A stretch of DNA of 64,000 nt from an uncultured Bacillota bacterium (GTDB lineage: Bacteria > Bacillota > Clostridia > Oscillospirales > Oscillospiraceae). The stretch is taken from positions 1-64,000 of the forward strand of contig CANSSJ010000002.1 of the NCBI GenBank assembly GCA_947649625.1, in the 5' to 3' direction. The notes under the pieces are model-generated. The model saw only the letters and a program-made list of their open reading frames with translations, was not told the origin of the DNA and searched no databases. This document shows, in pieces, positions 1 to 64,000 of the stretch (position 1 is its first letter; each line of letters starts with the position of its first letter). Made by a program: the position numbers and the translations under genes.

Positions 1-200
1 CTTTCACCATCCAGACCTCCAACGATGACCAGGCCAGCAGCGTGGGCCGGAGCACTAAGATTTACAATGAGTGCGTGCTGGACGGTGATGTGCTGCTGTC
101 CATGTTCAACGCTGAGGGTGACTTTATTGAGCAGTCCATTGAGGGATTCTGTGATAGCTTTAGCCGCCCGGAGAAATACACCAACCCGTCCTATATGTAA
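1..200 (+). CDS. Phage tail tube protein, XkdM-like (3' part only)
   Basis: The gene enters from the left edge and is read from base 3 to the TAA at 198-200, giving 65 residues. The visible part (GDVLLSMFNAEGDF, then RPEKYTNPSYM at the end) resembles the C-terminus of PBSX XkdM-type tail tube proteins, which stack into the inner tube of contractile tails. The next gene is a tail chaperone, then the tape measure, which is the expected order. The N-terminus is outside the window, so the family call rests on the tail end and the context. Confidence 0.7.
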   Translation, partial: FTIQTSNDDQASSVGRSTKIYNECVLDGDVLLSMFNAEGDFIEQSIEGFCDSFSRPEKYTNPSYM

Positions 201-235
201 GGATGGCCCATAACCAATAAGGAGGAAACTGATCT

Positions 236-664
236 ATGAGCAAGAATTTGTCCGCTTTTATGCGCTCCAACGTGGAGCAGGTCCCCAATGCCAAGTTTGC
301 CGCCTCCCCCCGTTTCAAGGGGGAGGACGGCGAGCCCCTGGAGTGGGAGATCTGCTGTATCTCCGCCGACGAGTACGCCCGTATCCGCTCCGGCTGCATC
401 CGCCAGGTGCCGGTGCCTGGCAAGAAGAACCAGTTCACCCAGAAGCTGGACACCTATGAGTTCCAGTCCAAGGTGTGCGCCCGCTGTACCGTGTTCCCGG
501 ACCTCAATGATGCCTCCCTCCAGGATGACTGGGGCGTGGCCAAGCCGGAGGACCTGGTGGGCGCAATGCTCATCGGCGGGGAGTTCGACGACTATGTGAC
601 GGAGGTTTTCCAGGTCAACGGCTTCAAGACCGAGAACGAGCTGGTGGATGAGGCAAAAAACTAA
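236..664 (+). CDS. Phage tail assembly chaperone, XkdN-like (short product)
   Basis: A 142-residue protein with a good ribosome binding site (AAGGAGG just upstream) between the tail tube and tape measure genes. This is the position of the G-type tail assembly chaperone that coats the tape measure during tail assembly. Its sequence (CISADEYARIRSGC in the N-terminal third, FPDLNDASLQDDWGV in the middle) fits the XkdN family of PBSX-like phages. The last codons are GCA AAA AAC TAA, which form a -1 slippery heptamer just before the stop. A longer G-T-like fusion is therefore expected as a second product. Confidence 0.75.
   Translation: MSKNLSAFMRSNVEQVPNAKFAASPRFKGEDGEPLEWEICCISADEYARIRSGCIRQVPVPGKKNQFTQKLDTYEFQSKVCARCTVFPDLNDASLQDDWGVAKPEDLVGAMLIGGEFDDYVTEVFQVNGFKTENELVDEAKN
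655..661 (+). promoter_or_regulatory. Programmed -1 ribosomal frameshift site (A AAA AAC)
   Basis: The heptamer is in exact X XXY YYZ phase with the upstream frame: codons AAA (656-658) and AAC (659-661), followed at once by the stop TAA. A -1 slip here joins the XkdN-like protein to the 661-858 frame. I could not identify a clear downstream pseudoknot by eye. Confidence 0.72.
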
Positions 665-858
665 TTGAGGACGGTGACCCGGAGGCCAATTTTGCCCACT
701 TCTGTCTGCAAAAATTTGGCTGGGAACCGTCCAAATTTCTTGACTTGTCTATCAAAGAGCGGGCTTTTGTTATGGCCTCTATCAAGGTCCGTTGCGAGGA
801 TGAAAAGAAAAAAGAGGCTGAATTGAAAGCAAAGGCGGCCAAGAAACGCCGCCGATAA
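661..858 (+). CDS. Tail chaperone frameshift extension (T-like domain, -1 frame)
   Basis: This frame has no good start of its own in its first half, but it is open from the slippery site to the TAA at 856-858. It adds 65 residues and would make a 207-residue fusion with the upstream chaperone. It contains KFGWEPSKFLDLSIKERAF followed by a Lys/Glu/Arg-rich tail, the usual look of the T half of phage G-T proteins that contact the tape measure. The frame and the open reading are seen directly. That it is translated by frameshifting is an inference from the heptamer and the gene position. Confidence 0.72.
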   Translation, partial: LIEDGDPEANFAHFCLQKFGWEPSKFLDLSIKERAFVMASIKVRCEDEKKKEAELKAKAAKKRRR

Positions 859-863
859 CACCG

Positions 864-896
864 GAGCCCCTGTCCATACCGGGCAGGGGCTCTTTT
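864..896 (+). terminator. Terminator-like hairpin between chaperone and tape measure
   Basis: A perfect 9-bp stem (864-872 with 884-892, GAGCCCCTG/CAGGGGCTC) and an 11-base loop are followed by TTTT. It sits 18 bases before the tape measure start inside an otherwise continuous tail operon. It would more likely attenuate than end transcription. Confidence 0.55.
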
Positions 897-914
897 CTCA
901 AAGGTGGTGAACCT

Positions 915-3275
915 ATGGCAACTATCAAATCCCAAATGGTCCTCAATGATGACATGAGCATGGTGCTGAAAAAAATCACGTCTGCTCTGGACACCACGCT
1001 ATCCTCTTTTGAGATGGTCCAGCGTGCCTCCGGCAGCGCCGTGGACGTGGCCAACATTGAGGCCGCCAGAGCCCAGCTTGCGGATGCCAGCCGGGCGGTG
1101 GATGATATGGCCGACAACTGCCGCCGGGCCGCTCAAGAGGAGGAACGGCTAAACGACAGCATCAACCGTGGAGCCTCCGCCATGGACGGCATGGTTACAA
1201 AGGTGGTGTCCCTGGTGGGGGCTTATATGAGCCTGTCCGCCATCAAGAACTTTGCCACCACGTCCATGGACGCCGCCAACACCCAAATCAATGCTCAGGT
1301 ACAGCTCCGCACGGTGCTGGAGAACATGGGCGCTATGGACAGCTATGAGGCCCTTGCCGATGAGGTGAGCGGCAATGAGCTGGAGAACACCTTGACCCTC
1401 AACACCGCTGAGGCGATGGACAATTATGACGCTTTTGCCGCCGGTGTTACCGGCAACACTTTGGAGGTGGGGCTGGTAGTCCAAGCGGACAACAGCCAGG
1501 CGATGTCCGCCTATGACGCCATTGTGGCAAAGGCATCCGAAATCCAAGGCGCTGGCATTTATGGTGATGAGGCCATGATCGCCGGTGCGGCGGAATTTGC
1601 CACCTACTTTAAGGACGCCAATGCCATTCTGTCCATGATGGACACCCTGACCGACTACGCCATGGGTATGAGCGGAGGCGGAGCTTTGGACACCACCGCC
1701 ATGGTGGACTATGCCACCGGCCTGGGAAAGATCATGTCCGGCTCCTATGATGCCATGACCAAAAAGGGCTTTGAGTTTACGGACACGCAAAAGGCCATCA
1801 TTGAGGGCACCGCAACAGAGGCCCAAATCGTGTCAGAGCTGGGCGCTGAATACCTCAATATGAGCTCCGATATGCAAGCCGCCGCCACCATCAATAACGT
1901 CATTGCGGAGGGCTGGGGCGGCCTGTATGAGACGATGAGCAACACCCCGGAGGGCAAGCTCATCCAGCTCAACAACACCCTGGGGGACATCCAGGAGAAT
2001 GTAGGGGCCGGTATCTACCCGGCGGTGGTCAATTTGGTGGATATGGTCCAAAGCAACACGCCGCAAATTGAGAGCCTGGCCATGGGCGTGGCCACAATGC
2101 TGGGCTTTATCATCACTGTGCTTACCGGCATAGCGAATGGAGCGCTGACCGTTGCCGGGGTGATAACGGATAATTGGAGCTGGATTAGCCCCATTATTTA
2201 CGGCATCCTCACCGCCCTTGCCCTCTACGTGGGCTATTTGGGAGTGATGAAAGCCGCCGAACTTTTGAGCACCGGGGCCAAAATTGCCATGGCCGTGGCA
2301 TCTTATGCGCACGCCGCCGCAACAGGCACGGAGGCAAGCGCCACAGCGATGGCCACAGCGGCCCAGTACGGGCTTAACACGGCCCTGCTGGCATCTCCTA
2401 TTACCTGGATTGTCATTGCCGTTATCGCCCTTGTAGCGGGCCTTGTGGCCCTGTGTAACTGGATAGCCAAGACCACCGGCGTGGCTCAGACGGGCTTCGG
2501 AGTTATCACGGGCGGCCTCAATGTGGTCATGCAGTTTTTTGTCAATTTGGGCCTCACTGTGACCAATATCGCCCTGGGTATGTGGAACGCTCTGGGGGCT
2601 GTGTGCTCCAATATCGGCACCGCTTTCCATAACGTGATCGCCAATGTGCAAAGCTGGTTTTACGGGCTCCTCTCCACCGCCTTGACAGTGGTGGCCGGTA
2701 TCTGCGAGGCGCTGAATAAGCTGCCCTTTGTAGAGTTTGACTTTTCCGGCATTACAAGCAAAGCGGATGAATACGCCTCCAAGGCCGCTGAGGCCGCCGC
2801 AAGCAAAGAGGACTATACCAGCATAGCGGACGCCTTTAGTGAGGGCTTTGGCACCTTTGACACTTTCTCTGATGCTTTCAAAGCCGGGGCCGCATGGGGT
2901 GACAGCGTGGCGGACCAGGTGGGCGGTATGTTTGACGACCTTGGCTACGCACCCGGCTCTATTGATGACTACACCAACGCCGCAATGGGCGGCAGCTTTG
3001 CCATGGATGACTTGGGCAGCGACGTGGGAGACATTGCGGAAAATACCGGCAGTATGGCCAAGTCTGTGGACATGACCGGCGAGGAGCTGAAATACCTGCG
3101 GGATATTGCGGAGCGGGACGCCATCAATCGCTTTACAACGGCAGAGGTAAAAATTGACATGACCGGCATGACCAATAAAATTGACGGCGGCGCTGATCTG
3201 GACGGTGTTATCCGTGAGCTCACTGATGGCTTTACTGAGGCGCTGCTGACCGCTGCGGAGGGGGTACACTCATGA
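915..3275 (+). CDS. Phage tail tape measure protein
   Basis: A protein of 786 residues, the longest in the tail operon and directly after the tail chaperone, which is the hallmark position of the tape measure. It sets tail length and is threaded through the tube. The N-terminal third is coiled-coil-like and Ala/Asp-rich. Three or four strongly hydrophobic stretches lie between about residues 395 and 520 (for example WIVIAVIALVAGLVALCNWI), as is common in tape measures that insert in the host membrane. The start is the ATG at 915 behind AAAGGTGGTG. It overlaps the next gene by 4 bases. Confidence 0.85.
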   Translation: MATIKSQMVLNDDMSMVLKKITSALDTTLSSFEMVQRASGSAVDVANIEAARAQLADASRAVDDMADNCRRAAQEEERLNDSINRGASAMDGMVTKVVSLVGAYMSLSAIKNFATTSMDAANTQINAQVQLRTVLENMGAMDSYEALADEVSGNELENTLTLNTAEAMDNYDAFAAGVTGNTLEVGLVVQADNSQAMSAYDAIVAKASEIQGAGIYGDEAMIAGAAEFATYFKDANAILSMMDTLTDYAMGMSGGGALDTTAMVDYATGLGKIMSGSYDAMTKKGFEFTDTQKAIIEGTATEAQIVSELGAEYLNMSSDMQAAATINNVIAEGWGGLYETMSNTPEGKLIQLNNTLGDIQENVGAGIYPAVVNLVDMVQSNTPQIESLAMGVATMLGFIITVLTGIANGALTVAGVITDNWSWISPIIYGILTALALYVGYLGVMKAAELLSTGAKIAMAVASYAHAAATGTEASATAMATAAQYGLNTALLASPITWIVIAVIALVAGLVALCNWIAKTTGVAQTGFGVITGGLNVVMQFFVNLGLTVTNIALGMWNALGAVCSNIGTAFHNVIANVQSWFYGLLSTALTVVAGICEALNKLPFVEFDFSGITSKADEYASKAAEAAASKEDYTSIADAFSEGFGTFDTFSDAFKAGAAWGDSVADQVGGMFDDLGYAPGSIDDYTNAAMGGSFAMDDLGSDVGDIAENTGSMAKSVDMTGEELKYLRDIAERDAINRFTTAEVKIDMTGMTNKIDGGADLDGVIRELTDGFTEALLTAAEGVHS

Positions 3276-3919
3276 GCTACACCTGCTATCTGGGCGGCAT
3301 GGAGGTCCCCACTCCGGCCAAACTCACCGTAAAGATAAAGGGGAAAAACAAGACCCTTATACTGCTCAATGAGGGAGAGGTCAATTTTTTGCGTACACCA
3401 GGGCTCACGGAGATCACCGTGCCCCTGGTGCTCCCCATGCTGGGTGGTGAGCGCTCCCCGTCCTCTTACCTGGATATGCTGGAGGGGCTTAAAACCGGCA
3501 AGGGGACAACCCAGTTTATTTTGGTGCGCTCCTCCCCGGACGGCAAAAAGCTCTTTGATACCAATATCACGGTAAGCGTGGAGGACTACAACGTGGTGGA
3601 GGACGTAAAGGCCAACGGCCTGGACGTGGCTGTGGATGTCAACCTCAAGCAATGGAGGCCTTACGGGACCAAGACCGCTGTTGTGGAACAGCCCGCTGCA
3701 CCCAGTCAGCCCGCCACCGTTACCGTGGAACAGGAGCGGGAGGCCAGTACGGCCCCCGCTGCCAAAACCTACACAGTGAAAAAAGGTGACAGCCTTTGGG
3801 CCATCGCCGCCAAGTATTATGGCAAGGGCTCCGACTATTCCAAAATCGCCGGAGCTAACACGGATAAAATAAGCAATCCAAATTTAATCTATCCGGGGCA
3901 GGTGCTCACTCTGCCATGA
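3272..3919 (+). CDS. LysM-domain tail protein, XkdP-like
   Basis: A protein of 215 residues with a C-terminal LysM domain (about 166-215: YTVKKGDSLWAIAAKYYG to IYPGQVLTL), which binds peptidoglycan glycan chains. The N-terminal part resembles XkdP of PBSX, a hub/tail-end protein placed between tape measure and hub. ATGA overlaps couple it to both neighbours (3272-3275 and 3916-3919). Its likely role is to anchor the baseplate hub to the tube and touch the host wall. Confidence 0.82.
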   Translation: MSYTCYLGGMEVPTPAKLTVKIKGKNKTLILLNEGEVNFLRTPGLTEITVPLVLPMLGGERSPSSYLDMLEGLKTGKGTTQFILVRSSPDGKKLFDTNITVSVEDYNVVEDVKANGLDVAVDVNLKQWRPYGTKTAVVEQPAAPSQPATVTVEQEREASTAPAAKTYTVKKGDSLWAIAAKYYGKGSDYSKIAGANTDKISNPNLIYPGQVLTLP

Positions 3920-4881
3920 CCTTTGAGCTGCTTATCCAACACAAGGGGACAATTATGCTGCCCCCTACGGTTGAGGGCGTGACCATTGAATGGGAGCGCA
4001 AAGGCCAGCCGGGGAAATTGGTGGCTGATATAGTCAAGACCCCAGGCCTGAGCTTTCAAGAGGGGGACCCCTGCCGCTTTTCCGTGGACGGCACCCCCGT
4101 CTTTTATGGCTTTGTGTTTGATAAGGCCCGCAAGGGCAGCACTCCAAACGTCATCACCATTACGGTGTATGACCAGCTTTATTATTTGAAAAATAAGGAC
4201 ACCTATGTGTACGCCAACAAAACCGCCACCGCTGTTATAAAAATGATTGCGGATGACTTTCAGCTCAAAACCGGGAGCATGGAGGACACCGGGCACGTCA
4301 TTGAGAGCCGGGTGGAGGACAACAAGACCATGTGGGACATCATCCAGACGGCCTTGGACGAAACGCTCAAGGCTACCGGCCAGATGTATGTGCTCTTTGA
4401 CGATGTTGGCAAGCTGACCCTCAAGAGCTTGAGCAGCATGAAACTTGGGATGGTCATAGACGATGAAACCGCCGGGGAGTATGACTATAAAAGCGCTATC
4501 TCCTCACAGACTTATGACAAGATCAAGCTGCTTTATGAAAACAAGGACACCGGCAAGCGTGAAATTTACATTGCCCAAGACAGCAGCAACATCAACCAGT
4601 GGGGAGTGCTCCAATACTTTGAGAAAGTGGACAACGCCACCAACGCAAAAGCAATGGCGGACGCCCTCCTGAACCTCTACAACACCAAGACACGGACACT
4701 CCGGCTCCAAAATGTGTTGGGGGACATCCGGGTCCGTGGCGGCACGCTGCTGGTGGTCACGCTGGGCCTTGGTGACATCAACCTCTCCAACTACCTTATG
4801 GTGGAACAGGTCAAACACACTTTCAATAATGAGCAGCACTTAATGGAAATGAAAATGCGGGGTGGTACGTTTGTCACTTGA
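3916..4881 (+). CDS. Baseplate hub protein, XkdQ-like (gp27/gpD-type)
   Basis: A protein of 321 residues with the hub-type composition of XkdQ/gpD proteins: an early FSVDGTPVFYGFVFDKARKG beta segment, an IADDFQLKTG region, and repeated beta-rich segments. In PBSX-like phages XkdQ follows XkdP and forms the central hub that joins tube and baseplate. Starts with ATG at 3916, overlapping the XkdP-like gene. The last 20 bases overlap the next gene. No catalytic motif was recognised. Confidence 0.75.
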   Translation: MTFELLIQHKGTIMLPPTVEGVTIEWERKGQPGKLVADIVKTPGLSFQEGDPCRFSVDGTPVFYGFVFDKARKGSTPNVITITVYDQLYYLKNKDTYVYANKTATAVIKMIADDFQLKTGSMEDTGHVIESRVEDNKTMWDIIQTALDETLKATGQMYVLFDDVGKLTLKSLSSMKLGMVIDDETAGEYDYKSAISSQTYDKIKLLYENKDTGKREIYIAQDSSNINQWGVLQYFEKVDNATNAKAMADALLNLYNTKTRTLRLQNVLGDIRVRGGTLLVVTLGLGDINLSNYLMVEQVKHTFNNEQHLMEMKMRGGTFVT

Positions 4882-5293
4882 CATCAATGAGCTGGTGCGT
4901 GCGGTAAAACAAGCCGCCGTGGAGGCTGTGCGGGCTGACAGCCCAATGATGATGTGCCACGGCACGGTCACCAGCGTGGGGCCGCTCAAAATCATGGTAG
5001 ACCAAAAGAAAACCCTGGAGGAGCCCCAGCTCATCCTTACGGATAACGTGCGGGACTTCAATGTGGTGCTGTCCACCATTGAGGGGGAGGGTAAAAGCCA
5101 GGGCCCTCATTACACAGAGAATGAGAGCGGCGGCTCCGGGGATGCCGCCTTTGCCTCCCACCGGCATAAATACCAGGGCCGAAAAAAGTGGCGGGTCCAC
5201 AACGCTCTTAAAACAGGGGAAAAAGTCATCCTGCTCCGCTGTGATGGGGGGCAAAAGTACATTGTTCTGGACAGATGGGAGGCAAGAGAGTAA
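4862..5293 (+). CDS. DUF2577-type baseplate protein, XkdR-like
   Basis: A protein of 143 residues, called from the GTG at 4862. A TTG at 4871 is an alternative because the first start lies 20 bases inside the previous gene. The small OB-fold-like protein with HGTVTSVGPLKIMVDQ near residue 33 and a C-terminal GEKVILLRCDGGQKYIVLD matches DUF2577/XkdR proteins of contractile phage tails, probably a spike-related or hub-adapter part. The stop overlaps the next start as TAATG. Confidence 0.72.
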   Translation: MVRLSLDINELVRAVKQAAVEAVRADSPMMMCHGTVTSVGPLKIMVDQKKTLEEPQLILTDNVRDFNVVLSTIEGEGKSQGPHYTENESGGSGDAAFASHRHKYQGRKKWRVHNALKTGEKVILLRCDGGQKYIVLDRWEARE

Positions 5294-5703
5294 TGGGCGT
5301 TTTACCTACAACCGGGGATGACCTGGACCTCATTGCTTTCCAGTTTAATGTCCAGCCGGGCTTGACTCACAAGCTGGACATTGACCGGGACCGGGTGAGA
5401 GGTATGACAGACGGGCGGGATGCCGTTCTCCAAGCTGTGTATCTCATTTTGAACGTGGAGCGCTACGCTTACCCTATCTACTCCCGCAATTACGGCTCTG
5501 AGCTGTCTGATCTGATAGGCAAGCCAAAGAACTACGCCATGAGCGAAATAAAGCGGCGCATTACGGAGGCTTTGATGCAGGATGACCGTATTACAAGCCT
5601 GAGTGACTGGGACTTTGAGCCGGGCCGGAAAAGCGTGCGGGCCAGCTTTGTGGTCCATACCATCTATGGGGACGTTGAGGCCACAAAGGAGGTTGATGTG
5701 TAA
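5293..5703 (+). CDS. DUF2634-type baseplate wedge protein, XkdS-like (gp25-type)
   Basis: A protein of 136 residues from the ATG at 5293, which overlaps the previous stop (TAATG) and has GGAGGCAAGAG upstream. An in-frame ATG at 5275 would sit inside the previous gene. The gp25/lysozyme-like signature is visible: GRDAVLQAVYLILNVERYAY, then YSRNYGSEL and a DDRI segment. XkdS proteins link the hub to the wedges. The following gene is the baseplate J homologue, as in PBSX. Confidence 0.78.
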   Translation: MGVLPTTGDDLDLIAFQFNVQPGLTHKLDIDRDRVRGMTDGRDAVLQAVYLILNVERYAYPIYSRNYGSELSDLIGKPKNYAMSEIKRRITEALMQDDRITSLSDWDFEPGRKSVRASFVVHTIYGDVEATKEVDV

Positions 5704-6458
5704 TGTATGAAGATCGCACCTATGAGGCGCTGGTCAAGCGGGCCCTGGCCAGAGTGCCCCCGTCCTTGGACAAGCGGGAGGGCTCCATGGTATTCAACGG
5801 CGTGGCCCCGTCCATGGCAGAACTGGCCCAGCTCTATATTGAGGCGGACTTTATCTTTAAGGCCACCTATCTGCTCACCGCCCCCCGTGAATATCTCATA
5901 AAGCGGGCCTCTGACCGTAACATGGCCCCCTATCCGGCCAGCGCTGCCGTGTTCCGGGCAGAGTTTAACATTGAGGTCCCCGCCGGGACACGTTTCTCCT
6001 GCGAGGACCTTAATTTTGTGGTCACCGCCCGGATGGAGCCAGAGGATGACACGCCAACCGGGCTGAGTCACCGGGTCACCTGTGAAACGGCGGGCAACGC
6101 TGCCAACCACTACACCGGCCAGCTCATTCCCGTGGAATATGTGGACGGGCTGACCCATGCAGAGCTGGTGGAGCTGCTTATCCCCGGAGATGACGAGGAG
6201 GAAACGGAGGTTTTCCGTCAAAGGGTGCTGGACAGCTTTCAAAGCCAGGCATTTGGTGGAAACCAAGCGGACTACAAGGAAAAGGTGCTTGCCATCCCCG
6301 GCGTGAGCGCCGTTAAGGTCCACCCCGTTTGGAATGAGGACTTGAGGCCCACATCTCTCATCCCCAATGAGGAGGTGGCGGCATGGTATAAAGCCGTTGC
6401 GGCCACTTTGGAGCCCGCTGTGGCGGCCTGGCTGGGTGCCGTGTATCTGGGCTGCTGA
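5703..6458 (+). CDS. Baseplate J-like protein, XkdT-like, N-terminal fragment
   Basis: A 251-residue frame starting at ATG 5703 (overlapping the previous stop as TAATG). It carries the start of a baseplate J protein: LDKREGSMVFNGVAPSMAEL near residue 20, PREYLIKRASDRN, the VPAGTRFSCEDLNF segment, and FGGNQADYKEKVLAIPGVSA. It ends early at TGA 6456-6458. The expected continuation (LTVGGTVKLVLM) is present at once in the -1 frame. XkdT proteins are normally one chain of roughly 350-400 residues, so this is half of a split gene. Confidence 0.75.
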   Translation: MYEDRTYEALVKRALARVPPSLDKREGSMVFNGVAPSMAELAQLYIEADFIFKATYLLTAPREYLIKRASDRNMAPYPASAAVFRAEFNIEVPAGTRFSCEDLNFVVTARMEPEDDTPTGLSHRVTCETAGNAANHYTGQLIPVEYVDGLTHAELVELLIPGDDEEETEVFRQRVLDSFQSQAFGGNQADYKEKVLAIPGVSAVKVHPVWNEDLRPTSLIPNEEVAAWYKAVAATLEPAVAAWLGAVYLGC

Positions 6459-6460
6459 CC

Positions 6461-6910
6461 GTGGGCGGGACCGTCAAGCTGGTCCTTATGGCCTCCGACA
6501 ACACCGCCCCCACGGACACGCTGATTGATGACGTACAAACGGCGGTAGACCCCACGGAGAACGCCGGAGAGGGTCTGGGGCTGGCCCCCATTGGCCACGT
6601 GGTCCACGTGACCGGCGTGACCCCGGAGCCCGTTGACATCACGCTCCATTTAACCTATGCCCCCGGCTGGAGCTGGGAGGCTGTTCGGAGCTATGTGGAG
6701 GCCGTCCTGGATGCCTACTTTGCGGAACTGGCCCAGGCCTGGGCCTCCTCTGATTTTCTCACCGTCCGCATCTCTCAAATTGAAAGCCGCATCCTGTCCG
6801 GGTGTTCTGCCATGGTCGCTGACATAGGCGGCACGGAGATCAACGGGGAGGAGAGTAACCTGACGCTGGACCCGGACAGCATCCCGGTGAGGGGGGACGT
6901 GAGTGGATAG
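6461..6910 (+). CDS. Baseplate J-like protein, C-terminal fragment in shifted frame
   Basis: A 149-residue frame with the typical C-terminal signature of baseplate J/XkdT (VDPTENAGEGLGLAPIGHVV, then the DITLHLTYAPG strand). It is in the -1 frame relative to the N-terminal fragment. Upstream codons in the same frame (CTG CTG ACC at 6452-6460) restore the family motif LTVGG, so one base appears to be missing around 6450-6452. There is no ribosome binding site for the GTG at 6461. A genuine frameshift mutation, an assembly error or recoding could explain it. No canonical slippery heptamer is visible. Confidence 0.7.
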   Translation: MGGTVKLVLMASDNTAPTDTLIDDVQTAVDPTENAGEGLGLAPIGHVVHVTGVTPEPVDITLHLTYAPGWSWEAVRSYVEAVLDAYFAELAQAWASSDFLTVRISQIESRILSGCSAMVADIGGTEINGEESNLTLDPDSIPVRGDVSG

Positions 6911-7709
6911 AAAGCTCATCAACTACCTGCCCCCGGTGCTCCGGGAAGTGCTGGAGCTCAAAGCCGTCAATGAGGCCAATGAGCCGGAAATCTCCCTTGC
7001 GTGGGACGCTCTGGCCCTTGTCATGGCCAATCAGTTTTTGGAGGAGGCAGATGAGCGGGGCGTGTCTGTGTGGGAGAAAGAGCTGAAAATCTTTCCAAAA
7101 GATACGGACACCATGGAGCTCCGCAAGGCCCGCATAAAGGCCATGTGGAATTTAGAAATTCCCTATACAGTCCCTTGGCTCAAAAACTGGCTTACAAGTA
7201 TCTGCGGCCCCACTGGGCATGAGGAAACCATCCGGGACTATACCATTGCCATTGAGCTTGACTACACCAAGCTGCCGGACGCTGACAGCCTGGCGGCGGA
7301 AATCCTCAAAATGCTGCTGGCGGTACGGCCCTCCAATATGCGGGTGCTCATGGCCGCTTTTTTGCAGTCCTATGGCACCGTTTCCTTTGGGGTTACCACG
7401 GAGGTGGCCCGTGACGTGGCGGTCTACCCGTGGATTGTGAGCAAGCTGGAGAGCACCGGCGGCGTGGCCATCGGAGCCTTTGCGGAAAGCGCCCACCAGG
7501 TAGACATTTACCCCAGTCTGGTGAGCAAGCTGGAAAGCACCGGCACCGTGCGCTGCTGCGCAACTTTGGAAAGCGTCAACCGTGTGGACGTGTGGCCTTG
7601 TCTGGTCCGCAACATGGAAAGCCAAGGCTCCGCCGCTATGGTGGGCGCTCTGGAATACCACAACACCGTTGAAATTTACCCAACAGAACAGGAGGAGCAA
7701 AATGCCTAA
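6903..7709 (+). CDS. Putative phage tail protein, DUF2313/XkdU-like, with C-terminal repeats
   Basis: A protein of 268 residues from the GTG at 6903, overlapping the previous frame by 8 bases. The N-terminal 160 residues (INYLPPVLREVLELKAVNEA, DTDTMELRKARIKAMWN, PYTVPWLKNWLTS) match DUF2313/YmfQ proteins found between baseplate J and the tail fibre. The C-terminal 100 residues hold about three copies of a roughly 28-residue repeat (YPWIVSKLESTG, YPSLVSKLESTG, WPCLVRNMESQG). The repeats look like an added binding or fibre-joining module. Confidence 0.75.
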   Translation: MDRKLINYLPPVLREVLELKAVNEANEPEISLAWDALALVMANQFLEEADERGVSVWEKELKIFPKDTDTMELRKARIKAMWNLEIPYTVPWLKNWLTSICGPTGHEETIRDYTIAIELDYTKLPDADSLAAEILKMLLAVRPSNMRVLMAAFLQSYGTVSFGVTTEVARDVAVYPWIVSKLESTGGVAIGAFAESAHQVDIYPSLVSKLESTGTVRCCATLESVNRVDVWPCLVRNMESQGSAAMVGALEYHNTVEIYPTEQEEQNA

Positions 7710-8529
7710 CACAGAAAATCAGATTGCCGAGGAGGTCCGCTCCTACGGCACCAAGATCACCACCCAGGGGGCTGCGCTGCTTGCGGACTGTCTCCTCAAG
7801 GGTGAAATGCTGCAAATCACGGAGGCCGCCGCCGGTGACGGCGGAGGGGCCTATTATGAGCCCACCGTGGACCAGCAGGAGCTCAAAAATGAGAAGTGGC
7901 GGGGGCTGATTGCGTCCGCTCAACTGAGCCCCACCACCCCCAACATGATTGATGTCAAAATCGTCATTGAGGATATGGTGGGCGGCTTTACCATCCGTGA
8001 AATGGCCCTCTATGCTGACGACGGTACGGAGGAGGGCCTGATGCTGGCCGTATGTAACACCCCGGACACGGAAAAGGTGGCAATCTCCCAGGGCGTGTCT
8101 GGCAAGCTGACTATGATGATGCACATTGTAGTGGCAGACGCCTCCATCCTGGAGTTTACCATCAACCCCTCCCTGGACACGGTGAGCCGTCAGGAGATGG
8201 AGGCCGCCCTGCTGGACCACGACACCAGCGACACCAGCCACGCCGACATCCGGCAGCTTGCCCTCAACTCCGCCCAGATGGACCAGGTATTTACCAAGGA
8301 GGAAACCACTGAGGCCCTGGAGGACGCTATTGCCGCCCACAACAGTGACGGCACCGCCCATGCCTCTCTGCACGTCATGGTCACCGGCATTGACAGCCGC
8401 CTCAAAACCTTGGAGCTGAAATACGGCACCAACGTGACTGGCAACTCCTTTGAGGTCACGTTTACCAACCTCACCGGGCTGGTGGTGACCGGCGTGTGGA
8501 ATGAGACTTATGCAAGGGTGGAGTTTTAA
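7702..8529 (+). CDS. Phage tail fibre (DUF3751-type tail collar)
   Basis: A protein of 275 residues. The ATG at 7702 is chosen because GGAGGAGCAAA lies just upstream. The N-terminal part has the collar/fibre signature seen in phage fibres: GAALLADCLLKGEMLQIT, VDVKIVIED-like strands and GFTIREMALYADDG. The C-terminal 110 residues carry heptad-like helices and a short beta tip. No similarity to the DGR template repeat was found in it, so it is probably the constant fibre to which the variable protein is added. Confidence 0.75.
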   Translation: MPNTENQIAEEVRSYGTKITTQGAALLADCLLKGEMLQITEAAAGDGGGAYYEPTVDQQELKNEKWRGLIASAQLSPTTPNMIDVKIVIEDMVGGFTIREMALYADDGTEEGLMLAVCNTPDTEKVAISQGVSGKLTMMMHIVVADASILEFTINPSLDTVSRQEMEAALLDHDTSDTSHADIRQLALNSAQMDQVFTKEETTEALEDAIAAHNSDGTAHASLHVMVTGIDSRLKTLELKYGTNVTGNSFEVTFTNLTGLVVTGVWNETYARVEF

Positions 8530-9077
8530 TGCCCAATTATGACATCATACCCATGGCCGCTGATCTGCTGGACTATACCATCCAGCGGGTCAAGGCCGTG
8601 GAACCGGAATATAAGCCGGTGAGCGCCTACGTCATGGAGGAGGGCCAGCTTGTCCAGCGCACGCTCTACAAGAAAGTGCGGGATGACGGCAAGCCTCATT
8701 TCCCGAAAAGCCAAACTTTTCACCTGTGCTCCCGTCTGGAGCAGGGTGCCGCTGACATCCTGGAGCGGTGCATTTCCGCCAATGACCGTTACTTTGAAAC
8801 GGAGTATGAGGAACGCTTGAAAGACCTGGACGTGGTGGTCATGCTCTGTGAGACAATGCTCACCTATATCAATCTGAGCTACAAGAAAAAGTATATTTCA
8901 GATGACCAATGCCACTACTGGACGGAGCTTGTGCGCCCGGTAAAGCAAAAGGCTTTTAACTGGCGGAGAAATGACAGCAACAGAGCGGCAGCTCTGCGGG
9001 AGGCCAAGGCCGCTCAGGAGCTTGCCAAACTGGGGCAAATCGCTCAGCAGATGGCGGAGGCTATGCGCTCCGGCTAA
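8529..9077 (+). CDS. Probable DGR accessory protein, Avd-like four-helix bundle
   Basis: A protein of 182 residues whose start overlaps the fibre stop (TAATG). It is predicted almost wholly helical and positively charged. The central part (FPKSQTFHLCSRLEQGA, then ERCISAND, and TMLTYINLSYKKK) has the pattern of the Avd/bAvd four-helix family. Avd binds the DGR reverse transcriptase and the template RNA and is needed for mutagenic reverse transcription. It lies directly before the template repeat and RT, as expected. It is longer than typical Avd (about 125 residues), with extra helices at both ends. The name is an inference from fold pattern and location. Confidence 0.6.
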   Translation: MPNYDIIPMAADLLDYTIQRVKAVEPEYKPVSAYVMEEGQLVQRTLYKKVRDDGKPHFPKSQTFHLCSRLEQGAADILERCISANDRYFETEYEERLKDLDVVVMLCETMLTYINLSYKKKYISDDQCHYWTELVRPVKQKAFNWRRNDSNRAAALREAKAAQELAKLGQIAQQMAEAMRSG

Positions 9078-9133
9078 AAGGATATACCGGCCAAAGGCCG
9101 TTATATTTGGGTGTGACCTATTTTTTATCCCTG

Positions 9134-9235
9134 CGCTCCCCGAACACGAACAACACCGACAACGCCTGGAACTTGAACTCCAACGGCAACCTCAACAACA
9201 ACAACTGCTCCAACACCAACGGCTCCCGCCCCGCT
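9134..9235 (+). repeat. DGR template repeat (TR), 102 bp
   Basis: Aligns without gaps to the variable repeat at 10968-11069. By hand count, 32 of the 102 positions are A in the TR. Of these, 19 differ in the VR (to G, T or C), and all 70 non-A positions are identical. In the target's frame it is mostly AAC codons (14 AAC plus one GAC), which can change to many amino acids without making a stop. It is 56 bp downstream of the Avd-like gene and 244 bp before the RT. The exact edges are set by the first non-A mismatches on each side. Confidence 0.96.
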
Positions 9236-9479
9236 CTGATGGTAAGGCCCGACCGAGTAGGCCCAAAGCCGAAAACAGCGCCGTCCATCACATCAAAGGA
9301 GGTCACACCCAGCCCCGGACCACACCGGGGCAAACACATTGCGTTGATGCCACGCACCGCCCGGATGGGAGGTGTGGGGCTGCTGGTCCTGTCAGCCCGG
9401 CACCTAAACAGCGCATGAGGAAAGGACAGCCCGCCGCAAGAACGACAGGGGGCCGCCCGCACGAATAGGTGGGAAACCC
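9236..9479 (+). other. DGR spacer between template repeat and reverse transcriptase
   Basis: These 244 bases lie between TR and RT without a convincing gene. In other DGRs the RNA just 3' of the TR folds, binds RT and Avd, and primes cDNA synthesis, so this stretch is probably functional RNA. A reading frame runs through TR and spacer (9107-9418) but looks incidental. Short GC-rich inverted segments are present, but I could not settle a fold by eye. Confidence 0.55.
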
Positions 9480-10505
9480 GTGACATTTTTACAAATCTGC
9501 ACGTTTGCCGTGCTCTACAAGGCCTATCTGGCCGCACGGAGAGGCAAGCGAACCAGAGCGGCAACCGCCCGCTTTGAGGTCCGGCTGCTGGAGAACATCG
9601 TCAATCTCATCTACATCCTACGCACCAAGATATACAGGCCCGGCGCTTTCCAGGTGTTCTATGTCTTTGAGCCAAAGAAAAGGCTGGTACAAGCTCCGGC
9701 CTTTATTGACAAGCTGGTCCAGCACGCCATAGTGGACAATCTGCTCTATGACCGCATCACTCACGGCTTTATACTGGATAGTTACGCATCCCAAAAGGGA
9801 AAGGGCCTCCATTTCGGCCTTGACCGGCTCAAAGGCTTTTTCACAGAATACTGGAACAAATACCACACGGCTGAGGGCTGGGTCCTCAAGTGTGATGTGC
9901 GCAAATTCTTTGCGAATATAGACCATGACAAGCTCAAGGTTATGCTGAAAAAGCTGGACCTTGAGCCTGTTATTTATGATCTGCTTTGCGTTTACATCGA
10001 CTGCACGGAGGGTCTGCCCCTTGGCTACCAAACCAGCCAGCTCTTTGCCCTGCTTTTCCTCAATGGCTTTGACCACTTTGTCAAAGAGCGGCTCCACATC
10101 CGCTGGTATGGCCGCTATATGGATGACTTTTTCCTCATCCACCCGGATAAAGAATACCTGCAATTTTGTCTCCGGGAAATCCGGGCGTATATGGCAAGCC
10201 TGGGGCTGGAACTCAATGAGAAAACCCAGATTTTCCCCTTGCGCAACGGCATTGACTTCCTGGGCTTTCATACCTACCTCACGGAGAGCGGCAAGGTCAT
10301 CCGCAAGCTGCGGCACAGCAGCATAAAGCGGATGCGGGCCCGCTTGCGCCGGTGGGAAAAGGACTACCCCGCTGGGCTGGTAACCCGTGAGGTGATCCTG
10401 CAATCATGGAAAGCGTGGGACGCTCACGCATCGCATGGCAACACCTGGAACCTGCGCCAAAGGGTGCGGGACCGTGTGCAAAACATTCTAAAGGAGGACA
10501 TCTAA
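9480..10505 (+). CDS. DGR reverse transcriptase
   Basis: A protein of 341 residues from a GTG start. It has the RT motifs in order: KCDVRKFF with catalytic D139, LGYQTSQ at about 181-187, and YMDD at 213-216. The GxxxSQ form of the fourth motif, in place of the QG of retroviral and group II intron enzymes, is characteristic of DGR RTs. The N-terminus (LYKAYLAARRGKRTR, FEVRLLENI, IYRPGAFQVFYVFEPKKR) also fits this clade. There is no maturase or nuclease domain. It copies TR RNA with errors at adenines to replace the VR. It ends 3 bases before the target gene, so the two are probably co-translated. Confidence 0.95.
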   Translation: MTFLQICTFAVLYKAYLAARRGKRTRAATARFEVRLLENIVNLIYILRTKIYRPGAFQVFYVFEPKKRLVQAPAFIDKLVQHAIVDNLLYDRITHGFILDSYASQKGKGLHFGLDRLKGFFTEYWNKYHTAEGWVLKCDVRKFFANIDHDKLKVMLKKLDLEPVIYDLLCVYIDCTEGLPLGYQTSQLFALLFLNGFDHFVKERLHIRWYGRYMDDFFLIHPDKEYLQFCLREIRAYMASLGLELNEKTQIFPLRNGIDFLGFHTYLTESGKVIRKLRHSSIKRMRARLRRWEKDYPAGLVTREVILQSWKAWDAHASHGNTWNLRQRVRDRVQNILKEDI

Positions 10506-11726
10506 ATGGCCACAACAACCCTTGGCAACAAAGCGGTAATGAGCACCGTAAAGCTCAAAGAAAACGGCGTGCTGGTGGAGTTTTACATTGCCAGGCACAA
10601 CTATGAGCCCGGCCTGAATGGGCAGGGGCGCACTCTGGTGGTCCGTAAGGACTGCTATGACCAGCGCCAGTGGCACGGCTCCAATGTGAACGCCTACGCC
10701 ACCAGCGCCATTGACACCTGGCTCAACGGTACTTATAAAAACCTGCTGGATGCTGACATCCGGGCGGTCATGGGCACCACCAAGTTTTACTATACCCCCG
10801 GCAACGGCAACACCACCAAAACCACCCTGGAGCGGTCCGTGTTCCTGCTGTCCGCCACAGAACTGGGGCAGACCCACCAGTATCTCAACACTGAGGGCAC
10901 GGCGCTGGAGGGGGCCAACACCCTCAAGATCGCCAATTACAATGGCTCCGCAACGGTCCAGTGGACCCGCTCCCCGTACACGAACCGCACCGGCAGCGCC
11001 TGGTACTTGGACTCCAACGGCGGCCTCAGCGTCGGCAGCTGCTCCGGCACCGGCGGCTCCCGCCCCGCTTTCACTCTCCCCTCCACCCTCTCTGTCAGCG
11101 ATGACGGCTCTGTGTCTGTCAACACCGCCCCCGTTATCTCTGGCAGCGCAACCCCCGGCAGCGACCTTGGCACCAAGGCCGTTGGCTTTAATCTGACCTA
11201 CACCGTGGCGGATGCAGACGGTGACACCGTGACCGTCAAGGAATATCTGGATAACGTGCTCCAGCGAACCTATACGGCCACCCTGGGCCAGACCAACACT
11301 TTCCAGGCTGTCACCGCCGCCAATTTCCAGAAAGTCCTCAACGGGGCCCACACCCTCAAGGTGGTGGCCAATGACGGCAAAGCGGACAGCGCCGCTTACA
11401 CCGTGACCTTTACCAAAAAGGTCACCAGCGCCAGCATCACCCTGGCGGAGCCCCTGGACGCCGATGACGCCATCACCGTCATGGTCCTCAACATCGTGGG
11501 CGCTCTGCCCGTTGACGCCGTGCTCCAGGTCCTGGTCACCAACAACGCCAAGGACGCCGCCCCCGTGTGGGAGGACGCCACGGCGGACATCAAGAGCGGA
11601 GCCAACCATGTCTTTGAGAACAAGACCGCCGCAAATGGCTTTGCGTTCAACTTCAAGCTGGACGTGAGCCGGGGGGGCAGTGACACCGGCGGCTATATTT
11701 CCAGCATCGGAGGTGCCTTTGAATGA
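10506..11726 (+). CDS. DGR target protein: DUF6273-like C-type-lectin-fold tail protein with Ig-like C-terminal region
   Basis: A protein of 406 residues with AAAGGAGG before the ATG. Residues 1-190 form a DUF6273-like domain (STVKLKENGVLVEFYIARHN, AIDTWLNGTYKNLL, SVFLLSATELG, then the variable segment and GSRPAF). This is a fold that many DGRs diversify. The variable residues are 158-183. Residues 190-300 look like one or two bacterial Ig/cadherin-like domains (NTAPVISGSA, YTVADADGDTVTV), and about 310-406 is another beta-rich domain. It likely sits at the tip of the phage fibre and decides which host surface is bound. It overlaps the next gene by 4 bases. Confidence 0.9.
   Translation: MATTTLGNKAVMSTVKLKENGVLVEFYIARHNYEPGLNGQGRTLVVRKDCYDQRQWHGSNVNAYATSAIDTWLNGTYKNLLDADIRAVMGTTKFYYTPGNGNTTKTTLERSVFLLSATELGQTHQYLNTEGTALEGANTLKIANYNGSATVQWTRSPYTNRTGSAWYLDSNGGLSVGSCSGTGGSRPAFTLPSTLSVSDDGSVSVNTAPVISGSATPGSDLGTKAVGFNLTYTVADADGDTVTVKEYLDNVLQRTYTATLGQTNTFQAVTAANFQKVLNGAHTLKVVANDGKADSAAYTVTFTKKVTSASITLAEPLDADDAITVMVLNIVGALPVDAVLQVLVTNNAKDAAPVWEDATADIKSGANHVFENKTAANGFAFNFKLDVSRGGSDTGGYISSIGGAFE
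10968..11069 (+). repeat. DGR variable repeat (VR), 102 bp, inside the target gene
   Basis: Covers codons 155-188 of the target. Compared with the TR, 13 codons are changed: N158Y, N161R, D163G, N164S, N167Y, N169D, N173G, N175S, N176V, N177G, N178S, N181G and N183G. Every base change is at an adenine of the TR. N160 and N171 are unchanged. The last 15 bases (GGCTCCCGCCCCGCT), which are free of adenine and identical in TR and VR, are the likely site where cDNA integration starts. Confidence 0.96.
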
Positions 11727-12181
11727 GCGTTGAATACACCCAGAATAGCCTCAAGGCCATCAATGAGGCCAAGCTCTACGCCAAGCAGCGGGAGGACGCC
11801 GCCGCCATCGCCTTTGTGGTGCTGGCGGAAAACGGCCAGATTGACGCCGTGACCGCTGCCGAACAGTCCACCCTCTTTGCGGAGTGGGTGCCCGGCGTCA
11901 ACTACGCCGTGGGCAACCTCCGCCGGTATGGCGGCACCCTTTACCGCTGTGTCCAGGAGCACACGTCCCAGGAGGGGTGGGAGCCGGACAAGGCCGCCTC
12001 CCTCTGGGCGGTGACCTCTGACCCGGCGGAGGAGTGGCCCGCCTGGAGCCAACCCCTGGGGGCCCATGACGCATACAGCGCCGGGGCTAAGGTGAACCAC
12101 AAAGGCAAGCATTGGACCTCTACCGTGGACGGCAACGTCTGGGAGCCCGGCGTCTATGGCTGGGATGAGGTCACCGAATAA
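11723..12181 (+). CDS. Small phage protein with carbohydrate-binding (CBM5/12-like) repeats
   Basis: A protein of 152 residues with ATGA coupling to the target gene. The first 40 residues are helical. The rest has two Trp/Tyr-rich segments of the type found in chitin-binding CBM5/12 modules of phage tails: WVPGVNYAVGNLRRYGGTLY with YRCVQEHTSQEGWEPD, then WSQPLGAHDAYSAGAKVNHKG-type repeats. It may be a fibre-tip or assembly partner of the variable protein. Function is inferred from motif and position. Confidence 0.62.
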   Translation: MSVEYTQNSLKAINEAKLYAKQREDAAAIAFVVLAENGQIDAVTAAEQSTLFAEWVPGVNYAVGNLRRYGGTLYRCVQEHTSQEGWEPDKAASLWAVTSDPAEEWPAWSQPLGAHDAYSAGAKVNHKGKHWTSTVDGNVWEPGVYGWDEVTE

Positions 12182-12194
12182 GGAGGGGGACATC

Positions 12195-12527
12195 ATGGTC
12201 ATTGAGCTTTCTGTCGGGGGCCTGGTCACGCTGCTGGGCCTCCCCACCGCCATTACTGCCTTTTGTTTTTGGCTGCTCCAGCAGCGCATCACAAAGCGGG
12301 ACAAGGCCCAGGAGGAGCGGGAGCAGGCCCGTGAGAAAAACGAGGTGCTTATCATCAAGGGCATGGGGGCCGCCATCGCTCTGGGGGAGGCCACGGCGGA
12401 GGCCGTCCAGCGCATCCCGGATGCCCATTGTAACGGTGATATGCACGCCGCTCTGGAGTACGCCCGCAAGGTCAAGCATGAGCACAAAGAATTTTTGACA
12501 GAGCAGAGCGTCCAGGCGCTCTATTGA
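12195..12527 (+). CDS. Small membrane-anchored phage protein (lysis cassette, holin-like or XhlA-like)
   Basis: A protein of 110 residues. ATG 12195 is chosen because AGGAGGGGGA lies upstream. One N-terminal membrane segment (SVGGLVTLLGLPTAITAFCFWLL) is followed by a charged coiled-coil region (RITKRDKAQEEREQAREKN). It precedes a second membrane protein, an endolysin and a holin, so a role in lysis is likely. No specific family was recognised. Confidence 0.6.
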   Translation: MVIELSVGGLVTLLGLPTAITAFCFWLLQQRITKRDKAQEEREQAREKNEVLIIKGMGAAIALGEATAEAVQRIPDAHCNGDMHAALEYARKVKHEHKEFLTEQSVQALY

Positions 12528-12541
12528 GGGAGGCGGGCGCT

Positions 12542-12820
12542 GTGGAGTTTTCCAAGAAAATGCTGGTGCTGCATATCTTCATCTCTGCGGCCCTGTGCGG
12601 TATCACCGTAGCCGGGACCCTCCGGGGGTGGGATGTCAGCGCCGTGGCCGTCCTTGCGGGCACCTCCCTGGTGACAGACGGCACCTGGGGCGGCTTTTAC
12701 CTGTGGAAATCCAAAAATGAAAACCGGGCCAAATACGCCCAGCGCTTTCTTAATCGCTTTGCGGACAAGTACGGGGCGGACATCGCCCTCCGGGCCGCTG
12801 AGATCGTGCTGAAAGACTAA
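12542..12820 (+). CDS. Small phage membrane protein
   Basis: A protein of 92 residues from the GTG at 12542, which has GGGAGGCGGG at the right distance. A TTG at 12524 would overlap the previous stop and add six residues. There are two hydrophobic segments (about 8-25 and 30-52) and a charged C-terminal tail. It lies within the lysis region, and a holin or antiholin role is possible but not shown by sequence. Confidence 0.6.
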   Translation: MEFSKKMLVLHIFISAALCGITVAGTLRGWDVSAVAVLAGTSLVTDGTWGGFYLWKSKNENRAKYAQRFLNRFADKYGADIALRAAEIVLKD

Positions 12821-12836
12821 AGGAGGAAATCACACC

Positions 12837-13868
12837 ATGAGCAAGATGAACGCTCAGACCCTTGTGGACAAGGCGGTGGACATCGCCAAAAACTACAAGA
12901 CGCTGTATGTTATGGGGTGCTTTGGGGCACCCCTCACTGGCAGCAACGTGACCCGCTACCTCAAAAATCACGACTACAACAAAGACGCCCAGCGGCAAGC
13001 CATGATTAAGGCCGCCGCCAACCAGAGCCCGCCCGTCTATGGCTTTGATTGCGTCAACCTCATCAAAGGCATCCTGTGGGGATGGCGTGGGGACCCGTCC
13101 AAGACCTACGGCGGGGCGGGCTACGCTGTCAACGGCGTGCCGGACGTGGGAGCGGACGGCATGATTAAAAAGTGCCTGGAGGTAAGCACTACCGGCTGGG
13201 CCTCCATGCTGCCGGGTGAGGCCGTCTGGTGCTCCGGGCATATCGGCATTTATATTGGCAACGGCCTGGCGGTGGAGTGCTCCCCCCGGTGGGAGAACAA
13301 GGTGCAAATCACCGCCGTGGCCGGATGCGGCAAAAAGGCCGGGTACAACACCCGGACCTGGACCAAGCACGGCAAGCTGCCCTGGGTGGACTATACGGGG
13401 GCCGTGGCGGGCGGGGACGCCGGGGAGGTGTCCAAGCCTACCCAGCCCACGGAGAGCGCCCAGGGGCCCGCTGTGGGGGCTGTGGTGACCTTTACCGGCT
13501 CCCGCCACTATGTCAGCTCCGGCAGCACCAACGCCAAGAGCTGCAAGCCCGGTGAGGCCAGGGTCACCGCCGTGGCCAAGGGTGCCCGGCACCCCTATCA
13601 CCTCATCAAGACCACCGGCAGCTCCTCCACCGTCTACGGCTGGGTGGACGCCGCTGACATCGCCGTGGAGGCCTCCGCCGCCATCGCCAAGGGCTCCACC
13701 GTCAAGGTCAAGGCCGGAGCCAAGACCTACACCGGCGGGGGCCTGGCCTCTTTCGTCTACGCCAACACCTACACGGTGCTGGAGCTGTCCGGGGACCGGG
13801 CCGTCATCGGCCAAGGCAAGGCGGTCACCGCCGCCATCAACATCAAGGACCTCACCCTTGTGGGGTAA
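12837..13868 (+). CDS. Endolysin, NlpC/P60-type peptidase with C-terminal binding domains
   Basis: A protein of 343 residues with AAAGGAGG before ATG. The catalytic domain (1-185) holds GFDCVNLIKGILWGW with the nucleophile Cys near 75 and GHIGIYIG with the His near 138, the CHAP/NlpC-P60 pattern of murein peptidases. The C-terminal half has two SH3-like segments (VVTFTGSRHYVSSGS and GSTVKVKAGAKTYTGG) that probably bind the cell wall. It has no signal peptide, so release would need the neighbouring holin. It degrades host peptidoglycan at the end of the phage cycle. Confidence 0.85.
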   Translation: MSKMNAQTLVDKAVDIAKNYKTLYVMGCFGAPLTGSNVTRYLKNHDYNKDAQRQAMIKAAANQSPPVYGFDCVNLIKGILWGWRGDPSKTYGGAGYAVNGVPDVGADGMIKKCLEVSTTGWASMLPGEAVWCSGHIGIYIGNGLAVECSPRWENKVQITAVAGCGKKAGYNTRTWTKHGKLPWVDYTGAVAGGDAGEVSKPTQPTESAQGPAVGAVVTFTGSRHYVSSGSTNAKSCKPGEARVTAVAKGARHPYHLIKTTGSSSTVYGWVDAADIAVEASAAIAKGSTVKVKAGAKTYTGGGLASFVYANTYTVLELSGDRAVIGQGKAVTAAINIKDLTLVG

Positions 13869-13890
13869 AATAACCGGGAGGTAAAAAGTT

Positions 13891-14205
13891 ATGGAAAGCA
13901 TTTTCGACTGGTCCGTCATTCTCAGCATCGTGGGCGTCCTGGTGGTGCTCACCAACATCATCGTCCAGGTCCTCAAAAAGCTCACCTGGGACCGGCTGCC
14001 CACCAACATCCTGGCTGTGCTGGTGGCTATGGCCCTCACGCTGGTGGCATTTTTCGCCTATTGCCAGATCAGGGGCGTGGCCGTCCTGTGGTACATGGTA
14101 GTGGCCGCCGTTGTGGTGGGCTTTATGGTGGCCTATGCGGCAATGTTCGGCTTTGATAAGCTCAAAGAGGCCATCATGCAGATGGAAAGCAAAAGGGCCC
14201 AGTAA
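13891..14205 (+). CDS. Phage holin
   Basis: A protein of 104 residues with three hydrophobic segments (about 9-28, 40-60 and 66-88) and a charged C-terminal tail (KLKEAIMQMESKRAQ). It lies directly after the endolysin gene. Size, topology and position fit a holin that opens the membrane for the endolysin. Reads from ATG 13891 with GGGAGG upstream. Confidence 0.75.
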   Translation: MESIFDWSVILSIVGVLVVLTNIIVQVLKKLTWDRLPTNILAVLVAMALTLVAFFAYCQIRGVAVLWYMVVAAVVVGFMVAYAAMFGFDKLKEAIMQMESKRAQ

Positions 14206-14301
14206 GGCGCACAGAGGGCCACAGAACGCTCCTGGTGATATAGGGCGGGTGTTTATACTACCCACCACTTAACCGGGGCCGTTTTTTCCAATGGAAAAAA
14301 G

Positions 14302-14333
14302 AGCGGGAGAGGTCTGTGCTGACCCCTCCCGCT
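14302..14333. terminator. Bidirectional terminator at the end of the lysis genes
   Basis: A 13-bp stem with one mismatch (14302-14314 with 14321-14333) is flanked by TTTTCTT on the right and by AAAAAA on the left. It can stop both the rightward late operon and the leftward gene at 14342-15001. Confidence 0.8.
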
Positions 14334-14341
14334 TTTCTTAT

Positions 14342-15001
14342 TTACAATAGCGTCTCCGTGTCATAGATCGTTTTATTATAGGCCTCCTCCACGTCCATAA
14401 AGTCTGCCTTGTGCTCCCGTAATTTAGAAAGGTAAGCCTCAAGCCGTTTGCGCTTTCCTGCCTGTGTTTTAAGCAGCATGGCCTCATTTGTTTCCTTTAT
14501 GTAGGTATTATAAAGGAAATTAACCTTTGCACTTTTGGCCCCCTCTAAGGCTTTCTCACACGTCTCTCTTGTCCCCGGTTGAATACCACGGCAACCGGCC
14601 TTTTCCGCTTGCAACAGCGTCAAGGCGCTCCGCTGAACTATGCCAAGACGGCTGAGAAATGTATCAAAATTTGTGGTCTGTTGAATAAGGTGGAGGCTTT
14701 CCTGCATAATGCGGGCATCTTCCTGAGCCTGTATTGCCGTATAATTTCTCCGCATTTCTTGGAGTGTTTCCTCCGGGGCGTCCGGGGCACAGCTTGAGGA
14801 CTGGACCGGGGTGGGGCGCTGGATTTTAGCCCCCCGCTCTTTTTTGGACCTCAGCAGGAAATAGGCGGGAACCGCAAACACCACCGCACCGGCCACCATC
14901 TCCAGTTTGTGCTCCGTTATAGCTAAGACCGCAAATGCCACCACAAACACCACGCACACGGCCCCAATGGCTATTTTAATAAATCGCCCTGCTTTTTTCA
15001 T
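14342..15001 (-). CDS. Prophage membrane protein of unknown function, candidate lysogenic-conversion (moron) gene
   Basis: A protein of 219 residues and the only leftward gene of the prophage part. Two membrane segments at the N-terminus (about 7-27 and 32-50) are followed by a soluble helical region of about 165 residues (TNFDTFLSRLGIVQRSALTLL, then Lys-rich helices). It has its own consensus promoter and terminator, so it is probably expressed in the lysogen. Superinfection exclusion or immunity is a reasonable guess. No family was identified. Confidence 0.65.
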   Translation of the reverse strand: MKKAGRFIKIAIGAVCVVFVVAFAVLAITEHKLEMVAGAVVFAVPAYFLLRSKKERGAKIQRPTPVQSSSCAPDAPEETLQEMRRNYTAIQAQEDARIMQESLHLIQQTTNFDTFLSRLGIVQRSALTLLQAEKAGCRGIQPGTRETCEKALEGAKSAKVNFLYNTYIKETNEAMLLKTQAGKRKRLEAYLSKLREHKADFMDVEEAYNKTIYDTETLL

Positions 15002-15049
15002 ATTCTCCGCCCTCCGCTTTCTTGTCTATTCCCGGCTTTTCTTGTTTTT

Positions 15050-15078
15050 ATTATAGCCGTGTACCTCCAGAGTGTCAA
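15050..15078 (-). promoter_or_regulatory. Sigma-A promoter of the leftward prophage gene
   Basis: Reading leftward: TTGACA (complement of 15073-15078), 17-base spacer, TATAAT (complement of 15050-15055). Exact consensus in both boxes, 49 bases before the start codon at 15001. Confidence 0.85.
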
Positions 15079-15103
15079 GGGATAGAGCCTATTTGATAAT
15101 GAC

Positions 15104-15132
15104 TTGACGGGTGTGCCAAGTATAATTATTCT
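15104..15132 (+). promoter_or_regulatory. Probable promoter of the first HTH regulator
   Basis: TTGACG (15104-15109), 17 bases, TATTCT (15127-15132). A perfect TATAAT also lies at 15121-15126 but only 11 bases from TTGACG. It is back to back with the leftward promoter, so one regulator could control both. Confidence 0.6.
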
Positions 15133-15149
15133 GAGAGGAGGCGCTGCGG

Positions 15150-15434
15150 ATGATAGCAGACAAAATAAAGGCACTCCGAGAGGCACGGAGCTGGACACAA
15201 GCAGAGCTTGCCCGCCGTATGGGCATCACCCGCAACGGCGTGAACTCCTGGGAGCAAGGGCTTTCCATCCCGTCCCCGGCCAGCATCGTGGAGCTGGCAA
15301 AGACCTTTTCCGTGTCTACGGATTACCTTCTGGGCCTGGAGCCGTTGGCCAGCATTAACGTGTCCGGCCTGGATGAGCGGGACGTTGCAACACTTGCCAT
15401 GCTTGCGGACCGGCTGAGGGCCACAAAGGATTAA
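15150..15434 (+). CDS. XRE-family phage regulator (CI/Cro-like)
   Basis: A protein of 94 residues with GAGAGGAGG before ATG. The helix-turn-helix is at about residues 15-40 (WTQAELARRMGITRNGVNSWEQG), followed by the typical IPSPASIVELAKTFSVSTDYLLGLE segment of XRE repressors. It lies in the lysogeny region, divergent from the 14342-15001 gene, and probably binds sites between the two promoters. Confidence 0.88.
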   Translation: MIADKIKALREARSWTQAELARRMGITRNGVNSWEQGLSIPSPASIVELAKTFSVSTDYLLGLEPLASINVSGLDERDVATLAMLADRLRATKD

Positions 15435-15440
15435 AAAATT

Positions 15441-15474
15441 GCCCGGCAAAATTTCTTTTTGCACGGGCTTTTTT
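15441..15474 (+). terminator. Intrinsic terminator after the first HTH gene
   Basis: The stem GCCCG-GCAAAA (15441-15451) pairs with TTTTGC-CGGGC (15457-15468) with one bulge, followed by TTTTTT. It isolates this regulator from the promoter at 15480. Confidence 0.7.
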
Positions 15475-15479
15475 CTATC

Positions 15480-15508
15480 TTGACATTATATACCTTTTGG
15501 TATATAAT
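15480..15508 (+). promoter_or_regulatory. Consensus promoter with an embedded palindromic operator
   Basis: TTGACA (15480-15485), 17 bases, TATAAT (15503-15508). A perfect 10-bp inverted repeat (15485-15494 and 15499-15508, ATTATATACC with GGTATATAAT, 4-base centre) fills the spacer and the -10 box. A dimeric repressor on it would block RNA polymerase. It controls the second HTH gene and probably the transposase behind it. Confidence 0.88.
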
Positions 15509-15539
15509 TCGTTTATAAACATCAAAGGAGGCCGCACCT

Positions 15540-15785
15540 GTGGACAGCAGACTAAAAACAGCCCGCCTTGCACATGACCTGTCACAGTCACAATTAGCCA
15601 AGGCCGCTGGCATCAACCTCCAAATGCTCCAGCACTATGAGCAAGGCGTGAGGGACCTGAGTGGTGCCAAGCTGGCCACGCTGCTCAAGCTGTGCAGGGC
15701 GCTCCAGTGTTCTTTAGAGGACATCCTGCCAGACGGAGAAACAACGGAGCTATTGAGGCTATACACAGCAGAGCAAGCGGGGTGA
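15540..15785 (+). CDS. Small HTH (XRE) regulator
   Basis: A protein of 81 residues from GTG 15540 with AAAGGAGG upstream. Helix-turn-helix at about 13-37 (LSQSQLAKAAGINLQMLQHYEQG), then LSGAKLATLLKLCRALQCSLEDIL. It is the first gene after the operator promoter, so it may regulate itself and the transposase gene 37 bases downstream of its stop. Confidence 0.85.
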   Translation: MDSRLKTARLAHDLSQSQLAKAAGINLQMLQHYEQGVRDLSGAKLATLLKLCRALQCSLEDILPDGETTELLRLYTAEQAG

Positions 15786-15799
15786 ACAGCCCCGCTTTT
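15777..15799 (+). terminator. Terminator-like hairpin over the HTH stop codon
   Basis: GCGGGG (15777-15782) pairs with CCCCGC (15790-15795), followed by TTTTCTTATTTT. It would reduce read-through from the HTH gene into the transposase. Confidence 0.6.
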
Positions 15800-15822
15800 C
15801 TTATTTTCTGGAGGTGCTATAA

Positions 15823-16863
15823 ATGAACCACAAAGGAGCCACCCATTTCACACTCAATGACCGGCAGACCCTGGAGCGGATGCTGAGAAAAGGCTTTTCA
15901 AAGCCCGCTATTGCGGAGGCCCTGGGCAAGTGTGAACGGTCTATCTACTATGAAATAGGCCGGGGCCTGTGCGTCCAGCGCACCACGGACCTCATTGACG
16001 TTGAGGTCTATTGTGCGGACGTGGCACACCGCAAATACAAGGCTTTCCTCAAGGAAAAGGGCAAGGAGCTCAAAATCGGCCATGACCACGCCCTGGTCCA
16101 ACGGCTGGAGGAGCTCATCATGGTCCAAGGCTTTGCCCCTGGTGCCGCCCTTGCGGAAATCCGAAACAACGGAGAGCATTTTGACACGGAAATCTGTGAG
16201 AATACGGTCTATAATTACATCTACCGTGGGGACGTGTTCCTCTTTCTGACCCCGGAGCACCTGCATGACAAAGGCCGCCGCCACTACGCCGCCAAGAGCA
16301 AAAAGGAGGCGGCCAGGGCTCCCCGTGGCCAGAGCATCGAAAAGCGCCCGGAGGAGGTCAAGAGCCGGGGCAGTTTTGGGCACTGGGAGATGGACAGCGT
16401 TATGGGGTGCAAGGGCTCCAAGCAAGCCCTCCTGGTGCTGACAGAGCGGAGGACCCGCATGGGGATTGTCCTGCTGGTGGAGGACCACACGGCGGCCAGC
16501 GTGGTCAAGGCCATCAACGGCCTGGAGCGGCGCTTTGGCAAGCTGTTCTATAAACTTTTTAAGAGCATAACTGTTGACAACGGCTGCGAATTTCAAGACT
16601 TTGAGGGCATAGAGATGTCCCACCGGCGCAAGGGCAAGCGGACCATTGTGTTTTTCTGTCACCCATATAGCGCTTATGAGCGGGGGAGCAATGAGAACAT
16701 GAACCGGCTAATTAGACGGTTTTTCCCCAAGGGCACCAACTTTGATGAGGTCACAAAGGAGGAGGTGATGACTGCGGAGAGGTGGGTCAATAACTACCCC
16801 CGCAAGATACTGGGGTGGAAATCCGCCGCCATGCTCTTTGACCAGGAGCTCCAAGCGGCGTGA
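15823..16863 (+). CDS. IS30-family transposase (prophage-borne)
   Basis: A protein of 346 residues with TGGAGG before ATG. There is an N-terminal helix-turn-helix (FTLNDRQTLERMLRKGFSK, AIAEALGKCERSIYYEI) and an rve-type DDE domain: D191 in HWEMDSV, D252 in TVDNGCEF, and E291 in RGSNENMNRLIRRFFPKGTNF, the last being an IS30 hallmark. The length fits the family. It is the last gene before host ftsH and is co-oriented behind the operator promoter. No terminal inverted repeats hugging the gene were found, so it may serve the phage itself and not an independent IS. Confidence 0.88.
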   Translation: MNHKGATHFTLNDRQTLERMLRKGFSKPAIAEALGKCERSIYYEIGRGLCVQRTTDLIDVEVYCADVAHRKYKAFLKEKGKELKIGHDHALVQRLEELIMVQGFAPGAALAEIRNNGEHFDTEICENTVYNYIYRGDVFLFLTPEHLHDKGRRHYAAKSKKEAARAPRGQSIEKRPEEVKSRGSFGHWEMDSVMGCKGSKQALLVLTERRTRMGIVLLVEDHTAASVVKAINGLERRFGKLFYKLFKSITVDNGCEFQDFEGIEMSHRRKGKRTIVFFCHPYSAYERGSNENMNRLIRRFFPKGTNFDEVTKEEVMTAERWVNNYPRKILGWKSAAMLFDQELQAA

Positions 16864-17043
16864 CCGTTTGACCTCATACAAACGTACCAGCCGAATGGGA
16901 TTGACCCATCCGGCTGGCTTGCTATGTCATTTTGTTGTGAAAACGCATAAAAAGCGATTGCGTCACTTGTGCAGGGTGCTAATTTTTCTTGACTTTTGCA
17001 AATTTCTCTTGACTTTTAGCCCAACTCCGCCAAAAAGGAGAAA
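16864..17043. other. Likely right boundary of the prophage, with short direct repeats
   Basis: These 180 bases between the transposase stop and the ftsH stop contain no gene. They hold a hairpin (CCAGCCGAATGG / CCATCCGGCTGG region, about 16887-16918) and two copies of TCTTGACTTTT at 16987-16997 and 17007-17017, spaced 20 bases. Base composition changes from AT-rich to GC-rich at about 17,040. The left prophage end is outside the window, so no att duplication can be tested. Confidence 0.5.
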
Positions 17044-18927
17044 TCAGGGCTGAACATCCCGATAGGGGGCCAGTTCCTCCGCGCCGGGGTCGTTGAAGAC
17101 TTTGGCGAAAGTCTCCGCGTCCATGGTCTCGTGGTCCAGCAGGTACCGGGCGGTGACCTCCAGTTCATGGCGGCGGAGCGTCAAAATGCGCTCGCAGTCG
17201 GCGTAGGCCGCGCTGATCAGGGCGCTGACCTCCTGGTCAATGAGGGCGGCCACCTCCTCGGAGTAGCTCTTGGCCTGGGCCATGGACCGGCCGATGAACA
17301 CCTCGTCATGGCCCGTCTCAAAGACCACGCTGCCCAGCTTCTCGCTCATGCCGTAGCGCATGACCATGTTCCGGGCGATGGAGGAGGCCCGCTGGATGTC
17401 GCTGCCCGCGCCGGTGGAGATGTCCCCCAGCACCAGCTGCTCCGCCGCCCGGCCGCCCAGGCAGCGGGTGATCTGCTCCATCAGTTCCTTTTTGGACTGA
17501 TAGGCCGCGTCCTCCTGGGGCAGAGAGATGGTCATGCCGCCCGCCTGTCCCCGGGGAACGATGGTGATCTGGTGGACCGGGTCTGCGGTGGGCAGCTCGT
17601 GGATGACCACCGCATGGCCCGCCTCATGGTAGGCGGTGAGCTTTCGGGTGTGCTCAGTGACCACCCGGCTGCGCTTCTCCGGGCCGGCAATCACTTTGAG
17701 CATAGCCTCGTGGAGGTCGGTGCGGGTAATGAACCGCCGGTCGCCTCGGGCGGCCAGCAGAGCCGCCTCGTTAAGCAGGTTCTCCAGGTCGGCCCCGGTG
17801 AAACCGGATGTGGCCCGGGCCACATCCCTGAGGTCCACGTCCTCAGCCAGAGGCTTCTCCCGGGCGTGTACCTTTAAAATATCCTCCCGGCCCCTGATGT
17901 CGGGCAGTCCCACATAGATCTGCCGGTCAAACCGGCCGGGCCGCAGCAGGGCGGGGTCCAGAATGTCCTGCCGGTTGGTGGCGGCGATAACGATGACCCC
18001 CTCGTTGGAGGCAAAGCCGTCCATCTCCACCAGCAGCTGGTTCAAGGTCTGTTCCCGCTCGTCGTGTCCGCCCCCCAGACCGGTCCCGCGCTGGCGGCCC
18101 ACGGCGTCGATCTCGTCAATGAACACGATGGCCGGCGCGTCCTTCTTGGCCTGGTCAAAGAGGTCCCGGACCCGGGAGGCGCCCACGCCCACATAGAGCT
18201 CCACAAAGTCAGAGCCCGAGATGGACAGGAACTGCACCCCGGCCTCCCCGGCCACCGCCTTGGCGATCAGGGTCTTGCCGGTGCCCGGAGGGCCCACCAG
18301 CAGCACCCCCTTGGGGATGCGGGCCCCCAGGGAGGTAAATTTCTGGGGGTCCCGGAGGAACTCCACAATCTCCTGCAGCTCCTCCTTCTCCTCCTCCGCC
18401 CCGGCCACGTCCCGGAAGGTGACCTTCTTCCCCTGGTCGGACAGGGTGCGGGTGCGAGCCCGGCCAAAGCGGGCCGCGCCGGGCGCGCCCCCTCCGCCGC
18501 CGCCCGCGCTGCGCTGGCGGACCAGGAGAAAGTAAAACAAACACAGCACCGCCGCCGCCACCAGGTAGGGGATCAGGTTGTACCACCAGGAGCTCTCCAC
18601 GCCGGGGGGGTAGTCATACCCCTTGAGCACGCCGTCCTCCAGCTGCTCGTTGACCAGCTCCCGCATATCGTCGTAAAACAGGCTGGGGTCGGCCACCCGG
18701 TAGACGACCCGGACAGGTCCGGCTTCGTTCTGCCCCCGGAGGGTAAGGGTAAGGGTCTTGTCCTCCAGGGTAAAATACTCCACCTGCTTCTGGAGGAAGA
18801 GGGTTCTGATCTGGCTGTAGGTGGGAGCATCCTTTTGATCCATCTGCCGGAGGGCGGAGAAGGTAAAAAATATCATCAGCGCCAGCAGAATGTAGATGGT
18901 GATGTCCCGGAGGCCAAAGCGTCTCAT
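17044..18927 (-). CDS. ftsH: ATP-dependent zinc metalloprotease FtsH
   Basis: A membrane AAA+ protease for quality control. It has two membrane segments (about residues 8-26 and 115-136), an AAA domain with GPPGTGKT (about 212-219), FIDEIDAVG and the second region of homology, then the zinc site HEAGH. Length is 627 residues, within the family range. Two close ATGs exist. The one at 18927 is preferred because GAAAGGA is 8 bases upstream, while the ATG at 18933 is only 2 bases from it. Last gene of the tilS-hpt-ftsH run. The prophage lies just past its 3' end. Confidence 0.96.
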
Positions 18928-18946
18928 AGGCATGGTCCTTTCGTGT

Positions 18947-19489
18947 TTATCCCCCGTATACCTCGGGCTTCAAAATGCCGATGTAGGGCAGGTTGCGGTA
19001 CTTTTCCGCGTAGTCCAGGCCGTAGCCCACCACAAAGGCGTCGGGGATGGTAAAGCCGCAGTAGTGCAGATCCACCGGTCTGGTCCGCCGCTCCGGCTTG
19101 TCCAGCAGGGTGCACAGCCGGACAGAGGCGGGGTGGCGGTGCTGAAGTATTTTTAAAAGATAGCTCAGGGTGTTGCCGCTGTCCAGAATATCCTCCACCA
19201 CAATGACATGGCGGCCGGTGATGTCCTCGGTCAGGTCCTTGGTGATCTGCACCTGGCCGCTGGAGGTGGTGCCGGTGCCGTAGGAGGAGACCGCCATGAA
19301 GTCCAGGGTACAGGGCAGGTCGATGGCCCGGCACAGGTCGGCCATGAAAATGAAGGAGCCCCGAAGTACACTGATGAGCATGATCTCCCTGCCGGCATAG
19401 TCCGCCTCGATCTGCCGGGCGATCTCGTTTACCCGGGTTTTTAATTGCTCCTCTGTAAATAATATCTCCTGAATGTCCTTCTCTAACAT
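18947..19489 (-). CDS. hpt: Hypoxanthine phosphoribosyltransferase
   Basis: A protein of 180 residues. The ATG at 19489 has AAAGGAAG upstream, so the frame's earlier residues are not used. The PRPP-binding loop [12 protein letters not shown], the SSYGTGT segment and the C-terminal LPYIGIL are typical of hypoxanthine/guanine salvage enzymes (EC 2.4.2.8). The tilS-hpt-ftsH order is conserved in Firmicutes. Confidence 0.95.
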
Positions 19490-19505
19490 GGAAATTTTCT
19501 TCCTT

Positions 19506-20897
19506 TCATTCAATGTTGGACACCGTGATATGCCAGGCGCTACGCCCCTCCCGGGCGGCGAAGGCCCGGTCGGGCCCCAGGCCGGCCACGGCGGCGGCCT
19601 GTCCCCCGCAGTCCAAGACGGGCAGCACCTCCCGCTGGAAGCGGGGCAGCTTTTCCTCGATCATCCATTTTTTCACCGTCTTGCCCAGCCGCCCCGGCGG
19701 AGTAAGGCGGTCGCCGGTGCGGCGGGAGCGGAGGGTCAAAGCGGGGACGGCCTCCCGGTCCAGCCAGAAGTCCCAGGGGCCTTGGGGCTGGCTGCGGTAG
19801 TCCTCCTGGGTGCAGGCGACATGCCAGGGACCGCAGTCCAGGCTGCCAGGCAGGGGCAGAGGCCCCTCCTCCAGGGGGATGGGGCCCAGCCGGGGGGCCA
19901 GCAGAAGCCTGTCATAGACCCGGCGGGCATCGGTGCTGTGGGGGAGGTGCAGCTCCCCGGAGGGGTCGTCCCCCCGGCACAGCCTCAGCAGGGCGTTGAG
20001 ATGGGCGGCGGAGCAGTTCTGGTCGCCCCCCCACAGCCGGCCCAGCAGCAGCCGGAGGGCCCGGCTGGCGATGGGGTCGGGGGCGGAGGCGACGGCCGCC
20101 GCATCAATGGCCAGCCCGCCGTCCTGAGGAACCGCCCGGGACGCGATCTCCTGGGCCAGGCCGGTGAGGCAGGCCTCGTCCGCCCGGAGGAGGGCGGCGG
20201 TGTCCGCCATTCGGGCCAGGAAGCCGGGGGAGACGTCCTCCAGCACGGGCAGCACCTGGTGGCGGATGCGGTTGCGGGTGTAGTCGTCGTTCTGATTGGA
20301 GCTGTCCTCCATGTGGGGCAGGGAGTGGCGGCGCAGATAGTCCTCCACCTGGGGGCGGGTGACGGTGAGCAGGGGGCGGATGATGTTGTCCCGCTTGGGA
20401 AGGATCCCCCCCAGCCCCCGCAGGCCGGAGCCCCGGGCCAGGTGGAACAAAATGGTCTCCACGTTGTCGCTGGCGGTGTGGGCGGTGGCGATGAGGTCCG
20501 CCCCCGCCTCCTTCGCCGCATCCCGGAGGAAGGCGTAGCGCATGTCCCGGGCGGTCTCTTCAATGCCGGTTCCCCGCAGTCTGGCCTGTCCGGCCACATC
20601 GCCGGAGTCCATGTACAGGGTGACGCCGGGAAGAAAGCTCCCGTCGGCCAGGCGGTGCTGTCCGCAGCACAGGTGGACAAACTGGTCCACAAACCGGGCG
20701 TCCCGGTCGGACTCCGCCCCCCGCAGCCTATGGTTGTAGTGGGCGGCCGCCAATTGGAAGCCCAATTTACTCCGGAGCCGGTAGAGGATATGGAGCATGG
20801 CGATGGAGTCCGCCCCGCCGGACACGGCGCACAGCACGATGGCCCCGGGCGGGATCAGGTCCTGCTCCCGAATAAAGCGCTCTATCTCCTTCAGCAT
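19506..20897 (-). CDS. tilS: tRNA(Ile)-lysidine synthase
   Basis: A protein of 463 residues from ATG 20897 (GGCAGG upstream). The PP-loop SGGADSIAMLHIL near residues 26-38 binds ATP. HYNHRLRGAESDRDARFV is the TilS signature. The C-terminal substrate-binding domain follows (LTLRSRRTGDRLTPPGRLGKTVKKWM). It changes C34 of the tRNA reading AUA to lysidine. It ends 17 bases before hpt. Confidence 0.95.
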   Translation of the reverse strand: MLKEIERFIREQDLIPPGAIVLCAVSGGADSIAMLHILYRLRSKLGFQLAAAHYNHRLRGAESDRDARFVDQFVHLCCGQHRLADGSFLPGVTLYMDSGDVAGQARLRGTGIEETARDMRYAFLRDAAKEAGADLIATAHTASDNVETILFHLARGSGLRGLGGILPKRDNIIRPLLTVTRPQVEDYLRRHSLPHMEDSSNQNDDYTRNRIRHQVLPVLEDVSPGFLARMADTAALLRADEACLTGLAQEIASRAVPQDGGLAIDAAAVASAPDPIASRALRLLLGRLWGGDQNCSAAHLNALLRLCRGDDPSGELHLPHSTDARRVYDRLLLAPRLGPIPLEEGPLPLPGSLDCGPWHVACTQEDYRSQPQGPWDFWLDREAVPALTLRSRRTGDRLTPPGRLGKTVKKWMIEEKLPRFQREVLPVLDCGGQAAAVAGLGPDRAFAAREGRSAWHITVSNIE

Positions 20898-20917
20898 AGC
20901 AGGACCTGCCTTTCTAT

Positions 20918-20941
20918 GTAGGGGCGGCCTGTAGCCGCCCG
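20918..20941. repeat. Half copy of a GC-rich palindromic element
   Basis: The 24-base arm GTAGGGGCGG...GCCGCCCG is the same (one difference) as the left arm of the element inside addA at 44272-44295. It lies between tilS and the membrane protein gene. A full right arm is not evident. Confidence 0.65.
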
Positions 20942-20958
20942 CCGGATACGGGTAACAA

Positions 20959-21708
20959 TCAGGGGATGGGAGTGATTTCCGCCACCAGATGGAAATTAGA
21001 GGTATAAGTAACTTCATACTGCTGGACATGCTCCCAGTTCCAGCCCCAGGTCTGGCCGGCGACACAGAAGCTGTCCGGAACGGGGGTGAAGTCCAGTCCG
21101 TCGGGAAAACGGAGGGTCACCCATTCAAAATTGGTGTCCTGGCCGGCTGCTCCCCGGCGGTGAAGGGTCAGGTCATCCGATGGAGCGCCGGGCATATGGT
21201 CCGGGACAGATTTTTCATCCAGAAGCAAGGTCATCCGCTCCACCTCCCCGGCCTCGATCTGGCGGATGTCCGCACTGTACTGGCCGCAGAGCTTGGGCAG
21301 CTCCCCCCTCCACAGCACGGCACCCCAGGCACCGGCCGCCACCGAAAGCAGGAGAACCCCGGCGAGTATGGTGAAGGCGGGAACACTCAGCAGGGTGGTC
21401 TTACGGCCCAGTTTGTGTCCCCAGACACGAAACAGCCAGACAACCAAGGCCCCATAGAGAAACGGGGCCAGCAATGCCAAGGCGCTGGAGATCAGATGCC
21501 CGGTGCGGTAGGCCCGCAGTAGCGCCAGCGCGGGAGATTTTTCGGAATCGCCCAGAAGGAGCAGGCTGGGGATGCCGGTAGAGAGGACCAGCGCCCCCAG
21601 CACCGCCAGACAGGAGCCGAAGGGGACCCCGATAATCAGGAGCAGGGACTGCGGAGGCAGGACCTCCTGACTCCAATCGTCCGGATTGAAATACGGGTGA
21701 ACCGGCAT
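20959..21708 (-). CDS. Membrane protein of unknown function
   Basis: A protein of 249 residues with three hydrophobic segments (about 20-52, 72-97 and 106-128) and an extracytoplasmic-looking C-terminal domain of about 115 residues (GQYSADIRQIEAGEVERMTLL, then Trp-rich GQTWGWNWEHVQQYEV). It starts one base after the dnaB stop, so it is in the dnaB transcript. No family was recognised. Confidence 0.75.
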   Translation of the reverse strand: MPVHPYFNPDDWSQEVLPPQSLLLIIGVPFGSCLAVLGALVLSTGIPSLLLLGDSEKSPALALLRAYRTGHLISSALALLAPFLYGALVVWLFRVWGHKLGRKTTLLSVPAFTILAGVLLLSVAAGAWGAVLWRGELPKLCGQYSADIRQIEAGEVERMTLLLDEKSVPDHMPGAPSDDLTLHRRGAAGQDTNFEWVTLRFPDGLDFTPVPDSFCVAGQTWGWNWEHVQQYEVTYTSNFHLVAEITPIP

Positions 21709-21709
21709 C

Positions 21710-23068
21710 TCAATATTCCTCCCGCCGCCACTCCATATCGGTGAAGGTGGTGAACTCGGGGGTCCATTGCAGCTCCACCTTGCCCGTCTCGCCGTGGCGG
21801 TTCTTGGCGATGATGCACTCGGCCAGGTTGGGGTTTTCGGTATCGGCGTTGTAGTAGCCCTCCCGATAGAGGAAGAGAACGATATCCGCGTCCTGCTCGA
21901 TAGCCCCCGACTCCCGCAGGTCGGACAGCATGGGCCGCTTGTCCTGCCGGGACTCGTTGGCCCGGGACAGCTGGCTCAGGCACAGCACGGGGACGTTCAG
22001 GTCTTTGGCCATGATCTTCAGGGAGCGGGAGATGTCGGAGACGATTTGCTGCCGGTTCTCCCCCCGAGTGTTGGACTTGCCCCCGGCGGACTGCATCAGC
22101 TGGAGGTAGTCGATGACGATGAGTCCCAGGTCCTCCACCCGGCGGCATTTGGCCAGGATGTCGGCCACGGTGATGTTGGAGTCGTCGTCGATGAGGATGG
22201 TGGAGCGGTTGAGAGAGTCGGCGGCGGCGGCCACGCTCTCCCAGTCCTGGTCGGACAGCTTGCCGGTGACCAGCTTCTTGTTGTCCACAAAGCACTCGCT
22301 GGAGATCAGCCGCAGGGCCAGCTGCTCCCGGCTCATCTCCAGAGAGAAGAAGGCCACCTTTTTCCCCGATTTCTTGCCCGCGTCCAGCAGGATGTTCAGG
22401 GCCATGGAGGTTTTGCCCATACCGGGCCGGGCGGCCAGCAGGATCAGGTCGGAGTTGTTCAGGCCGGAGATGGCCCGGTCCAGGTCCCGCAGCCCGGTGG
22501 ACAGCCCGGGGATGGCCCGGTCGCTGGAGGCCAGCTCCTCCAGCCGGTCGTAGACGTCGATAATGACGTCGGAGATAGGGATAAGCCCCCGGGCGGCCCG
22601 GCCCTGGCGGATGGCATAGACGCGCTGCTCCGCCGCCTCCAGAATGTCTTGGCCGGTGGCCGTTCCCTCCTGGATCATGGCGGTGAGCTCCCCCGCTGTC
22701 TCAGCCACCCGGCGCAGCAGGGTCTTGTCCTTGATGATCTCGATGTACTCCCCCACATTGGCGGCGGTGGGAGTGGTGTCCATAAGCTGGAGCATGTAGC
22801 CCCGGGACTGGTTCTCGTCGTAGTAGCCGTTCTGCTTCATGCTCTCCAGCACCGTCACCGGGTCGATGGTGAGGGAGTAGTTGAACATGGAGTAGATGGT
22901 CTCGTAAATTTCCTTATTCTGGCGGATGTAGAAGTCGTCGGTGCGCAGCTTGTCGATGACCTCGGAGACACACCGGGGGTCGATGAGCATGGAGCCCAGC
23001 ACCGCCTGCTCCGCCTCTACGCTGTGGGGCAGCTGTTTGAGCAGTAATTCATCTGTCTCTGTGGGCAT
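21710..23068 (-). CDS. dnaB: Replicative DNA helicase DnaB
   Basis: A protein of 452 residues. The N-terminal DnaB domain (LPHSVEAEQAVLGSMLIDP) is followed by a RecA-like domain with Walker A ARPGMGKTS, FSLEMSREQL, and the Walker B region LIVIDYLQLM. It unwinds DNA at the replication fork. The gdpP-rplI-dnaB order is common in Firmicutes. ATG at 23068 with GGAGG upstream. Confidence 0.96.
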   Translation of the reverse strand: MPTETDELLLKQLPHSVEAEQAVLGSMLIDPRCVSEVIDKLRTDDFYIRQNKEIYETIYSMFNYSLTIDPVTVLESMKQNGYYDENQSRGYMLQLMDTTPTAANVGEYIEIIKDKTLLRRVAETAGELTAMIQEGTATGQDILEAAEQRVYAIRQGRAARGLIPISDVIIDVYDRLEELASSDRAIPGLSTGLRDLDRAISGLNNSDLILLAARPGMGKTSMALNILLDAGKKSGKKVAFFSLEMSREQLALRLISSECFVDNKKLVTGKLSDQDWESVAAAADSLNRSTILIDDDSNITVADILAKCRRVEDLGLIVIDYLQLMQSAGGKSNTRGENRQQIVSDISRSLKIMAKDLNVPVLCLSQLSRANESRQDKRPMLSDLRESGAIEQDADIVLFLYREGYYNADTENPNLAECIIAKNRHGETGKVELQWTPEFTTFTDMEWRREEY

Positions 23069-23090
23069 GAGGCCACCTCCCGATTGGACC

Positions 23091-23165
23091 GTAGGGCGCG
23101 ACGACCCCGGCGCGCCGCGTTAAAAAGGCATCTTCATGACGGCGCGCCGAGTCGTTGCGCCCTAC
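23091..23165. repeat. Palindromic repeat element between rplI and dnaB
   Basis: A 75-base element with near-perfect inverted arms of about 26 bases: GTAGGGCGC...CGGCGCGCCG (23091-23117) against its complement (23140-23165). The centre is AT-richer. It would form a very stable RNA hairpin. It shares the GTAGGG/CCCTAC ends with the elements at 39519, 44272 and 20918. Confidence 0.75.
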
Positions 23166-23172
23166 ACGCAGA

Positions 23173-23619
23173 TTATCCCTCCACCACCAGCACGTTCACC
23201 GTCCCGCTGATCTCATAGCCCAGCTTGGCCTTGATCTGATAGCTGCCGCAGGACTTGATGGGCTCGTCCAGCACCAGCTTGGTCTTGGGGATGGTGATGC
23301 TGTGCTGGGCGGCGAGAGCGTCGGAGATCTCCTTGCCGGTGACGGCGCCAAAGAGGCGGCCCCCCTCTCCCGCCTTGGCGGGGACCTTTACCATCAGGCC
23401 CTCCAGCTGCTTGGACAGGGCCTCGGCCTCCGCTTTCTCGGCGGCCTCCTGGGCCTTTTTGGCCTTCTCCTGCTGCTTCATGGTGTTCAGGTTCTCGGCG
23501 GTGGCGATCACCGCCAGCTTCCGGGGCAGGAGGAAATTCCGGGCGTAGCCGTCGGAGACCTCCACCAGCTGGCCCTTCTTCCCCTGGCCGCGTACATCCT
23601 GCTGTAAAATGACTTTCAT
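23173..23619 (-). CDS. rplI: 50S ribosomal protein L9
   Basis: A protein of 148 residues. The ATG at 23619 follows GAAAGGA. The L9 signature GYARNFLLPRKLAV follows MKVILQQDVRGQGKKG. A long helix connects to the C-terminal rRNA-binding domain (LFGAVTGKEISDAL). Standard length. Confidence 0.97.
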   Translation of the reverse strand: MKVILQQDVRGQGKKGQLVEVSDGYARNFLLPRKLAVIATAENLNTMKQQEKAKKAQEAAEKAEAEALSKQLEGLMVKVPAKAGEGGRLFGAVTGKEISDALAAQHSITIPKTKLVLDEPIKSCGSYQIKAKLGYEISGTVNVLVVEG

Positions 23620-23651
23620 GTGAATCAAATCCTTTCTTGGTTTGGTGTTGC

Positions 23652-23752
23652 TTTGCTGTGGGACCCGACCACCTGGGCGGGTCATATTTGGTGAAGCGGA
23701 ATGACCCACCGAGGTCGTCGGGCCCCACGGACGGCCGCAGGACGCCCCTACA
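23652..23752. repeat. Palindromic repeat element between gdpP and rplI
   Basis: Two arms of about 28 bases pair with few mismatches: TGGGACCCGACCACCTGGG...TCAT (23653-23682) against its complement ATGACCCACCGAGG... (23700-23728). They are followed by a GC-rich tail ending in GCCCCTAC. Non-coding, inside the gdpP-rplI transcript. Confidence 0.65.
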
Positions 23753-23757
23753 TGGAT

Positions 23758-25743
23758 TTACTCCTCCTCCAGATACTGGTCGATGGCCCGGGCCAGGTCC
23801 CTGGCTACTTCGTCCACCGATTTGCCGGTGATCTGCCCGCCGGCGGCGGCGGCGTTGCCCCCGCCCCCCAGCTTCTCCAGAATAAGCTGGACATTGGTGT
23901 CCCCCATGGAGCGGCCCGAGATGTTCACCCGCTCCCCGTCGGGGGAGATGACGAAGGAGGCGTCGATGCCGATGATGTTCAGCAGCTCGTCCGCCGCCTG
24001 GGCGGCGGTGACCCTCCCCACCGGGTGGTCGGCCACCGCCACGGCGATGCCGTCCCGGTAGAGCTTGGCGTTCTGGATGATGGAGTACTTGGCGATGGTG
24101 CCCGCCAGGTCGTTCTGGAACAGCTTTTTCACCTCGGCGGTGTCCGCCCCGGAGCGGCGGAGGAAGGCGGCGGCCTCAAAGGTACGCCCGCCGGTGCGCA
24201 TGGTGAAGTTCTTGGTGTCCAGCACGATTCCGGCCAGCAGGGCCTCGGCCTCCGCTCGCAGCAGATGGTTGGGCTCCATGACGTATTGCAGCAGCTCAGT
24301 GACCAGTTCGGAGGCGGAGGAGGCGTAGGGCTCGTGGTAGTTCAGAGCCGCCCCCTCGATGTAGGTGGCCGCCCGCCGGTGGTGGTCGATGACCGCCACC
24401 CGGTTGCAGGACTGGAGCACCTCCAGGGCCTGGACCTGTTCGGGGCGGTTGGTGTCCACCACCACCACCAGGGAGCGGTTGTCGGCGATGAGCAGGGCCT
24501 CCTGGGCGGAGAGGAAGCAATCGTGGTACTCGGGCAGCTGCTGGAGCCGGTCGATCAGCTCCTGGGAGGGCGGAGTTCCGGCCTCCCGGATGATGTGGGC
24601 GGGGACGCCGTTCTTCCGGCACAGGGCGCACACCCCGGCGGCGGCCCCCACCGCGTCGTTGTCCGGAGCCTTGTGGCCCATGATGAACACCTGGGAGGAG
24701 TCGGAAACCAGGGAGGACAGGGCGTTGGCCATCACCCGGCTCTTCACCTTGGTGCGCTTCTCGGTCTCCTTGGACCGGCCGCCGTAGAACTCAAAGGTAA
24801 ACTTGTTGCGGATCACCGCCTGGTCGCCCCCCCGGGACAGGGCCATGTCCACCGACAGGTTGGCGAAGTCCAGCAGCTCCCGGAAGCTGTCGCCGTCCAG
24901 CCCCAGTCCGATGGACAGGGAGGCGTTCATCCCGCTGGGGTTGACCACCTGATGGATGGCGTCCAGGATATCGAACTTGCTGTCAATAAATTTCTCCAGG
25001 TAGCGCTGTTCAAAGACGAACAGATACCGCTCCCGCTGGTAGCGGCGCAGGATGCCCCCGGTGTCGGCCACCCAGCTCTCGATGCGGCTGTCGATCTCGG
25101 CCATGATGGTGGAGCGGTCGTTTTCCGAGAGATTTTTCAGCAGGTCCTCGTAGTTGTCCAGCAGCAGCACGGCCACCACCGGGCGGCTGGCCTGATACCG
25201 GTCCCGGGTGAGGGCCAGCTCGGTCACGTCCACCCAGTAGGTGGTGGCCAGAAAGCCGCCTCCCCGTCCCCCGGTGCGCACCAGATGGCCGTATACCAGG
25301 AAACGCCGGCCGGCGTAATCCACCTCGCCGGGGCACTGGCTCTTTCCCTCCATCAGCCAGCGGACGTCGAAGCCGGGGACCAGGGCGGACAGCTTGGCGT
25401 CGTACAAATGCTCCCGCTGGCCGGTGAGCTGGAGGAACCGGTCGTTGCTCCAGATGACGTCGTCGCTCTCCGGGCGGAAGAGCACCATGGGCAGCGGGGA
25501 GTTGACCATGGTATCTTTGGATGCGGTCTCCACGTTGCCGGTGTAGCTGTCCAGATATCTGTTGATCTCCCGGCGCCGGCGGCGGGAGGCCTCACGGCTG
25601 TACAGGCCCAGACAGGCCACCACGGCCAGCTCGGCCCCGGCCAGGGGCCAGGAGAAGGCGGCGGACAGCAGTGCGAAAACGATCAGGCACAAAAAGTACA
25701 GGCGGAAGCTGGGTTGAAGCAGCTTATTCAGCTTTCGGTTCAA
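23758..25743 (-). CDS. gdpP: Cyclic-di-AMP phosphodiesterase GdpP
   Basis: A protein of 661 residues: two N-terminal membrane segments (about 12-50), a PAS-like region (about 70-170), a degenerate GGDEF domain (about 175-300), then DHH (GHKAPDNDAVGAAAG, VVDTNRPEQ, VIDHHRRAAT) and DHHA1 domains ending with GGGGNAAAAGGQI. It hydrolyses c-di-AMP to pApA and so affects osmotic and wall homeostasis. ATG 25743. Divergent from ilvE. Confidence 0.93.
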   Translation of the reverse strand: MNRKLNKLLQPSFRLYFLCLIVFALLSAAFSWPLAGAELAVVACLGLYSREASRRRRREINRYLDSYTGNVETASKDTMVNSPLPMVLFRPESDDVIWSNDRFLQLTGQREHLYDAKLSALVPGFDVRWLMEGKSQCPGEVDYAGRRFLVYGHLVRTGGRGGGFLATTYWVDVTELALTRDRYQASRPVVAVLLLDNYEDLLKNLSENDRSTIMAEIDSRIESWVADTGGILRRYQRERYLFVFEQRYLEKFIDSKFDILDAIHQVVNPSGMNASLSIGLGLDGDSFRELLDFANLSVDMALSRGGDQAVIRNKFTFEFYGGRSKETEKRTKVKSRVMANALSSLVSDSSQVFIMGHKAPDNDAVGAAAGVCALCRKNGVPAHIIREAGTPPSQELIDRLQQLPEYHDCFLSAQEALLIADNRSLVVVVDTNRPEQVQALEVLQSCNRVAVIDHHRRAATYIEGAALNYHEPYASSASELVTELLQYVMEPNHLLRAEAEALLAGIVLDTKNFTMRTGGRTFEAAAFLRRSGADTAEVKKLFQNDLAGTIAKYSIIQNAKLYRDGIAVAVADHPVGRVTAAQAADELLNIIGIDASFVISPDGERVNISGRSMGDTNVQLILEKLGGGGNAAAAGGQITGKSVDEVARDLARAIDQYLEEE

Positions 25744-25838
25744 AGGAGGCGCCCCCCTCTTGTGAATATTTATAACAAAGGTATTTTATTATATCAAATA
25801 AGCGGTGGAAGTACAAGCATAAAATGCCGGTACAGGCC

Positions 25839-25866
25839 TTGACCGGAGGAAAAATGCTGTTATAAT
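25839..25866 (+). promoter_or_regulatory. Promoter of ilvE
   Basis: TTGACC (25839-25844), 16 bases, TATAAT (25861-25866), 38 bases before the start codon. Confidence 0.75.
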
Positions 25867-25903
25867 AGAGGTTACCCTATAATGGAAACAGGAGTGAACT
25901 GCT

Positions 25904-26965
25904 ATGGAAATCAAAATCACCCGTGCCGCGACCCTGAAGGAGAAGCCCGATTCCTCCACCCTGGTGTTCGGCAAAGCCATGACCGACCATATGTTCATCG
26001 TGGATTACGACGCCGGCCAGGGCTGGCACGACCCCCGCATCGTCCCCTACGGCCCCCTGCAGATCGACCCCGCCGCCAAGGTGCTCCACTACGGTGAGGA
26101 GATCTTCGAGGGCCTGAAGGCCTACCGCACCGCCGACGGCTCCGTCCAGCTGTTCCGGCCCAAGGACAATATCGCCCGGATGAACGGCTCCGCCGACCGG
26201 CTGTGCCTGCCCCAGATCCCCGAAGAGCTGGCTCTGGCCGGCATCACCGAGCTGGTGAAGACCGAGATCGACTGGGTCCCCAGCGAGGAGGGCACCTCCC
26301 TGTATATCCGGCCCTTCATGATCGGCCTGGACGCCGCGCTGGGGGTCCACTCCTCCAAGCACGTGCAGTATATCGTGGTGGTGTGCCCCGTGGGCGCCTA
26401 CTACCCCGAGGGCCTGAATCCCGTGAAGATCTATGTGGAGGAGAAGGACGTCCGCGCCGTCAAGGGCGGCATGGGCATGGCCAAGACGGGCGGCAACTAC
26501 GCCGCCTCCCTCCGGGCCGGCGACCTGGCCGAGAAGGCCGGCTACAGCCAGGTGCTGTGGCTGGACGGCGTCCACCGCAAGTACATCGAGGAGGTGGGCT
26601 CCATGAACGTGATGTTCAAGGTGGCCGGCAAGATCCTCACCCCCGACCTGAACGGCTCCGTGCTGGACGGCATCACCCGCCGGTCCTGCATCCAGCTGCT
26701 GAAGGACTGGGGCTATGAGGTGGAGGAGCGCCGCATCTCCGCCGAGGAGCTCTTCGCCGCCGCCGAGGACGGCACTCTGGAGGAGGCCTGGGGCACCGGT
26801 ACCGCCGCCGTGGTCTCTCCCATCGGCGAGCTGGCCATGGGGGACAAGAAGGTCACCGTCTCGGGCAACCAGATCGGCCAGATCACCCAGAAGCTCTACG
26901 ACGAGCTCACCGGCATCCAGTGGGGCCGGGTGGCCGACCCTCACGGCTGGATCATGAAGCTGTAA
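25904..26965 (+). CDS. ilvE: Branched-chain amino acid aminotransferase
   Basis: A class IV PLP aminotransferase of 353 residues. Signature stretches are GEEIFEGLKAYRTADGS, RPKDNIARMN, GGMGMAKTGGNYAASL, QVLWLDGVHRKYIEEVGSMN and the C-terminal GTGTAAVVSPIGEL. It catalyses the last step of valine, leucine and isoleucine synthesis. Single-gene unit with its own promoter and terminator. The codon use is strongly GC-ending, as in highly expressed genes here. Confidence 0.93.
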   Translation: MEIKITRAATLKEKPDSSTLVFGKAMTDHMFIVDYDAGQGWHDPRIVPYGPLQIDPAAKVLHYGEEIFEGLKAYRTADGSVQLFRPKDNIARMNGSADRLCLPQIPEELALAGITELVKTEIDWVPSEEGTSLYIRPFMIGLDAALGVHSSKHVQYIVVVCPVGAYYPEGLNPVKIYVEEKDVRAVKGGMGMAKTGGNYAASLRAGDLAEKAGYSQVLWLDGVHRKYIEEVGSMNVMFKVAGKILTPDLNGSVLDGITRRSCIQLLKDWGYEVEERRISAEELFAAAEDGTLEEAWGTGTAAVVSPIGELAMGDKKVTVSGNQIGQITQKLYDELTGIQWGRVADPHGWIMKL

Positions 26966-26979
26966 GGCAATATGTATTC

Positions 26980-27005
26980 AGGGGCCCCGGTTGGGGCCCC
27001 TTTTT
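26980..27005 (+). terminator. Terminator of ilvE
   Basis: GGGGCCCC (26981-26988) pairs with a second GGGGCCCC (26993-27000), followed by TTTTT. Confidence 0.85.
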
Positions 27006-27028
27006 ACTTCGTGGGGAGGTATACAATT

Positions 27029-27373
27029 ATGGATCACGTGCCATTTATGCGGGAAAACGGCATTGCTGCCTTTGCGGAGGCTGACCGCTCGACCGGAGTA
27101 ATCCGGGTAGAAAAGATAGGGAGCCTGGAGTATTGGAGCCTGTTTCAAGAGTTGGTGCTGTATTCCGACGCGGACCGGCTGTACGAAAGCACAGGAGATG
27201 AGTTCCCTTTCCGAATCTGGGGGCAGGGAGAAATTGGATGCCTGGTCTCCCGTATCACGGAGGACCTGGCTGCGGCCCTGTTTTTTAACAGTGCGTTAAG
27301 TGGAAAAGCTCAGATTGATTGGATCGAGGAGCTGGACAAAAAGGTGCGCGCGCTGTATGAAGGGGCGGATTGA
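27029..27373 (+). CDS. Hypothetical protein, 114 residues
   Basis: The ATG at 27029 has GGGGAGGT upstream. The frame opens earlier, but that part overlaps the ilvE terminator. Acidic, soluble, mixed alpha/beta pattern with no membrane segment (SLEYWSLFQELVLYSDADRL, GEIGCLVSRITEDLAAALFF). Slightly AT-richer than its neighbours. I do not recognise the family. Confidence 0.65.
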   Translation: MDHVPFMRENGIAAFAEADRSTGVIRVEKIGSLEYWSLFQELVLYSDADRLYESTGDEFPFRIWGQGEIGCLVSRITEDLAAALFFNSALSGKAQIDWIEELDKKVRALYEGAD

Positions 27374-27394
27374 TTTGCAGAAGACTGTCGAGAC

Positions 27395-27476
27395 AAAAAA
27401 GACCCCCCGGAGAACTGCCTTTCTCCGGGGGGCCGCCTTTTGTGAATGCACTGGACGCTCAATAGGTTTCTTAACT
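27395..27476 (-). ncRNA. Probable short leftward RNA (orphan copy of an antisense/antitoxin-like unit)
   Basis: The leftward promoter TTGCAT-N18-TATAAT (complement of 27507-27512 and 27483-27488) would start RNA near 27476. About 80 bases later comes a strong leftward terminator: stem 27403-27413 with 27422-27432 followed, on the minus strand, by TCTTTTTT. The same arrangement at 29610-29716 faces a small toxin-like gene. Here there is no such gene. Inference from promoter plus terminator only. Confidence 0.5.
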
Positions 27477-27480
27477 GCGT

Positions 27481-27564
27481 TCATTATAGCACATCTGCCC
27501 TGGCCTATGCAAGAGGAATTTTTCTTGATACCTGCAGCAGGTTATGGTACAATAACTTGCCAAA
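27481..27564. repeat. Divergent promoter module, copy A (84 bp)
   Basis: Similar over its length to 29721-29805, including GCCTATGCAAG-GGAATTTTT and GGTACAAT...CTTGCCAAA. It carries a leftward promoter (27483-27512) and a rightward promoter TTGATA-N17-TACAAT (27525-27553), the latter 39 bases before the sulfatase gene. CCTGCAGCAGG in the rightward spacer is an interrupted palindrome. Confidence 0.75.
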
Positions 27565-27591
27565 GTAGCATGATGGGAGGGATGGTTCGCC

Positions 27592-29433
27592 ATGAGCAGC
27601 CGAGGGAACCGCCGGTCCGCCGCGGTCTGGTCCATTTTGTGCGCCCTGCTGGCGGGCATTGCTGTCTGGCTGGCGGCCACCGCCCTCTGGGAGGCCAGGA
27701 ACTGGAGCGACCTGAAAATGGAGGAGGTGGTCTATCAGCTCTCCACGCTGGAGGGCGTGGGCGGCCACATGGTCACGGAGTACCTCCTCACCGTCGTCCT
27801 GCCCGGTTTCGCGGCGGCGGCCGGAGTGGGAATCATTCTGTTTCTCCTCAAAAACCCGAGGGCGGCCCGGACGGGGGCGCTCTGCTCCCTGTGCGCCATC
27901 GCCGGGCTGGCGGTCTACGGCTGGAACCTGCTGGACGTGGGGGAGTATCTGGCCAACATCAACACGGAATCGGAGTATATCGAGCACAACTACGCCGATC
28001 CCGCCCAGGTGGAGCTGACCTTCCCGGAGAAAAAGCGCAATCTGATCTATATCTGGCTGGAGTCGGTGGAGTCCACCTTCACCGACCCGGAGCACGGCGG
28101 GGCGTTTCCATACAACACCATCCCGGAGCTCACCCGGATCGCGGAGGAAAACGTCAGCTTCACCGGGACAAAAGGCGGGGTCAACGGCGGCCGCTCCCTC
28201 ACCGGGTCTACCTGGACGGCGGGGGCCCTGTTCGGCCAGACCACCGGCCTGCCCCTGAAGATCCCCATCGCGGAAAACGCCATGGGCAGCCAGGCGCAAT
28301 TCTTCCCCGGCGTTATCAGCCTGGGGGATATTTTGGCGGACCAGGGCTACCGGCAGGCGCTGCTCATCGGCTCCGACGCCGACTTTGGGGGCCGCAGGCA
28401 GTACTTTACCCAGCACGGCAATTATAAGATGTGGGACCTCCTGTACAGTAGGGAGACCGGAGAAATCCCCTCCGATTATTACGTGTGGTGGGGCTACGAG
28501 GACGAGAAGCTGTTCCGGTTCGCCCGGGACCACCTCACCGAACTGGCCGCCTCCGACGCCCCCTTCAATCTGTCTATCCTCACGGTGGACACCCACTTCT
28601 CCGACGGCTACGTCTGCCCCCTGTGCCGTGACGAGTTCGGCGCCGACCAGTACTCCAACGTAATGGCCTGCTCCAGCCGGCAGGTGGCGGACTTTGTGGC
28701 CTGGATTCAGGAGCAGCCCTTCTACGAGAACACCACTGTCATCCTCTGCGGGGACCACACCACCATGGATGTGGATTACTGCGACAACGTGAGCCCCGAC
28801 TACCCCCGGCGGGTGTACACCACCATCCTCAACCCGGCCGCCGAGGTGGCCGACCCCCAGCGTTATCGGGAATATACCACCTACGACATGTTCCCTACCA
28901 CCCTGGCGGCCATGGGGGTGGAGATCAAGGGGGACCGGCTGGGACTGGGCACCAACCTCTTCTCGCTGAAAAGCACCCTTCTGGAGCGGGACGGCGTGGA
29001 GCTGATGGAGCAGGAGCTGAAACGGCAGTCGGAGTTTCTGAACGCCCGCTCGGGCATCGACCCGGAGATGTACCGCATCTCGGAGGCCTTCGCCGGGACC
29101 TATGTTCAGCTGGACGTGGACTTCCAGGAGGACACCCTGATCTATACGCTCAACGGTCTGGAAGAGATCGAGAAGGACTTTACCAAGATCGAGGTCTTCG
29201 CCGAACATATGAACGGCGAGCTGCGGACCTCGCTGTGGTTCCGGCCGGCCAAGCGCCAGCCCGACGGCAGCTATGTGATCGACATGCCCATATGGGTGCT
29301 GGGAGACAATCCGGTCTTTAACGTCCATTTTTACGGTACCACTGTAGGCGGCCGGATCAAGATCGACACGGGCTACGTGTGCGACACGGCAAACCGAACG
29401 CTGGTCAGGGAGCCCGAGCCGGCGGCAGACTGA
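27592..29433 (+). CDS. LTA synthase-like sulfatase-family membrane enzyme (phosphoglycerol transferase type)
   Basis: A protein of 613 residues. Three hydrophobic segments in the first 125 residues anchor a large extracellular sulfatase-fold domain. Visible motifs are NLIYIWLESVESTF (metal-binding Glu), NGGRSLTGSTWTAGALFGQT (region of the catalytic Thr), VDTHFSDGYVC, and ILCGDHTTMD with the late Asp-His. This matches LtaS/MdoB enzymes that move glycerol phosphate onto wall or membrane glycans. LtaS proper has five membrane segments, so this is probably a relative with another acceptor. ATG 27592, GGGAGGG upstream. Confidence 0.85.
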   Translation: MSSRGNRRSAAVWSILCALLAGIAVWLAATALWEARNWSDLKMEEVVYQLSTLEGVGGHMVTEYLLTVVLPGFAAAAGVGIILFLLKNPRAARTGALCSLCAIAGLAVYGWNLLDVGEYLANINTESEYIEHNYADPAQVELTFPEKKRNLIYIWLESVESTFTDPEHGGAFPYNTIPELTRIAEENVSFTGTKGGVNGGRSLTGSTWTAGALFGQTTGLPLKIPIAENAMGSQAQFFPGVISLGDILADQGYRQALLIGSDADFGGRRQYFTQHGNYKMWDLLYSRETGEIPSDYYVWWGYEDEKLFRFARDHLTELAASDAPFNLSILTVDTHFSDGYVCPLCRDEFGADQYSNVMACSSRQVADFVAWIQEQPFYENTTVILCGDHTTMDVDYCDNVSPDYPRRVYTTILNPAAEVADPQRYREYTTYDMFPTTLAAMGVEIKGDRLGLGTNLFSLKSTLLERDGVELMEQELKRQSEFLNARSGIDPEMYRISEAFAGTYVQLDVDFQEDTLIYTLNGLEEIEKDFTKIEVFAEHMNGELRTSLWFRPAKRQPDGSYVIDMPIWVLGDNPVFNVHFYGTTVGGRIKIDTGYVCDTANRTLVREPEPAAD

Positions 29434-29439
29434 CCGCCC

Positions 29440-29468
29440 TTGCGGCTCCTGTCGAAAGCTGGTATAAT
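29440..29468 (+). promoter_or_regulatory. Promoter of the small hydrophobic ORF
   Basis: TTGCGG (29440-29445), 17 bases, TATAAT (29463-29468), 48 bases before the GTG at 29516. It begins 7 bases after the sulfatase stop. Confidence 0.75.
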
Positions 29469-29515
29469 GGCTTTGCTGTCCTCTCCTATACTGGCGGCAG
29501 AAGGAGGTGGAGCTG

Positions 29516-29611
29516 GTGGAAAACGCAATCAGTTTTATCGTGTCTGCCGCAGCAAATGTAGCCGCCTATTACATTTGCAAATGGCTTGACAGACACGGAA
29601 AAGGACAGTAA
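29516..29611 (+). CDS. Small hydrophobic peptide, candidate type I toxin (31 residues)
   Basis: A very short gene from GTG 29516 with AGAAGGAGGTGG upstream. It has a single membrane segment (AISFIVSAAANVAAYYIC) followed by the charged KWLDRHGKGQ end, a pattern like the small membrane toxins of clostridial type I toxin-antitoxin systems. It has its own promoter, and its 3' region is overlapped by a convergent RNA with a consensus-like promoter. Expression as a toxin is inferred from size, topology and layout. Confidence 0.68.
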   Translation: MENAISFIVSAAANVAAYYICKWLDRHGKGQ

Positions 29612-29716
29612 AAGCCTGCCACCGCAAGAAGCAGCCCCTCGGAGAGCGCCTATCTCTTCCGGGGGGCTGCTTCTTGCGGTGGGATGGTGGAATTTACAAT
29701 CAGTTTGGCTTTCGCC
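29610..29716 (-). ncRNA. Candidate antisense antitoxin RNA
   Basis: The leftward promoter TTGCAT-N18-TATAAT (complement of 29747-29752 and 29723-29728) would begin an RNA of about 105 bases overlapping the 3' part of the toxin-like mRNA. The RNA includes a perfect 18-bp inverted repeat (29621-29638 with 29663-29680), which serves as terminator for both strands. RNA pairing between the two transcripts would be the antitoxin mechanism. Confidence 0.6.
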
Positions 29717-29720
29717 AATG

Positions 29721-29805
29721 TCATTATAACACACCAACCCCAGCCTATGCAAGTGGAATTTTTTCTTGCCGTTCGGGGCAAGTTGTGGTACAATGGCTTG
29801 CCAAA
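29721..29805. repeat. Divergent promoter module, copy B (85 bp)
   Basis: Second copy of the module at 27481-27564. The rightward promoter TTGCCG-N17-TACAAT (29766-29794) lies 41 bases before the prfC start, and the leftward promoter faces the toxin-like ORF. TTGCC...GGCAA around the -35 is an inverted repeat that differs from the palindrome of copy A. Confidence 0.75.
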
Positions 29806-29835
29806 CAGGAAATAAATGTGAGGGAGTGACCCCCT

Positions 29836-31443
29836 TTGTCGAAATACGAAGCGGAAATCAAGCGCCGGAGGACCTTCGCCATCATCTCCCACCCGGACGC
29901 GGGCAAGACCACCCTGACGGAGAAGTTCCTCCTCTACGGCGGGGCCATCGCCCAGGCGGGGCAGGTGAAGGGGAAAAAGAACACCCGGGCGGCCACCTCC
30001 GACTGGATGGAGATTGAGAAGCAGAGGGGCATTTCGGTGACCTCCTCGGTGATGCAGTTCCAGTACGAGGGCTTCTGCATCAACATCCTGGACACCCCCG
30101 GACACCAGGACTTCTCCGAGGACACCTACCGCACCCTGATGGCGGCGGACAGCGCCGTCATGGTCATCGACGGGGCCAAGGGCGTGGAGGCCCAGACCCG
30201 GAAGCTGTTCAAGGTGTGCGCCATGCGGGACATCCCCATCTTCACCTTCATCAACAAGATGGACCGGGAGGCCCGGGACCCCTTCGAGCTGTGCGAGGAG
30301 CTGGAGCACGAGCTGGGCATCGACACCTACGCCATGAACTGGCCCATCGGCTGCGGCAGGGAGTTTATGGGCGTCTACGACCGGCAGAACCGGAAGGTGA
30401 TCCACTTCACCTCCAACACCAACGCCCGGGCGGCCACCGCCACCCAGATCGAGCCCGACGACCCCGCCCTGGCCGACCTCATCGGCGCGGGGAAGCGGGA
30501 CCAGCTGGTGGACGAGATCGAGCTGCTGGACGGGGCCTCCTGCGACTTCGACCTGGACCGGGTGCGCCACGGCAAGCTGTCCCCGGTGTTCTTCGGCTCC
30601 GCCCTCACCAACTTCGGCGTGGAGCCCTTTTTGGAGGAGTTTCTCCGCATGACCACCGCTCCCCTGGCCCGCAGGGCGGGGGACGAGGTGGTGGACGCCT
30701 TTGACGATGACTTCTCCGCCTTCGTCTTCAAGATTCAGGCCAACATGAACAAGGCCCACCGGGACCGCATCGCCTTTATGCGGGTGGTGTCCGGCAAATT
30801 TGAGGCGGATAAGGAAGTTTACCACGTTCAGGAGGGAAAGAAGATCCGCCTGTCCCGGCCCCAGCAGCTCATGGCCGCCGAGCGGGAGATCATCGAGGAG
30901 GCCTACGCCGGGGACATCATCGGCGTGTTCGACCCGGGCATCTTCTCCATCGGGGACACCCTGTGCGCCCCGGGGAAGAAGTTCGCCTTCGACCCCATCC
31001 CCACCTTCGCCCCGGAGCACTTTGAGCGCATCCGCTCGGTGGACACCATGAAGCGCAAGCAGTTTTTAAAAGGTGTGGAGCAGATCGCCCAGGAGGGGGC
31101 CATTCAAATTTTCAAGACCCCCTACTCCGGCATGGAGGAGGTCATTGTGGGGGTGGTGGGCACATTGCAGTTCGATGTGCTGGAGTACCGCCTGCGGTCG
31201 GAGTACAACGTGGAGCTGTACAAGGAGGGCCTGCCCTTCGAGTACCTGCGGTGGATTGTCCGGGAGGACGAGGAGGCCCCGCCCCTGAAGGAGGAGGACC
31301 TGCTGCTGCCCGGCGACGCCAAGCTGGTGGAGGACTACAAGGGCAATCAGCTGCTGCTGTTCGCCTCCCAGTGGTCCATCCAGTGGGTCACCGAGCGGAA
31401 CAAGGGGCTCAAGCTGGCCGAGTTCGGCGGGGCGAAATTCTAA
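29836..31443 (+). CDS. prfC: Peptide chain release factor 3
   Basis: A GTPase of 535 residues with TTG start at 29836 (GAGGGAGTG upstream). G1 HPDAGKTT, G3 DTPGHQDF and G4 NKMDREARDP are intact, followed by domain II and the RF3-specific C-terminal domain (QIFKTPYSGMEEVIVGVVG, LQFDVLEYRL). It recycles RF1/RF2 from the ribosome after termination. Confidence 0.95.
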   Translation: MSKYEAEIKRRRTFAIISHPDAGKTTLTEKFLLYGGAIAQAGQVKGKKNTRAATSDWMEIEKQRGISVTSSVMQFQYEGFCINILDTPGHQDFSEDTYRTLMAADSAVMVIDGAKGVEAQTRKLFKVCAMRDIPIFTFINKMDREARDPFELCEELEHELGIDTYAMNWPIGCGREFMGVYDRQNRKVIHFTSNTNARAATATQIEPDDPALADLIGAGKRDQLVDEIELLDGASCDFDLDRVRHGKLSPVFFGSALTNFGVEPFLEEFLRMTTAPLARRAGDEVVDAFDDDFSAFVFKIQANMNKAHRDRIAFMRVVSGKFEADKEVYHVQEGKKIRLSRPQQLMAAEREIIEEAYAGDIIGVFDPGIFSIGDTLCAPGKKFAFDPIPTFAPEHFERIRSVDTMKRKQFLKGVEQIAQEGAIQIFKTPYSGMEEVIVGVVGTLQFDVLEYRLRSEYNVELYKEGLPFEYLRWIVREDEEAPPLKEEDLLLPGDAKLVEDYKGNQLLLFASQWSIQWVTERNKGLKLAEFGGAKF

Positions 31444-31445
31444 CA

Positions 31446-31481
31446 AAAAGCGGTCGGATGGAATGTATCCGGCCGCTTTTG
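31446..31481 (+). terminator. Terminator of prfC
   Basis: AAAGCGGTCGGAT (31447-31459) pairs with ATCCGGCCGCTTT (31466-31478), with a TTTTG tail. The A-run upstream makes it usable from both sides. Confidence 0.75.
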
Positions 31482-31533
31482 CGCAAAAACAGCCACTCGA
31501 CTGCCGGTCGAGGGGGAAAAACGGCCCGATTTC

Positions 31534-31562
31534 TTGACAATTTCCCCGCCGGGGGCTACAGT
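31534..31562 (+). promoter_or_regulatory. Promoter of the XRE/membrane regulator
   Basis: TTGACA (31534-31539), 17 bases, TACAGT (31557-31562), 54 bases before the start codon. Confidence 0.7.
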
Positions 31563-31616
31563 GGTGCCAGCGGTTCTGACGCGGCCGCCATTCCAACCCC
31601 TACAGGAGGTATCCCC

Positions 31617-32417
31617 ATGGAAGAGAAAAAACCCTTTGGCGATTACATCCGAAAGAAGCGCCTGGAGGCGGGGCTGACCCAGAAGGAGCTGGCCGGACGG
31701 CTGTTTGTCACCGAGTCCAGCGTGAGCAAGTGGGAGCGCAGCCTGTCCTATCCAGACGTCTCCCTGGTCACGGCCATCTGCCGGGAGCTGGGCATCTCCG
31801 AGCACGAGTTTTTCACCGCCTGCGACGACCACCAGGCCCACGCCCAGGCCCGGGCGGCGGCGGCATGGCGGGGGATGGTGACGGGCTGCCGCCGGTGCTG
31901 TCTGGCGGGCTGTATCATCGCCATTCCCGTCTGCCTTGTGGTGAATCTGGCGGTTTTTCACACCCTGGACTGGTTCTGGATCGTGCTGGCTTCGGTGGCC
32001 CTGCCCCTGGGCTGGCAGGCCCTCTGGCACTTCGGCGGGAGGCACGCGCCGGCCCTCTGCACGGCCCTGACCTCGGTGTGGGTCTTCCCCCTGCTGGCGG
32101 TGATTCACGGCTACACCGGCGGGGGCTGGCTGTGGACGGCGGCCTTTCCCCTGTCCGCGCTGGGAGTGGTGTTCCTGTGGGCCTACTTCCTCTGCCTGAC
32201 CTGCCTGCCCACAGGACCCTGGCTGAAGGCGGGGGTGTGCGCCCTGATTACCGCCGTGGCCTCCCCTGCCTTCAACTGGCTGTGCCGGCGGGTGGTCCCC
32301 GGCACGGCCCAGCCCTGGCTGCTGGACTGGCTCACCACAGCCGCCCTGCTGGTGCTGGCCCTGGTCCTGGTGACGGTGGGTCTGATGAAGGAACAGCGGC
32401 GGCACCGGATTCGGTAA
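31617..32417 (+). CDS. XRE-family regulator fused to a multi-pass membrane domain
   Basis: A protein of 266 residues from ATG 31617 (CAGGAGG upstream). The N-terminal helix-turn-helix (about 18-41: LTQKELAGRLFVTESSVSKWER, SYPDVSLVTAICRELG) is followed by about six hydrophobic segments from residue 90 to 258. This is a known clostridial layout in which a cytosolic XRE domain is tethered to the membrane. The signal sensed is unknown. It may control the MATE transporter gene directly downstream. Confidence 0.82.
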   Translation: MEEKKPFGDYIRKKRLEAGLTQKELAGRLFVTESSVSKWERSLSYPDVSLVTAICRELGISEHEFFTACDDHQAHAQARAAAAWRGMVTGCRRCCLAGCIIAIPVCLVVNLAVFHTLDWFWIVLASVALPLGWQALWHFGGRHAPALCTALTSVWVFPLLAVIHGYTGGGWLWTAAFPLSALGVVFLWAYFLCLTCLPTGPWLKAGVCALITAVASPAFNWLCRRVVPGTAQPWLLDWLTTAALLVLALVLVTVGLMKEQRRHRIR

Positions 32418-32527
32418 TTTTGCCCTTTCTTTTTGGCGGGATTTGTGATATACTGCCCTCTATCATCAGAAACCGGACGCGCCCCCGCCAACCGGCGGGG
32501 GCGCAGAATTGATTGGAGGAAAACCAC

Positions 32528-33892
32528 TTGTCCCAGTCCCACAGAAGCGAGGAGGCGCTGGCCAGCGCCCCCATCGGCTCGCTGATGTTCAAGCTGGCCC
32601 TGCCCGCAGTGGCCGCCCAGCTCATCAACATGCTCTATAACATTGTGGACCGCATCTATATCGGCCATATCCCGGAGGTGGGCCGCACCGCCCTCACCGG
32701 TTTGGGGATCACCTTCCCCATCCTCATGCTGATCTCCGCCTTCACCGCCTTCGCCGGCATGGGAGGCGCCCCTCTGGCCTCCATCCGCCTTGGGGCGGGG
32801 GACCGGGAGGGGGCGGAGAAGATCCTGGGCAACTCCACCACCCTGCTGCTCTGCCTGGCCGTGGTGCTGACCACGGTGTTCTCCATCATCAAGGAGCCTG
32901 TCCTCATGGCTTTCGGCGCCTCGGAGGACACCATCGGCTACGCCCTGGACTATATCTCCATCTATCTCATGGGCACCGTCTTTGTCCAGCTGGCCCTGGG
33001 CCTCAACGCCTATATCACCGCCCAGGGCCAGGCCCTGGTGGCCATGGCCTCGGTGCTCATCGGGGCGGTGCTGAACATCGCCCTGGACCCGGTGTTCATC
33101 TTCGGCTTTCACATGGGGGTGCGAGGTGCGGCCCTGGCTACCATCCTCTCCCAGGGGGTAAGCGCCTGCTGGGTGGTGGGCTTTCTGTGCTCCAAGCGGT
33201 CGGGCCTGCGCATCCGCCCGGCCAACATGCGGCTGAGCGGCAGGGTGATCGCCAGCATCGCCGCCCTGGGCATCGCCCCCTTCATCATGCAGTCCACCGA
33301 GAGCCTGGTAACGGTGGTGCTCAACTCCGGCCTTCAGCACTACGGCGGCGACCTGTATGTGGGCACCGTCACCGTGATGCAGAGCGTGATGCAGATGGTG
33401 GTCATGCCCGTCCAGGGGATCACCCAGGGGGTCCAGCCCATCATGAGCTACAACTTCGGGGCGAAGAACTACCAGCGCGTGCGGCAGGTTTTCCGGCTGC
33501 TGCTGCGCACCACCCTCACCGTGACCATCACCGCCTTCCTGGTGGTGACGGTCTTCCCCCAGCCCCTGGCCCTCATCTTCAACGACGACCGGGAACTGGT
33601 GGAGCTGGTGGGGAAGGTCATGCCCATTTTCTTCGGGGGCATCTGGGCCTTCGGGGCGCAGATGGCCTGTCAGTCCGCATTTATGGCTATGGGTCAGGCC
33701 AAAACCAGCCTGTTTCTGGCCCTGCTGCGGAAGGTGATTTTGCTGGTGCCTTTGGCCATCCTCCTGCCCATGGTCACTCAGAACGTCATGGGCATCTATG
33801 TGGCCGAGCCGGTGGCCGATATCCTGGCCTCCGCCACCACCCTGACCCTCTTCCTCCGCAAGCGGAAAACCCTCCTGCCGGAGGACAAATAA
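32528..33892 (+). CDS. MATE family efflux transporter (MepA-like)
   Basis: A transporter with two MATE repeats and about 12 membrane segments, 454 residues. The TTG at 32528 is preferred because GGAGGA ends 7 bases upstream, while the TTG at 32513 overlaps that site. Typical stretches: KLALPAVAAQLINMLYNIVD, SIRLGAGDREGAEKILGN, VMPVQGITQGVQPIMSYNFG. It likely exports cationic drugs using an ion gradient. Confidence 0.88.
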   Translation: MSQSHRSEEALASAPIGSLMFKLALPAVAAQLINMLYNIVDRIYIGHIPEVGRTALTGLGITFPILMLISAFTAFAGMGGAPLASIRLGAGDREGAEKILGNSTTLLLCLAVVLTTVFSIIKEPVLMAFGASEDTIGYALDYISIYLMGTVFVQLALGLNAYITAQGQALVAMASVLIGAVLNIALDPVFIFGFHMGVRGAALATILSQGVSACWVVGFLCSKRSGLRIRPANMRLSGRVIASIAALGIAPFIMQSTESLVTVVLNSGLQHYGGDLYVGTVTVMQSVMQMVVMPVQGITQGVQPIMSYNFGAKNYQRVRQVFRLLLRTTLTVTITAFLVVTVFPQPLALIFNDDRELVELVGKVMPIFFGGIWAFGAQMACQSAFMAMGQAKTSLFLALLRKVILLVPLAILLPMVTQNVMGIYVAEPVADILASATTLTLFLRKRKTLLPEDK

Positions 33893-33916
33893 GGGCGGCT
33901 CCCGCCGCCCTGTTTT
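33893..33916 (+). terminator. Terminator of the MATE gene
   Basis: GGGCGG (33894-33899) pairs with CCGCCC (33905-33910), then TGTTTT. Confidence 0.6.
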
Positions 33917-33942
33917 GAGTTTTGAATTGGTCTATTTATTGT

Positions 33943-34398
33943 TTAAAAACCATAGCCCATTTCTTCGGCATAGATACTCCACATATTATGCTCGTCCATA
34001 AGTGCTGATGGGTCTATTCTCTGTATATAACTCCGAAATTCCGATTCGCGTTGTTCACTATTTTTCATATCGTATTCATGATACATTTCTAAATACTTTC
34101 TGCTTATAAGAAGAAATTGCTCAAAACTATTTGAACAATATTGGTAAATCTCAAACATGGGTAAAGTTGCTCTAAATACTTTACCAGTTAAATCAATAAC
34201 AAGACAAATACTCCCATTATACCCAGGGCTTTCCTCTGCTACGACAAGAAGTTCCTGTTCTCTACATTTTTCAATATGCCACTCCGAAGGCGAAAGAAAA
34301 GTCAGCGGTTCAATTTCACCTTGTAAGAGTTGTAATTTCGATAATTGGTTTTTAATTCTATCCCACTTTTTATTCATCTTAACATTGCTCCTAAACAA
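33943..34398 (-). CDS. AT-rich orphan protein, SUKH-like immunity protein candidate
   Basis: A protein of 151 residues in a segment clearly AT-richer than the surrounding genes, which suggests transfer. The middle part (VVAEESPGYNGSICLVIDLTGKVF, then SNSFEQFLLISRKYLE) has the Gly-rich turn and late F-xx-F-L helix seen in SMI1/KNR4 (SUKH) proteins, a large group of immunity proteins for polymorphic toxins. No toxin gene is next to it. The family call is tentative. Confidence 0.6.
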   Translation of the reverse strand: MFRSNVKMNKKWDRIKNQLSKLQLLQGEIEPLTFLSPSEWHIEKCREQELLVVAEESPGYNGSICLVIDLTGKVFRATLPMFEIYQYCSNSFEQFLLISRKYLEMYHEYDMKNSEQRESEFRSYIQRIDPSALMDEHNMWSIYAEEMGYGF

Positions 34399-34560
34399 CC
34401 ATAATTATCCATATTTTGTTTTACTAATGCGCTCTGAAAAGTTCGCAAAATCACTACTATTTCACAAAAATAAACTTGTCAAGTATTCATTTTGAGTATA
34501 ACATATCGCTTCACTACAAGCAATCCCCATTCTATGTCCGCTCCGACTACCCAGACCGTC

Positions 34561-34595
34561 AAAAACCCGCCCATCTCACAGGAGATGGGCGGGTT
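34561..34595. terminator. Terminator after the CapA-like gene (leftward)
   Basis: A perfect 14-bp stem (34564-34577 with 34582-34595) is followed on the minus strand by TTTTT. Confidence 0.85.
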
Positions 34596-34599
34596 GGTC

Positions 34600-35883
34600 T
34601 TATTCAGAGGGCTTGTCCCCGTCGGCCCCCAGCACCTCATGGCACAGGTCCCGGGCCAGCTGGAGCTGCTTGTAGGAGTTCTGGTCAATGATGGTCTCGG
34701 CGCCGGCCTCATAGTCGGCGATGGACTGGTTGACGTTCACCAGATTTCGGCGCTCGCCCGCCGGCTTGTTGTTCCGGTGGACCATGTAGTAGGGGGTGTA
34801 CCGCACATCGGTGAGGGCGGTGTTCCCCTCCGGGTCCTTTGTCAGCTCCAAATCCAGGATGGCGGTGGTCTTGGTTGCCAGGTCCTTGTTGGCGTCGTCA
34901 AAGTTCTGGTTGGAGATGAAGTTGCCCAGGGAGTAGATGACAAAGCCGGTCCGCTCCTGACCGTCCTCGCCGGTGACGGTAATGGTGTCGTAGGGCTGGA
35001 GGACGTGGGGGTGCCCCCCCAGCACCAGGTCGGCCCCTTGCTCCACCAGGAACTGAGTCAGCTTCTCCTGGTGGCCGTTCTGCTTGGTGCGGTACTCGAT
35101 GCCCCAGTGGGTGATGACGGCGATGAGGTCGGTGTCCAGCGCCCTGGCGGCGGCCAAATCCTCGGCCAGCATGTCGTAGTCCGGGTTGGACACGGAGGTG
35201 TAGTAGTCGGTGTTGAAGACGTTGGCGGCGTAGGGCTTGTCGTCGGGCAGGCGGTGGCCGTTGAGGCCGTAGGTGTAGGCCAGGAAGGCCACCGAAATGC
35301 CCCCCACGTCGGCCACATGGATGCCGTGGTTCTCGTCCCGCTCCTCCTGGGAGCGGTGAGTGCCCACATGGGGGATATTCACCTGGTCCAGCACGTCCAG
35401 GGTGCGGTCCAGGCCGGCGATCCCCTTGTCCAGGCAGTGGTTGTTGGTGGTGCACAGCAGGTCGAAGCCGGCGTCCTTGATGTTGTAGGCCAGCTCGTCG
35501 GGGGAGTTGAACCTGGGGTAGCCCGAATACTCCGGTCCGCCGGCCAGGGTGGTCTCCAGATTGCCCACAGCGAAGTCGGCCAAAGATAACTGCTCCGCCG
35601 CCTCCCGCATGACGTGGGTGTAGTCGTAGGAGTCGGTCTCCTTCACGTAGCAGTCGTTGGTGAGGGGCATATGGCTCATGATGTCCCCTGCCACCATCAG
35701 GTGGGCCACCACGGGCTCCGGTTCAGGTTCGGGCTCCGGCTCAGGGTCCGGGGTGACGGCGGGCTGCTGGGACTGGGCGGGAGGCTGGGAGATATCAGCG
35801 GACTGGTCCGCGTCCACGGGCTGGCTGGGGGCGCACCCCCCCAGCAGGACGAGGCCCAGCGCCAGGGCAAGAAAGCGTCTCAT
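34600..35883 (-). CDS. CapA-family lipoprotein (metallophosphatase fold)
   Basis: A protein of 427 residues. The signal with lipobox LVLLGGC puts it on the outer face of the membrane. A Pro/Glu-rich linker (PEPEPEPEPEP) follows, then a PGA_cap/CapA domain: VAGDIMSHM, DFAVGNLETTLAGG, LLCTTNNHCLDKG, VITHWGIEY and LVLGGHPHV. These hold the Asp/Asn/His set of calcineurin-like metal enzymes. Related proteins act in poly-gamma-glutamate or wall polymer handling. Its start overlaps the stop of the upstream serine hydrolase (ATGA), so the two are translated together. Confidence 0.88.
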   Translation of the reverse strand: MRRFLALALGLVLLGGCAPSQPVDADQSADISQPPAQSQQPAVTPDPEPEPEPEPEPVVAHLMVAGDIMSHMPLTNDCYVKETDSYDYTHVMREAAEQLSLADFAVGNLETTLAGGPEYSGYPRFNSPDELAYNIKDAGFDLLCTTNNHCLDKGIAGLDRTLDVLDQVNIPHVGTHRSQEERDENHGIHVADVGGISVAFLAYTYGLNGHRLPDDKPYAANVFNTDYYTSVSNPDYDMLAEDLAAARALDTDLIAVITHWGIEYRTKQNGHQEKLTQFLVEQGADLVLGGHPHVLQPYDTITVTGEDGQERTGFVIYSLGNFISNQNFDDANKDLATKTTAILDLELTKDPEGNTALTDVRYTPYYMVHRNNKPAGERRNLVNVNQSIADYEAGAETIIDQNSYKQLQLARDLCHEVLGADGDKPSE

Positions 35884-37256
35884 ACAGGCTGTTCCTCCAT
35901 CTTCTCGTAAAGGATCTCCATCAGGTCATAGCACAGGGCGTACATGCCGTGCTCGTTCATGTTCCGGGAGGCGCCGGTGGTGATGACCACCACGCCGTTT
36001 TGGGTCACCGGGTTGTAGGTCATCAGGGAGAACACCCCGTAGGCGCTTCCGGTGTGGTAGTAGAGCACCTCCTGGCCCATCACGTCCTCCTGACGGCGGA
36101 GAATGAGGCACTGTTCAAAGGGGGCGTAGCCCTCCAGGTCCACGGTGAACTGTGGGGTCTCCATCTCGGCCACCGACGCCTCGGTGAGCAGCCGGGTCTC
36201 CTTGAACTTGCCCGGGAGGGACTCAGACACCGCCAGCTGCTCTCCGGTCTCCGCGTTCTCCACCACGGTACAGAACTCGACCGGCTCCTTGTACACCCCG
36301 TCGTTGGCCAGCACGGCCACCAGCTTGGCCATATCCACGGCGCTGGTGGTGTACCCCCCGGGGAAGTAGGAGGCGGCGTCCCCGATCCTGGAGGGAACCC
36401 GCTGGCCGGCGTGCTCGGCGGCGGAGCGGCCCACCCCGCCGGCGGTGTACAGGGTGGCCACCTCGTTTACGTCCAGCTTGCCCCCGCAGAAGGAGGCCCT
36501 GGCTCCGATGGGCTCCAGAAAGCGTTTTTGTAAGTAGTCATCCAATAGCTGGTCGGAGGCCAGCTCCAGGGTGGTGCCTAAAATGCACATGCCGAAGTTG
36601 CTGTAGGACCAGTATCCCCCGTTTCCCGGCTCCATAGACCGCCAGGAGGACCTGCTCTGAAGGATGCCCTTCAGCTTGGACAGCCCCCGGGTGGTGTCCA
36701 GATTCCGGATGGAGGAGGTGTGGGTCATAAAGGTGCGGGCGGTGGGCTGGCCCTTGCTGTAGGGGTTGGCCGCCCCCTTGCCCCAGTAGTCGGATATGGG
36801 GGCATCCAGGTCGATGAGGCCGTCCTCCGCCATGGCTATGGCGCACATGCCGATGACCACCTTGCTGATGGAGGCGATGCGGATCTTGGTGTCAGGGGTC
36901 ATCTCCCGCTGGTTCTTCACCGCCCAGCCCCAGGCGCCGGACTGGCTGAGCTGTCCCAGCTCCACGGTGGCCACCGTCACCCCGGCGGCCTTGTAATGTT
37001 CCATCACCTGGGCCAGGGCCTCGTCCACGTCCTCCTGGGTGAGGACAGGCACGGGCTCCGGTTCGGGTTCCGGCTCGGGGGAAATGACGGGGAGGGCGTC
37101 CAGGCCCTGACCCGGTTCCCCGCCGGTACCGGCGGGCGGCTCTTCCGGCAGGGAAGAGCCCGAGCCCTTCGCCAGGGAGGAAGCGGGGGCGCAGGCGGTG
37201 AGCAGCAGCGTCAGGATGAGAAAAAGGGCGCTCAGGCGGGACAGCGGGGCGCGCAT
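35880..37256 (-). CDS. Serine hydrolase lipoprotein, class C beta-lactamase/PBP-like fold
   Basis: A protein of 458 residues. Signal and lipobox (FLILTLLLTAC), then a Ser-rich and Pro/Glu-rich linker very like that of the CapA-like partner. The catalytic motifs are SISK (SxxK, about residue 130), YSN (WSYSNFG) and HTG (YYHTGSAYG). It is likely a D-Ala-D-Ala peptidase or esterase on the cell surface, not necessarily a resistance enzyme. First gene of the pair with the CapA-like lipoprotein. Confidence 0.87.
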   Translation of the reverse strand: MRAPLSRLSALFLILTLLLTACAPASSLAKGSGSSLPEEPPAGTGGEPGQGLDALPVISPEPEPEPEPVPVLTQEDVDEALAQVMEHYKAAGVTVATVELGQLSQSGAWGWAVKNQREMTPDTKIRIASISKVVIGMCAIAMAEDGLIDLDAPISDYWGKGAANPYSKGQPTARTFMTHTSSIRNLDTTRGLSKLKGILQSRSSWRSMEPGNGGYWSYSNFGMCILGTTLELASDQLLDDYLQKRFLEPIGARASFCGGKLDVNEVATLYTAGGVGRSAAEHAGQRVPSRIGDAASYFPGGYTTSAVDMAKLVAVLANDGVYKEPVEFCTVVENAETGEQLAVSESLPGKFKETRLLTEASVAEMETPQFTVDLEGYAPFEQCLILRRQEDVMGQEVLYYHTGSAYGVFSLMTYNPVTQNGVVVITTGASRNMNEHGMYALCYDLMEILYEKMEEQPV

Positions 37257-37380
37257 GGCAAAAACTCCTTTCGGATGGGACCTTTTGTCTGGTTTTGTCT
37301 ATTATAGACGGCTTTCGGTGAAAAGTAAAGGGGGTCTGCCGCCGTTTGACCGCCATTCCAATGGCTTTTTTGCAAAGGGA

Positions 37381-37408
37381 TGGACAATCTCCAAAAAATA
37401 GCTATAAT
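37381..37408 (+). promoter_or_regulatory. Promoter of the DEAD-box helicase gene
   Basis: TGGACA (37381-37386), 16 bases, TATAAT (37403-37408), 36 bases before the start codon. Confidence 0.7.
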
Positions 37409-37444
37409 ATAGAGTGATAGATTATACAGAAGAGGGATACGACT

Positions 37445-38620
37445 ATGGAGATAAACGGGCAAACTGTCAGCGGTACAGGCCGCTACGACCAGATGGGGCT
37501 GTCCTCCGAGCTGATGCGGGCCATCGAAAAGAAGGGCTATGTGGAGGCTACCCCCATTCAGACCGGGGCAATCCCCTGGTTCATGGACTGGAAGGACGTC
37601 ATCGCCAAGGCCCCCACGGGGACGGGCAAGACCTTCGCTTTCGGCATCCCTATGGTGGAACACACTGACCCCGCGTCAACCGACGTCACCGGCCTGGTGC
37701 TGGCCCCCACCCGGGAGCTGGCCATCCAGATCCAGGACGAGCTGCGGGACCTGTGCGCCTTCAAGGAGGGGGTGCGGGTGGTGTGCCTCTACGGCGGCCA
37801 GCCCATCGGCGGGCAGATCAACCAGTTGAAGAAAAAGCCCCAGATCGTGGTGGCCACCCCGGGGCGGCTGATGGACCACATGAAGCGGCGCACCGTCCGG
37901 CTGGACAAGGTGGAGACGGTGGTGCTGGACGAGGCCGACCGGATGCTGGACATGGGCTTTGTCCGGGACGTGACCCACATCCTGGACCAGATGCCCAAGC
38001 GGAAAAACCTGGGGATGTTCTCCGCCACCATCTCCCGGGAGGTGCTGGATATCTCCTGGGTCTACCAGCGGGAGCCGGTGGAGATCACCGTCCAGGCCGA
38101 CCAGGAGAACCGGCCCGACATCGCCCAGTACCGGCTGGACGCGGACCGGGGGGAGAAGGCGGACATCATGGCCCGGCTGCTGGAGATGGGGGACTACGAG
38201 CGGGTGATTGCCTTCTGCAACACCAAGAATATGACCGACCGGCTGGCCGGGCTGCTGGGGATGCGGGGCATCTCCTGCGAGGCCATCCACGGCGACATCA
38301 CCCAGTCCCTTCGGGAGCGGACCCTGCAGAAGTTTCGGGACGGGAAGATCCGCGTTCTGGCCGCCACCGACGTGGCCGCCCGGGGGCTGGACATCGACGA
38401 CGTGGACGCGGTATTCAACTACGACGTGCCCGACGAGAACGAATATTACATCCACCGCATCGGCCGCACCGGCCGGGCCCGCCGCCACGGGGTAGCGTTC
38501 TCCCTGGTGTCCTCCATCACCGAGGGCCTGCGGATGGACGATATCGTGAAGTCCACCGGCAGTCAGGTCCGCACGGTCTACTTTAATGAGAATGGCGACC
38601 TGGTGGCCGCCGCGGAGTAA
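37445..38620 (+). CDS. DEAD-box ATP-dependent RNA helicase
   Basis: A protein of 391 residues. Q motif region (MGLSSELMRAIEKKGYVEATPIQ), motif I APTGTGKT, PTRELA, motif II DEADRMLDMGF, motif III SAT, ATDVAARGLDIDDV and motif VI HRIGRTGRA are all intact. It stops soon after the second RecA domain, so it lacks the C-terminal RNA-binding extension of CshA or DbpA. It remodels RNA, for example in ribosome assembly or mRNA decay. Confidence 0.93.
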   Translation: MEINGQTVSGTGRYDQMGLSSELMRAIEKKGYVEATPIQTGAIPWFMDWKDVIAKAPTGTGKTFAFGIPMVEHTDPASTDVTGLVLAPTRELAIQIQDELRDLCAFKEGVRVVCLYGGQPIGGQINQLKKKPQIVVATPGRLMDHMKRRTVRLDKVETVVLDEADRMLDMGFVRDVTHILDQMPKRKNLGMFSATISREVLDISWVYQREPVEITVQADQENRPDIAQYRLDADRGEKADIMARLLEMGDYERVIAFCNTKNMTDRLAGLLGMRGISCEAIHGDITQSLRERTLQKFRDGKIRVLAATDVAARGLDIDDVDAVFNYDVPDENEYYIHRIGRTGRARRHGVAFSLVSSITEGLRMDDIVKSTGSQVRTVYFNENGDLVAAAE

Positions 38621-38622
38621 AA

Positions 38623-39198
38623 ATGAGCCAAAAAACAACTCATTTCTGGCTGGACTTCTTTGCCTGCTTCCTCATCCCGGCCTACACTCTCCTCTTTGCC
38701 GGGAGCGTGCAGTGGTTCGGCACCAACTTCTCGGTGATCGCCGTCACCGGCCCGGACCACTACCGGGGGTTTGTCTACTGGGGGATCTTAGCGGGGAGCT
38801 ACTTCTTCGTCATGCTCAGCCGGACCGCCTTCGTCCTCCCGCTGCGTGGCGCCAGGGTCCTGGTACGGCTGCTGACGGTGTGCGCCGTCCTCTCCCTGGC
38901 CTACGCCGTTGCCATCCCCTATCTGCCCGCCTACTTCCCCAGATACGCCGCCCTTCATGTGGCCCTGGCCGCGGGAGCCTGTGTGCTGCTCATGCTGGCC
39001 CTGCTGGTGGTCCTGCTGGCCTTGCGCCGGACGGACCAGGAGCGCTGGAGGAAGCCTCTGCGGGGCTGGGGCCTCATCGTGGCGGGCAGCGCCGTACTGT
39101 TTCTCATCCCCATGATGGTCTCCACCGCCCTGGAGGTCTTCTTCACCATTTCCGCCGCCCTGCTGACCCGGAGAATCTGGCTGCTGGCGAAATTTTAA
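38623..39198 (+). CDS. Membrane protein of unknown function
   Basis: A protein of 191 residues with five hydrophobic segments spread over its whole length, starting 2 bases after the helicase stop (so co-transcribed). Highly hydrophobic, with Arg/Lys-rich loops (SRTAFVLPLRGARVLVR, LRRTDQERWRKPLRG). No family was recognised. Confidence 0.75.
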   Translation: MSQKTTHFWLDFFACFLIPAYTLLFAGSVQWFGTNFSVIAVTGPDHYRGFVYWGILAGSYFFVMLSRTAFVLPLRGARVLVRLLTVCAVLSLAYAVAIPYLPAYFPRYAALHVALAAGACVLLMLALLVVLLALRRTDQERWRKPLRGWGLIVAGSAVLFLIPMMVSTALEVFFTISAALLTRRIWLLAKF

Positions 39199-39298
39199 TC
39201 CATCTTTTATCTTTTTCCTATGGTATTTTCAATCCTCGGGGCGTATGATGTATTTCAGAAACAGGCCTCAAACGACTTTGAAAAGGAGCGATTTTAGA

Positions 39299-39508
39299 AT
39301 GGGAAACAAGAGACTGTACCGGACCGAGGGCCCCTATAAGATGCTGTGCGGCGTGTGCGGCGGCATCGCGGAGTACTTCGACATCGACCCCACTCTGGTG
39401 CGGGTGGGCTGGGTCATCGCCTTTTTCTGTGCCAGCGTGGGCTTCTGGGCCTATCTGATCTGCGCCCTCATCATGCCCAAGAAGAGCGACATCTACCCGG
39501 ATTACTGA
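39299..39508 (+). CDS. PspC-domain small membrane protein
   Basis: A protein of 69 residues. ATG 39299 is supported by AAAAGGAG upstream. It is nearly only a PspC domain: LYRTEGPYKMLCGVCGGIAE, YFDIDPTLVRVGWVI, then a membrane segment ending in CALIMPKK. PspC domains sense or protect the membrane under stress. Downstream of it lies a palindromic repeat element. Confidence 0.88.
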   Translation: MGNKRLYRTEGPYKMLCGVCGGIAEYFDIDPTLVRVGWVIAFFCASVGFWAYLICALIMPKKSDIYPDY

Positions 39509-39518
39509 TTTACAGGCG

Positions 39519-39650
39519 TGTAGGGCGCGACGGCCCCTACCCCTTTTGGCCTTCGGCCATTTCCCCCTGACAGGGGGAATCGGCCCCGGCGCGCCGTCCG
39601 TGTTATCTGCCGCACCAAAAAGGCGGGCCGCCGAGGTCGTCGGCCCCTAC
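39519..39650. repeat. Composite GC-rich palindromic element
   Basis: These 132 bases begin with TAGGGCGCGACGG and end with GTCGTCGGCCCCTAC, which are inverted relatives. Internal hairpins include GGCCTTCGGCC and TTCCCCCTGACAGGGGGAA. The CGGCGCGCCG core is shared with 23091-23165. It separates pspC and the acetyltransferase gene. A long frame through it is not a gene. Confidence 0.7.
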
Positions 39651-39674
39651 AAGCGAAAAACGGGAGGATTCCCT

Positions 39675-40550
39675 ATGATAACCGTCCGCCCCTCCGTCCC
39701 GGAGGATGTTCCCGCCCAGCGGGAGCTGTGGAAGCTGGCCTTCGGCGACAGCGACGCCTATATTGACAACTTCTACAACACCTGCTACCGCCCCGAGCGG
39801 GTGGTGGTCCTGGAGGAGGACGGGGCGGTCAGGTCCATGACCGCCTGGTTCGACACCACCTTTGTGGTCCCCGGACAGGGGGAGTACCGGGCGGCCTACC
39901 TCTACGCCGTGGCCACCCACCCCGACTGCCGGGGCCGGGGGCTGGCGGCACAGCTGCTGGCCGGGGCGGACGAATATTTCCGCTCTTTGAGCATCCCCGC
40001 CGTCACCACCGTGCCGGCGGAGCCCTCCCTCCACAACTTTTTCGGGGCTAACGGCTTCCGGGAGTGCTTCCGTATTTTGGGCGGGACATTGCGCCGGGAA
40101 GAGATTCCCCTGCCGCCCTCCAACCTCCTCCGCCCCGCCCTGCCGGAGGAGTACGGCCAGGTGCGGGAGGCCCTTCTCAAGGACATCCCCCATATTGCCT
40201 ACCCGGAGGACGCCCTGACCTATCAGGCCGGGTGCTGCGCTCTGGGGGACGGCGGGCTGTTTGTAGGGGACGCCCCTGCGGGCCCCGTCTGCCTGTGCGC
40301 CGAGCGGGCAGACGACAGCCTGGTTGTCATCAAGGAGTGTCTGGGAGCCGACAAGCGCCCGGTCTTTCTGGACCTGCCCCGTATTGCCCCCGCCCGGCGG
40401 TGGGAGATACGGGGGCCCCGACCCCGGAACGAGAGGCCAGACCTCCGGGGGAATCTGGGCAGATTTGGGATGCTCAAGTGGCTGGACCCGGCGCTGGAAC
40501 AGGCCTGGGACTGGGACACCGTGGGCTATCTGGGGCTGGCCTTTGACTAA
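39675..40550 (+). CDS. GNAT family N-acetyltransferase
   Basis: A protein of 291 residues from ATG 39675 with GGGAGG upstream. The N-terminal GNAT domain has the acetyl-CoA loop HPDCRGRGLAAQLLAGA and the late strand TVPAEPSLHNFFGANGF. The C-terminal half looks like a second, degenerate GNAT domain (Eis-like layout). Substrate unknown. Confidence 0.83.
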   Translation: MITVRPSVPEDVPAQRELWKLAFGDSDAYIDNFYNTCYRPERVVVLEEDGAVRSMTAWFDTTFVVPGQGEYRAAYLYAVATHPDCRGRGLAAQLLAGADEYFRSLSIPAVTTVPAEPSLHNFFGANGFRECFRILGGTLRREEIPLPPSNLLRPALPEEYGQVREALLKDIPHIAYPEDALTYQAGCCALGDGGLFVGDAPAGPVCLCAERADDSLVVIKECLGADKRPVFLDLPRIAPARRWEIRGPRPRNERPDLRGNLGRFGMLKWLDPALEQAWDWDTVGYLGLAFD

Positions 40551-40565
40551 CTTCTTGCATATTGC

Positions 40566-40605
40566 CCAAAAACGGCCGTTTCATTTTGTGGAAACGGCTG
40601 TTTTT
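40566..40605 (+). terminator. Terminator of the acetyltransferase gene
   Basis: AACGGCCGTTTC (40571-40582) pairs with GAAACGGCTGTT (40591-40602) with one G-T pair, followed by TTTT. Confidence 0.75.
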
Positions 40606-40664
40606 TGTGTCTCTCACGGGGCACCACAGTCATATAGTTGTGGAAACCCCCACAAAATCCATGC

Positions 40665-40692
40665 TTTACTCCTTCCAATTTTATGCTATACT
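40665..40692 (+). promoter_or_regulatory. Possible promoter of gdhA
   Basis: TTTACT (40665-40670), 16 bases, TATACT (40687-40692). It leaves a leader of about 110 bases with no recognised riboswitch. Confidence 0.5.
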
Positions 40693-40806
40693 ATACATAT
40701 AGTAGCAAAACGGCGCCCTTTCTCTGGGCGTTTTCCCCAATTCCCGCCCAAAATGAAGGAGCGCCGTCAAAACCACCGGACAATATATTTTAGGAGGAAT
40801 GCTGTT

Positions 40807-42159
40807 ATGAACCAGTACATCGAGAGAGTCCTGAACGCCACCAAGGCCAAGAACGCCAACGAGCCCGAGTTCCTGCAGACCGTGGAGGAGGTCTTCTCCT
40901 CTCTGGAGCCCGTGATCAACGCCCACCCTGAGTACGAGAAGGTCGCCCTGCTGGAGCGGATGGTGGAGCCCGAGCGGGTCATCGAGTTCCGGGTGACCTG
41001 GGAGGACGACAACCATGTGTGGCAGGTCAACCGCGGCTACCGCGTGCAGTACAACGGAGCCCTCGGCCCCTACAAGGGCGGCATCCGCTTTGACCCCTCC
41101 GTCAACCTGTCCATCATCAAGTTCCTGGGCTTTGAGCAGGTGTTCAAGGACGCCATGACCGGCCTGCCCATCGGCGGCGCCAAGGGCGGCTCCGACTTCG
41201 ACCCCCGGGGCAAGAGCGACGCTGAGGTCATGCGCTTCTGCCAGGCCTTCATCACCGAGCTGTACCGGCACATCGGCCAGGACATCGACTGCCCCGCCGG
41301 CGACCTGGGCTGCGGCGGCCGTGAGATCGGCTACATGTACGGCCAGTACCGCCGCATCGTGGGCGCCTCCGAGTTCGGCGCTCTGTCCGGCAAGGCTGTT
41401 TCCACCGGCGGCTCCCTGATGCGTCCCGAGGCCACCGGTTTCGGCGCTGTGTACTATCTGGTCGAGGCCCTGAAGCACGACGGCGAGGACATCAAGGGCA
41501 AGCGGATCGCCATGTCCGGCTACGGCAACGTGGGCTGGGGCATCATGAAGAAGGCGGCCGAGCTGGGCGCGAAGGTGACCTACTTCGCCGGCCCCGACGG
41601 CTACATCCACGATCCCGACGGCGTGGACACCGAGGAGAAGCTGAACTACATCCTGGAGATGCGGGCCAAGGATCCCATGCACTGCGCCCCCTACGCCGAG
41701 AAGTTCGGCTGCGAGTTCGTGCCCGGCCAGAAGTGCTGGGGCGTGAAGGACGTGGACATCTACATGCCCGCCGCCACCCAGAACGACGTGAACATGGACT
41801 GGGCTGAGAAGATCGCGGCCTCCGGTGTGAAGTACTACATCGAGGTGGCCAACATGCCCACCACCAACGACGCCCTGGAGTTCCTGAAGAAGCAGGCTCA
41901 CATGGTGGTCGCCCCCTCCAAGGCCGTCAACGCCGGCGGCGTGTCCGTGTCCGAGCTGGAGATGGCCCAGAACGCCGAGCGCCTGTACTGGACCGCCGAA
42001 GAGGTGGACGAGAAGCTGAAGGGCATCATGAAGAACATCTACCACTCCTCCGTGGAGGTGGCCGAGCGCTACGGGCTGGGCTACGACCTGGTGGCCGGCG
42101 CTAACATCGTGGGCTTCCAGAAGGTCGCCGACGCCATGATGGCTCAGGGTATCTTCTAA
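40807..42159 (+). CDS. gdhA: Glutamate dehydrogenase
   Basis: A protein of 450 residues, hexameric GDH size. ATG 40807 with AGGAGG upstream. Motifs: GGIRFDPSVNLSIIKFLGFEQ, GGAKGGSDFDPRGKSDAE with the catalytic Lys, DCPAGDLGCGGREIGYMYGQY, and the nucleotide fold MSGYGNVGWG. The length and sequence suggest the NADP-type family, although gut clostridia also use it in glutamate breakdown. Codons are strongly biased to GC-ending forms, a sign of high expression. Confidence 0.95.
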   Translation: MNQYIERVLNATKAKNANEPEFLQTVEEVFSSLEPVINAHPEYEKVALLERMVEPERVIEFRVTWEDDNHVWQVNRGYRVQYNGALGPYKGGIRFDPSVNLSIIKFLGFEQVFKDAMTGLPIGGAKGGSDFDPRGKSDAEVMRFCQAFITELYRHIGQDIDCPAGDLGCGGREIGYMYGQYRRIVGASEFGALSGKAVSTGGSLMRPEATGFGAVYYLVEALKHDGEDIKGKRIAMSGYGNVGWGIMKKAAELGAKVTYFAGPDGYIHDPDGVDTEEKLNYILEMRAKDPMHCAPYAEKFGCEFVPGQKCWGVKDVDIYMPAATQNDVNMDWAEKIAASGVKYYIEVANMPTTNDALEFLKKQAHMVVAPSKAVNAGGVSVSELEMAQNAERLYWTAEEVDEKLKGIMKNIYHSSVEVAERYGLGYDLVAGANIVGFQKVADAMMAQGIF

Positions 42160-42180
42160 GGACTCTCTCAAAGCAGACAA

Positions 42181-42217
42181 AGACCCGGGCGTCCCTTGTG
42201 GGCCGCCCGGGTTTTAA
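42181..42217. terminator. Bidirectional terminator between gdhA and addA
   Basis: AAGACCCGGGCG (42181-42192) pairs with CGCCCGGGTTTT (42206-42217). It serves the two converging genes. Confidence 0.8.
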
Positions 42218-42219
42218 CT

Positions 42220-45200
42220 TTACAGTTCCACGGCGGTATCAGTGGCAAAAAACCACAGCACCTGCCGGTTAACCGGCCGGCCCAGAATGGCGGACAGGGC
42301 CAGACTGTAGGCGTCCAGCTGGGGACGGTACTCCTCTGCCCGCACCTGCTCTCCGCCGGGGCGGACCCGGTCGCTCTTGAAGTCCACCACCGTCACGGCG
42401 CCGTCCTCCCCCTCGAACCAGGCGTCAATAACCCCCTGGAGGAGGACCTCCTCCCCCTTCCCCTCGGGGAAGTAATTCAGGGCGGAATCCAGAACGGAGA
42501 ACTTGAACTCCCGACGGCATTTCTCCCCCGCCGCAGCCATGGCCTGACCCAGAGAGCTAGTCAAAAAGGCGGACAGCCGCTCAGGCTCCACCGCCTCCCG
42601 CTGGAGTCTGGTGAGAAATCCCGTCTCCGTCAGCCGGTCCAGCTCCGCGGCTACGGCTTCGGGTGCGCTGTCTCCGTCCAGAGGAAAATACTGCATAGCC
42701 AGATGGAGGGCGGTCCCCCGCTGGGCGGGGGTAAGGCCCCGCTCCTCCGCGATGAAATTGGGCCGGGTGATGGGCTGGCCCCGGCGGACGGGCGGAGCGG
42801 TCCCCTCCGCCGCCTCCTGGTCCAGGGCACGGCCCTTGATCTGGGTGGCGGTGAGCTTGGAGGGCAGGCAGGCCGCCGGCAGGTGGGGGTAGGTCCAGGC
42901 CAGACGGGCGGCCAGACCGTCATCAACGGCCTCTTCCCGGGGCAGGTCGGTGTAATGGTTCTCTACTTTACGTTCCTCTCCCAGTGGGGCTCCGTCCACC
43001 CAGCGGATGTCCCAGGCGGGACCAAGGCCCTCCGCCGTTACTTCGGGCAGTCCGGCCAGGGCCCGGAGGGCGTCCCCCTCAGGCCGGGTGAGGGCGTGGA
43101 GGAGCACCCAGGCCCCCACGCTCTGCTGCTGTTCCAGGGACAGGGGCGAGATGGGCAGGCTCTCCCCCAGCCGGGCCAGGGCATCCGCTCCTTCGGGCAG
43201 AACTGCCGTGAGGATCAGCTTCTCCCGGGCACGAGTCATGGCCACATAGAGCAGCCGCAGCTCCTCGGCCAGCATTTCCCGTTCCAGCCGGCGAGCCACC
43301 GCCCGCCGGGCCAAGGTGGGGTACTCCACCATCCGCTCCCGGTCCAGCCCCCGGGGCCCCACCCCCAGCTCCGGGTGGAAGAGCACCGGGCGCATCAGGT
43401 CGTCCCGGTTCAGCCGCCGGGTGAGACCGCACACCAGTACCACCGGCTTCTCCAACCCCTTGGAGCGGTGGATGGACAGAATGGACACCCCTTCCCCCTC
43501 CCGGCCATTTCCGGCAGAAGCTCCCAGGCGGGAACCGGCCTCCTTCAGCCGGTCCAGCCGCAGGAGGAACTGGAACAGAGTGCGGCAGCCGCTGTCCTCC
43601 AGCTGGCCGGCCAAGGCGTATAGGGACAGCAGGTTGCTCTGCCGCTCGCCGCCCCCCTCCATGGCGCCGAAGACACCCAACAGGTTTGTCTTCTCAAAGA
43701 CATGCCACATGAGCTGGCGGCAGGTGCGGTCCCCCGCGTCGAAGCGCAGCTCCTCCAGATTGTCCAAAAAATCCCGGCACTCCCGATCGCCCTCCGCCGC
43801 CGCGTGGGCCACGGCGCTGTAAAAGTCTTCCCCCTTACAGTCCGCCCGCAGCAGGGCCAGCTTGTCCCCGGAGAAGCCGTATACCGGAGAGCGCAGGGCG
43901 GCGATGAGAGGTACGTCCTGCCGAGGGTTGTCCACGATCTGGAGAATGGCCAGGGCCACATTGACTTCGGTGGTCTCGAAAAAGTCCTCCCCGCTGTCGG
44001 CGGTCCAGGGGACGCCCTCCTCATTGAGGGCCTGGAGATAGTGATGGAGCACCGGGCCGGGACTGCGCAGAAGAATCATTATGTCCGAGGGCCGCAGCGG
44101 CCGGAGCCCCTCTCCCTCCTCAATCAGCAGCGGTACATCCAGCAGCTCCCGGATACGCCGGGCGGAAAACCGGGCCTCCAGCAGGTTTTTGTCCTCCTTC
44201 TCCCCCTCCTGTTCCCCCAGGAAGGACAGGTCGATGGCGTCCAGCTCCAGGGCGTAGGGGTCATTTTGTCCGTAGGGGCGGCCTGTGGCCGCCCGTTTTT
44301 GGTCCTCCGCGCCGGTATCGGGCGGCCACAGACCGCCCCTGCACGATTCCGCCGTTAAAAATACCTTCCCCGGCACCAGCTTCTGGCTGTCGTCGTAGTC
44401 CAGCTCGCCGAATTCAGTTGACATAATATTCCGGAACAGGTCGTTGCACCCCTCCAGCACCTGGGGCCGGGAGCGGAAATTTTTGGACAGCACCCGCTTC
44501 CGGGGTTCCCCCTCCGCCGCCCGGTCCCCGTCCGGAAAACGGCGGTATTTATCCAGAAAGATGGATGGATCCGCCAGCCGGAAGCGGTAGATGGACTGTT
44601 TCACATCCCCCACCTGGAACAGCTTCCGCCCCCCGTCGGAGATAGCGGTGAAGATGGCGTTCTGGACCTGATTGGTGTCCTGGTATTCATCCACCAGCAC
44701 CTCGTCGAACCGACCGCCCCAGTATTGGGCCAGCTCGGTGGGGTTTCCCTCCCCGTCGGTGAGCAGCTTGACGGCAAAGTGCTCCAGATCGGAGAAATCC
44801 AGCAGCCCCCGCCGGGCCTTTTCCCGGGAAAAGGCGGCCTGGAAGTCCAGCACCAGGTCCATCAGCGCCTCCACCACCGGGGCGGACAGGGCCAGCTCGT
44901 CCACTTGGACGGCGGTGTCGCTGGAAAAGGGCTCCGCCGCCCTCTCCAGTGTCTTTTTGCACCGGTCCCGGATATTTTTCACCCGCTCCTTGGCCCATTC
45001 CGCCCGTTCCTCCTGCAAAGGACCCATGGCCAGCGTCCGCTTCCGTTTCCTTCCCACCGCCGGAAAGGGGATGGGCAGCCGGGAACAGGCCCCGTCCCAG
45101 CTCTGCTCCCGGAGAAAGTCCTCTATTCCCTCCAGGACAGCGGAGATGGACGGGGCGTAGTTGCTCTGAAGCAGCTCGTCCTCCCCGCACAGCTCCAGCG

Positions 45201-45900
45201 CCCGGAGCAGGCGGCCCCGACAGGCCCGGATCTGCCGCCGGGCGTCCTCCAGCAGGGGCGCTCCCCAGGGGGTCTGAGTCAGGTCGGAGATGCTTTCCAA
45301 CCGCCACAGTTCCTTCTGTTCCTCCAGCCACCGGGCGGGGTCAGGGTGGCTCTGCACCCGGCCGAAGACGTCCACCACGATCTGGGCCAGCCGGCTGTCG
45401 TCCCGTCCGGTGGACAGGGTGTCCACCAGCAGGGCAAAAGGGCTGTCCGGAGTCAGGTCCTCATACCGCCTGTCCAGCACCTCCTCCAGCACCTGGGCCA
45501 TGAGGACGTGGCCCTCTCCCTCGTCGCACAGGCGGAAGTCCGGGTCCAGATTCAGGAGATGGCCGCTCTCCCGGAGGAGAGCGGCGCAGAAGGAGTGGAT
45601 GGTGGAGATCTGCGCCCGGTAGACTAGGGTGGTCTGGCGGCGGAGATGGCGGTCGTTGGGATGCTCCGCCAGCCGGTCGGACAGCTCCTGGGCGATGCGG
45701 CCCCGCAGCTCGGCCGCCGCCGCCCTGGTGTAGGTAATCACCAGAAAGCGGTCAATGTCCAACCCCTCCCCGGTCACCCGGTCCAGCAGCCGCTCCACCA
45801 GCACCCGGGTCTTGCCCGACCCCGCCGCCGCCGACACCAGTAGCTCCCCGCCCCGGTCGTCTACTACTTTTCTCTGTTCGTCTGTCAAGGGAAAGGGCAT
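42220..45900 (-). CDS. addA: ATP-dependent helicase/nuclease subunit A
   Basis: A protein of 1226 residues, the family length. N-terminal UvrD-type motor: SAAAGSGKTRVLVERLLDR, VLVDEYQDTNQVQN, then the second motor domain with SILSIHRSKGLEKPVV and LLYVAMTRAREKL. The C-terminal RecB-like nuclease carries GVIDAWFEGEDG and VVDFKSDRV (PD-ExK). With AddB it resects double-strand ends and loads RecA at Chi. About 24 residues in the middle (around 44272-44342) come from a palindromic element inserted in frame. Confidence 0.95.
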   Translation of the reverse strand: MPFPLTDEQRKVVDDRGGELLVSAAAGSGKTRVLVERLLDRVTGEGLDIDRFLVITYTRAAAAELRGRIAQELSDRLAEHPNDRHLRRQTTLVYRAQISTIHSFCAALLRESGHLLNLDPDFRLCDEGEGHVLMAQVLEEVLDRRYEDLTPDSPFALLVDTLSTGRDDSRLAQIVVDVFGRVQSHPDPARWLEEQKELWRLESISDLTQTPWGAPLLEDARRQIRACRGRLLRALELCGEDELLQSNYAPSISAVLEGIEDFLREQSWDGACSRLPIPFPAVGRKRKRTLAMGPLQEERAEWAKERVKNIRDRCKKTLERAAEPFSSDTAVQVDELALSAPVVEALMDLVLDFQAAFSREKARRGLLDFSDLEHFAVKLLTDGEGNPTELAQYWGGRFDEVLVDEYQDTNQVQNAIFTAISDGGRKLFQVGDVKQSIYRFRLADPSIFLDKYRRFPDGDRAAEGEPRKRVLSKNFRSRPQVLEGCNDLFRNIMSTEFGELDYDDSQKLVPGKVFLTAESCRGGLWPPDTGAEDQKRAATGRPYGQNDPYALELDAIDLSFLGEQEGEKEDKNLLEARFSARRIRELLDVPLLIEEGEGLRPLRPSDIMILLRSPGPVLHHYLQALNEEGVPWTADSGEDFFETTEVNVALAILQIVDNPRQDVPLIAALRSPVYGFSGDKLALLRADCKGEDFYSAVAHAAAEGDRECRDFLDNLEELRFDAGDRTCRQLMWHVFEKTNLLGVFGAMEGGGERQSNLLSLYALAGQLEDSGCRTLFQFLLRLDRLKEAGSRLGASAGNGREGEGVSILSIHRSKGLEKPVVLVCGLTRRLNRDDLMRPVLFHPELGVGPRGLDRERMVEYPTLARRAVARRLEREMLAEELRLLYVAMTRAREKLILTAVLPEGADALARLGESLPISPLSLEQQQSVGAWVLLHALTRPEGDALRALAGLPEVTAEGLGPAWDIRWVDGAPLGEERKVENHYTDLPREEAVDDGLAARLAWTYPHLPAACLPSKLTATQIKGRALDQEAAEGTAPPVRRGQPITRPNFIAEERGLTPAQRGTALHLAMQYFPLDGDSAPEAVAAELDRLTETGFLTRLQREAVEPERLSAFLTSSLGQAMAAAGEKCRREFKFSVLDSALNYFPEGKGEEVLLQGVIDAWFEGEDGAVTVVDFKSDRVRPGGEQVRAEEYRPQLDAYSLALSAILGRPVNRQVLWFFATDTAVEL
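44272..44342. repeat. Palindromic element inserted in frame within addA
   Basis: Left arm 44272-44295 and right arm 44319-44342 are inverted with 22 of 24 bases matching, around a 23-base centre. The arm is shared with 20918-20941. On the minus strand it codes for CRGGLWPPDTGAED then QKRAATGRPY, a stretch with no counterpart expected in AddA between the PGKVFLT and ALELDAIDLSFL segments. The reading frame stays open through it. Confidence 0.85.
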
Positions 45901-45913
45901 GAGGCCGCCTCCT

Positions 45914-46747
45914 TTACTCCGTCAATACGCTCAAATACTTTTCAATGCGGATACCGTTGTTCCGCTGGGCCACATCCTGCTCCAGAAAGATCAGCCGCTC
46001 CAGCAACTCCACAGCCTTTTGGACCGCCTGGGGCAGGGACCTGCCCTTAAGCAGCTGGCCGGTAAGCAGAGAGGTAAAAATGTCCCCGGTCCCGGGGAAA
46101 TGGGCCTTGATAAAGCGGTAGGGAACGGTGAAATACCCCTCAGCCTGCCCATCAAATCCCCAGACCACATGCCGGCCTATCTCCTTCTCCTGGCCGCTGG
46201 TGACCACCACCGACCGGGGCCCCAGATTCCGCAGGCTGTCCAGCACCCGGCAGGCCTGCTCCGCAGTCAGCAGCTCCTCCCCCTCATACAGGCCGGTGAG
46301 AAACTCAGCTTCCGTCAGGTTGGGGACGATCACGTCCGACACGCCGATAAACCGGCGCATGTTGTCCACCGTCTGGCGGGTGGAGCCGTTGTACAGTTTT
46401 CCCCCGTCCCCCATGATGGGGTCGGTGACCACCAGGAAGTCCTCCTTCCGCTGACTGTCGATGAAGTCCCGCAGCAGGTCCACCTGATCCGCCGAGGCCA
46501 GAAAGCCGGTGGTAATGCAGTCAAACTGAAACCCCAGAGTCTGCCAGACCTGGATGGTCTCCCGCATGTAGGCCGTGGTGTCCAGGACGGAGAACTTTCC
46601 GTAGTCGAAGTTATTGGACACCAGGGCGGTTGGCAGGTTGTACACGCTGTGGCCCATGTTGGACAGAATGGGCAGCATCCCCGCAAGGCCCATCTTGCCA
46701 TAGCCGGGCATGTCGCCGATAATTAAGATATTTTTGCTGTTTTCCAT
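45914..46747 (-). CDS. Pyridoxal/pyridoxamine kinase-like protein (PfkB/PdxK family)
   Basis: A protein of 277 residues. GDMPGYGKMGLAGMLPIL at the N-terminus, TDPIMGDGGKLYNG in the middle, VVVTSGQE, and HFPGTGDIFTSLLTGQLL with the GTGD catalytic Asp match the pyridoxal kinase branch of the ribokinase family. It makes pyridoxal phosphate from salvaged vitamers. It sits between addB and addA in the same direction, 14 bases before the addA start. Confidence 0.88.
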   Translation of the reverse strand: MENSKNILIIGDMPGYGKMGLAGMLPILSNMGHSVYNLPTALVSNNFDYGKFSVLDTTAYMRETIQVWQTLGFQFDCITTGFLASADQVDLLRDFIDSQRKEDFLVVTDPIMGDGGKLYNGSTRQTVDNMRRFIGVSDVIVPNLTEAEFLTGLYEGEELLTAEQACRVLDSLRNLGPRSVVVTSGQEKEIGRHVVWGFDGQAEGYFTVPYRFIKAHFPGTGDIFTSLLTGQLLKGRSLPQAVQKAVELLERLIFLEQDVAQRNNGIRIEKYLSVLTE

Positions 46748-46784
46748 GGATATTACCTCTTGTCAATATTTTCTGTGGTTTTAG

Positions 46785-47147
46785 TTACCACTCGTCATCC
46801 GCCTCAAAATTTTTATAGTAGGCAATAAAGTTTTGCACGATATTCTCTCTGGAATTGACATATTCAGCCTCAACGCCGCCGTTTTTCAGGCTTTCAATCC
46901 ACTCCCCGTCCACCATGCAGCCCACATCCATATTGATGCCGTACTTGGCCTGCTCCAGGAGTGGGACGTCCGTCACGTCTCCGATGCAGTACAGGTATCC
47001 GCACAGCAGCCGGATATACTCCGAGCTGCCCTCCTGAAAATCCTCTATCTCCTGTTCGATCAATTTCCGGATCTCACTCTTAGGAATCGCGGTAAAATCA
47101 AATCTGTATTTCCGGATCAGAGCTTCCGCCCTCTGTTCGTTTGTCAT
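46785..47147 (-). CDS. Hypothetical protein, immunity-protein-like
   Basis: A protein of 120 residues. The ATG at 47147 has AGGAGG upstream and overlaps the addB stop (ATGA). AT-richer than addA and addB. Acidic, with CGYLYCIGDVTDVPLLEQAKY and DVGCMVDGEWIESL, a pattern that reminds me of small immunity proteins found with polymorphic toxins. No toxin is near. Function unknown. Confidence 0.65.
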   Translation of the reverse strand: MTNEQRAEALIRKYRFDFTAIPKSEIRKLIEQEIEDFQEGSSEYIRLLCGYLYCIGDVTDVPLLEQAKYGINMDVGCMVDGEWIESLKNGGVEAEYVNSRENIVQNFIAYYKNFEADDEW

Positions 47148-50100
47148 ACTTCCTCCTTGATCTGCTCCCAAAATTCCTGGGCGCTCACGTGGGGCAGCCA
47201 GCGCTTGCAGTCCCCACCCCGGCCCGGCTCGAAGTGACAGGCGGCGGCGTAGTCGCAGAAGCGGCAGGCATTTTTCTCCGGGCCCCGCCAGAAGGGATCG
47301 GCGGCGATGCTTCCCCCGGCCAGCTCCTGACAGATGTCCTCCAGCACCCGCTGGACGTGTTTCCCCAGCTTGCCCAGCTGCTCGGCGGAGGCCAGAGCCT
47401 CGCCGGTGATCTGTCCGGTGGTCCTGCTCACCCGCAGGGGGAGAAAGCGGTAGCCGTTCTCTCCCCGCTCCTCCATGGCGTCCAGCACCTTGGGGTCGTC
47501 CACCACCAGGCCGCTGCGCACCAGCTCCTTATCCACCTTTTTCCGCAGTTCCTCGTCGCTCATGGTCCGGCTGCCCCGGATGATGGCCTCCCGGGCGGGA
47601 AGGTAGAGTATCCCCGCCCCCTCCACCGGCAGGCCGTAGAGCTCCCGCCCACGCTCCTCTAAAGTGAAGAGGTAGAGCAGCATCTGCAGCCCCAGGCCGT
47701 TCCACACCTCGGTGAGGTCGAAGGTTTTCCGGCCCGTCTTGTAGTCCACCACCCGCAAATTGAGCCGGCCATTGCCGTCCACCCAGCCGTCCACCCGGTC
47801 CACAAAGCCGGTGACGCTGATGGTGACGCCGTTGTAAGTCAGCTCAACGGGCGGCAGGGGCAGCTCCTTGTCATCTTTTTTGCTTGTTCCAAAGCCCAGC
47901 TCGAAGGAAATGGGCTTGAACTGGGAACTGAGCAGCTCGTCCGCCACGTTGTCCACCACTGCCTGGACCGAGCGGAGCAAACGGCGGAACAGGTACTGGA
48001 ACCGGGCGGTCTGGTTCTCCAGTCCCCCCAGCTCCTCCGCCATATAGCGGTCCACCGCTTCCTTTGTCAGGCGGCGCAGCTTTTTTTTCCTGCCCTCGTC
48101 CTCCATGCCCGGAATGGTGGTCTGAGAAAACATCTCGTCCTGGAGGACATGCTCCAGCACGTAGTGGACAAAGGTGCCGTACTCAGGGGCGGTAAAGCCC
48201 GCCGGTTTGCGGGGCTCAGCCCCCAGGCCGTAGCGCATGAAGTAGGAGAAGTGGCAGGACTTATACTTGTCCATCCGGGAGGCGGACATGGCCACCCGCC
48301 GGCCATACAGCCGGTCCACCGCCTGTCGGGACAGCCGTCCCCGCTCCCAGGCGGCAGCCCGATCCAGCCGCGCCACCTGATCCCCGAAGCCGGGGAGGGC
48401 CTCCAGCGCCCGCCGGGCGGCGATATTCCGCCCCGCCTGCTCCAGGGCGGGCAGGGGGGCCTCCAGCCGGAAGGAACCCTTCAAATCCTCCTCCCGGAGG
48501 GGCTTTAAATCGGAAAACAACAGCCGCAGACGGCTTACCAGAAAGCTGGGACGGCGCTCTTCGCCGCCGGGGCCCTGCGTGGGCCAGGTCACCGCCAGCC
48601 TCTGGCTGGGCCGGGCGCAAATTTGATAGATGGTTGTCATCTCACGGTAGAGCAGCTCCCTCTGGGACTGGGCCAGCTCCAGGCCGTAGCCCGCCAGGAG
48701 GGCCCGGTCGTCGTCAGAGAGCAGGCCGGGGGCTGTCCCTACCTGGGGCAGGGAGGCGTCGTCCGCCCCCAGGAGGAAGAGCGCCTTCACCCGGTGGCCG
48801 GTCTGACGGGTGGTCTCCCCCGCCGTCACCCGGTCCAGGGAGACGGGGATGGTGCCCACGTCGTACTGGGACAGCACCAACCGGAAGAGCAGAGTAAATT
48901 CCTCCAGCTCCATGGGGGCATCCCCCAGCAGCCGGGCGCACTGCTCCAGCCCGCCGCACAGGATGTCCCACAGCTGCCGGTACTCCTCCGCCAGAGTGGG
49001 CCGGTCCCGCCGGAGAAGCAGGTCCACCCGCTCCTCCAGCCGGGCGGGCAGACCGATCTCCTCCAAAAAGGTGTAAAGGGAAACCGCCTGTCCCCTGCCG
49101 GTCTTATCCTGATTTTTCCGCAGGGTCTCCAATGGGGCGGATACCTGCCGCCGGGCGCTGTCCACCCGGGCCAGCAGTGCCCGGTCCTCCTCGCTCCACT
49201 GCAATCCGTAGCCCTTGGGGTGCCAGGACCAGTCCTTACTCTGAGTCCAGCGGCTGCCCCGAACGTCCCATTTCAGGACGTAGTTCTCCAGCAGGTCCAC
49301 ATCCTCCCGGGGCAGACCGGTGAGCCCGGTTTTTAAGTAGCGGAAGACATCATCGTAGCGGTAGCCTCCCGCCACCGTCTCCAGAGCGGCGGTCACCAAA
49401 GCCAGCACCGGCTTTTCCAGGATATCCGTCATGGCGGAGGAGAACACCGGCACCCCGTACCGGCTGAACACCGACTCCACCAGGTCCCGGTAGACTCCGT
49501 AGTTCCGGGCCGCCACCCCGATATCCCGGAAGCGATACCCCTCCTCACGGACCAGCCGCAGGATGCGGGCGGCGGTCCACTCCACCTCACTGCGGGGGGT
49601 AAACGCCTGAAACAGCTCCACTGTCCCCCCGCAGGGCATGGAGGCGGACTCCTGTTGGGCAAAGAGGGCTCCTTCCAGATAGGCCAGCGGCCCCGCCTTA
49701 CCGGCAGAGGGAGTGACAAGATGTTCTACCTCACAGGATATCCCCTCCTCCCGGGCCATCCGGAGCAGAGTATTCCCGGTGCGGCGGGCGGGAGAAAATA
49801 CGCCCGTCCCCCCCTCGTCCTCCTCCAGATGGTCACAGGTGAGGGTGACGGTCATGCTGTGAGCCTGGGCCATCAGCAGCCGCAGCAGCTCCCCCTGCTG
49901 GGGGGTGAAGTCGGTAAAGCCATCCAGCCAGAAGTCAGTCCCCTCCCCCCAGCGGCTCTCCCGCAGCTTGATCGCCGCCCGGGTGAGCCGGTCCCGTGGG
50001 TCCAGGGCGGTGCGGGCGGTGAGGGCGTCGTACTCCCCGAAAATGAGGCCCAGGTCCCGGAGCTTGTCTCCCTCAGGGCCGGAGGCCTCCTCCCCTGCCT

Positions 50101-50509
50101 GGATCAGCGTCTCAGGCGGGACCCGGCAGCTTTTCAACTCGTCCGCTGTGGCTATCAGCGAGGCGAGGAAAGCGGGCCGTCTGGAGGGACGGCCATAAAT
50201 CCTCAGGTCGGCGGCTACACTCTGGACCGCCCGGTACATAAGCAGCAGCCGGCCGCCTCCGTCCAGCTCCTCCTCACCCAGACCGCCGGCGGTCTGAAAG
50301 ACGCGGTTGGCCAGCCGGCTGAAGGACAGCACCTCCGCCCGGAGGTTGATCTGGGGACCGCCGGCGGCGCACAGAGCCCGCTCCGTTTCGTGGGACATCT
50401 GCTCGGGCACCAGCAGCACCTGGGGCCGCTCCCGACCGGCGGTGCACAGCCGGTCCAGCACGGCGGTGGTCTTTCCGCACCCGGCCCGGCCCAATATCAG
50501 TTGAAACAC
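47144..50509 (-). CDS. addB: ATP-dependent helicase/nuclease subunit B
   Basis: A protein of 1121 residues from the GTG at 50509 (GGGGGGGGACC upstream). The frame opens further up but overlaps the next gene. N-terminal GRAGCGKTTAVLD is the AddB ATP-binding loop. The C-terminal nuclease has VDRVDGWVD and RVVDYKTGRKTFD. Four Cys of the iron-sulfur cluster are visible: one in DKYKSCHFSYFMRYGL and three in NACRFCDYAAACHFE. Partner of AddA. Confidence 0.94.
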   Translation of the reverse strand: MFQLILGRAGCGKTTAVLDRLCTAGRERPQVLLVPEQMSHETERALCAAGGPQINLRAEVLSFSRLANRVFQTAGGLGEEELDGGGRLLLMYRAVQSVAADLRIYGRPSRRPAFLASLIATADELKSCRVPPETLIQAGEEASGPEGDKLRDLGLIFGEYDALTARTALDPRDRLTRAAIKLRESRWGEGTDFWLDGFTDFTPQQGELLRLLMAQAHSMTVTLTCDHLEEDEGGTGVFSPARRTGNTLLRMAREEGISCEVEHLVTPSAGKAGPLAYLEGALFAQQESASMPCGGTVELFQAFTPRSEVEWTAARILRLVREEGYRFRDIGVAARNYGVYRDLVESVFSRYGVPVFSSAMTDILEKPVLALVTAALETVAGGYRYDDVFRYLKTGLTGLPREDVDLLENYVLKWDVRGSRWTQSKDWSWHPKGYGLQWSEEDRALLARVDSARRQVSAPLETLRKNQDKTGRGQAVSLYTFLEEIGLPARLEERVDLLLRRDRPTLAEEYRQLWDILCGGLEQCARLLGDAPMELEEFTLLFRLVLSQYDVGTIPVSLDRVTAGETTRQTGHRVKALFLLGADDASLPQVGTAPGLLSDDDRALLAGYGLELAQSQRELLYREMTTIYQICARPSQRLAVTWPTQGPGGEERRPSFLVSRLRLLFSDLKPLREEDLKGSFRLEAPLPALEQAGRNIAARRALEALPGFGDQVARLDRAAAWERGRLSRQAVDRLYGRRVAMSASRMDKYKSCHFSYFMRYGLGAEPRKPAGFTAPEYGTFVHYVLEHVLQDEMFSQTTIPGMEDEGRKKKLRRLTKEAVDRYMAEELGGLENQTARFQYLFRRLLRSVQAVVDNVADELLSSQFKPISFELGFGTSKKDDKELPLPPVELTYNGVTISVTGFVDRVDGWVDGNGRLNLRVVDYKTGRKTFDLTEVWNGLGLQMLLYLFTLEERGRELYGLPVEGAGILYLPAREAIIRGSRTMSDEELRKKVDKELVRSGLVVDDPKVLDAMEERGENGYRFLPLRVSRTTGQITGEALASAEQLGKLGKHVQRVLEDICQELAGGSIAADPFWRGPEKNACRFCDYAAACHFEPGRGGDCKRWLPHVSAQEFWEQIKEEV

Positions 50510-50528
50510 AGAGGTCCCCCCCTCTTTT

Positions 50529-51602
50529 CTATGGTTTGCATCGGCCGCAGGGCTCGTAGCCCTCCAGAACGGCCTGGAGCCGGGAGTAGAACTCCACCCG
50601 CTTCTCTTCCTGGATATTTTTCGCAGAGGCACAGTCGGGCAGGTGAAATTTTTTCGTCCCCGCATTTCCGATGTACGTCTGCGGGACGGAATTTCCCGTG
50701 GGATTGGTGGCGGTATCCGCCTCTTTCTCTGTGGTAAAGATAACAGCTTTTCCGTCGCTCCGGGCAATGATGTGGCCCTGCATGTCGGTGCGGTAGACCT
50801 CCGCGCCCGCGTCCCGGAAGCGGCTGAGCACCTCGCTGGAAGGGTGGCCGTATTTGTTTCCCTCTCCCACCGAGATCACCGCGTATTCCGGCATGACCTC
50901 CCGGAGAAACCGGTAGCCAGTGGAGGTATCGCTGCCGTGGTGGCCCGCCTTTAAGACGGTGGCGCTCAAATTCGCCCCGGAGTCGATCAGGTCCTCCTCC
51001 GCCTTCGTCTCCATATCCCCGGTAAAGAGGAAGGAGGTCTCCCCATAGTCGATGCGCAGGACAATGGAGGTGTTATTAGTATCGTCATATTCCCGCACCG
51101 GGCCCAGGATCTCCACCCGGGCGGAGCCAAGGCTGAATTTGTCGCCCGGCTCAGGGACTGTTAAGGCCTTTCCCTGTTCACCCAGATACTTCACCATATT
51201 CTGGAATACTTTAGAGCTGTACTCCGTCACCGGACACAGGGCGGCGTCCACCGCGGTGTAGTTCAGCGCGCCCGACAGGCCGCCGATGTGGTCCTCGTGG
51301 GCGTGGGTGGCCACCATATAATCCAGGCGTTTGGCCCCGCGGCGCTCCAGGTAGGAATACACCAGGTCGGAGTCCTCGGCATTGCCGCCGTCGATGAGCA
51401 TATAGTGTCCGTCACAGATCACCAGGGCGGAGTCCGCCTGGCCCACGTCGATAAAGTGGATCTCAAAGCTGCTCCCCGCCGCTGGAGGGGGCGCGGCCTT
51501 CTCCTGCCTGCTGTACAGGACATAGGCCACCGCCAGGGTCAGCATGATAAACAGGAAAATCAGAAGCCAGCCGGACTGCTGCTTTTGTCTCTTTCGGCTC
51601 AT
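50529..51602 (-). CDS. Membrane-anchored metallo-beta-lactamase-fold protein (ComEC C-domain type)
   Basis: A protein of 357 residues. One N-terminal membrane segment (about 12-29), then an MBL domain: HFIDVGQADSALVICDG, ATHAHEDHIGGLSGAL with the metal ligands, FLFTGDMETKAEEDL and LKAGHHGSDTST. The last 50 residues (YIGNAGTKKFHLPDC, then GYEPCGRCKP) form a small Cys/His module found after such domains and in some nucleases. An extracellular nuclease or nucleotide hydrolase is likely. It ends 20 bases before addB. Confidence 0.85.
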   Translation of the reverse strand: MSRKRQKQQSGWLLIFLFIMLTLAVAYVLYSRQEKAAPPPAAGSSFEIHFIDVGQADSALVICDGHYMLIDGGNAEDSDLVYSYLERRGAKRLDYMVATHAHEDHIGGLSGALNYTAVDAALCPVTEYSSKVFQNMVKYLGEQGKALTVPEPGDKFSLGSARVEILGPVREYDDTNNTSIVLRIDYGETSFLFTGDMETKAEEDLIDSGANLSATVLKAGHHGSDTSTGYRFLREVMPEYAVISVGEGNKYGHPSSEVLSRFRDAGAEVYRTDMQGHIIARSDGKAVIFTTEKEADTATNPTGNSVPQTYIGNAGTKKFHLPDCASAKNIQEEKRVEFYSRLQAVLEGYEPCGRCKP

Positions 51603-51605
51603 AAC

Positions 51606-52370
51606 TCACTCCTCCAATTCCTCAGGCAAGGGACGGCGGCGGTGCTCCGCAGGGCCCCATTCGGGCAGGGGCAGCCGCTGCATGGCTCCGAAGGCCCGGG
51701 CCTTCAGGCCGGGGTAACGGCCCTGGAGCTCGTAGATCAGCTCCTTGATCTCCTGGCGCTTGGTATTCCCGTCGGCGGGACAGCGGTTTTCCACTACGGG
51801 CAGCTCCAGCCGCCGGGCGGTGTTGCGAATGAGATTCTCTCCGCAGTAGAGCAGGGGGCGTACCTGGGTGATCCCCGTCCGATCCAGAAAAGTGACGGGC
51901 TGAAAGCAGGACAGCCGCCCCTCGAAGATCAAGGACATGAAGAAGGTCTCCACCGCGTCGTCGTAGTGGTGGCCCAACGCGATTTTAGAGATTCCCCGCT
52001 CCTGCAGGGCGGCGTGGAGGGCACCCCGGCGCATCTTGGCGCACATGGAGCAGGGGTTTTTCTCCTTCCGCAGGTCGAAGATGATGTGCTGTATCTCACT
52101 GTTTAAGATGGTGTAGGGCACATCCAGCTCCCGGCACAGGGCGGCTATGGGGGAAAAGTCCAAAGGTTCCACCCCGTCGGCGTGGCCCATATCCAAAGTA
52201 AAGGCCTCCACCGTGAAGGGAACGGGGTAAAACTCCCGCAGCCTGGCCAGGGCCATCAGCAGCATCAGAGAGTCCTTTCCGCCCGACACCCCCACCGCGA
52301 TCCGGTCGCCGGGAGCTATCATGTTGTAATCCTCTACGCACCGCCGCGTGAGAGACAGTATCTTATCCAT
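51606..52370 (-). CDS. TtcA/TilS-type tRNA thiolation ATPase
   Basis: A protein of 254 residues. The ATG at 52370 follows AAGGGAGGG. The PP-loop VGVSGGKDSLMLLMAL near residue 30, CSMCAKMRRGALHAAL (CxxC) and LGHHYDDAVETFFMSL are the signature of TtcA-like enzymes that thiolate tRNA (2-thiocytidine type). It could have another tRNA target in this lineage. It ends 4 bases before the MBL gene. Confidence 0.87.
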   Translation of the reverse strand: MDKILSLTRRCVEDYNMIAPGDRIAVGVSGGKDSLMLLMALARLREFYPVPFTVEAFTLDMGHADGVEPLDFSPIAALCRELDVPYTILNSEIQHIIFDLRKEKNPCSMCAKMRRGALHAALQERGISKIALGHHYDDAVETFFMSLIFEGRLSCFQPVTFLDRTGITQVRPLLYCGENLIRNTARRLELPVVENRCPADGNTKRQEIKELIYELQGRYPGLKARAFGAMQRLPLPEWGPAEHRRRPLPEELEE

Positions 52371-52527
52371 ACCGCGCCCTCCCTTGAATACCGGCATTTT
52401 ACCACAAAGCGCCTGTTTTCCGCAAGTAAAAAATCAAAATCAAACGTGAAATATCAGGAGTATTCGAGCGAAAATAAAAGAAAACAAGAGATAAGAAAGA
52501 TTTTATTAAAATTTCTCAAAAAATCCG
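52371..52527. other. AT-rich intergenic region upstream of rplM
   Basis: No gene is seen. It holds the leftward promoter region of the TtcA-like gene and an AT-rich UP-like tract (about 52430-52520) before the rplM promoter. Confidence 0.5.
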
Positions 52528-52556
52528 TTGACACCCGGCGGGCGGCGTACTATAAT
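52528..52556 (+). promoter_or_regulatory. Consensus promoter of rplM-rpsI
   Basis: TTGACA (52528-52533), 17 bases, TATAAT (52551-52556). Exact consensus, with an AT-rich tract upstream that could act as an UP element. Confidence 0.9.
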
Positions 52557-52562
52557 ACAACA

Positions 52563-52640
52563 CGCTCCGCTTGTGGAAAAGCTGGGCAGAACGAGCTATC
52601 GCAAACCGTTCTGGTTGAGATAAGTAGAGGAAATTGGAGG
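52563..52640 (+). promoter_or_regulatory. rplM leader RNA, possible L13 autoregulatory element
   Basis: A leader of about 85 bases with a stem CAGAACG (52588-52594) / CGTTCTG (52608-52614). Firmicute rplM mRNAs often carry an L13-binding leader. Position and stem fit, but I cannot match the full consensus by eye. Confidence 0.4.
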
Positions 52641-52648
52641 TTTTACCT

Positions 52649-53080
52649 ATGTCCACGTTCATGGCCAAAAAGGGCAGCATCGAGCGCAAGTGGTATGTGA
52701 TCGACGCCGCCGGCAAGCCCATGGGCAAGACCGCTGTTATCGCAGCCGACCTGCTGCGGGGCAAGCGCAAGCCCGAATTCACTCCCAACGCCGACTGCGG
52801 CGACTTCGTCATCATCATCAACGCCGAGAAGGCGGTACTCACCGGCAAGAAGCTGGATCAGAAGTACTACCGCACCCACTCCGGCTGGGTGGGCGGCCTG
52901 AAGGAGACCAAGTACCGCACCCTGATGCAGACCAAGCCCGAGCTGGCTATGCAGCTGGCCGTCAAGGGCATGATGCCCAAGAATTCCCTGTCCCGGGACT
53001 CCCTGACCCGCCTGCACATCTACCGCGGCGGCGAGCACAACCACGCCGCCCAGAAGCCCGAGCTCTGGGACGCCGAGTAA
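52649..53080 (+). CDS. rplM: 50S ribosomal protein L13
   Basis: A protein of 143 residues. TTGGAGG before ATG 52649. [35 protein letters not shown] and [20 protein letters not shown] are L13 signatures. First gene of the conserved rplM-rpsI pair. Confidence 0.97.
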
Positions 53081-53094
53081 GGAGGATTTAGAGT

Positions 53095-53499
53095 ATGTAT
53101 AAGAGCAAGAAGCCTTATTTCTATGGCACCGGCCGCCGGAAGTCCTCCGTGGCCCGCGTCCATCTGTTTGAGAACGGCACCGGCGCCATCACCATCAACG
53201 GCCGCGACATCGACGACTACTTTGGCCTGGAGACCCTGAAGCTCATCGTCCGTCAGCCCCTGGTCGCCACCGAGCAGGTGGGCAAGGTGGACGTGGTCGC
53301 CACCGTCACCGGCGGCGGCGTCACCGGTCAGGCCGGCGCGATCCGCCACGGCATCGCCCGCGCCCTGCTGCTGGCCAACGCCGAGTTCCGCCCCGCCCTC
53401 AAGGCCGCCGGCTTCCTCACCCGCGACCCTCGCATGAAGGAGCGCAAGAAGTACGGCCTCAAGGCCGCCCGCCGCGCCCCCCAGTTCTCCAAGCGTTAA
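53095..53499 (+). CDS. rpsI: 30S ribosomal protein S9
   Basis: A protein of 134 residues. [16 protein letters not shown] at the start, [19 protein letters not shown], and the basic C-terminus ending in QFSKR that reaches the decoding site. Translated right behind rplM (GGAGG upstream). Confidence 0.97.
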
Positions 53500-53509
53500 A
53501 AATTTACAC

Positions 53510-53542
53510 GACCCCGGAGCCACTACGGTTCCGGGGTCTTCC
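53510..53542 (+). terminator. Terminator after rpsI
   Basis: GACCCCGGA (53510-53518) pairs with TCCGGGGTC (53530-53538), but the T-tract after it is short. Confidence 0.65.
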
Positions 53543-53574
53543 CTATCAAGGAGCCATGGCGCCGGAGGTAATTT

Positions 53575-54579
53575 ATGTGGGCAGAAGGCAAGGTAAGGAT
53601 CGTGGATATCGCCAATGAGCTGGGCGTCAGCACCGCCACGGTTTCCAATGTGATCCACGGAAAAACAAAGAAAATCTCCGCCCGGACGGTGAAACGGGTA
53701 CAGGAAAAACTGGAGGAGCGGGGCTATATCCCCAATATGGCCGCGACGCTTCTGGCACAGAACAGCTCCCGCATCATTGGGGTCGTGATCAACGACCATG
53801 AGAAATATGAGGGCCGGGTGCTGACCGACCCCTTTGTCGCGTCAGCCATCAACTATTTGGCGGACGAAATAGAACGCGGCAACTATTTTATGATGATAAA
53901 GAAGACCACCGATCTGATGACGGCGGTTAAATTTGCCTCCATGTGGAACATGGTGGGTATGGTAATCCTGGGCTTCTGTGACCACGAGTACCAGGAGCTC
54001 CGCAGCCGCATCCATATCCCCTTTGTCGTATACGACGGCTATTTTGAAAACAGGGGAAGGATCTGCAACCTCCAGCTGGACGACTGGGACGGAGGCCGCC
54101 AGGTGGGCGAATATCTGCGGGGCCTGGGACATGACAGGGTCCTCTGTATCTCTGATAACCGGGAGTGTATGGACCGGCAGCGCTATGAGGGCCTGTGCGG
54201 CGGTCTGGGCTTTCGGGCGGATCATATGATGGTCCCCATGAAAAAGGAGGAGCGTGACCTCTACTATCGGGAGCGCCTCCACCAATTGCGCCATTACAGC
54301 GCCATTTTCGCTGTGTCGGACTACTACGCTGTGGATCTGATCCGCTTTTTGGAAAACTCCGGCGTCAGAGTTCCCGAAGAGATCTCTGTGGTTGGTTTTG
54401 ACGACAGCGCGATCGGTGAGCAGATGTCCCTTACCTCCATCCGCCAGGACTACAGGGCAAGGGCACAGATGGCGGTCCGTCTGCTGAAACGGATGAGGGA
54501 ACAGCCCGACTACACCGGGGATTTTACCATCCCCGTCACATTGGTAGAGCGGAACAGCAGCCGGAGGTTACGTCTTTAA
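53575..54579 (+). CDS. LacI family transcriptional regulator
   Basis: A protein of 334 residues with CGGAGG before ATG. The N-terminal LacI helix-turn-helix (VRIVDIANELGVSTATVSNV, hinge helix region to about 60) is followed by a periplasmic-binding-like sensor domain (RIIGVVINDHEKYEGR, FVVYDGYFENRG, GHDRVLCISDNRE, SVVGFDDSAIGEQMS). The ligand is unknown. The adjacent MATE pump is a plausible target. Confidence 0.92.
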   Translation: MWAEGKVRIVDIANELGVSTATVSNVIHGKTKKISARTVKRVQEKLEERGYIPNMAATLLAQNSSRIIGVVINDHEKYEGRVLTDPFVASAINYLADEIERGNYFMMIKKTTDLMTAVKFASMWNMVGMVILGFCDHEYQELRSRIHIPFVVYDGYFENRGRICNLQLDDWDGGRQVGEYLRGLGHDRVLCISDNRECMDRQRYEGLCGGLGFRADHMMVPMKKEERDLYYRERLHQLRHYSAIFAVSDYYAVDLIRFLENSGVRVPEEISVVGFDDSAIGEQMSLTSIRQDYRARAQMAVRLLKRMREQPDYTGDFTIPVTLVERNSSRRLRL

Positions 54580-54607
54580 CCCGGCAGGTTATGCGATTAA
54601 CCTATTG

Positions 54608-54653
54608 AAAACACCCGCCTTTCCCGGTATTCTTAATGGGAAGGCGGGTGTTT
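54608..54653 (+). terminator. Hairpin covering the ribosome binding site of the MATE gene
   Basis: A 13-bp stem AAACACCCGCCTT (54609-54621) / AAGGCGGGTGTTT (54641-54653), extended by CCC/GGG after a one-base bulge. It ends 4 bases before the ATG at 54658. The GGGAAGG that would be the ribosome binding site is in the right arm. It could end the LacI transcript and also mask translation of the pump. Confidence 0.7.
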
Positions 54654-54657
54654 GTTT

Positions 54658-56001
54658 ATGAAAAAAAGTTCCTTCCTTGTCTCTGTGATCGGAATTGCCG
54701 TTCCGGTCGGGCTCCAATCCATGCTGCAATCCTCGTTCTCCATGATCGACCAGCTGATGGTCGGGCAGCTAGGAAGTACGGCGGTGTCCGCGGTGGAGGT
54801 GGCTGGACGTCCGGCGTTTGTTTACTCCGTTGTGCTTGGGGCGGTAGCCGCCATTGCCGGAATCATGATTTCCCAATACCTGGGCATGGACGACAGAAGG
54901 ACAGCGGATCGAAGTCTTTCGGTCAATCTGACCGCGGCCACAGTCCTGGCCCTGCTGTTTACCGCACTGTGCGCTCTGTTTCCGGGACAGATCGTGGGGC
55001 TTTTCATCAAGGACGACCCGGCGATCCTGGCCGCCGGCCGAAATTATCTGACCTGCATTTTATGGACCTACCTCCCCATGGGTGTATCCTCTATCCTGGC
55101 CGTTATGGTCCGATGCCTGGGCCGGGCTGTCTGGCCCCTGGCCGCCGGCATTGCCTCGGCGGTCGTGAACACCGGGCTGAATTACGGGCTGATATTTGGA
55201 CATTTCGGACTTCCGGCGTTAGGGGTCACCGGCGCGGCGGTGGCCAGTGTGATCTCTCAGTTTGTCAATATGCTGCTGATGCTGGCCATTTTCTACCTGG
55301 TCCGGCTGCGCGGGCAGACGGATTTTCAGTTTTCCCTCTCCCTTGGGGCAGGCGGTTACCGGCAATACCTGATGATGCTGCTCCCTATCCTGATCACAGA
55401 ACTGCTCTGGAGCCTGGGACAGAATGTGAATACCTTTATCTATGGACATCTGGAACAGGGGGATCTGGCCGCCATGTCCATCACCGGCCCGATTCAGGGG
55501 CTGTTCATCGGGGCGTTGAGCGGCGTCTCTCAGGCCGCGGGAATTCTGACCGGCAGGCGGCTGGGCGCAGGCGAATATGAGCAGGCGTATCAGGAGTCCA
55601 AAAAGCTGGTGTGGTACGGCCTGGCGGGTTCGCTGATCTTATCGGCACTCCTGATTGGCCTGAGACGGGCCTATGTGCCGCTCTACCATGTGGAGCCCGG
55701 CGTGCGGGACACCGCCGCCAGGCTGCTGCTCGCCTTTGCTGTTCTGGCGCCCGTAAAGGTCGCTAATATGATCCTGGGCGGCGGCGTGGTGCGAAGCGGC
55801 GGAAAGACCACCTACGTTATGGTGATCGACATGGTGGGCACCTGGCTGGTGGGCGTGCCGCTGGGGCTTATCACCGCTTTCCTGCTCCGCCTGCCTGTGG
55901 AATGGGTCTATTTTATCCTGTCCCAGGAGGAACTGGTCAGGCTCGCCATGACCTTGGCCGTGTTCAAACGCAGAGGCTGGATGAACAGGTTATCGTCTTA
56001 A
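54658..56001 (+). CDS. MATE family efflux transporter (second copy)
   Basis: A transporter of 447 residues from ATG 54658 with about 12 membrane segments. Typical stretches are PVGLQSMLQSSFSMIDQLMVGQLG, SQYLGMDDRRTADRSL and GILTGRRLGAGEYEQAY. It is only distantly like the MATE at 32528-33892. Direct downstream partner of the LacI regulator. Substrate not predictable. Confidence 0.87.
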   Translation: MKKSSFLVSVIGIAVPVGLQSMLQSSFSMIDQLMVGQLGSTAVSAVEVAGRPAFVYSVVLGAVAAIAGIMISQYLGMDDRRTADRSLSVNLTAATVLALLFTALCALFPGQIVGLFIKDDPAILAAGRNYLTCILWTYLPMGVSSILAVMVRCLGRAVWPLAAGIASAVVNTGLNYGLIFGHFGLPALGVTGAAVASVISQFVNMLLMLAIFYLVRLRGQTDFQFSLSLGAGGYRQYLMMLLPILITELLWSLGQNVNTFIYGHLEQGDLAAMSITGPIQGLFIGALSGVSQAAGILTGRRLGAGEYEQAYQESKKLVWYGLAGSLILSALLIGLRRAYVPLYHVEPGVRDTAARLLLAFAVLAPVKVANMILGGGVVRSGGKTTYVMVIDMVGTWLVGVPLGLITAFLLRLPVEWVYFILSQEELVRLAMTLAVFKRRGWMNRLSS

Positions 56002-56007
56002 ATAAAA

Positions 56008-56039
56008 AGTGCCTGGAAATTTCAACTTCCAGACACTTT
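56008..56039. terminator. Bidirectional terminator between MATE and queA
   Basis: AAGTGCCTGGAA (56008-56019) pairs with TTCCAGACACTT (56028-56039) with one mismatch, between converging genes, with A/T tracts on both sides. Confidence 0.75.
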
Positions 56040-56042
56040 ACG

Positions 56043-57107
56043 TCAACAGCGTCCCGGTTGGGCCGTGGCAGTGTTCCCTTCGATATCCCCGATCAGCATG
56101 GCGTCTCCAAAGGAAAAAAACCGGTATTTCTCCCGCACCGCCTCCTCGTAGGCGGCCAGGACGTGTTCCCGGCCCGCCAGGGCGGACACCAGCATGATGA
56201 GGGTGGACTGGGGCAGGTGGAAATTAGTGATGAGGGCATCCAGCGCTTTGAACCGGTAGCCCGGGTAGATGAAAATATTGGTCCAGCCGGAGCGCTCCGA
56301 CAGGGTGCCGTCCTCCGCCGCGAAGCTCTCCACCGTGCGGCAGGAGGTGGTGCCCACGCAGATCACCCGGCCGCCTTTTTTCCTGGTCTCGTTGATGGTG
56401 TCAGCGGTCTCCTGGCTGATTTGGCAGAATTCCGCGTGCATCTCGTGGTCGGTGATCTCCTCTGCCTTCACCGGCCGGAAGGTGCCCAGCCCCACGTGGA
56501 GGGTCACAAAGCAGACCTTCACTCCCATCTCCCGCACCTGTTCCAGCAGTTCCGGCGTGAAGTGGAGACCGGCAGTGGGGGCGGCGGCGGAGCCCACTAC
56601 CTTGGAATAGACCGTCTGATACCGCTCCTGATCCTGGAGCTCCGCCTTGATGTAGGGGGGCAGAGGCATTCTGCCCAGTTCCTCCAGGATCTCCAGAAAG
56701 ATCCCCTGATAGTGGAACCGGACCGCCCGCTTGCCGTCGTTCAGCTCCGCTTCCACGGTGGCGGTGAGCTGGCCATCCCCAAAGATGACCTGGGCTCCGG
56801 GCTTCAGCTTCCGCCCCGGACGGACCAGGCACTCCCACAGGTCCCCTCCTCTGTCCGTCAGGAGCAGCACCTCACAGGCTCCCCCAGTGGGACGGCGGCC
56901 GATGAGCCGGGCGGGCAGCACCCGGGAGTCGTTGAGCACCAGGCAGTCTCCCGGCCGCAGGAACCGGGGCAGGTCGTAGAAATGGTGGTGTCCCACCGCT
57001 CCGGTCCGCCTGTCCAGGGTGAGCAGCCGGGAGGCATCCCGCCTCTCCAGGGGAGTCTGGGCGATCAGCTCCTCCGGGAGGTAAAAATCAAAATCCGCAG
57101 TTTTCAC
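56043..57107 (-). CDS. queA: S-adenosylmethionine:tRNA ribosyltransferase-isomerase
   Basis: A protein of 354 residues. [28 protein letters not shown] at the N-terminus, then [40 protein letters not shown] and [18 protein letters not shown]-like signatures are all present. It makes epoxyqueuosine in tRNA, the penultimate step of queuosine synthesis. Slightly longer than the usual 340 residues because of a C-terminal tail. Confidence 0.95.
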
Positions 57108-57134
57108 GGGTGTACTTCCTTATCCTTTCAATTT

Positions 57135-57160
57135 GTATCCCCGCCGGCCGGCGGGAATAC
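57135..57160. terminator. Palindromic hairpin between queA and the SpoIID-like gene
   Basis: GTATCCCCGCCGG (57135-57147) pairs with CCGGCGGGAATAC (57148-57160) with one mismatch. No T-tract, so its role as terminator is uncertain. Confidence 0.45.
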
Positions 57161-57164
57161 ATCC

Positions 57165-58943
57165 TCAATAGCGGGTAATATGAACGCCGGGGAAATAGAA
57201 CGTGACGATCTCATCGTACCAGAAGCCCCGGTTAGCCATGGCATAGGCCCCCCACTGGCTCAGCCCGATCTGGTGGCCGTAACCGCTGCCCTCAAAGATG
57301 TAGCTGTTTCCTGAGACTGTCACCGTCCCCGCTCCGGGCTGAGGGGCGGTCTCTCCTTCGCCTTCCCCTCCTGTTTCCAGCGGGGATACCGAGCCAGAGC
57401 CGGAGATGACATAGGGGCTCCCCCCAATCTGGGACACGGTGCCGGAGCCGGATATGACATATTTTCCCTCCAGGCCGCCGGGGGCCGACCCTCCGTTGAT
57501 GGCAATGTCCGCGCCGGAGGGCTTGGGCTCCTGCCCCTCCCCTGTACCCGAGCCGTTGACGGTAAAACGGATGGCGTACACCCCGAACCGGCTCCGGATA
57601 TCCTTCGCACTGACGGTATTGCTCTGGCCGTTGGTCCAGTGGATCACCACCTGGATCACGTTGCCCTGGGGGGAGTAGGTCAGCACCAGATGGTCCACCG
57701 AGGTCCCCGTGCCCAGGCCCTGGCCCCGGAGGCGCTCGGTCAGCTGGGCGGCGGTATAGCTCACCGTCCAGGAGGAGAGGGAGTTCTTGCTGTCCGCGTC
57801 GGCCTCGTAGGGGTCGATCACCCCCCGGAGATAGGGGTGCTCGGTGGCGGTGTTGGTCCCCCACACGTTTTTGGCGTCCTCGCTGGCCCCGCCGAAGCTG
57901 GAGGAGTAGGGAGTTTCGGCCAGCCTGCCGTTGTACATAGCCACCATGCCGGCGGTCTCATCCACTGCCCTCATGCTGACCTCGCTGGGGCCGTAGTCAG
58001 TCCGCTTGCTGCCCATGCCGTGGTAGACCTGACAGCCGGTGGAGGTGCAGATATCAAAGCCATAGCTGCCGTGCTTGTTGAGATATTTCAGTACATAGGT
58101 CCGGGCGCATACAGCCTGGGCCTTCAGGGCCTCCAGAGGCCAGTTGCGGCCCATCTCATAGCAGATAACCCCATCTACATAATCCTCCAGCGGGAGCACG
58201 TTCACCACCGTCAGATTCCCGCCGTTCCGGCGGAAATACTGAAAGCCCCCCCGGTACTTGTAATCGGAGAACCAGGTGCGGGTCTCCCCCGCCCCGGTGA
58301 CGTCGGGCTGAATGGCCAGCTTTCCCGACTCCCCGCAGTCGTACTGGAACAGGATCTGGCTGGTCCCCGTCTTGACCACGCTCATGCCGTAGGAGCTGGT
58401 TCCCACCACGGCGCCGTCAATTCCGGACGCCTGGGCAGCCTCTTTGGAGGGATACGCCCCCACCCGGACCTGATAAGCCCCGTCGATCCAGGCTACAAAG
58501 CCGCCTACGTGCCGCACCGCCTCGGCGGACGCCTCCTGGAAGCTGCCGAAGGTTCCCGGGACCTGGATGTGGTAGCAGCCCACCTGGATATCGCTGGTGA
58601 TGGAGGAGGAGTAGGTCTTCTTTCCGTTCACCGTGCCGTAGCAGAGATTCTGGGTCTTGAGCACCGCCACCTGGATGGTCTTGTCGTCGGTGCGGGCCAG
58701 CTCCACAAAGTTCAGATTACCGTCGTAGTAGCCGAAGCGGTAACCAAAGCCGTATCCGGCGCTGTTGTTGTTCTCCAGGTGGGCGGCCTCCAGCTCTCCT
58801 ACGGCCACATGGCTGTTGGAGGAGGCCAGCCCCACCCGGATCATTACGTCGCCCCCGTCGTTGACCGTCGCCGCACCCGCCGGGGGGACGGCCAGGCTCA
58901 GCGCCAGAACGGCGGCGGCAAGCTGCATAAATCTTTTACCCAT
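57165..58943 (-). CDS. SpoIID/LytB-domain secreted protein with SPOR-like region
   Basis: A protein of 592 residues from the ATG at 58943 (GGAG 6 bases upstream). An ATG at 58955 is possible but badly spaced from its GGAG. Signal peptide (LAAAVLALSLAVPPAGAA). A SPOR-like segment lies at about 130-170 (WIDGAYQVRVGAYPSKEAAQA). The SpoIID/LytB domain is at about 240-440: NVLPLEDYVDGVICYEMGRN, LKAQAVCARTYVLKY, PYSSSFGG. The C-terminus repeats YVISGSG motifs and ends with GYGHQIGLSQWGAYAMA, a SpoIID hallmark. It is likely a lytic transglycosylase-type wall enzyme acting in sporulation or division. Confidence 0.88.
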   Translation of the reverse strand: MGKRFMQLAAAVLALSLAVPPAGAATVNDGGDVMIRVGLASSNSHVAVGELEAAHLENNNSAGYGFGYRFGYYDGNLNFVELARTDDKTIQVAVLKTQNLCYGTVNGKKTYSSSITSDIQVGCYHIQVPGTFGSFQEASAEAVRHVGGFVAWIDGAYQVRVGAYPSKEAAQASGIDGAVVGTSSYGMSVVKTGTSQILFQYDCGESGKLAIQPDVTGAGETRTWFSDYKYRGGFQYFRRNGGNLTVVNVLPLEDYVDGVICYEMGRNWPLEALKAQAVCARTYVLKYLNKHGSYGFDICTSTGCQVYHGMGSKRTDYGPSEVSMRAVDETAGMVAMYNGRLAETPYSSSFGGASEDAKNVWGTNTATEHPYLRGVIDPYEADADSKNSLSSWTVSYTAAQLTERLRGQGLGTGTSVDHLVLTYSPQGNVIQVVIHWTNGQSNTVSAKDIRSRFGVYAIRFTVNGSGTGEGQEPKPSGADIAINGGSAPGGLEGKYVISGSGTVSQIGGSPYVISGSGSVSPLETGGEGEGETAPQPGAGTVTVSGNSYIFEGSGYGHQIGLSQWGAYAMANRGFWYDEIVTFYFPGVHITRY

Positions 58944-58955
58944 AGTATACTCCAT

Positions 58956-59198
58956 TTCTCCGCTTTCCCTCGATGATTTCTATTGACAACAGGGCCGGGC
59001 CCGTGGTAGGATAGCTGCAATATGGAGGGTTGCGGCCTGCTTTTTGCAGATTGCCCTCCCCGACATTATAGTACAAAATCAGCCGCTTGAAAAGCCGCTG
59101 ATTTATTTTTTTCAAATCACACTTTTTCCCGTTCAAACTCAACTATTTTTATGCCGGAACATAGAATGTCCCGGAAAGATGATGGAGGTCGATTCAAA
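58956..59198. other. Upstream region of asd with promoter-like sequence and two hairpins
   Basis: No gene is seen. TTGACA-N18-TAGGAT (58983-59012) could start rightward RNA. A hairpin GGAGGG...CCCTCC (59023-59058) and a terminator-like hairpin AAATCAGC...GCTGATTT (59078-59105) followed by ATTTTTTT come before asd. Such a layout suggests attenuation control of the lysine genes. I could not match it to the lysine riboswitch or to a T-box. Confidence 0.45.
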
Positions 59199-60296
59199 AT
59201 GGAAAAATATAAGGTAGGCATTATCGGCGCCACCGGCATGGTGGGCCAGCGCTTCGTCACCCTGATGGAGAATCACCCCTGGTTCCAGCTCACCGTTCTT
59301 GCCGCCAGTCCCCGCTCCGCGGGAAAGCCCTATGAGGAGGCGGTGGCCGGCCGCTGGGCCATGAAGTCCCCCATTCCGGAGGAGGCCAAAAAACTGGTCG
59401 TCATGGACGCCCAGGCCGACGTGGAGAAGATCGCGGGCATGGTGGACTTTGTCTTCTGCGCCGTGGACATGAAGAAGGAGGAGATCCGCGCTCTGGAGGA
59501 GCAGTACGCCAAGGCCGAGTGCCCGGTGGTGTCCAACAACTCCGCCAACCGCTGGACCGACGACGTGCCCATGGTGGTGCCCGAGCTCAACGCCGATCAC
59601 ATCAGGATCATCGACGCCCAGCGAAAACGCCTGGGCACCAAGCGGGGCTTTATCGCCGTCAAGTCCAACTGCTCCATCCAGAGCTACGCCCCCCTCCTCA
59701 CCCCCCTGATGCAGGCGGGCTACGACATCGAGAAGGTACTGGTCTGCACCTATCAGGCCATCTCCGGCGCGGGCAAGACCTTCGAGCGCTGGCCCGAGAT
59801 GGTGGATAACCTCATCCCCTACATCGGCGGCGAGGAGGAGAAGAGCGAGCAGGAGCCCCTGAAGGTCTGGGGCCGCATTGAGGGTGATAAGATCGTCAAG
59901 GCCGACGGCCCCGTTATCACCGCTCAGTGCCTCCGGGTGCCCGTCTCCGACGGCCACACCGCCGCCGCCTTCGTCACCTTCAAGGAGGGCAAAAAGCCCA
60001 CCATTGAGCAGATCAAGGAGATCTGGAAGAACTTCAAGGGCCGGGCTCAGGAGCTGGATCTCCCCTCCGCCCCCAGGCAGTTCATCCACTACTTCGAGGA
60101 GCCCGACCGGCCCCAGGCCCACACCGAGCGGGAGCTGGAGGGCGGCATGGCCATCTCCGCCGGACGCCTCCGTCCCGACACCCAGTACGACTACAAGTTC
60201 GTAGGTCTGAGCCACAATACCCTCCGGGGCGCCGCCGGCGGCAGTGTCCTGCTGGCCGAGCTGCTGTGCGCCGAGGGGTATATTGAGCGGAAATAA
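59199..60296 (+). CDS. asd: Aspartate-semialdehyde dehydrogenase (archaeal/fungal-type)
   Basis: A protein of 365 residues from ATG 59199 (GGAGG upstream). The nucleotide fold VGIIGATGMVGQRFVTLM, the catalytic Cys in VKSNCSIQSY, TYQAISGAGKTFERWPEM, and RVPVSDGHTAAAFV are typical. It reduces aspartyl phosphate to the semialdehyde, which feeds lysine, threonine and methionine. Its stop overlaps the next start (TAATG). Confidence 0.95.
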   Translation: MEKYKVGIIGATGMVGQRFVTLMENHPWFQLTVLAASPRSAGKPYEEAVAGRWAMKSPIPEEAKKLVVMDAQADVEKIAGMVDFVFCAVDMKKEEIRALEEQYAKAECPVVSNNSANRWTDDVPMVVPELNADHIRIIDAQRKRLGTKRGFIAVKSNCSIQSYAPLLTPLMQAGYDIEKVLVCTYQAISGAGKTFERWPEMVDNLIPYIGGEEEKSEQEPLKVWGRIEGDKIVKADGPVITAQCLRVPVSDGHTAAAFVTFKEGKKPTIEQIKEIWKNFKGRAQELDLPSAPRQFIHYFEEPDRPQAHTERELEGGMAISAGRLRPDTQYDYKFVGLSHNTLRGAAGGSVLLAELLCAEGYIERK

Positions 60297-60550
60297 TGCA
60301 AATTCAATATACAAAATGGCAGACGCGGCGAAGAAGTTTGCTGGACCAAAAGCATCTGTCCACCGGAGTTCTGATAAAAGCCTGTTCCAGGCTGAATCTA
60401 ACCTGGCAAATATATAATTTAGCAGAGGACGCAGAACAGGGAAAGTTTTATTTTCGGCTGGTCGTCCCTAAAGGGTGCAGATTTAGTCCAGAATTGAAGC
60501 AATTTTTAAAAGAGCATAAACATACGACCGTAAAAAGGGTGGACCGATAG
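60296..60550 (+). CDS. Hypothetical AT-rich protein, 84 residues
   Basis: Its ATG overlaps the asd stop, so it is translationally coupled. Basic, with FYFRLVVPKGCRFSPELKQFL in the second half. Clearly AT-richer than asd and dapA. Not recognised. It may be a fragment or partner belonging with the following Imm70-like gene. Confidence 0.6.
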   Translation: MQIQYTKWQTRRRSLLDQKHLSTGVLIKACSRLNLTWQIYNLAEDAEQGKFYFRLVVPKGCRFSPELKQFLKEHKHTTVKRVDR

Positions 60551-61000
60551 ATGGGGCTGTATCTTTGTATATTTGATGAATGCAACGAAGATATCTGCGG
60601 TGTAGAAGTTGGGCTTTATCAATATTTTGGAGATTTCAGAGATACGGTCGCTAAGTATACGGATAAAGGTTTCGTTTCCAAACTTCTAAATCGTAATCAT
60701 AAAAGATTTTCCTCCCAAATGCCGACTTTATTAAACCATTCCGACTGTGACGGCAACTGGAGTGTCCGTGACTGCAAGCTGCTGAAAGCGGAACTGGAAG
60801 AAATTAAGCAGGTATTTATTGAAGAACCTCCCTCTCCCAAAATCATTGCTTCTAAACAAGATGTCTTTGATTTCTTCGGAATAAAGCCCCAGAATCTGTT
60901 TGAATGCTTTGTGGATTCGGATTGTGAGTTTCTGATTGACAGGTTAATGGAATTATGTGACCTGGCTATAGAAAAAAACAGACCAATCATGTTTCAATAA
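60551..61000 (+). CDS. Imm70-like immunity protein
   Basis: A protein of 149 residues starting directly after the previous stop. MGLYLCIFDECNEDICGVEVG, then the highly specific MPTLLNHSDCDGNWSVRDCKLL block and an EELEEIKQVF-like helix match the Imm70 family of immunity proteins from polymorphic toxin loci. It would neutralise a nuclease or other toxin of competing strains. No toxin gene is in view. AT-rich insertion within the lysine operon. Confidence 0.75.
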   Translation: MGLYLCIFDECNEDICGVEVGLYQYFGDFRDTVAKYTDKGFVSKLLNRNHKRFSSQMPTLLNHSDCDGNWSVRDCKLLKAELEEIKQVFIEEPPSPKIIASKQDVFDFFGIKPQNLFECFVDSDCEFLIDRLMELCDLAIEKNRPIMFQ

Positions 61001-61030
61001 TTTTATCTTACCAGAAAGGAAGTACTTTAT

Positions 61031-61921
61031 ATGAGAACTCCCGTCTTTACCGGCTCCTGTCCCGCCCTGGTGACCCCCTTTGACGCCAACGGGATCATCA
61101 ACTACGAGGCTTTCGGCAAGCTCATCGACGCCCAGATCGAAGCCGGCGTGGACGCGGTGTGCGTCTGCGGCACCACCGGCGAGTCGGCCACCATGTCCAT
61201 CCGGGAGCACATCGCCGCCGTGGAGTTCTGCGTCAAGCGGGTGGACCACCGGGTGAAGGTCATCGCCGGTGCGGGAAGCAACGACACCTCCGCCGCCGTC
61301 TACCTGTCCCAGCACGCCCAGGACTCCGGCGCCGACGCCCTGCTCCACGTCACCCCCTACTACAACAAGGCCAGCCAGACCGGCCTCATCAAGCACTACG
61401 AGTACATCGCCGACCGGACCGAGCTGCCCATCATCCTCTACAACGTGCCCAGCCGCACCGGCGTGTCCTTCACCGCCGACACCTACAAGGTGCTGTCCGC
61501 CAACCCCAAGATCAACGGCGTGAAGGAGGCCAGCGGCAACTTCTCCCTCCTGGCCCACACCCGCTACCTCTGCCCCGACGACTTCTACATCTGGTCGGGC
61601 AACGACGACCAGGTGGTGCCCATGATGGCCCTGGGGGCCAAGGGCGTCATCTCGGTGGCCTCCAACATCATCCCGGAGGTCATGCTGAAAATGAGCCACC
61701 TCTGCCTGGAGAACGACTTTGAGGCCGCCTCCCAGCTCCAAATCAGGTACATGGACCTGATCGACGCCCTGTTCTGCGAGGTCAACCCCATCCCCATCAA
61801 GGCGGCCATGAACCTGATGGGCATGGAGGCCGGCCCCCTGCGCCTGCCCCTGTGCGACATCTCCGACAAGAATCTGGCCGTCCTCCGCGCCTCTATGGAA
61901 AGAATGGGACTGCTAAAGTAA
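61031..61921 (+). CDS. dapA: 4-hydroxy-tetrahydrodipicolinate synthase
   Basis: A TIM barrel of 296 residues with AAAGGAAG before ATG. PALVTPFDANGIINYEAF, CGTTGESATM, LYNVPSRTGV and the Schiff-base Lys in INGVKEASGN are conserved. It condenses pyruvate with aspartate semialdehyde. Confidence 0.96.
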   Translation: MRTPVFTGSCPALVTPFDANGIINYEAFGKLIDAQIEAGVDAVCVCGTTGESATMSIREHIAAVEFCVKRVDHRVKVIAGAGSNDTSAAVYLSQHAQDSGADALLHVTPYYNKASQTGLIKHYEYIADRTELPIILYNVPSRTGVSFTADTYKVLSANPKINGVKEASGNFSLLAHTRYLCPDDFYIWSGNDDQVVPMMALGAKGVISVASNIIPEVMLKMSHLCLENDFEAASQLQIRYMDLIDALFCEVNPIPIKAAMNLMGMEAGPLRLPLCDISDKNLAVLRASMERMGLLK

Positions 61922-61934
61922 GGAGTTTTCCGCT

Positions 61935-62690
61935 ATGCTGAAGATAATCATTTCCGGCTGCAACGGCCACATGGGCCGGGTGGTGGCCGGGCTGTGCGAA
62001 GCCGATCCCAATTTGGAGATTGCCGCCGGCTTCGATGTGCTGGGGGCGGCTGACCGGGACTTCCCCGTCTGCACCTCCCCGGCTCAATTCACCGGCGAGG
62101 CAGACGCGGTAATCGATTTCTCCTCCCCCGCCGCCCTGGACGGCCTGCTGGAGTTCGCCAAGTCCCGGAAGATTCCCCTGGTGCTGGCCACCACCGGTTA
62201 CACCCCGGAGCAGGAAGCCCAGGTGGGGGCCGCCGCCTGTGAGACGCCCATCTTCCGCTCCGCCAATATGTCCCTGGGCATCAATGTGCTGCTGGAGCTG
62301 GTGAAAAAGGCCGCCTCCGTCCTGGGGGACAGCTACGACATCGAGATCGTGGAGCGTCACCACCGCCGGAAGGTGGACGCCCCCTCCGGCACCGCCCTGA
62401 TGATCGCCGAAGCGGCGGCGTCCTCCTGCGGTCACGAGACGGAGTATGTCTACGAGCGCCACTCCACCCGCCACCCCCGGGACAAGAAAGAAATCGGCAT
62501 CTCCGCCGTCCGGGGGGGCACCATCGTTGGGGAGCACGAGATCATCTTCGCCGGCCACGACGAGATCATGGAGATACGCCACACCGCCCTCTCCCGGGAG
62601 ATCTTCGCCCAGGGAGCGGTGGAGGCCGCCAAGTTTATCGCCGGTGTGGATAAGCCGGGGCTGTATGATATGAGCTATCTCGTGAAATGA
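61935..62690 (+). CDS. dapB: 4-hydroxy-tetrahydrodipicolinate reductase
   Basis: A protein of 251 residues. The NAD(P) fold ISGCNGHMGRVVAGLCE, TTGYTPEQEA, and IVERHHRRKVDAPSGTAL are the DapB signature. It reduces the DapA product in lysine synthesis. Follows dapA by 13 bases with AAGGAG. Confidence 0.96.
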   Translation: MLKIIISGCNGHMGRVVAGLCEADPNLEIAAGFDVLGAADRDFPVCTSPAQFTGEADAVIDFSSPAALDGLLEFAKSRKIPLVLATTGYTPEQEAQVGAAACETPIFRSANMSLGINVLLELVKKAASVLGDSYDIEIVERHHRRKVDAPSGTALMIAEAAASSCGHETEYVYERHSTRHPRDKKEIGISAVRGGTIVGEHEIIFAGHDEIMEIRHTALSREIFAQGAVEAAKFIAGVDKPGLYDMSYLVK

Positions 62691-62694
62691 AAAA

Positions 62695-62726
62695 ACGCCT
62701 TTGCAACAGCAGAGGCGCTTTTTTTA
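62695..62726 (+). terminator. Terminator of the lysine operon
   Basis: CGCCTTTGC (62696-62704) pairs with GCAGAGGCG (62709-62717) with one mismatch, then CTTTTTTT. Confidence 0.8.
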
Positions 62727-62738
62727 AAGGAGTTTACT

Positions 62739-62945
62739 ATGATGATATGCCCCTTTTGTGGAGAAGGTCCTATCTATGAAGCGGTCGTAAAAGAAAATCT
62801 GGAGACCATCTATATTTGTGCCGAATGTGATACTGTGTGGAAACAGATAAGGCAAGATACCGAAGTCACAAATTTTGCGAATTACATGAGAAAACTGAAG
62901 AAAGCCGCACTATGGAGCGAATTGGAGCTTATTTCCATTGTTTGA
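62739..62945 (+). CDS. Small zinc-ribbon protein
   Basis: A protein of 68 residues with AAAGGAG upstream. Two CxxC pairs (CPFCGEGPIYEAV and YICAECDTVWKQI) form a zinc ribbon. AT-richer than its neighbours. Function unknown. Confidence 0.7.
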   Translation: MMICPFCGEGPIYEAVVKENLETIYICAECDTVWKQIRQDTEVTNFANYMRKLKKAALWSELELISIV

Positions 62946-63019
62946 ACGGCCAAACTCTACGGAGCGGCGATTGCGTTTTTCTCAAAAACCTGTTACCCTG
63001 ATTTCGGAGGTGGGGACAC

Positions 63020-63598
63020 ATGGACCAGATCAAAACCGGACAGCTCATCCGCACTCTGCGCAACCAAAAAGGACTGACCCAAAGGGCGCTGGCCGAGGCC
63101 GTCGGCGTGGGCGACAAGGCTGTCAGTAAATGGGAGCGGGGTCTGGGCTGCCCCGACGTGTCCCTCCTTCCAGAAATTTCAAGGGTTTTGGGCGTCGGGC
63201 TGGAGGCATTGCTCTCCGGAGCGCTGAACGCCAATGACCAGGAAAGAGGACATATGAAAAAACTGAATTTTTACGTCTGCCCCGAATGCGGAAACCTCAT
63301 CACCTCCGCGACTGCGGCGGGCGTGTCCTGCTGCGGCAGGACGCTGCTCCCCCTGCAGCCCCAGAAGCCGGAGGAGCCGCTGTCGGTGGAAAAAATCGAC
63401 GACAGTTGGTTTGTCTCCTCCCCTCACCCCATGACCAAGGAGCACTATGTCTCCTTCGTGGCCCTGCTCACCGGGGATACTCTGTTTCTCCGCCGGCTCT
63501 ACCCCGAGTGGGATTTGCAGACCCGCATCCCCGCCTTTGGACACGGAATCTTGCTGTGGTACTGCACCCAGCACGGACTGTTCCGGCATATTATTTGA
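63020..63598 (+). CDS. XRE regulator fused to a zinc/desulfoferrodoxin-like domain
   Basis: A protein of 192 residues. Helix-turn-helix at about 17-40 (LTQRALAEAVGVGDKAVSKWERG, followed by CPDVSLLPEISRVLGVGLEALL). From residue 75 comes a second domain with YVCPECGNLI, VSCCGRTLLPL and HPMTKEHYVSF, the desulfoferrodoxin-like ligand pattern, ending WYCTQHGLFRHI. It could sense redox or metal state. GGAGGTGGGG precedes the ATG. Confidence 0.82.
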   Translation: MDQIKTGQLIRTLRNQKGLTQRALAEAVGVGDKAVSKWERGLGCPDVSLLPEISRVLGVGLEALLSGALNANDQERGHMKKLNFYVCPECGNLITSATAAGVSCCGRTLLPLQPQKPEEPLSVEKIDDSWFVSSPHPMTKEHYVSFVALLTGDTLFLRRLYPEWDLQTRIPAFGHGILLWYCTQHGLFRHII

Positions 63599-63611
63599 GG
63601 AGTGACGCACC

Positions 63612-64000
63612 ATGCCCAACCAATTCATCCGCACCCGCCTGCTCATTGGGGACAAGCCGCTGGAGCGGCTGAACAGAACCAAAATCGCCGTCTTCGGTGT
63701 GGGGGGCGTGGGGGGCTACGCCGTTGAGGCGCTGGCACGGTCAGGCGCAGGCGCTTTACACCTTTACGACGACGACACCGTCTCCGAAAGCAACCTAAAC
63801 AGGCAGATCGCCGCTCTCCACTCCACCCTGGGACAACCCAAAGCGGAAGTCATGGCCCGGCGGGTACGGGACATTAACCCGGACTGTCAGGTGGAGGCTT
63901 TCCGCCTGTTTTACCTCCCTCAGAATGCGGACGAAGTGGATTTGACACAGTATGATTACGTGGTGGACTGCATCGACACTGTAACCGCTAAGCTGGAGCT
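63612..64000 (+). CDS. ThiF/TcdA-like tRNA threonylcarbamoyladenosine dehydratase (5' part)
   Basis: The gene runs off the right edge after 129 residues. IAVFGVGGVGGYAVEALARSGAGALHLYDDD and NLNRQIAALHSTLGQPKAEVM are the adenylation-domain signature of the TcdA (CsdL) branch of E1-like enzymes, which make cyclic t6A in tRNA. Confidence 0.88.
   Translation, partial: MPNQFIRTRLLIGDKPLERLNRTKIAVFGVGGVGGYAVEALARSGAGALHLYDDDTVSESNLNRQIAALHSTLGQPKAEVMARRVRDINPDCQVEAFRLFYLPQNADEVDLTQYDYVVDCIDTVTAKLE

Follow-up and report, generated by a model that had tools for sequence, protein, structure and literature searches.

The closest described systems are the tentaclins, phage DGR targets for which PMC10743442 describes an N-terminal DUF6273/C-lec domain with the variable repeat (VR) on a surface beta-hairpin, 1 to 4 Ig domains, and, at the C terminus, an Ig anchor in which seven residues are conserved. 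In Faecalibacterium phages, VRs were mapped to the C terminus of DUF6273 (PMC11792537, 2024). Tentaclins break the rule that VRs are C-terminal, a position that a global survey ascribed to the need for noncoding cis elements (PMC8144416) and for which a terminator-like hairpin is another account (PMC3240598). In BPP-1, a GC hairpin right after the VR is needed for efficient homing (PMC3240598). Deletion of this hairpin lowers homing without abolishing it (PMC12875486), hence a post-VR hairpin is a usual rather than a defining DGR feature. No mechanism for internal VRs was found in the literature searched, and the excerpts of the tentaclin paper (PMC10743442) do not discuss a DNA signal after the VR.

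The window, a 64,000-nt stretch of DNA from an uncultured Bacillota bacterium, contains a complete DGR in a prophage tail module, with Avd, template repeat (TR), reverse transcriptase (RT), and target in this order on the forward strand (Table 1). A DGR-type RT, an adenine-specific TR/VR pair, and an Avd gene were all present, and the RT grouped in the tree among RTs having TR/VR pairs. Besides its PHROG match, Avd matched NCBIfam DivGenRetAVD at 3.7e-7, under the cut-off of that model. The target ATG immediately follows the RT stop codon. FP_Brigit and FP_Toutatis share the order Avd-TR-RT-target, and the targets of Brigit, Lelie, and Toutatis have 45 to 48% protein identity to the window target. 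Likewise, the VR is at the end of DUF6273 in the targets of Brigit, Toutatis, Lelie, and Mushu (PMC11792537; PMC10743442). These Faecalibacterium phages differ from the window prophage in host and phage group, and the Brigit and Mushu targets are longer. With the BPP-1 DGR (Mtd), the locus shares TR/VR adenine mutagenesis, Avd, RT, a GC-rich VR end, and C-type-lectin display, whereas in BPP-1 the VR is at the gene 3' end and the target is upstream of the RT (PMC3240598). In FP_Toutatis (L164), the TR region at 2453-2605 carries the annotation of a protein with a DUF6273 domain (gp80), which is probably an error for the TR itself. Within the window, the CBM5/12 protein next to the target is possibly a second adhesin part, and an IS30-like transposase (15823-16863, recognized by eye) adjoins two helix-turn-helix regulators just past the prophage lysis genes.

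Table 1. Features of the DGR locus and of its target gene in the window
Feature	Position	Strand	Basis
Tail-collar fibre protein, upstream neighbor, phage tail module	7693..8529	+	Pfam Phage_tail_fib E 1.1e-35
Avd accessory protein of DGR	8529..9077	+	phrog_3206 'Avd protein of DGR' E 7.8e-25
Template repeat (TR), 102 nt, 32 adenines	9134..9235	+	81% identity to VR
DGR reverse transcriptase, 341 aa	9480..10505	+	RVT_1 3.4e-18; phrog_1423 1.3e-117; motif WYGRYMDD
DGR target protein, 406 aa, tentaclin type	10506..11726	+	single open frame; DUF6273 + Hoc-like tail
DUF6273 / C-type-lectin-like domain, residues 40-193	10623..11084	+	Pfam PF19789 E 9e-26; AlphaFold2 pLDDT 95.8; Foldseek
Variable repeat (VR), codons 155-188	10968..11069	+	TR alignment; same-TR relatives differ only here
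GC-rich VR 3' end, same in TR; IMH-like stretch GGCTCCCGCCCCGCT	11055..11069	+	TR/VR alignment
Synonymously frozen 45 nt right after VR, codons 189-203, proposed coding-embedded cis element	11070..11114	+	synonymous-identity test
Three CTC boxes at exact 7-nt spacing: CTCT 11074, CTCC 11081, CTCT 11088	11074..11091	+	sequence
First Ig-like domain, residues 206-303	11121..11414	+	Pfam Big_9 weak, E 0.025, below cut-off; Foldseek Ig/Fn3 tandem matches
C-terminal Ig-like anchor domain, residues about 308-406	11427..11723	+	alignment with nd4, nd12, Brigit, Mushu, Lelie, Toutatis
CBM5/12 carbohydrate-binding-module protein	11723..12181	+	Pfam CBM_5_12 E 2e-14; start overlaps target stop by 4 nt

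Across 102 aligned nt, TR and VR differed at 19 positions (15 A>G, 3 A>T, 1 A>C), all of them TR adenines, of which 32 were available; were the mismatches placed randomly, all 19 would coincide with adenines with a probability of about (32/102)^19, or ~3e-10. An earlier note on this DNA had proposed that mutagenesis is confined to AAC codons and so creates no stops. The latter part holds, since TR codons containing A are AAC, ACC, ACG, and GAC only and no A>N change in the TR can therefore yield a stop; the former does not, as 28 of the 32 mutable adenines are in AAC codons with the others elsewhere, and GAC codon 163 was altered as well (D>G). The GC-rich stretch GGCTCCCGCCCCGCT that closes the VR is placed like the IMH of BPP-1 and by analogy may function as one. 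Across the genome, a search for a second VR found none, leaving a single VR here compared with the two targets reported for nd4 and nd12 in the tentaclin paper.

The TR/VR alignment and the reading frame confirmed that the VR is internal to the target, as the earlier note had it, with 218 residues following codons 155-188 of 406. The GSRPAF motif (residues 184-189) closes the DUF6273-like domain, also as proposed. A separate downstream gene, which the same note had set as a refutation, is not present: the frame runs on without a break, and L058, a relative, aligned end to end with a full-length 556-aa family. The variable domain is accordingly N-terminal to a tail within the same protein, consisting of two Ig-like domains, the last with the tentaclin anchor signature. 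That the remainder may serve as an anchor was already the published view and fits here. The target is a member of the tentaclins, and the novelty that the note implied for an internal VR does not stand: the topology was described in 2023 (PMC10743442), and VRs at the DUF6273 C terminus were described in 2024 (PMC11792537). Consistent with this assignment, the target shares with nd4 and nd12 a DUF6273/C-lec domain with VR, Ig domains, a C-terminal Ig anchor, and its status as a DGR target, and its 406 aa are inside the published range of 313 to 649 aa, although nd4 and nd12 have three Ig domains and the window target has two (PMC10743442). Aligning the window target with those of nd4, nd12, Brigit, Mushu, Lelie, Toutatis, and the fetched loci gave exactly seven invariant C-terminal residues (N346, N347, D350, P353, W355, T359, and N372), a match to PMC10743442 by number and by the founding members included, rather than residue for residue.

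Residues 202-406 matched phrog_10993, 'Hoc-like head decoration', over its final 200 positions (E 3.5e-88), and both the structural model and the fold search gave two Ig-like domains in this tail, for which Pfam support was weak. The full-length predicted model had a mean pLDDT of 91.8, and the AlphaFold2 model of the N-domain had a pLDDT of 95.8 and a pTM of 0.92. On the predicted model, variable codons fell in a loop (158-163), a beta-hairpin (164-168/174-178), and then a turn and strand. The published nd4 and nd12 models, together with the tolerated variation, suggest by analogy that these residues are exposed. The best PDB match of the N-domain in Foldseek was 9qa6, a solved IgA peptidase (E 3.4e-7, TMq 0.70), with much weaker matches to lectin-type domains; the tail matched Ig/Fn3 chains. 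A PDB search with the single sequence gave no informative match, whereas an independent profile search also returned 9qa6 for the N-terminal part (E 9e-19) and, for the Ig part, 31he, a chain of a phage tail fibre. The 9qa6 protein is the IgA peptidase of Thomasclavelia ramosa, whose N-terminal part resembles DUF6273 and thereby represents a solved relative of the domain.

The 45 nt immediately after the VR were conserved beyond the encoded peptide. Across 14 related targets, synonymous identity in codons 189-203 was 0.954 compared with 0.464 expected, and it was 0.665 in codons 1-154 and 0.699 in codons 204-406. No other run of 15 codons outside the VR was under stronger synonymous constraint, and 11 of 13 informative codon columns were invariant there compared with 38 of 218 elsewhere (p 5e-5 by permutation of columns). 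DNA-level constraint on codons 189-203 thus appears well supported.

The same region in related DGRs carried ATC/TCT motifs repeating every 7 to 8 nt within 50 to 60 nt past the VRs. At loci with a C-terminal VR, the motifs were intergenic or ran beyond the stop codon (ATCT 51 vs. 17.5 shuffled), while at loci with an internal VR they were translated, with 44 TCT pairs at lag 7/8 compared with 2.8 ± 1.8 under synonymous shuffling and only 0 to 1 at offset controls of -150, +150, and +300. ATC/TCT pairs followed 25 of 33 C-terminal VRs and 15 of 20 internal VRs, and essentially no TR. For four [AC]TCT boxes, the commonest geometry was 0, 7, 14, 22, and all four were present in 14 of 53 loci (0.4 expected); replication in genus genomes gave 11 compared with 0.40, from five genuine targets and one spurious frame that scored zero. 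Recognition of the array motif by eye preceded the tests, in which a synonymous null together with TR and offset controls guarded against effects of composition; array-bearing lineages share ancestry, and homologous linker peptides make the internal-VR lineages partly nonindependent. The window itself fills three of the four positions of the 7-7-8 array, as CTC boxes, and has no strict TCT pairs after its VR. Phage nd4 carries near-identical arrays behind both of its VRs, which are 10 kb apart, but no array behind its TR; its second VR (L188, 31375-31463) is ~68 residues before the C terminus of the gene and is followed by nearly the array of VR1. The phased array was absent from BPP-1 and Hankyphage. 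No report of a coding-embedded signal or phased array after a VR was found in the open-access literature searched.

A control set of 27 DUF6273 genes, from genomes with no DGR RT close by, gave a mixed picture of how far the array follows DGRs, since 18 of the 27 lacked it. The remaining 9 had at least three boxes, and the array was rejected as an exclusive mark of DGRs. Among the 18 are all scored genes of genome G097, which has 19 DUF6273 matches and no DGR-type RT match; these genes had 0 to 1 boxes (contigs including L189 and L219-L232). Perfect four-box arrays were found after DUF6273 in surface-protein genes of genomes without a detected DGR RT (L199 and L205, also L204 and L210); L199 and L205, two of the 9 and from sister genomes, showed no VR-type variation relative to one another. 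It is possible that arrays in RT-less genomes are remnants of lost DGRs. RNA-guided pairing between the array and the TR flank was also rejected, with complementary motifs not enriched in the TR-RT spacer and matches that were short and of chance length.

A single VR sequence is available for this exact prophage, which leaves room for the VR being a dead relic of an inactive DGR. We consider such a relic highly improbable, given that the RT, Avd, and TR are intact and that the 19 changes are confined to adenines. Furthermore, L037, L039, and L040, which have identical TRs, had 0 differences in 400 bp on each side of the VR and 19 to 21 differences inside it, all at TR adenines, and L012, L016, L018, and L102 behaved alike, with 0 to 1 flank differences and variation in the VR. 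Since relatives with identical flanks vary in the VR at TR adenines only, the internal VR is active in this family; this evidence comes from close relatives. A canonical BPP-1-like hairpin, embedded in coding DNA downstream of the VR, is also very improbable for the window. Other internal-VR lineages do have stems exceeding synonymous shuffles, namely L070 (17 bp, p 0.001), L112 (0.004), L138 (0.009), L121 (0.012), and L143 (0.037). However, a GC-rich hairpin (7 to 10 bp, GRNA loop) was absent after the window VR, where the best structure, GTCA-GCGA-TGAC, has a 4-bp stem (p 0.84 vs. synonymous shuffles) that is broken in the close relatives L022 and L099. The BPP-1 hairpin, GCGGGGCC-GAAA-GGCCCCGC, starts 4 nt past the VR (PMC3240598). 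The clearest coding hairpin was the 17-bp perfect inverted repeat of L070 just past its VR (5602-5638; TTGTAGCTACCGTCGCC-AAC-GGCGACGGTAGCTACAA).

Alternatively, this may be a plain tentaclin DGR in which the GC-rich VR end and homology suffice, the 45-nt conservation reflecting protein constraint on the linker or codon bias. The linker peptide FTLPSxLxVSDDG is itself conserved, homing of BPP-1 survives loss of its hairpin (PMC12875486), and some RT-less DUF6273 genes keep the array, all of which would fit. However, the freezing affects synonymous sites and not residues alone, nulls built from synonymous codons were surpassed about 15-fold, identical boxes occur past stop codons in intergenic DNA at C-terminal-VR loci, and the 7 to 8 nt spacing is out of codon phase, making this account unlikely. 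We regard as evenly balanced the stronger proposal, namely that a related group of DGRs recognizes its target through an undescribed element of four [AC]TCT boxes, which directly follow the VR at a spacing of 7-7-8 nt, whether or not a hairpin is present. Such an element could be coding and would free the VR from the gene 3' end, contradicting the view that VRs are C-terminal because cis signals must be noncoding. For the window, the frozen stretch and its boxes would on this proposal be the retrohoming element, which we infer from conservation and spacing. That the target is a Hoc-like head-decoration protein holding phages in mucus, instead of a tail receptor-binding protein, seems doubtful. 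Such a role is suggested by the name of the PHROG family and the tandem Ig folds, and a mucus role was discussed for the Mushu target (PMC11792537). The gene, however, is in the tail module, after baseplate/tail-collar fibre genes and before lysis genes, in both the window and FP_Brigit. T4 Hoc resembles the target in being a chain of Ig-like domains and is not known to have a DGR. It also differs in having no lectin domain and another capsid anchor (PMC10743442).

Taken as a whole, the explanation that we consider probable is that the prophage DGR diversifies a tentaclin adhesin, anchored by its C-terminal Ig domain, with a coding-embedded retrohoming signal after the VR. The N-terminal DUF6273 lectin domain would carry the variable hairpin of an elongated adhesin, extended by two Ig domains, the C-terminal one of which would anchor it to the virion, probably to the tail given the gene context. 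Because the target would be held by its C terminus, the variable lectin would occupy the free N-terminal end, distal to the anchor. The cis signal would comprise the GC-rich VR end and the phased [AC]TCT/CTC array, located inside coding DNA of the lectin-Ig linker and replacing intergenic DNA or a GC hairpin of the BPP-1 type; its position in the linker would make retrohoming possible at an internal VR. Recognition of the array, whether by the Avd/RT complex or by a host factor, would take place at the VR but not at the TR. The internal-VR protein layout is already known; the apparent novelty lies in the way that a retrohoming signal is retained at an internal VR. Synonymous freezing and phased boxes point to a specific candidate, open to testing, for a target signal embedded in coding DNA. 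If true, this would account for the internal VRs of phage tentaclins, perhaps also for those of bacterial surface proteins, and would give a wider choice of DGR target placement in protein engineering.

Among 77 RTs, targets downstream of the RT tended to have internal VRs and upstream targets C-terminal VRs. Gene order as the cause of an internal VR was rejected, with 6 to 7 changes on the tree and only three supported independent pairs, which was not significant. Several sequences in the collection had disrupted frames. The VRs of L121 and L127, at first taken as odd, are internal, and the frame shifts at the VR or directly behind it, reflecting either assembly errors or inactive variants, and the same two readings apply to the in-frame stop in the VR of L055 (5694-5825). 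RT matches in L075 (4001-4957) and L131 (4001-4948) contained in-frame stops under table 11. Several internal-VR targets outside the tentaclins resembled bacterial surface proteins, for example that of L131, with SLH domains near its C terminus.
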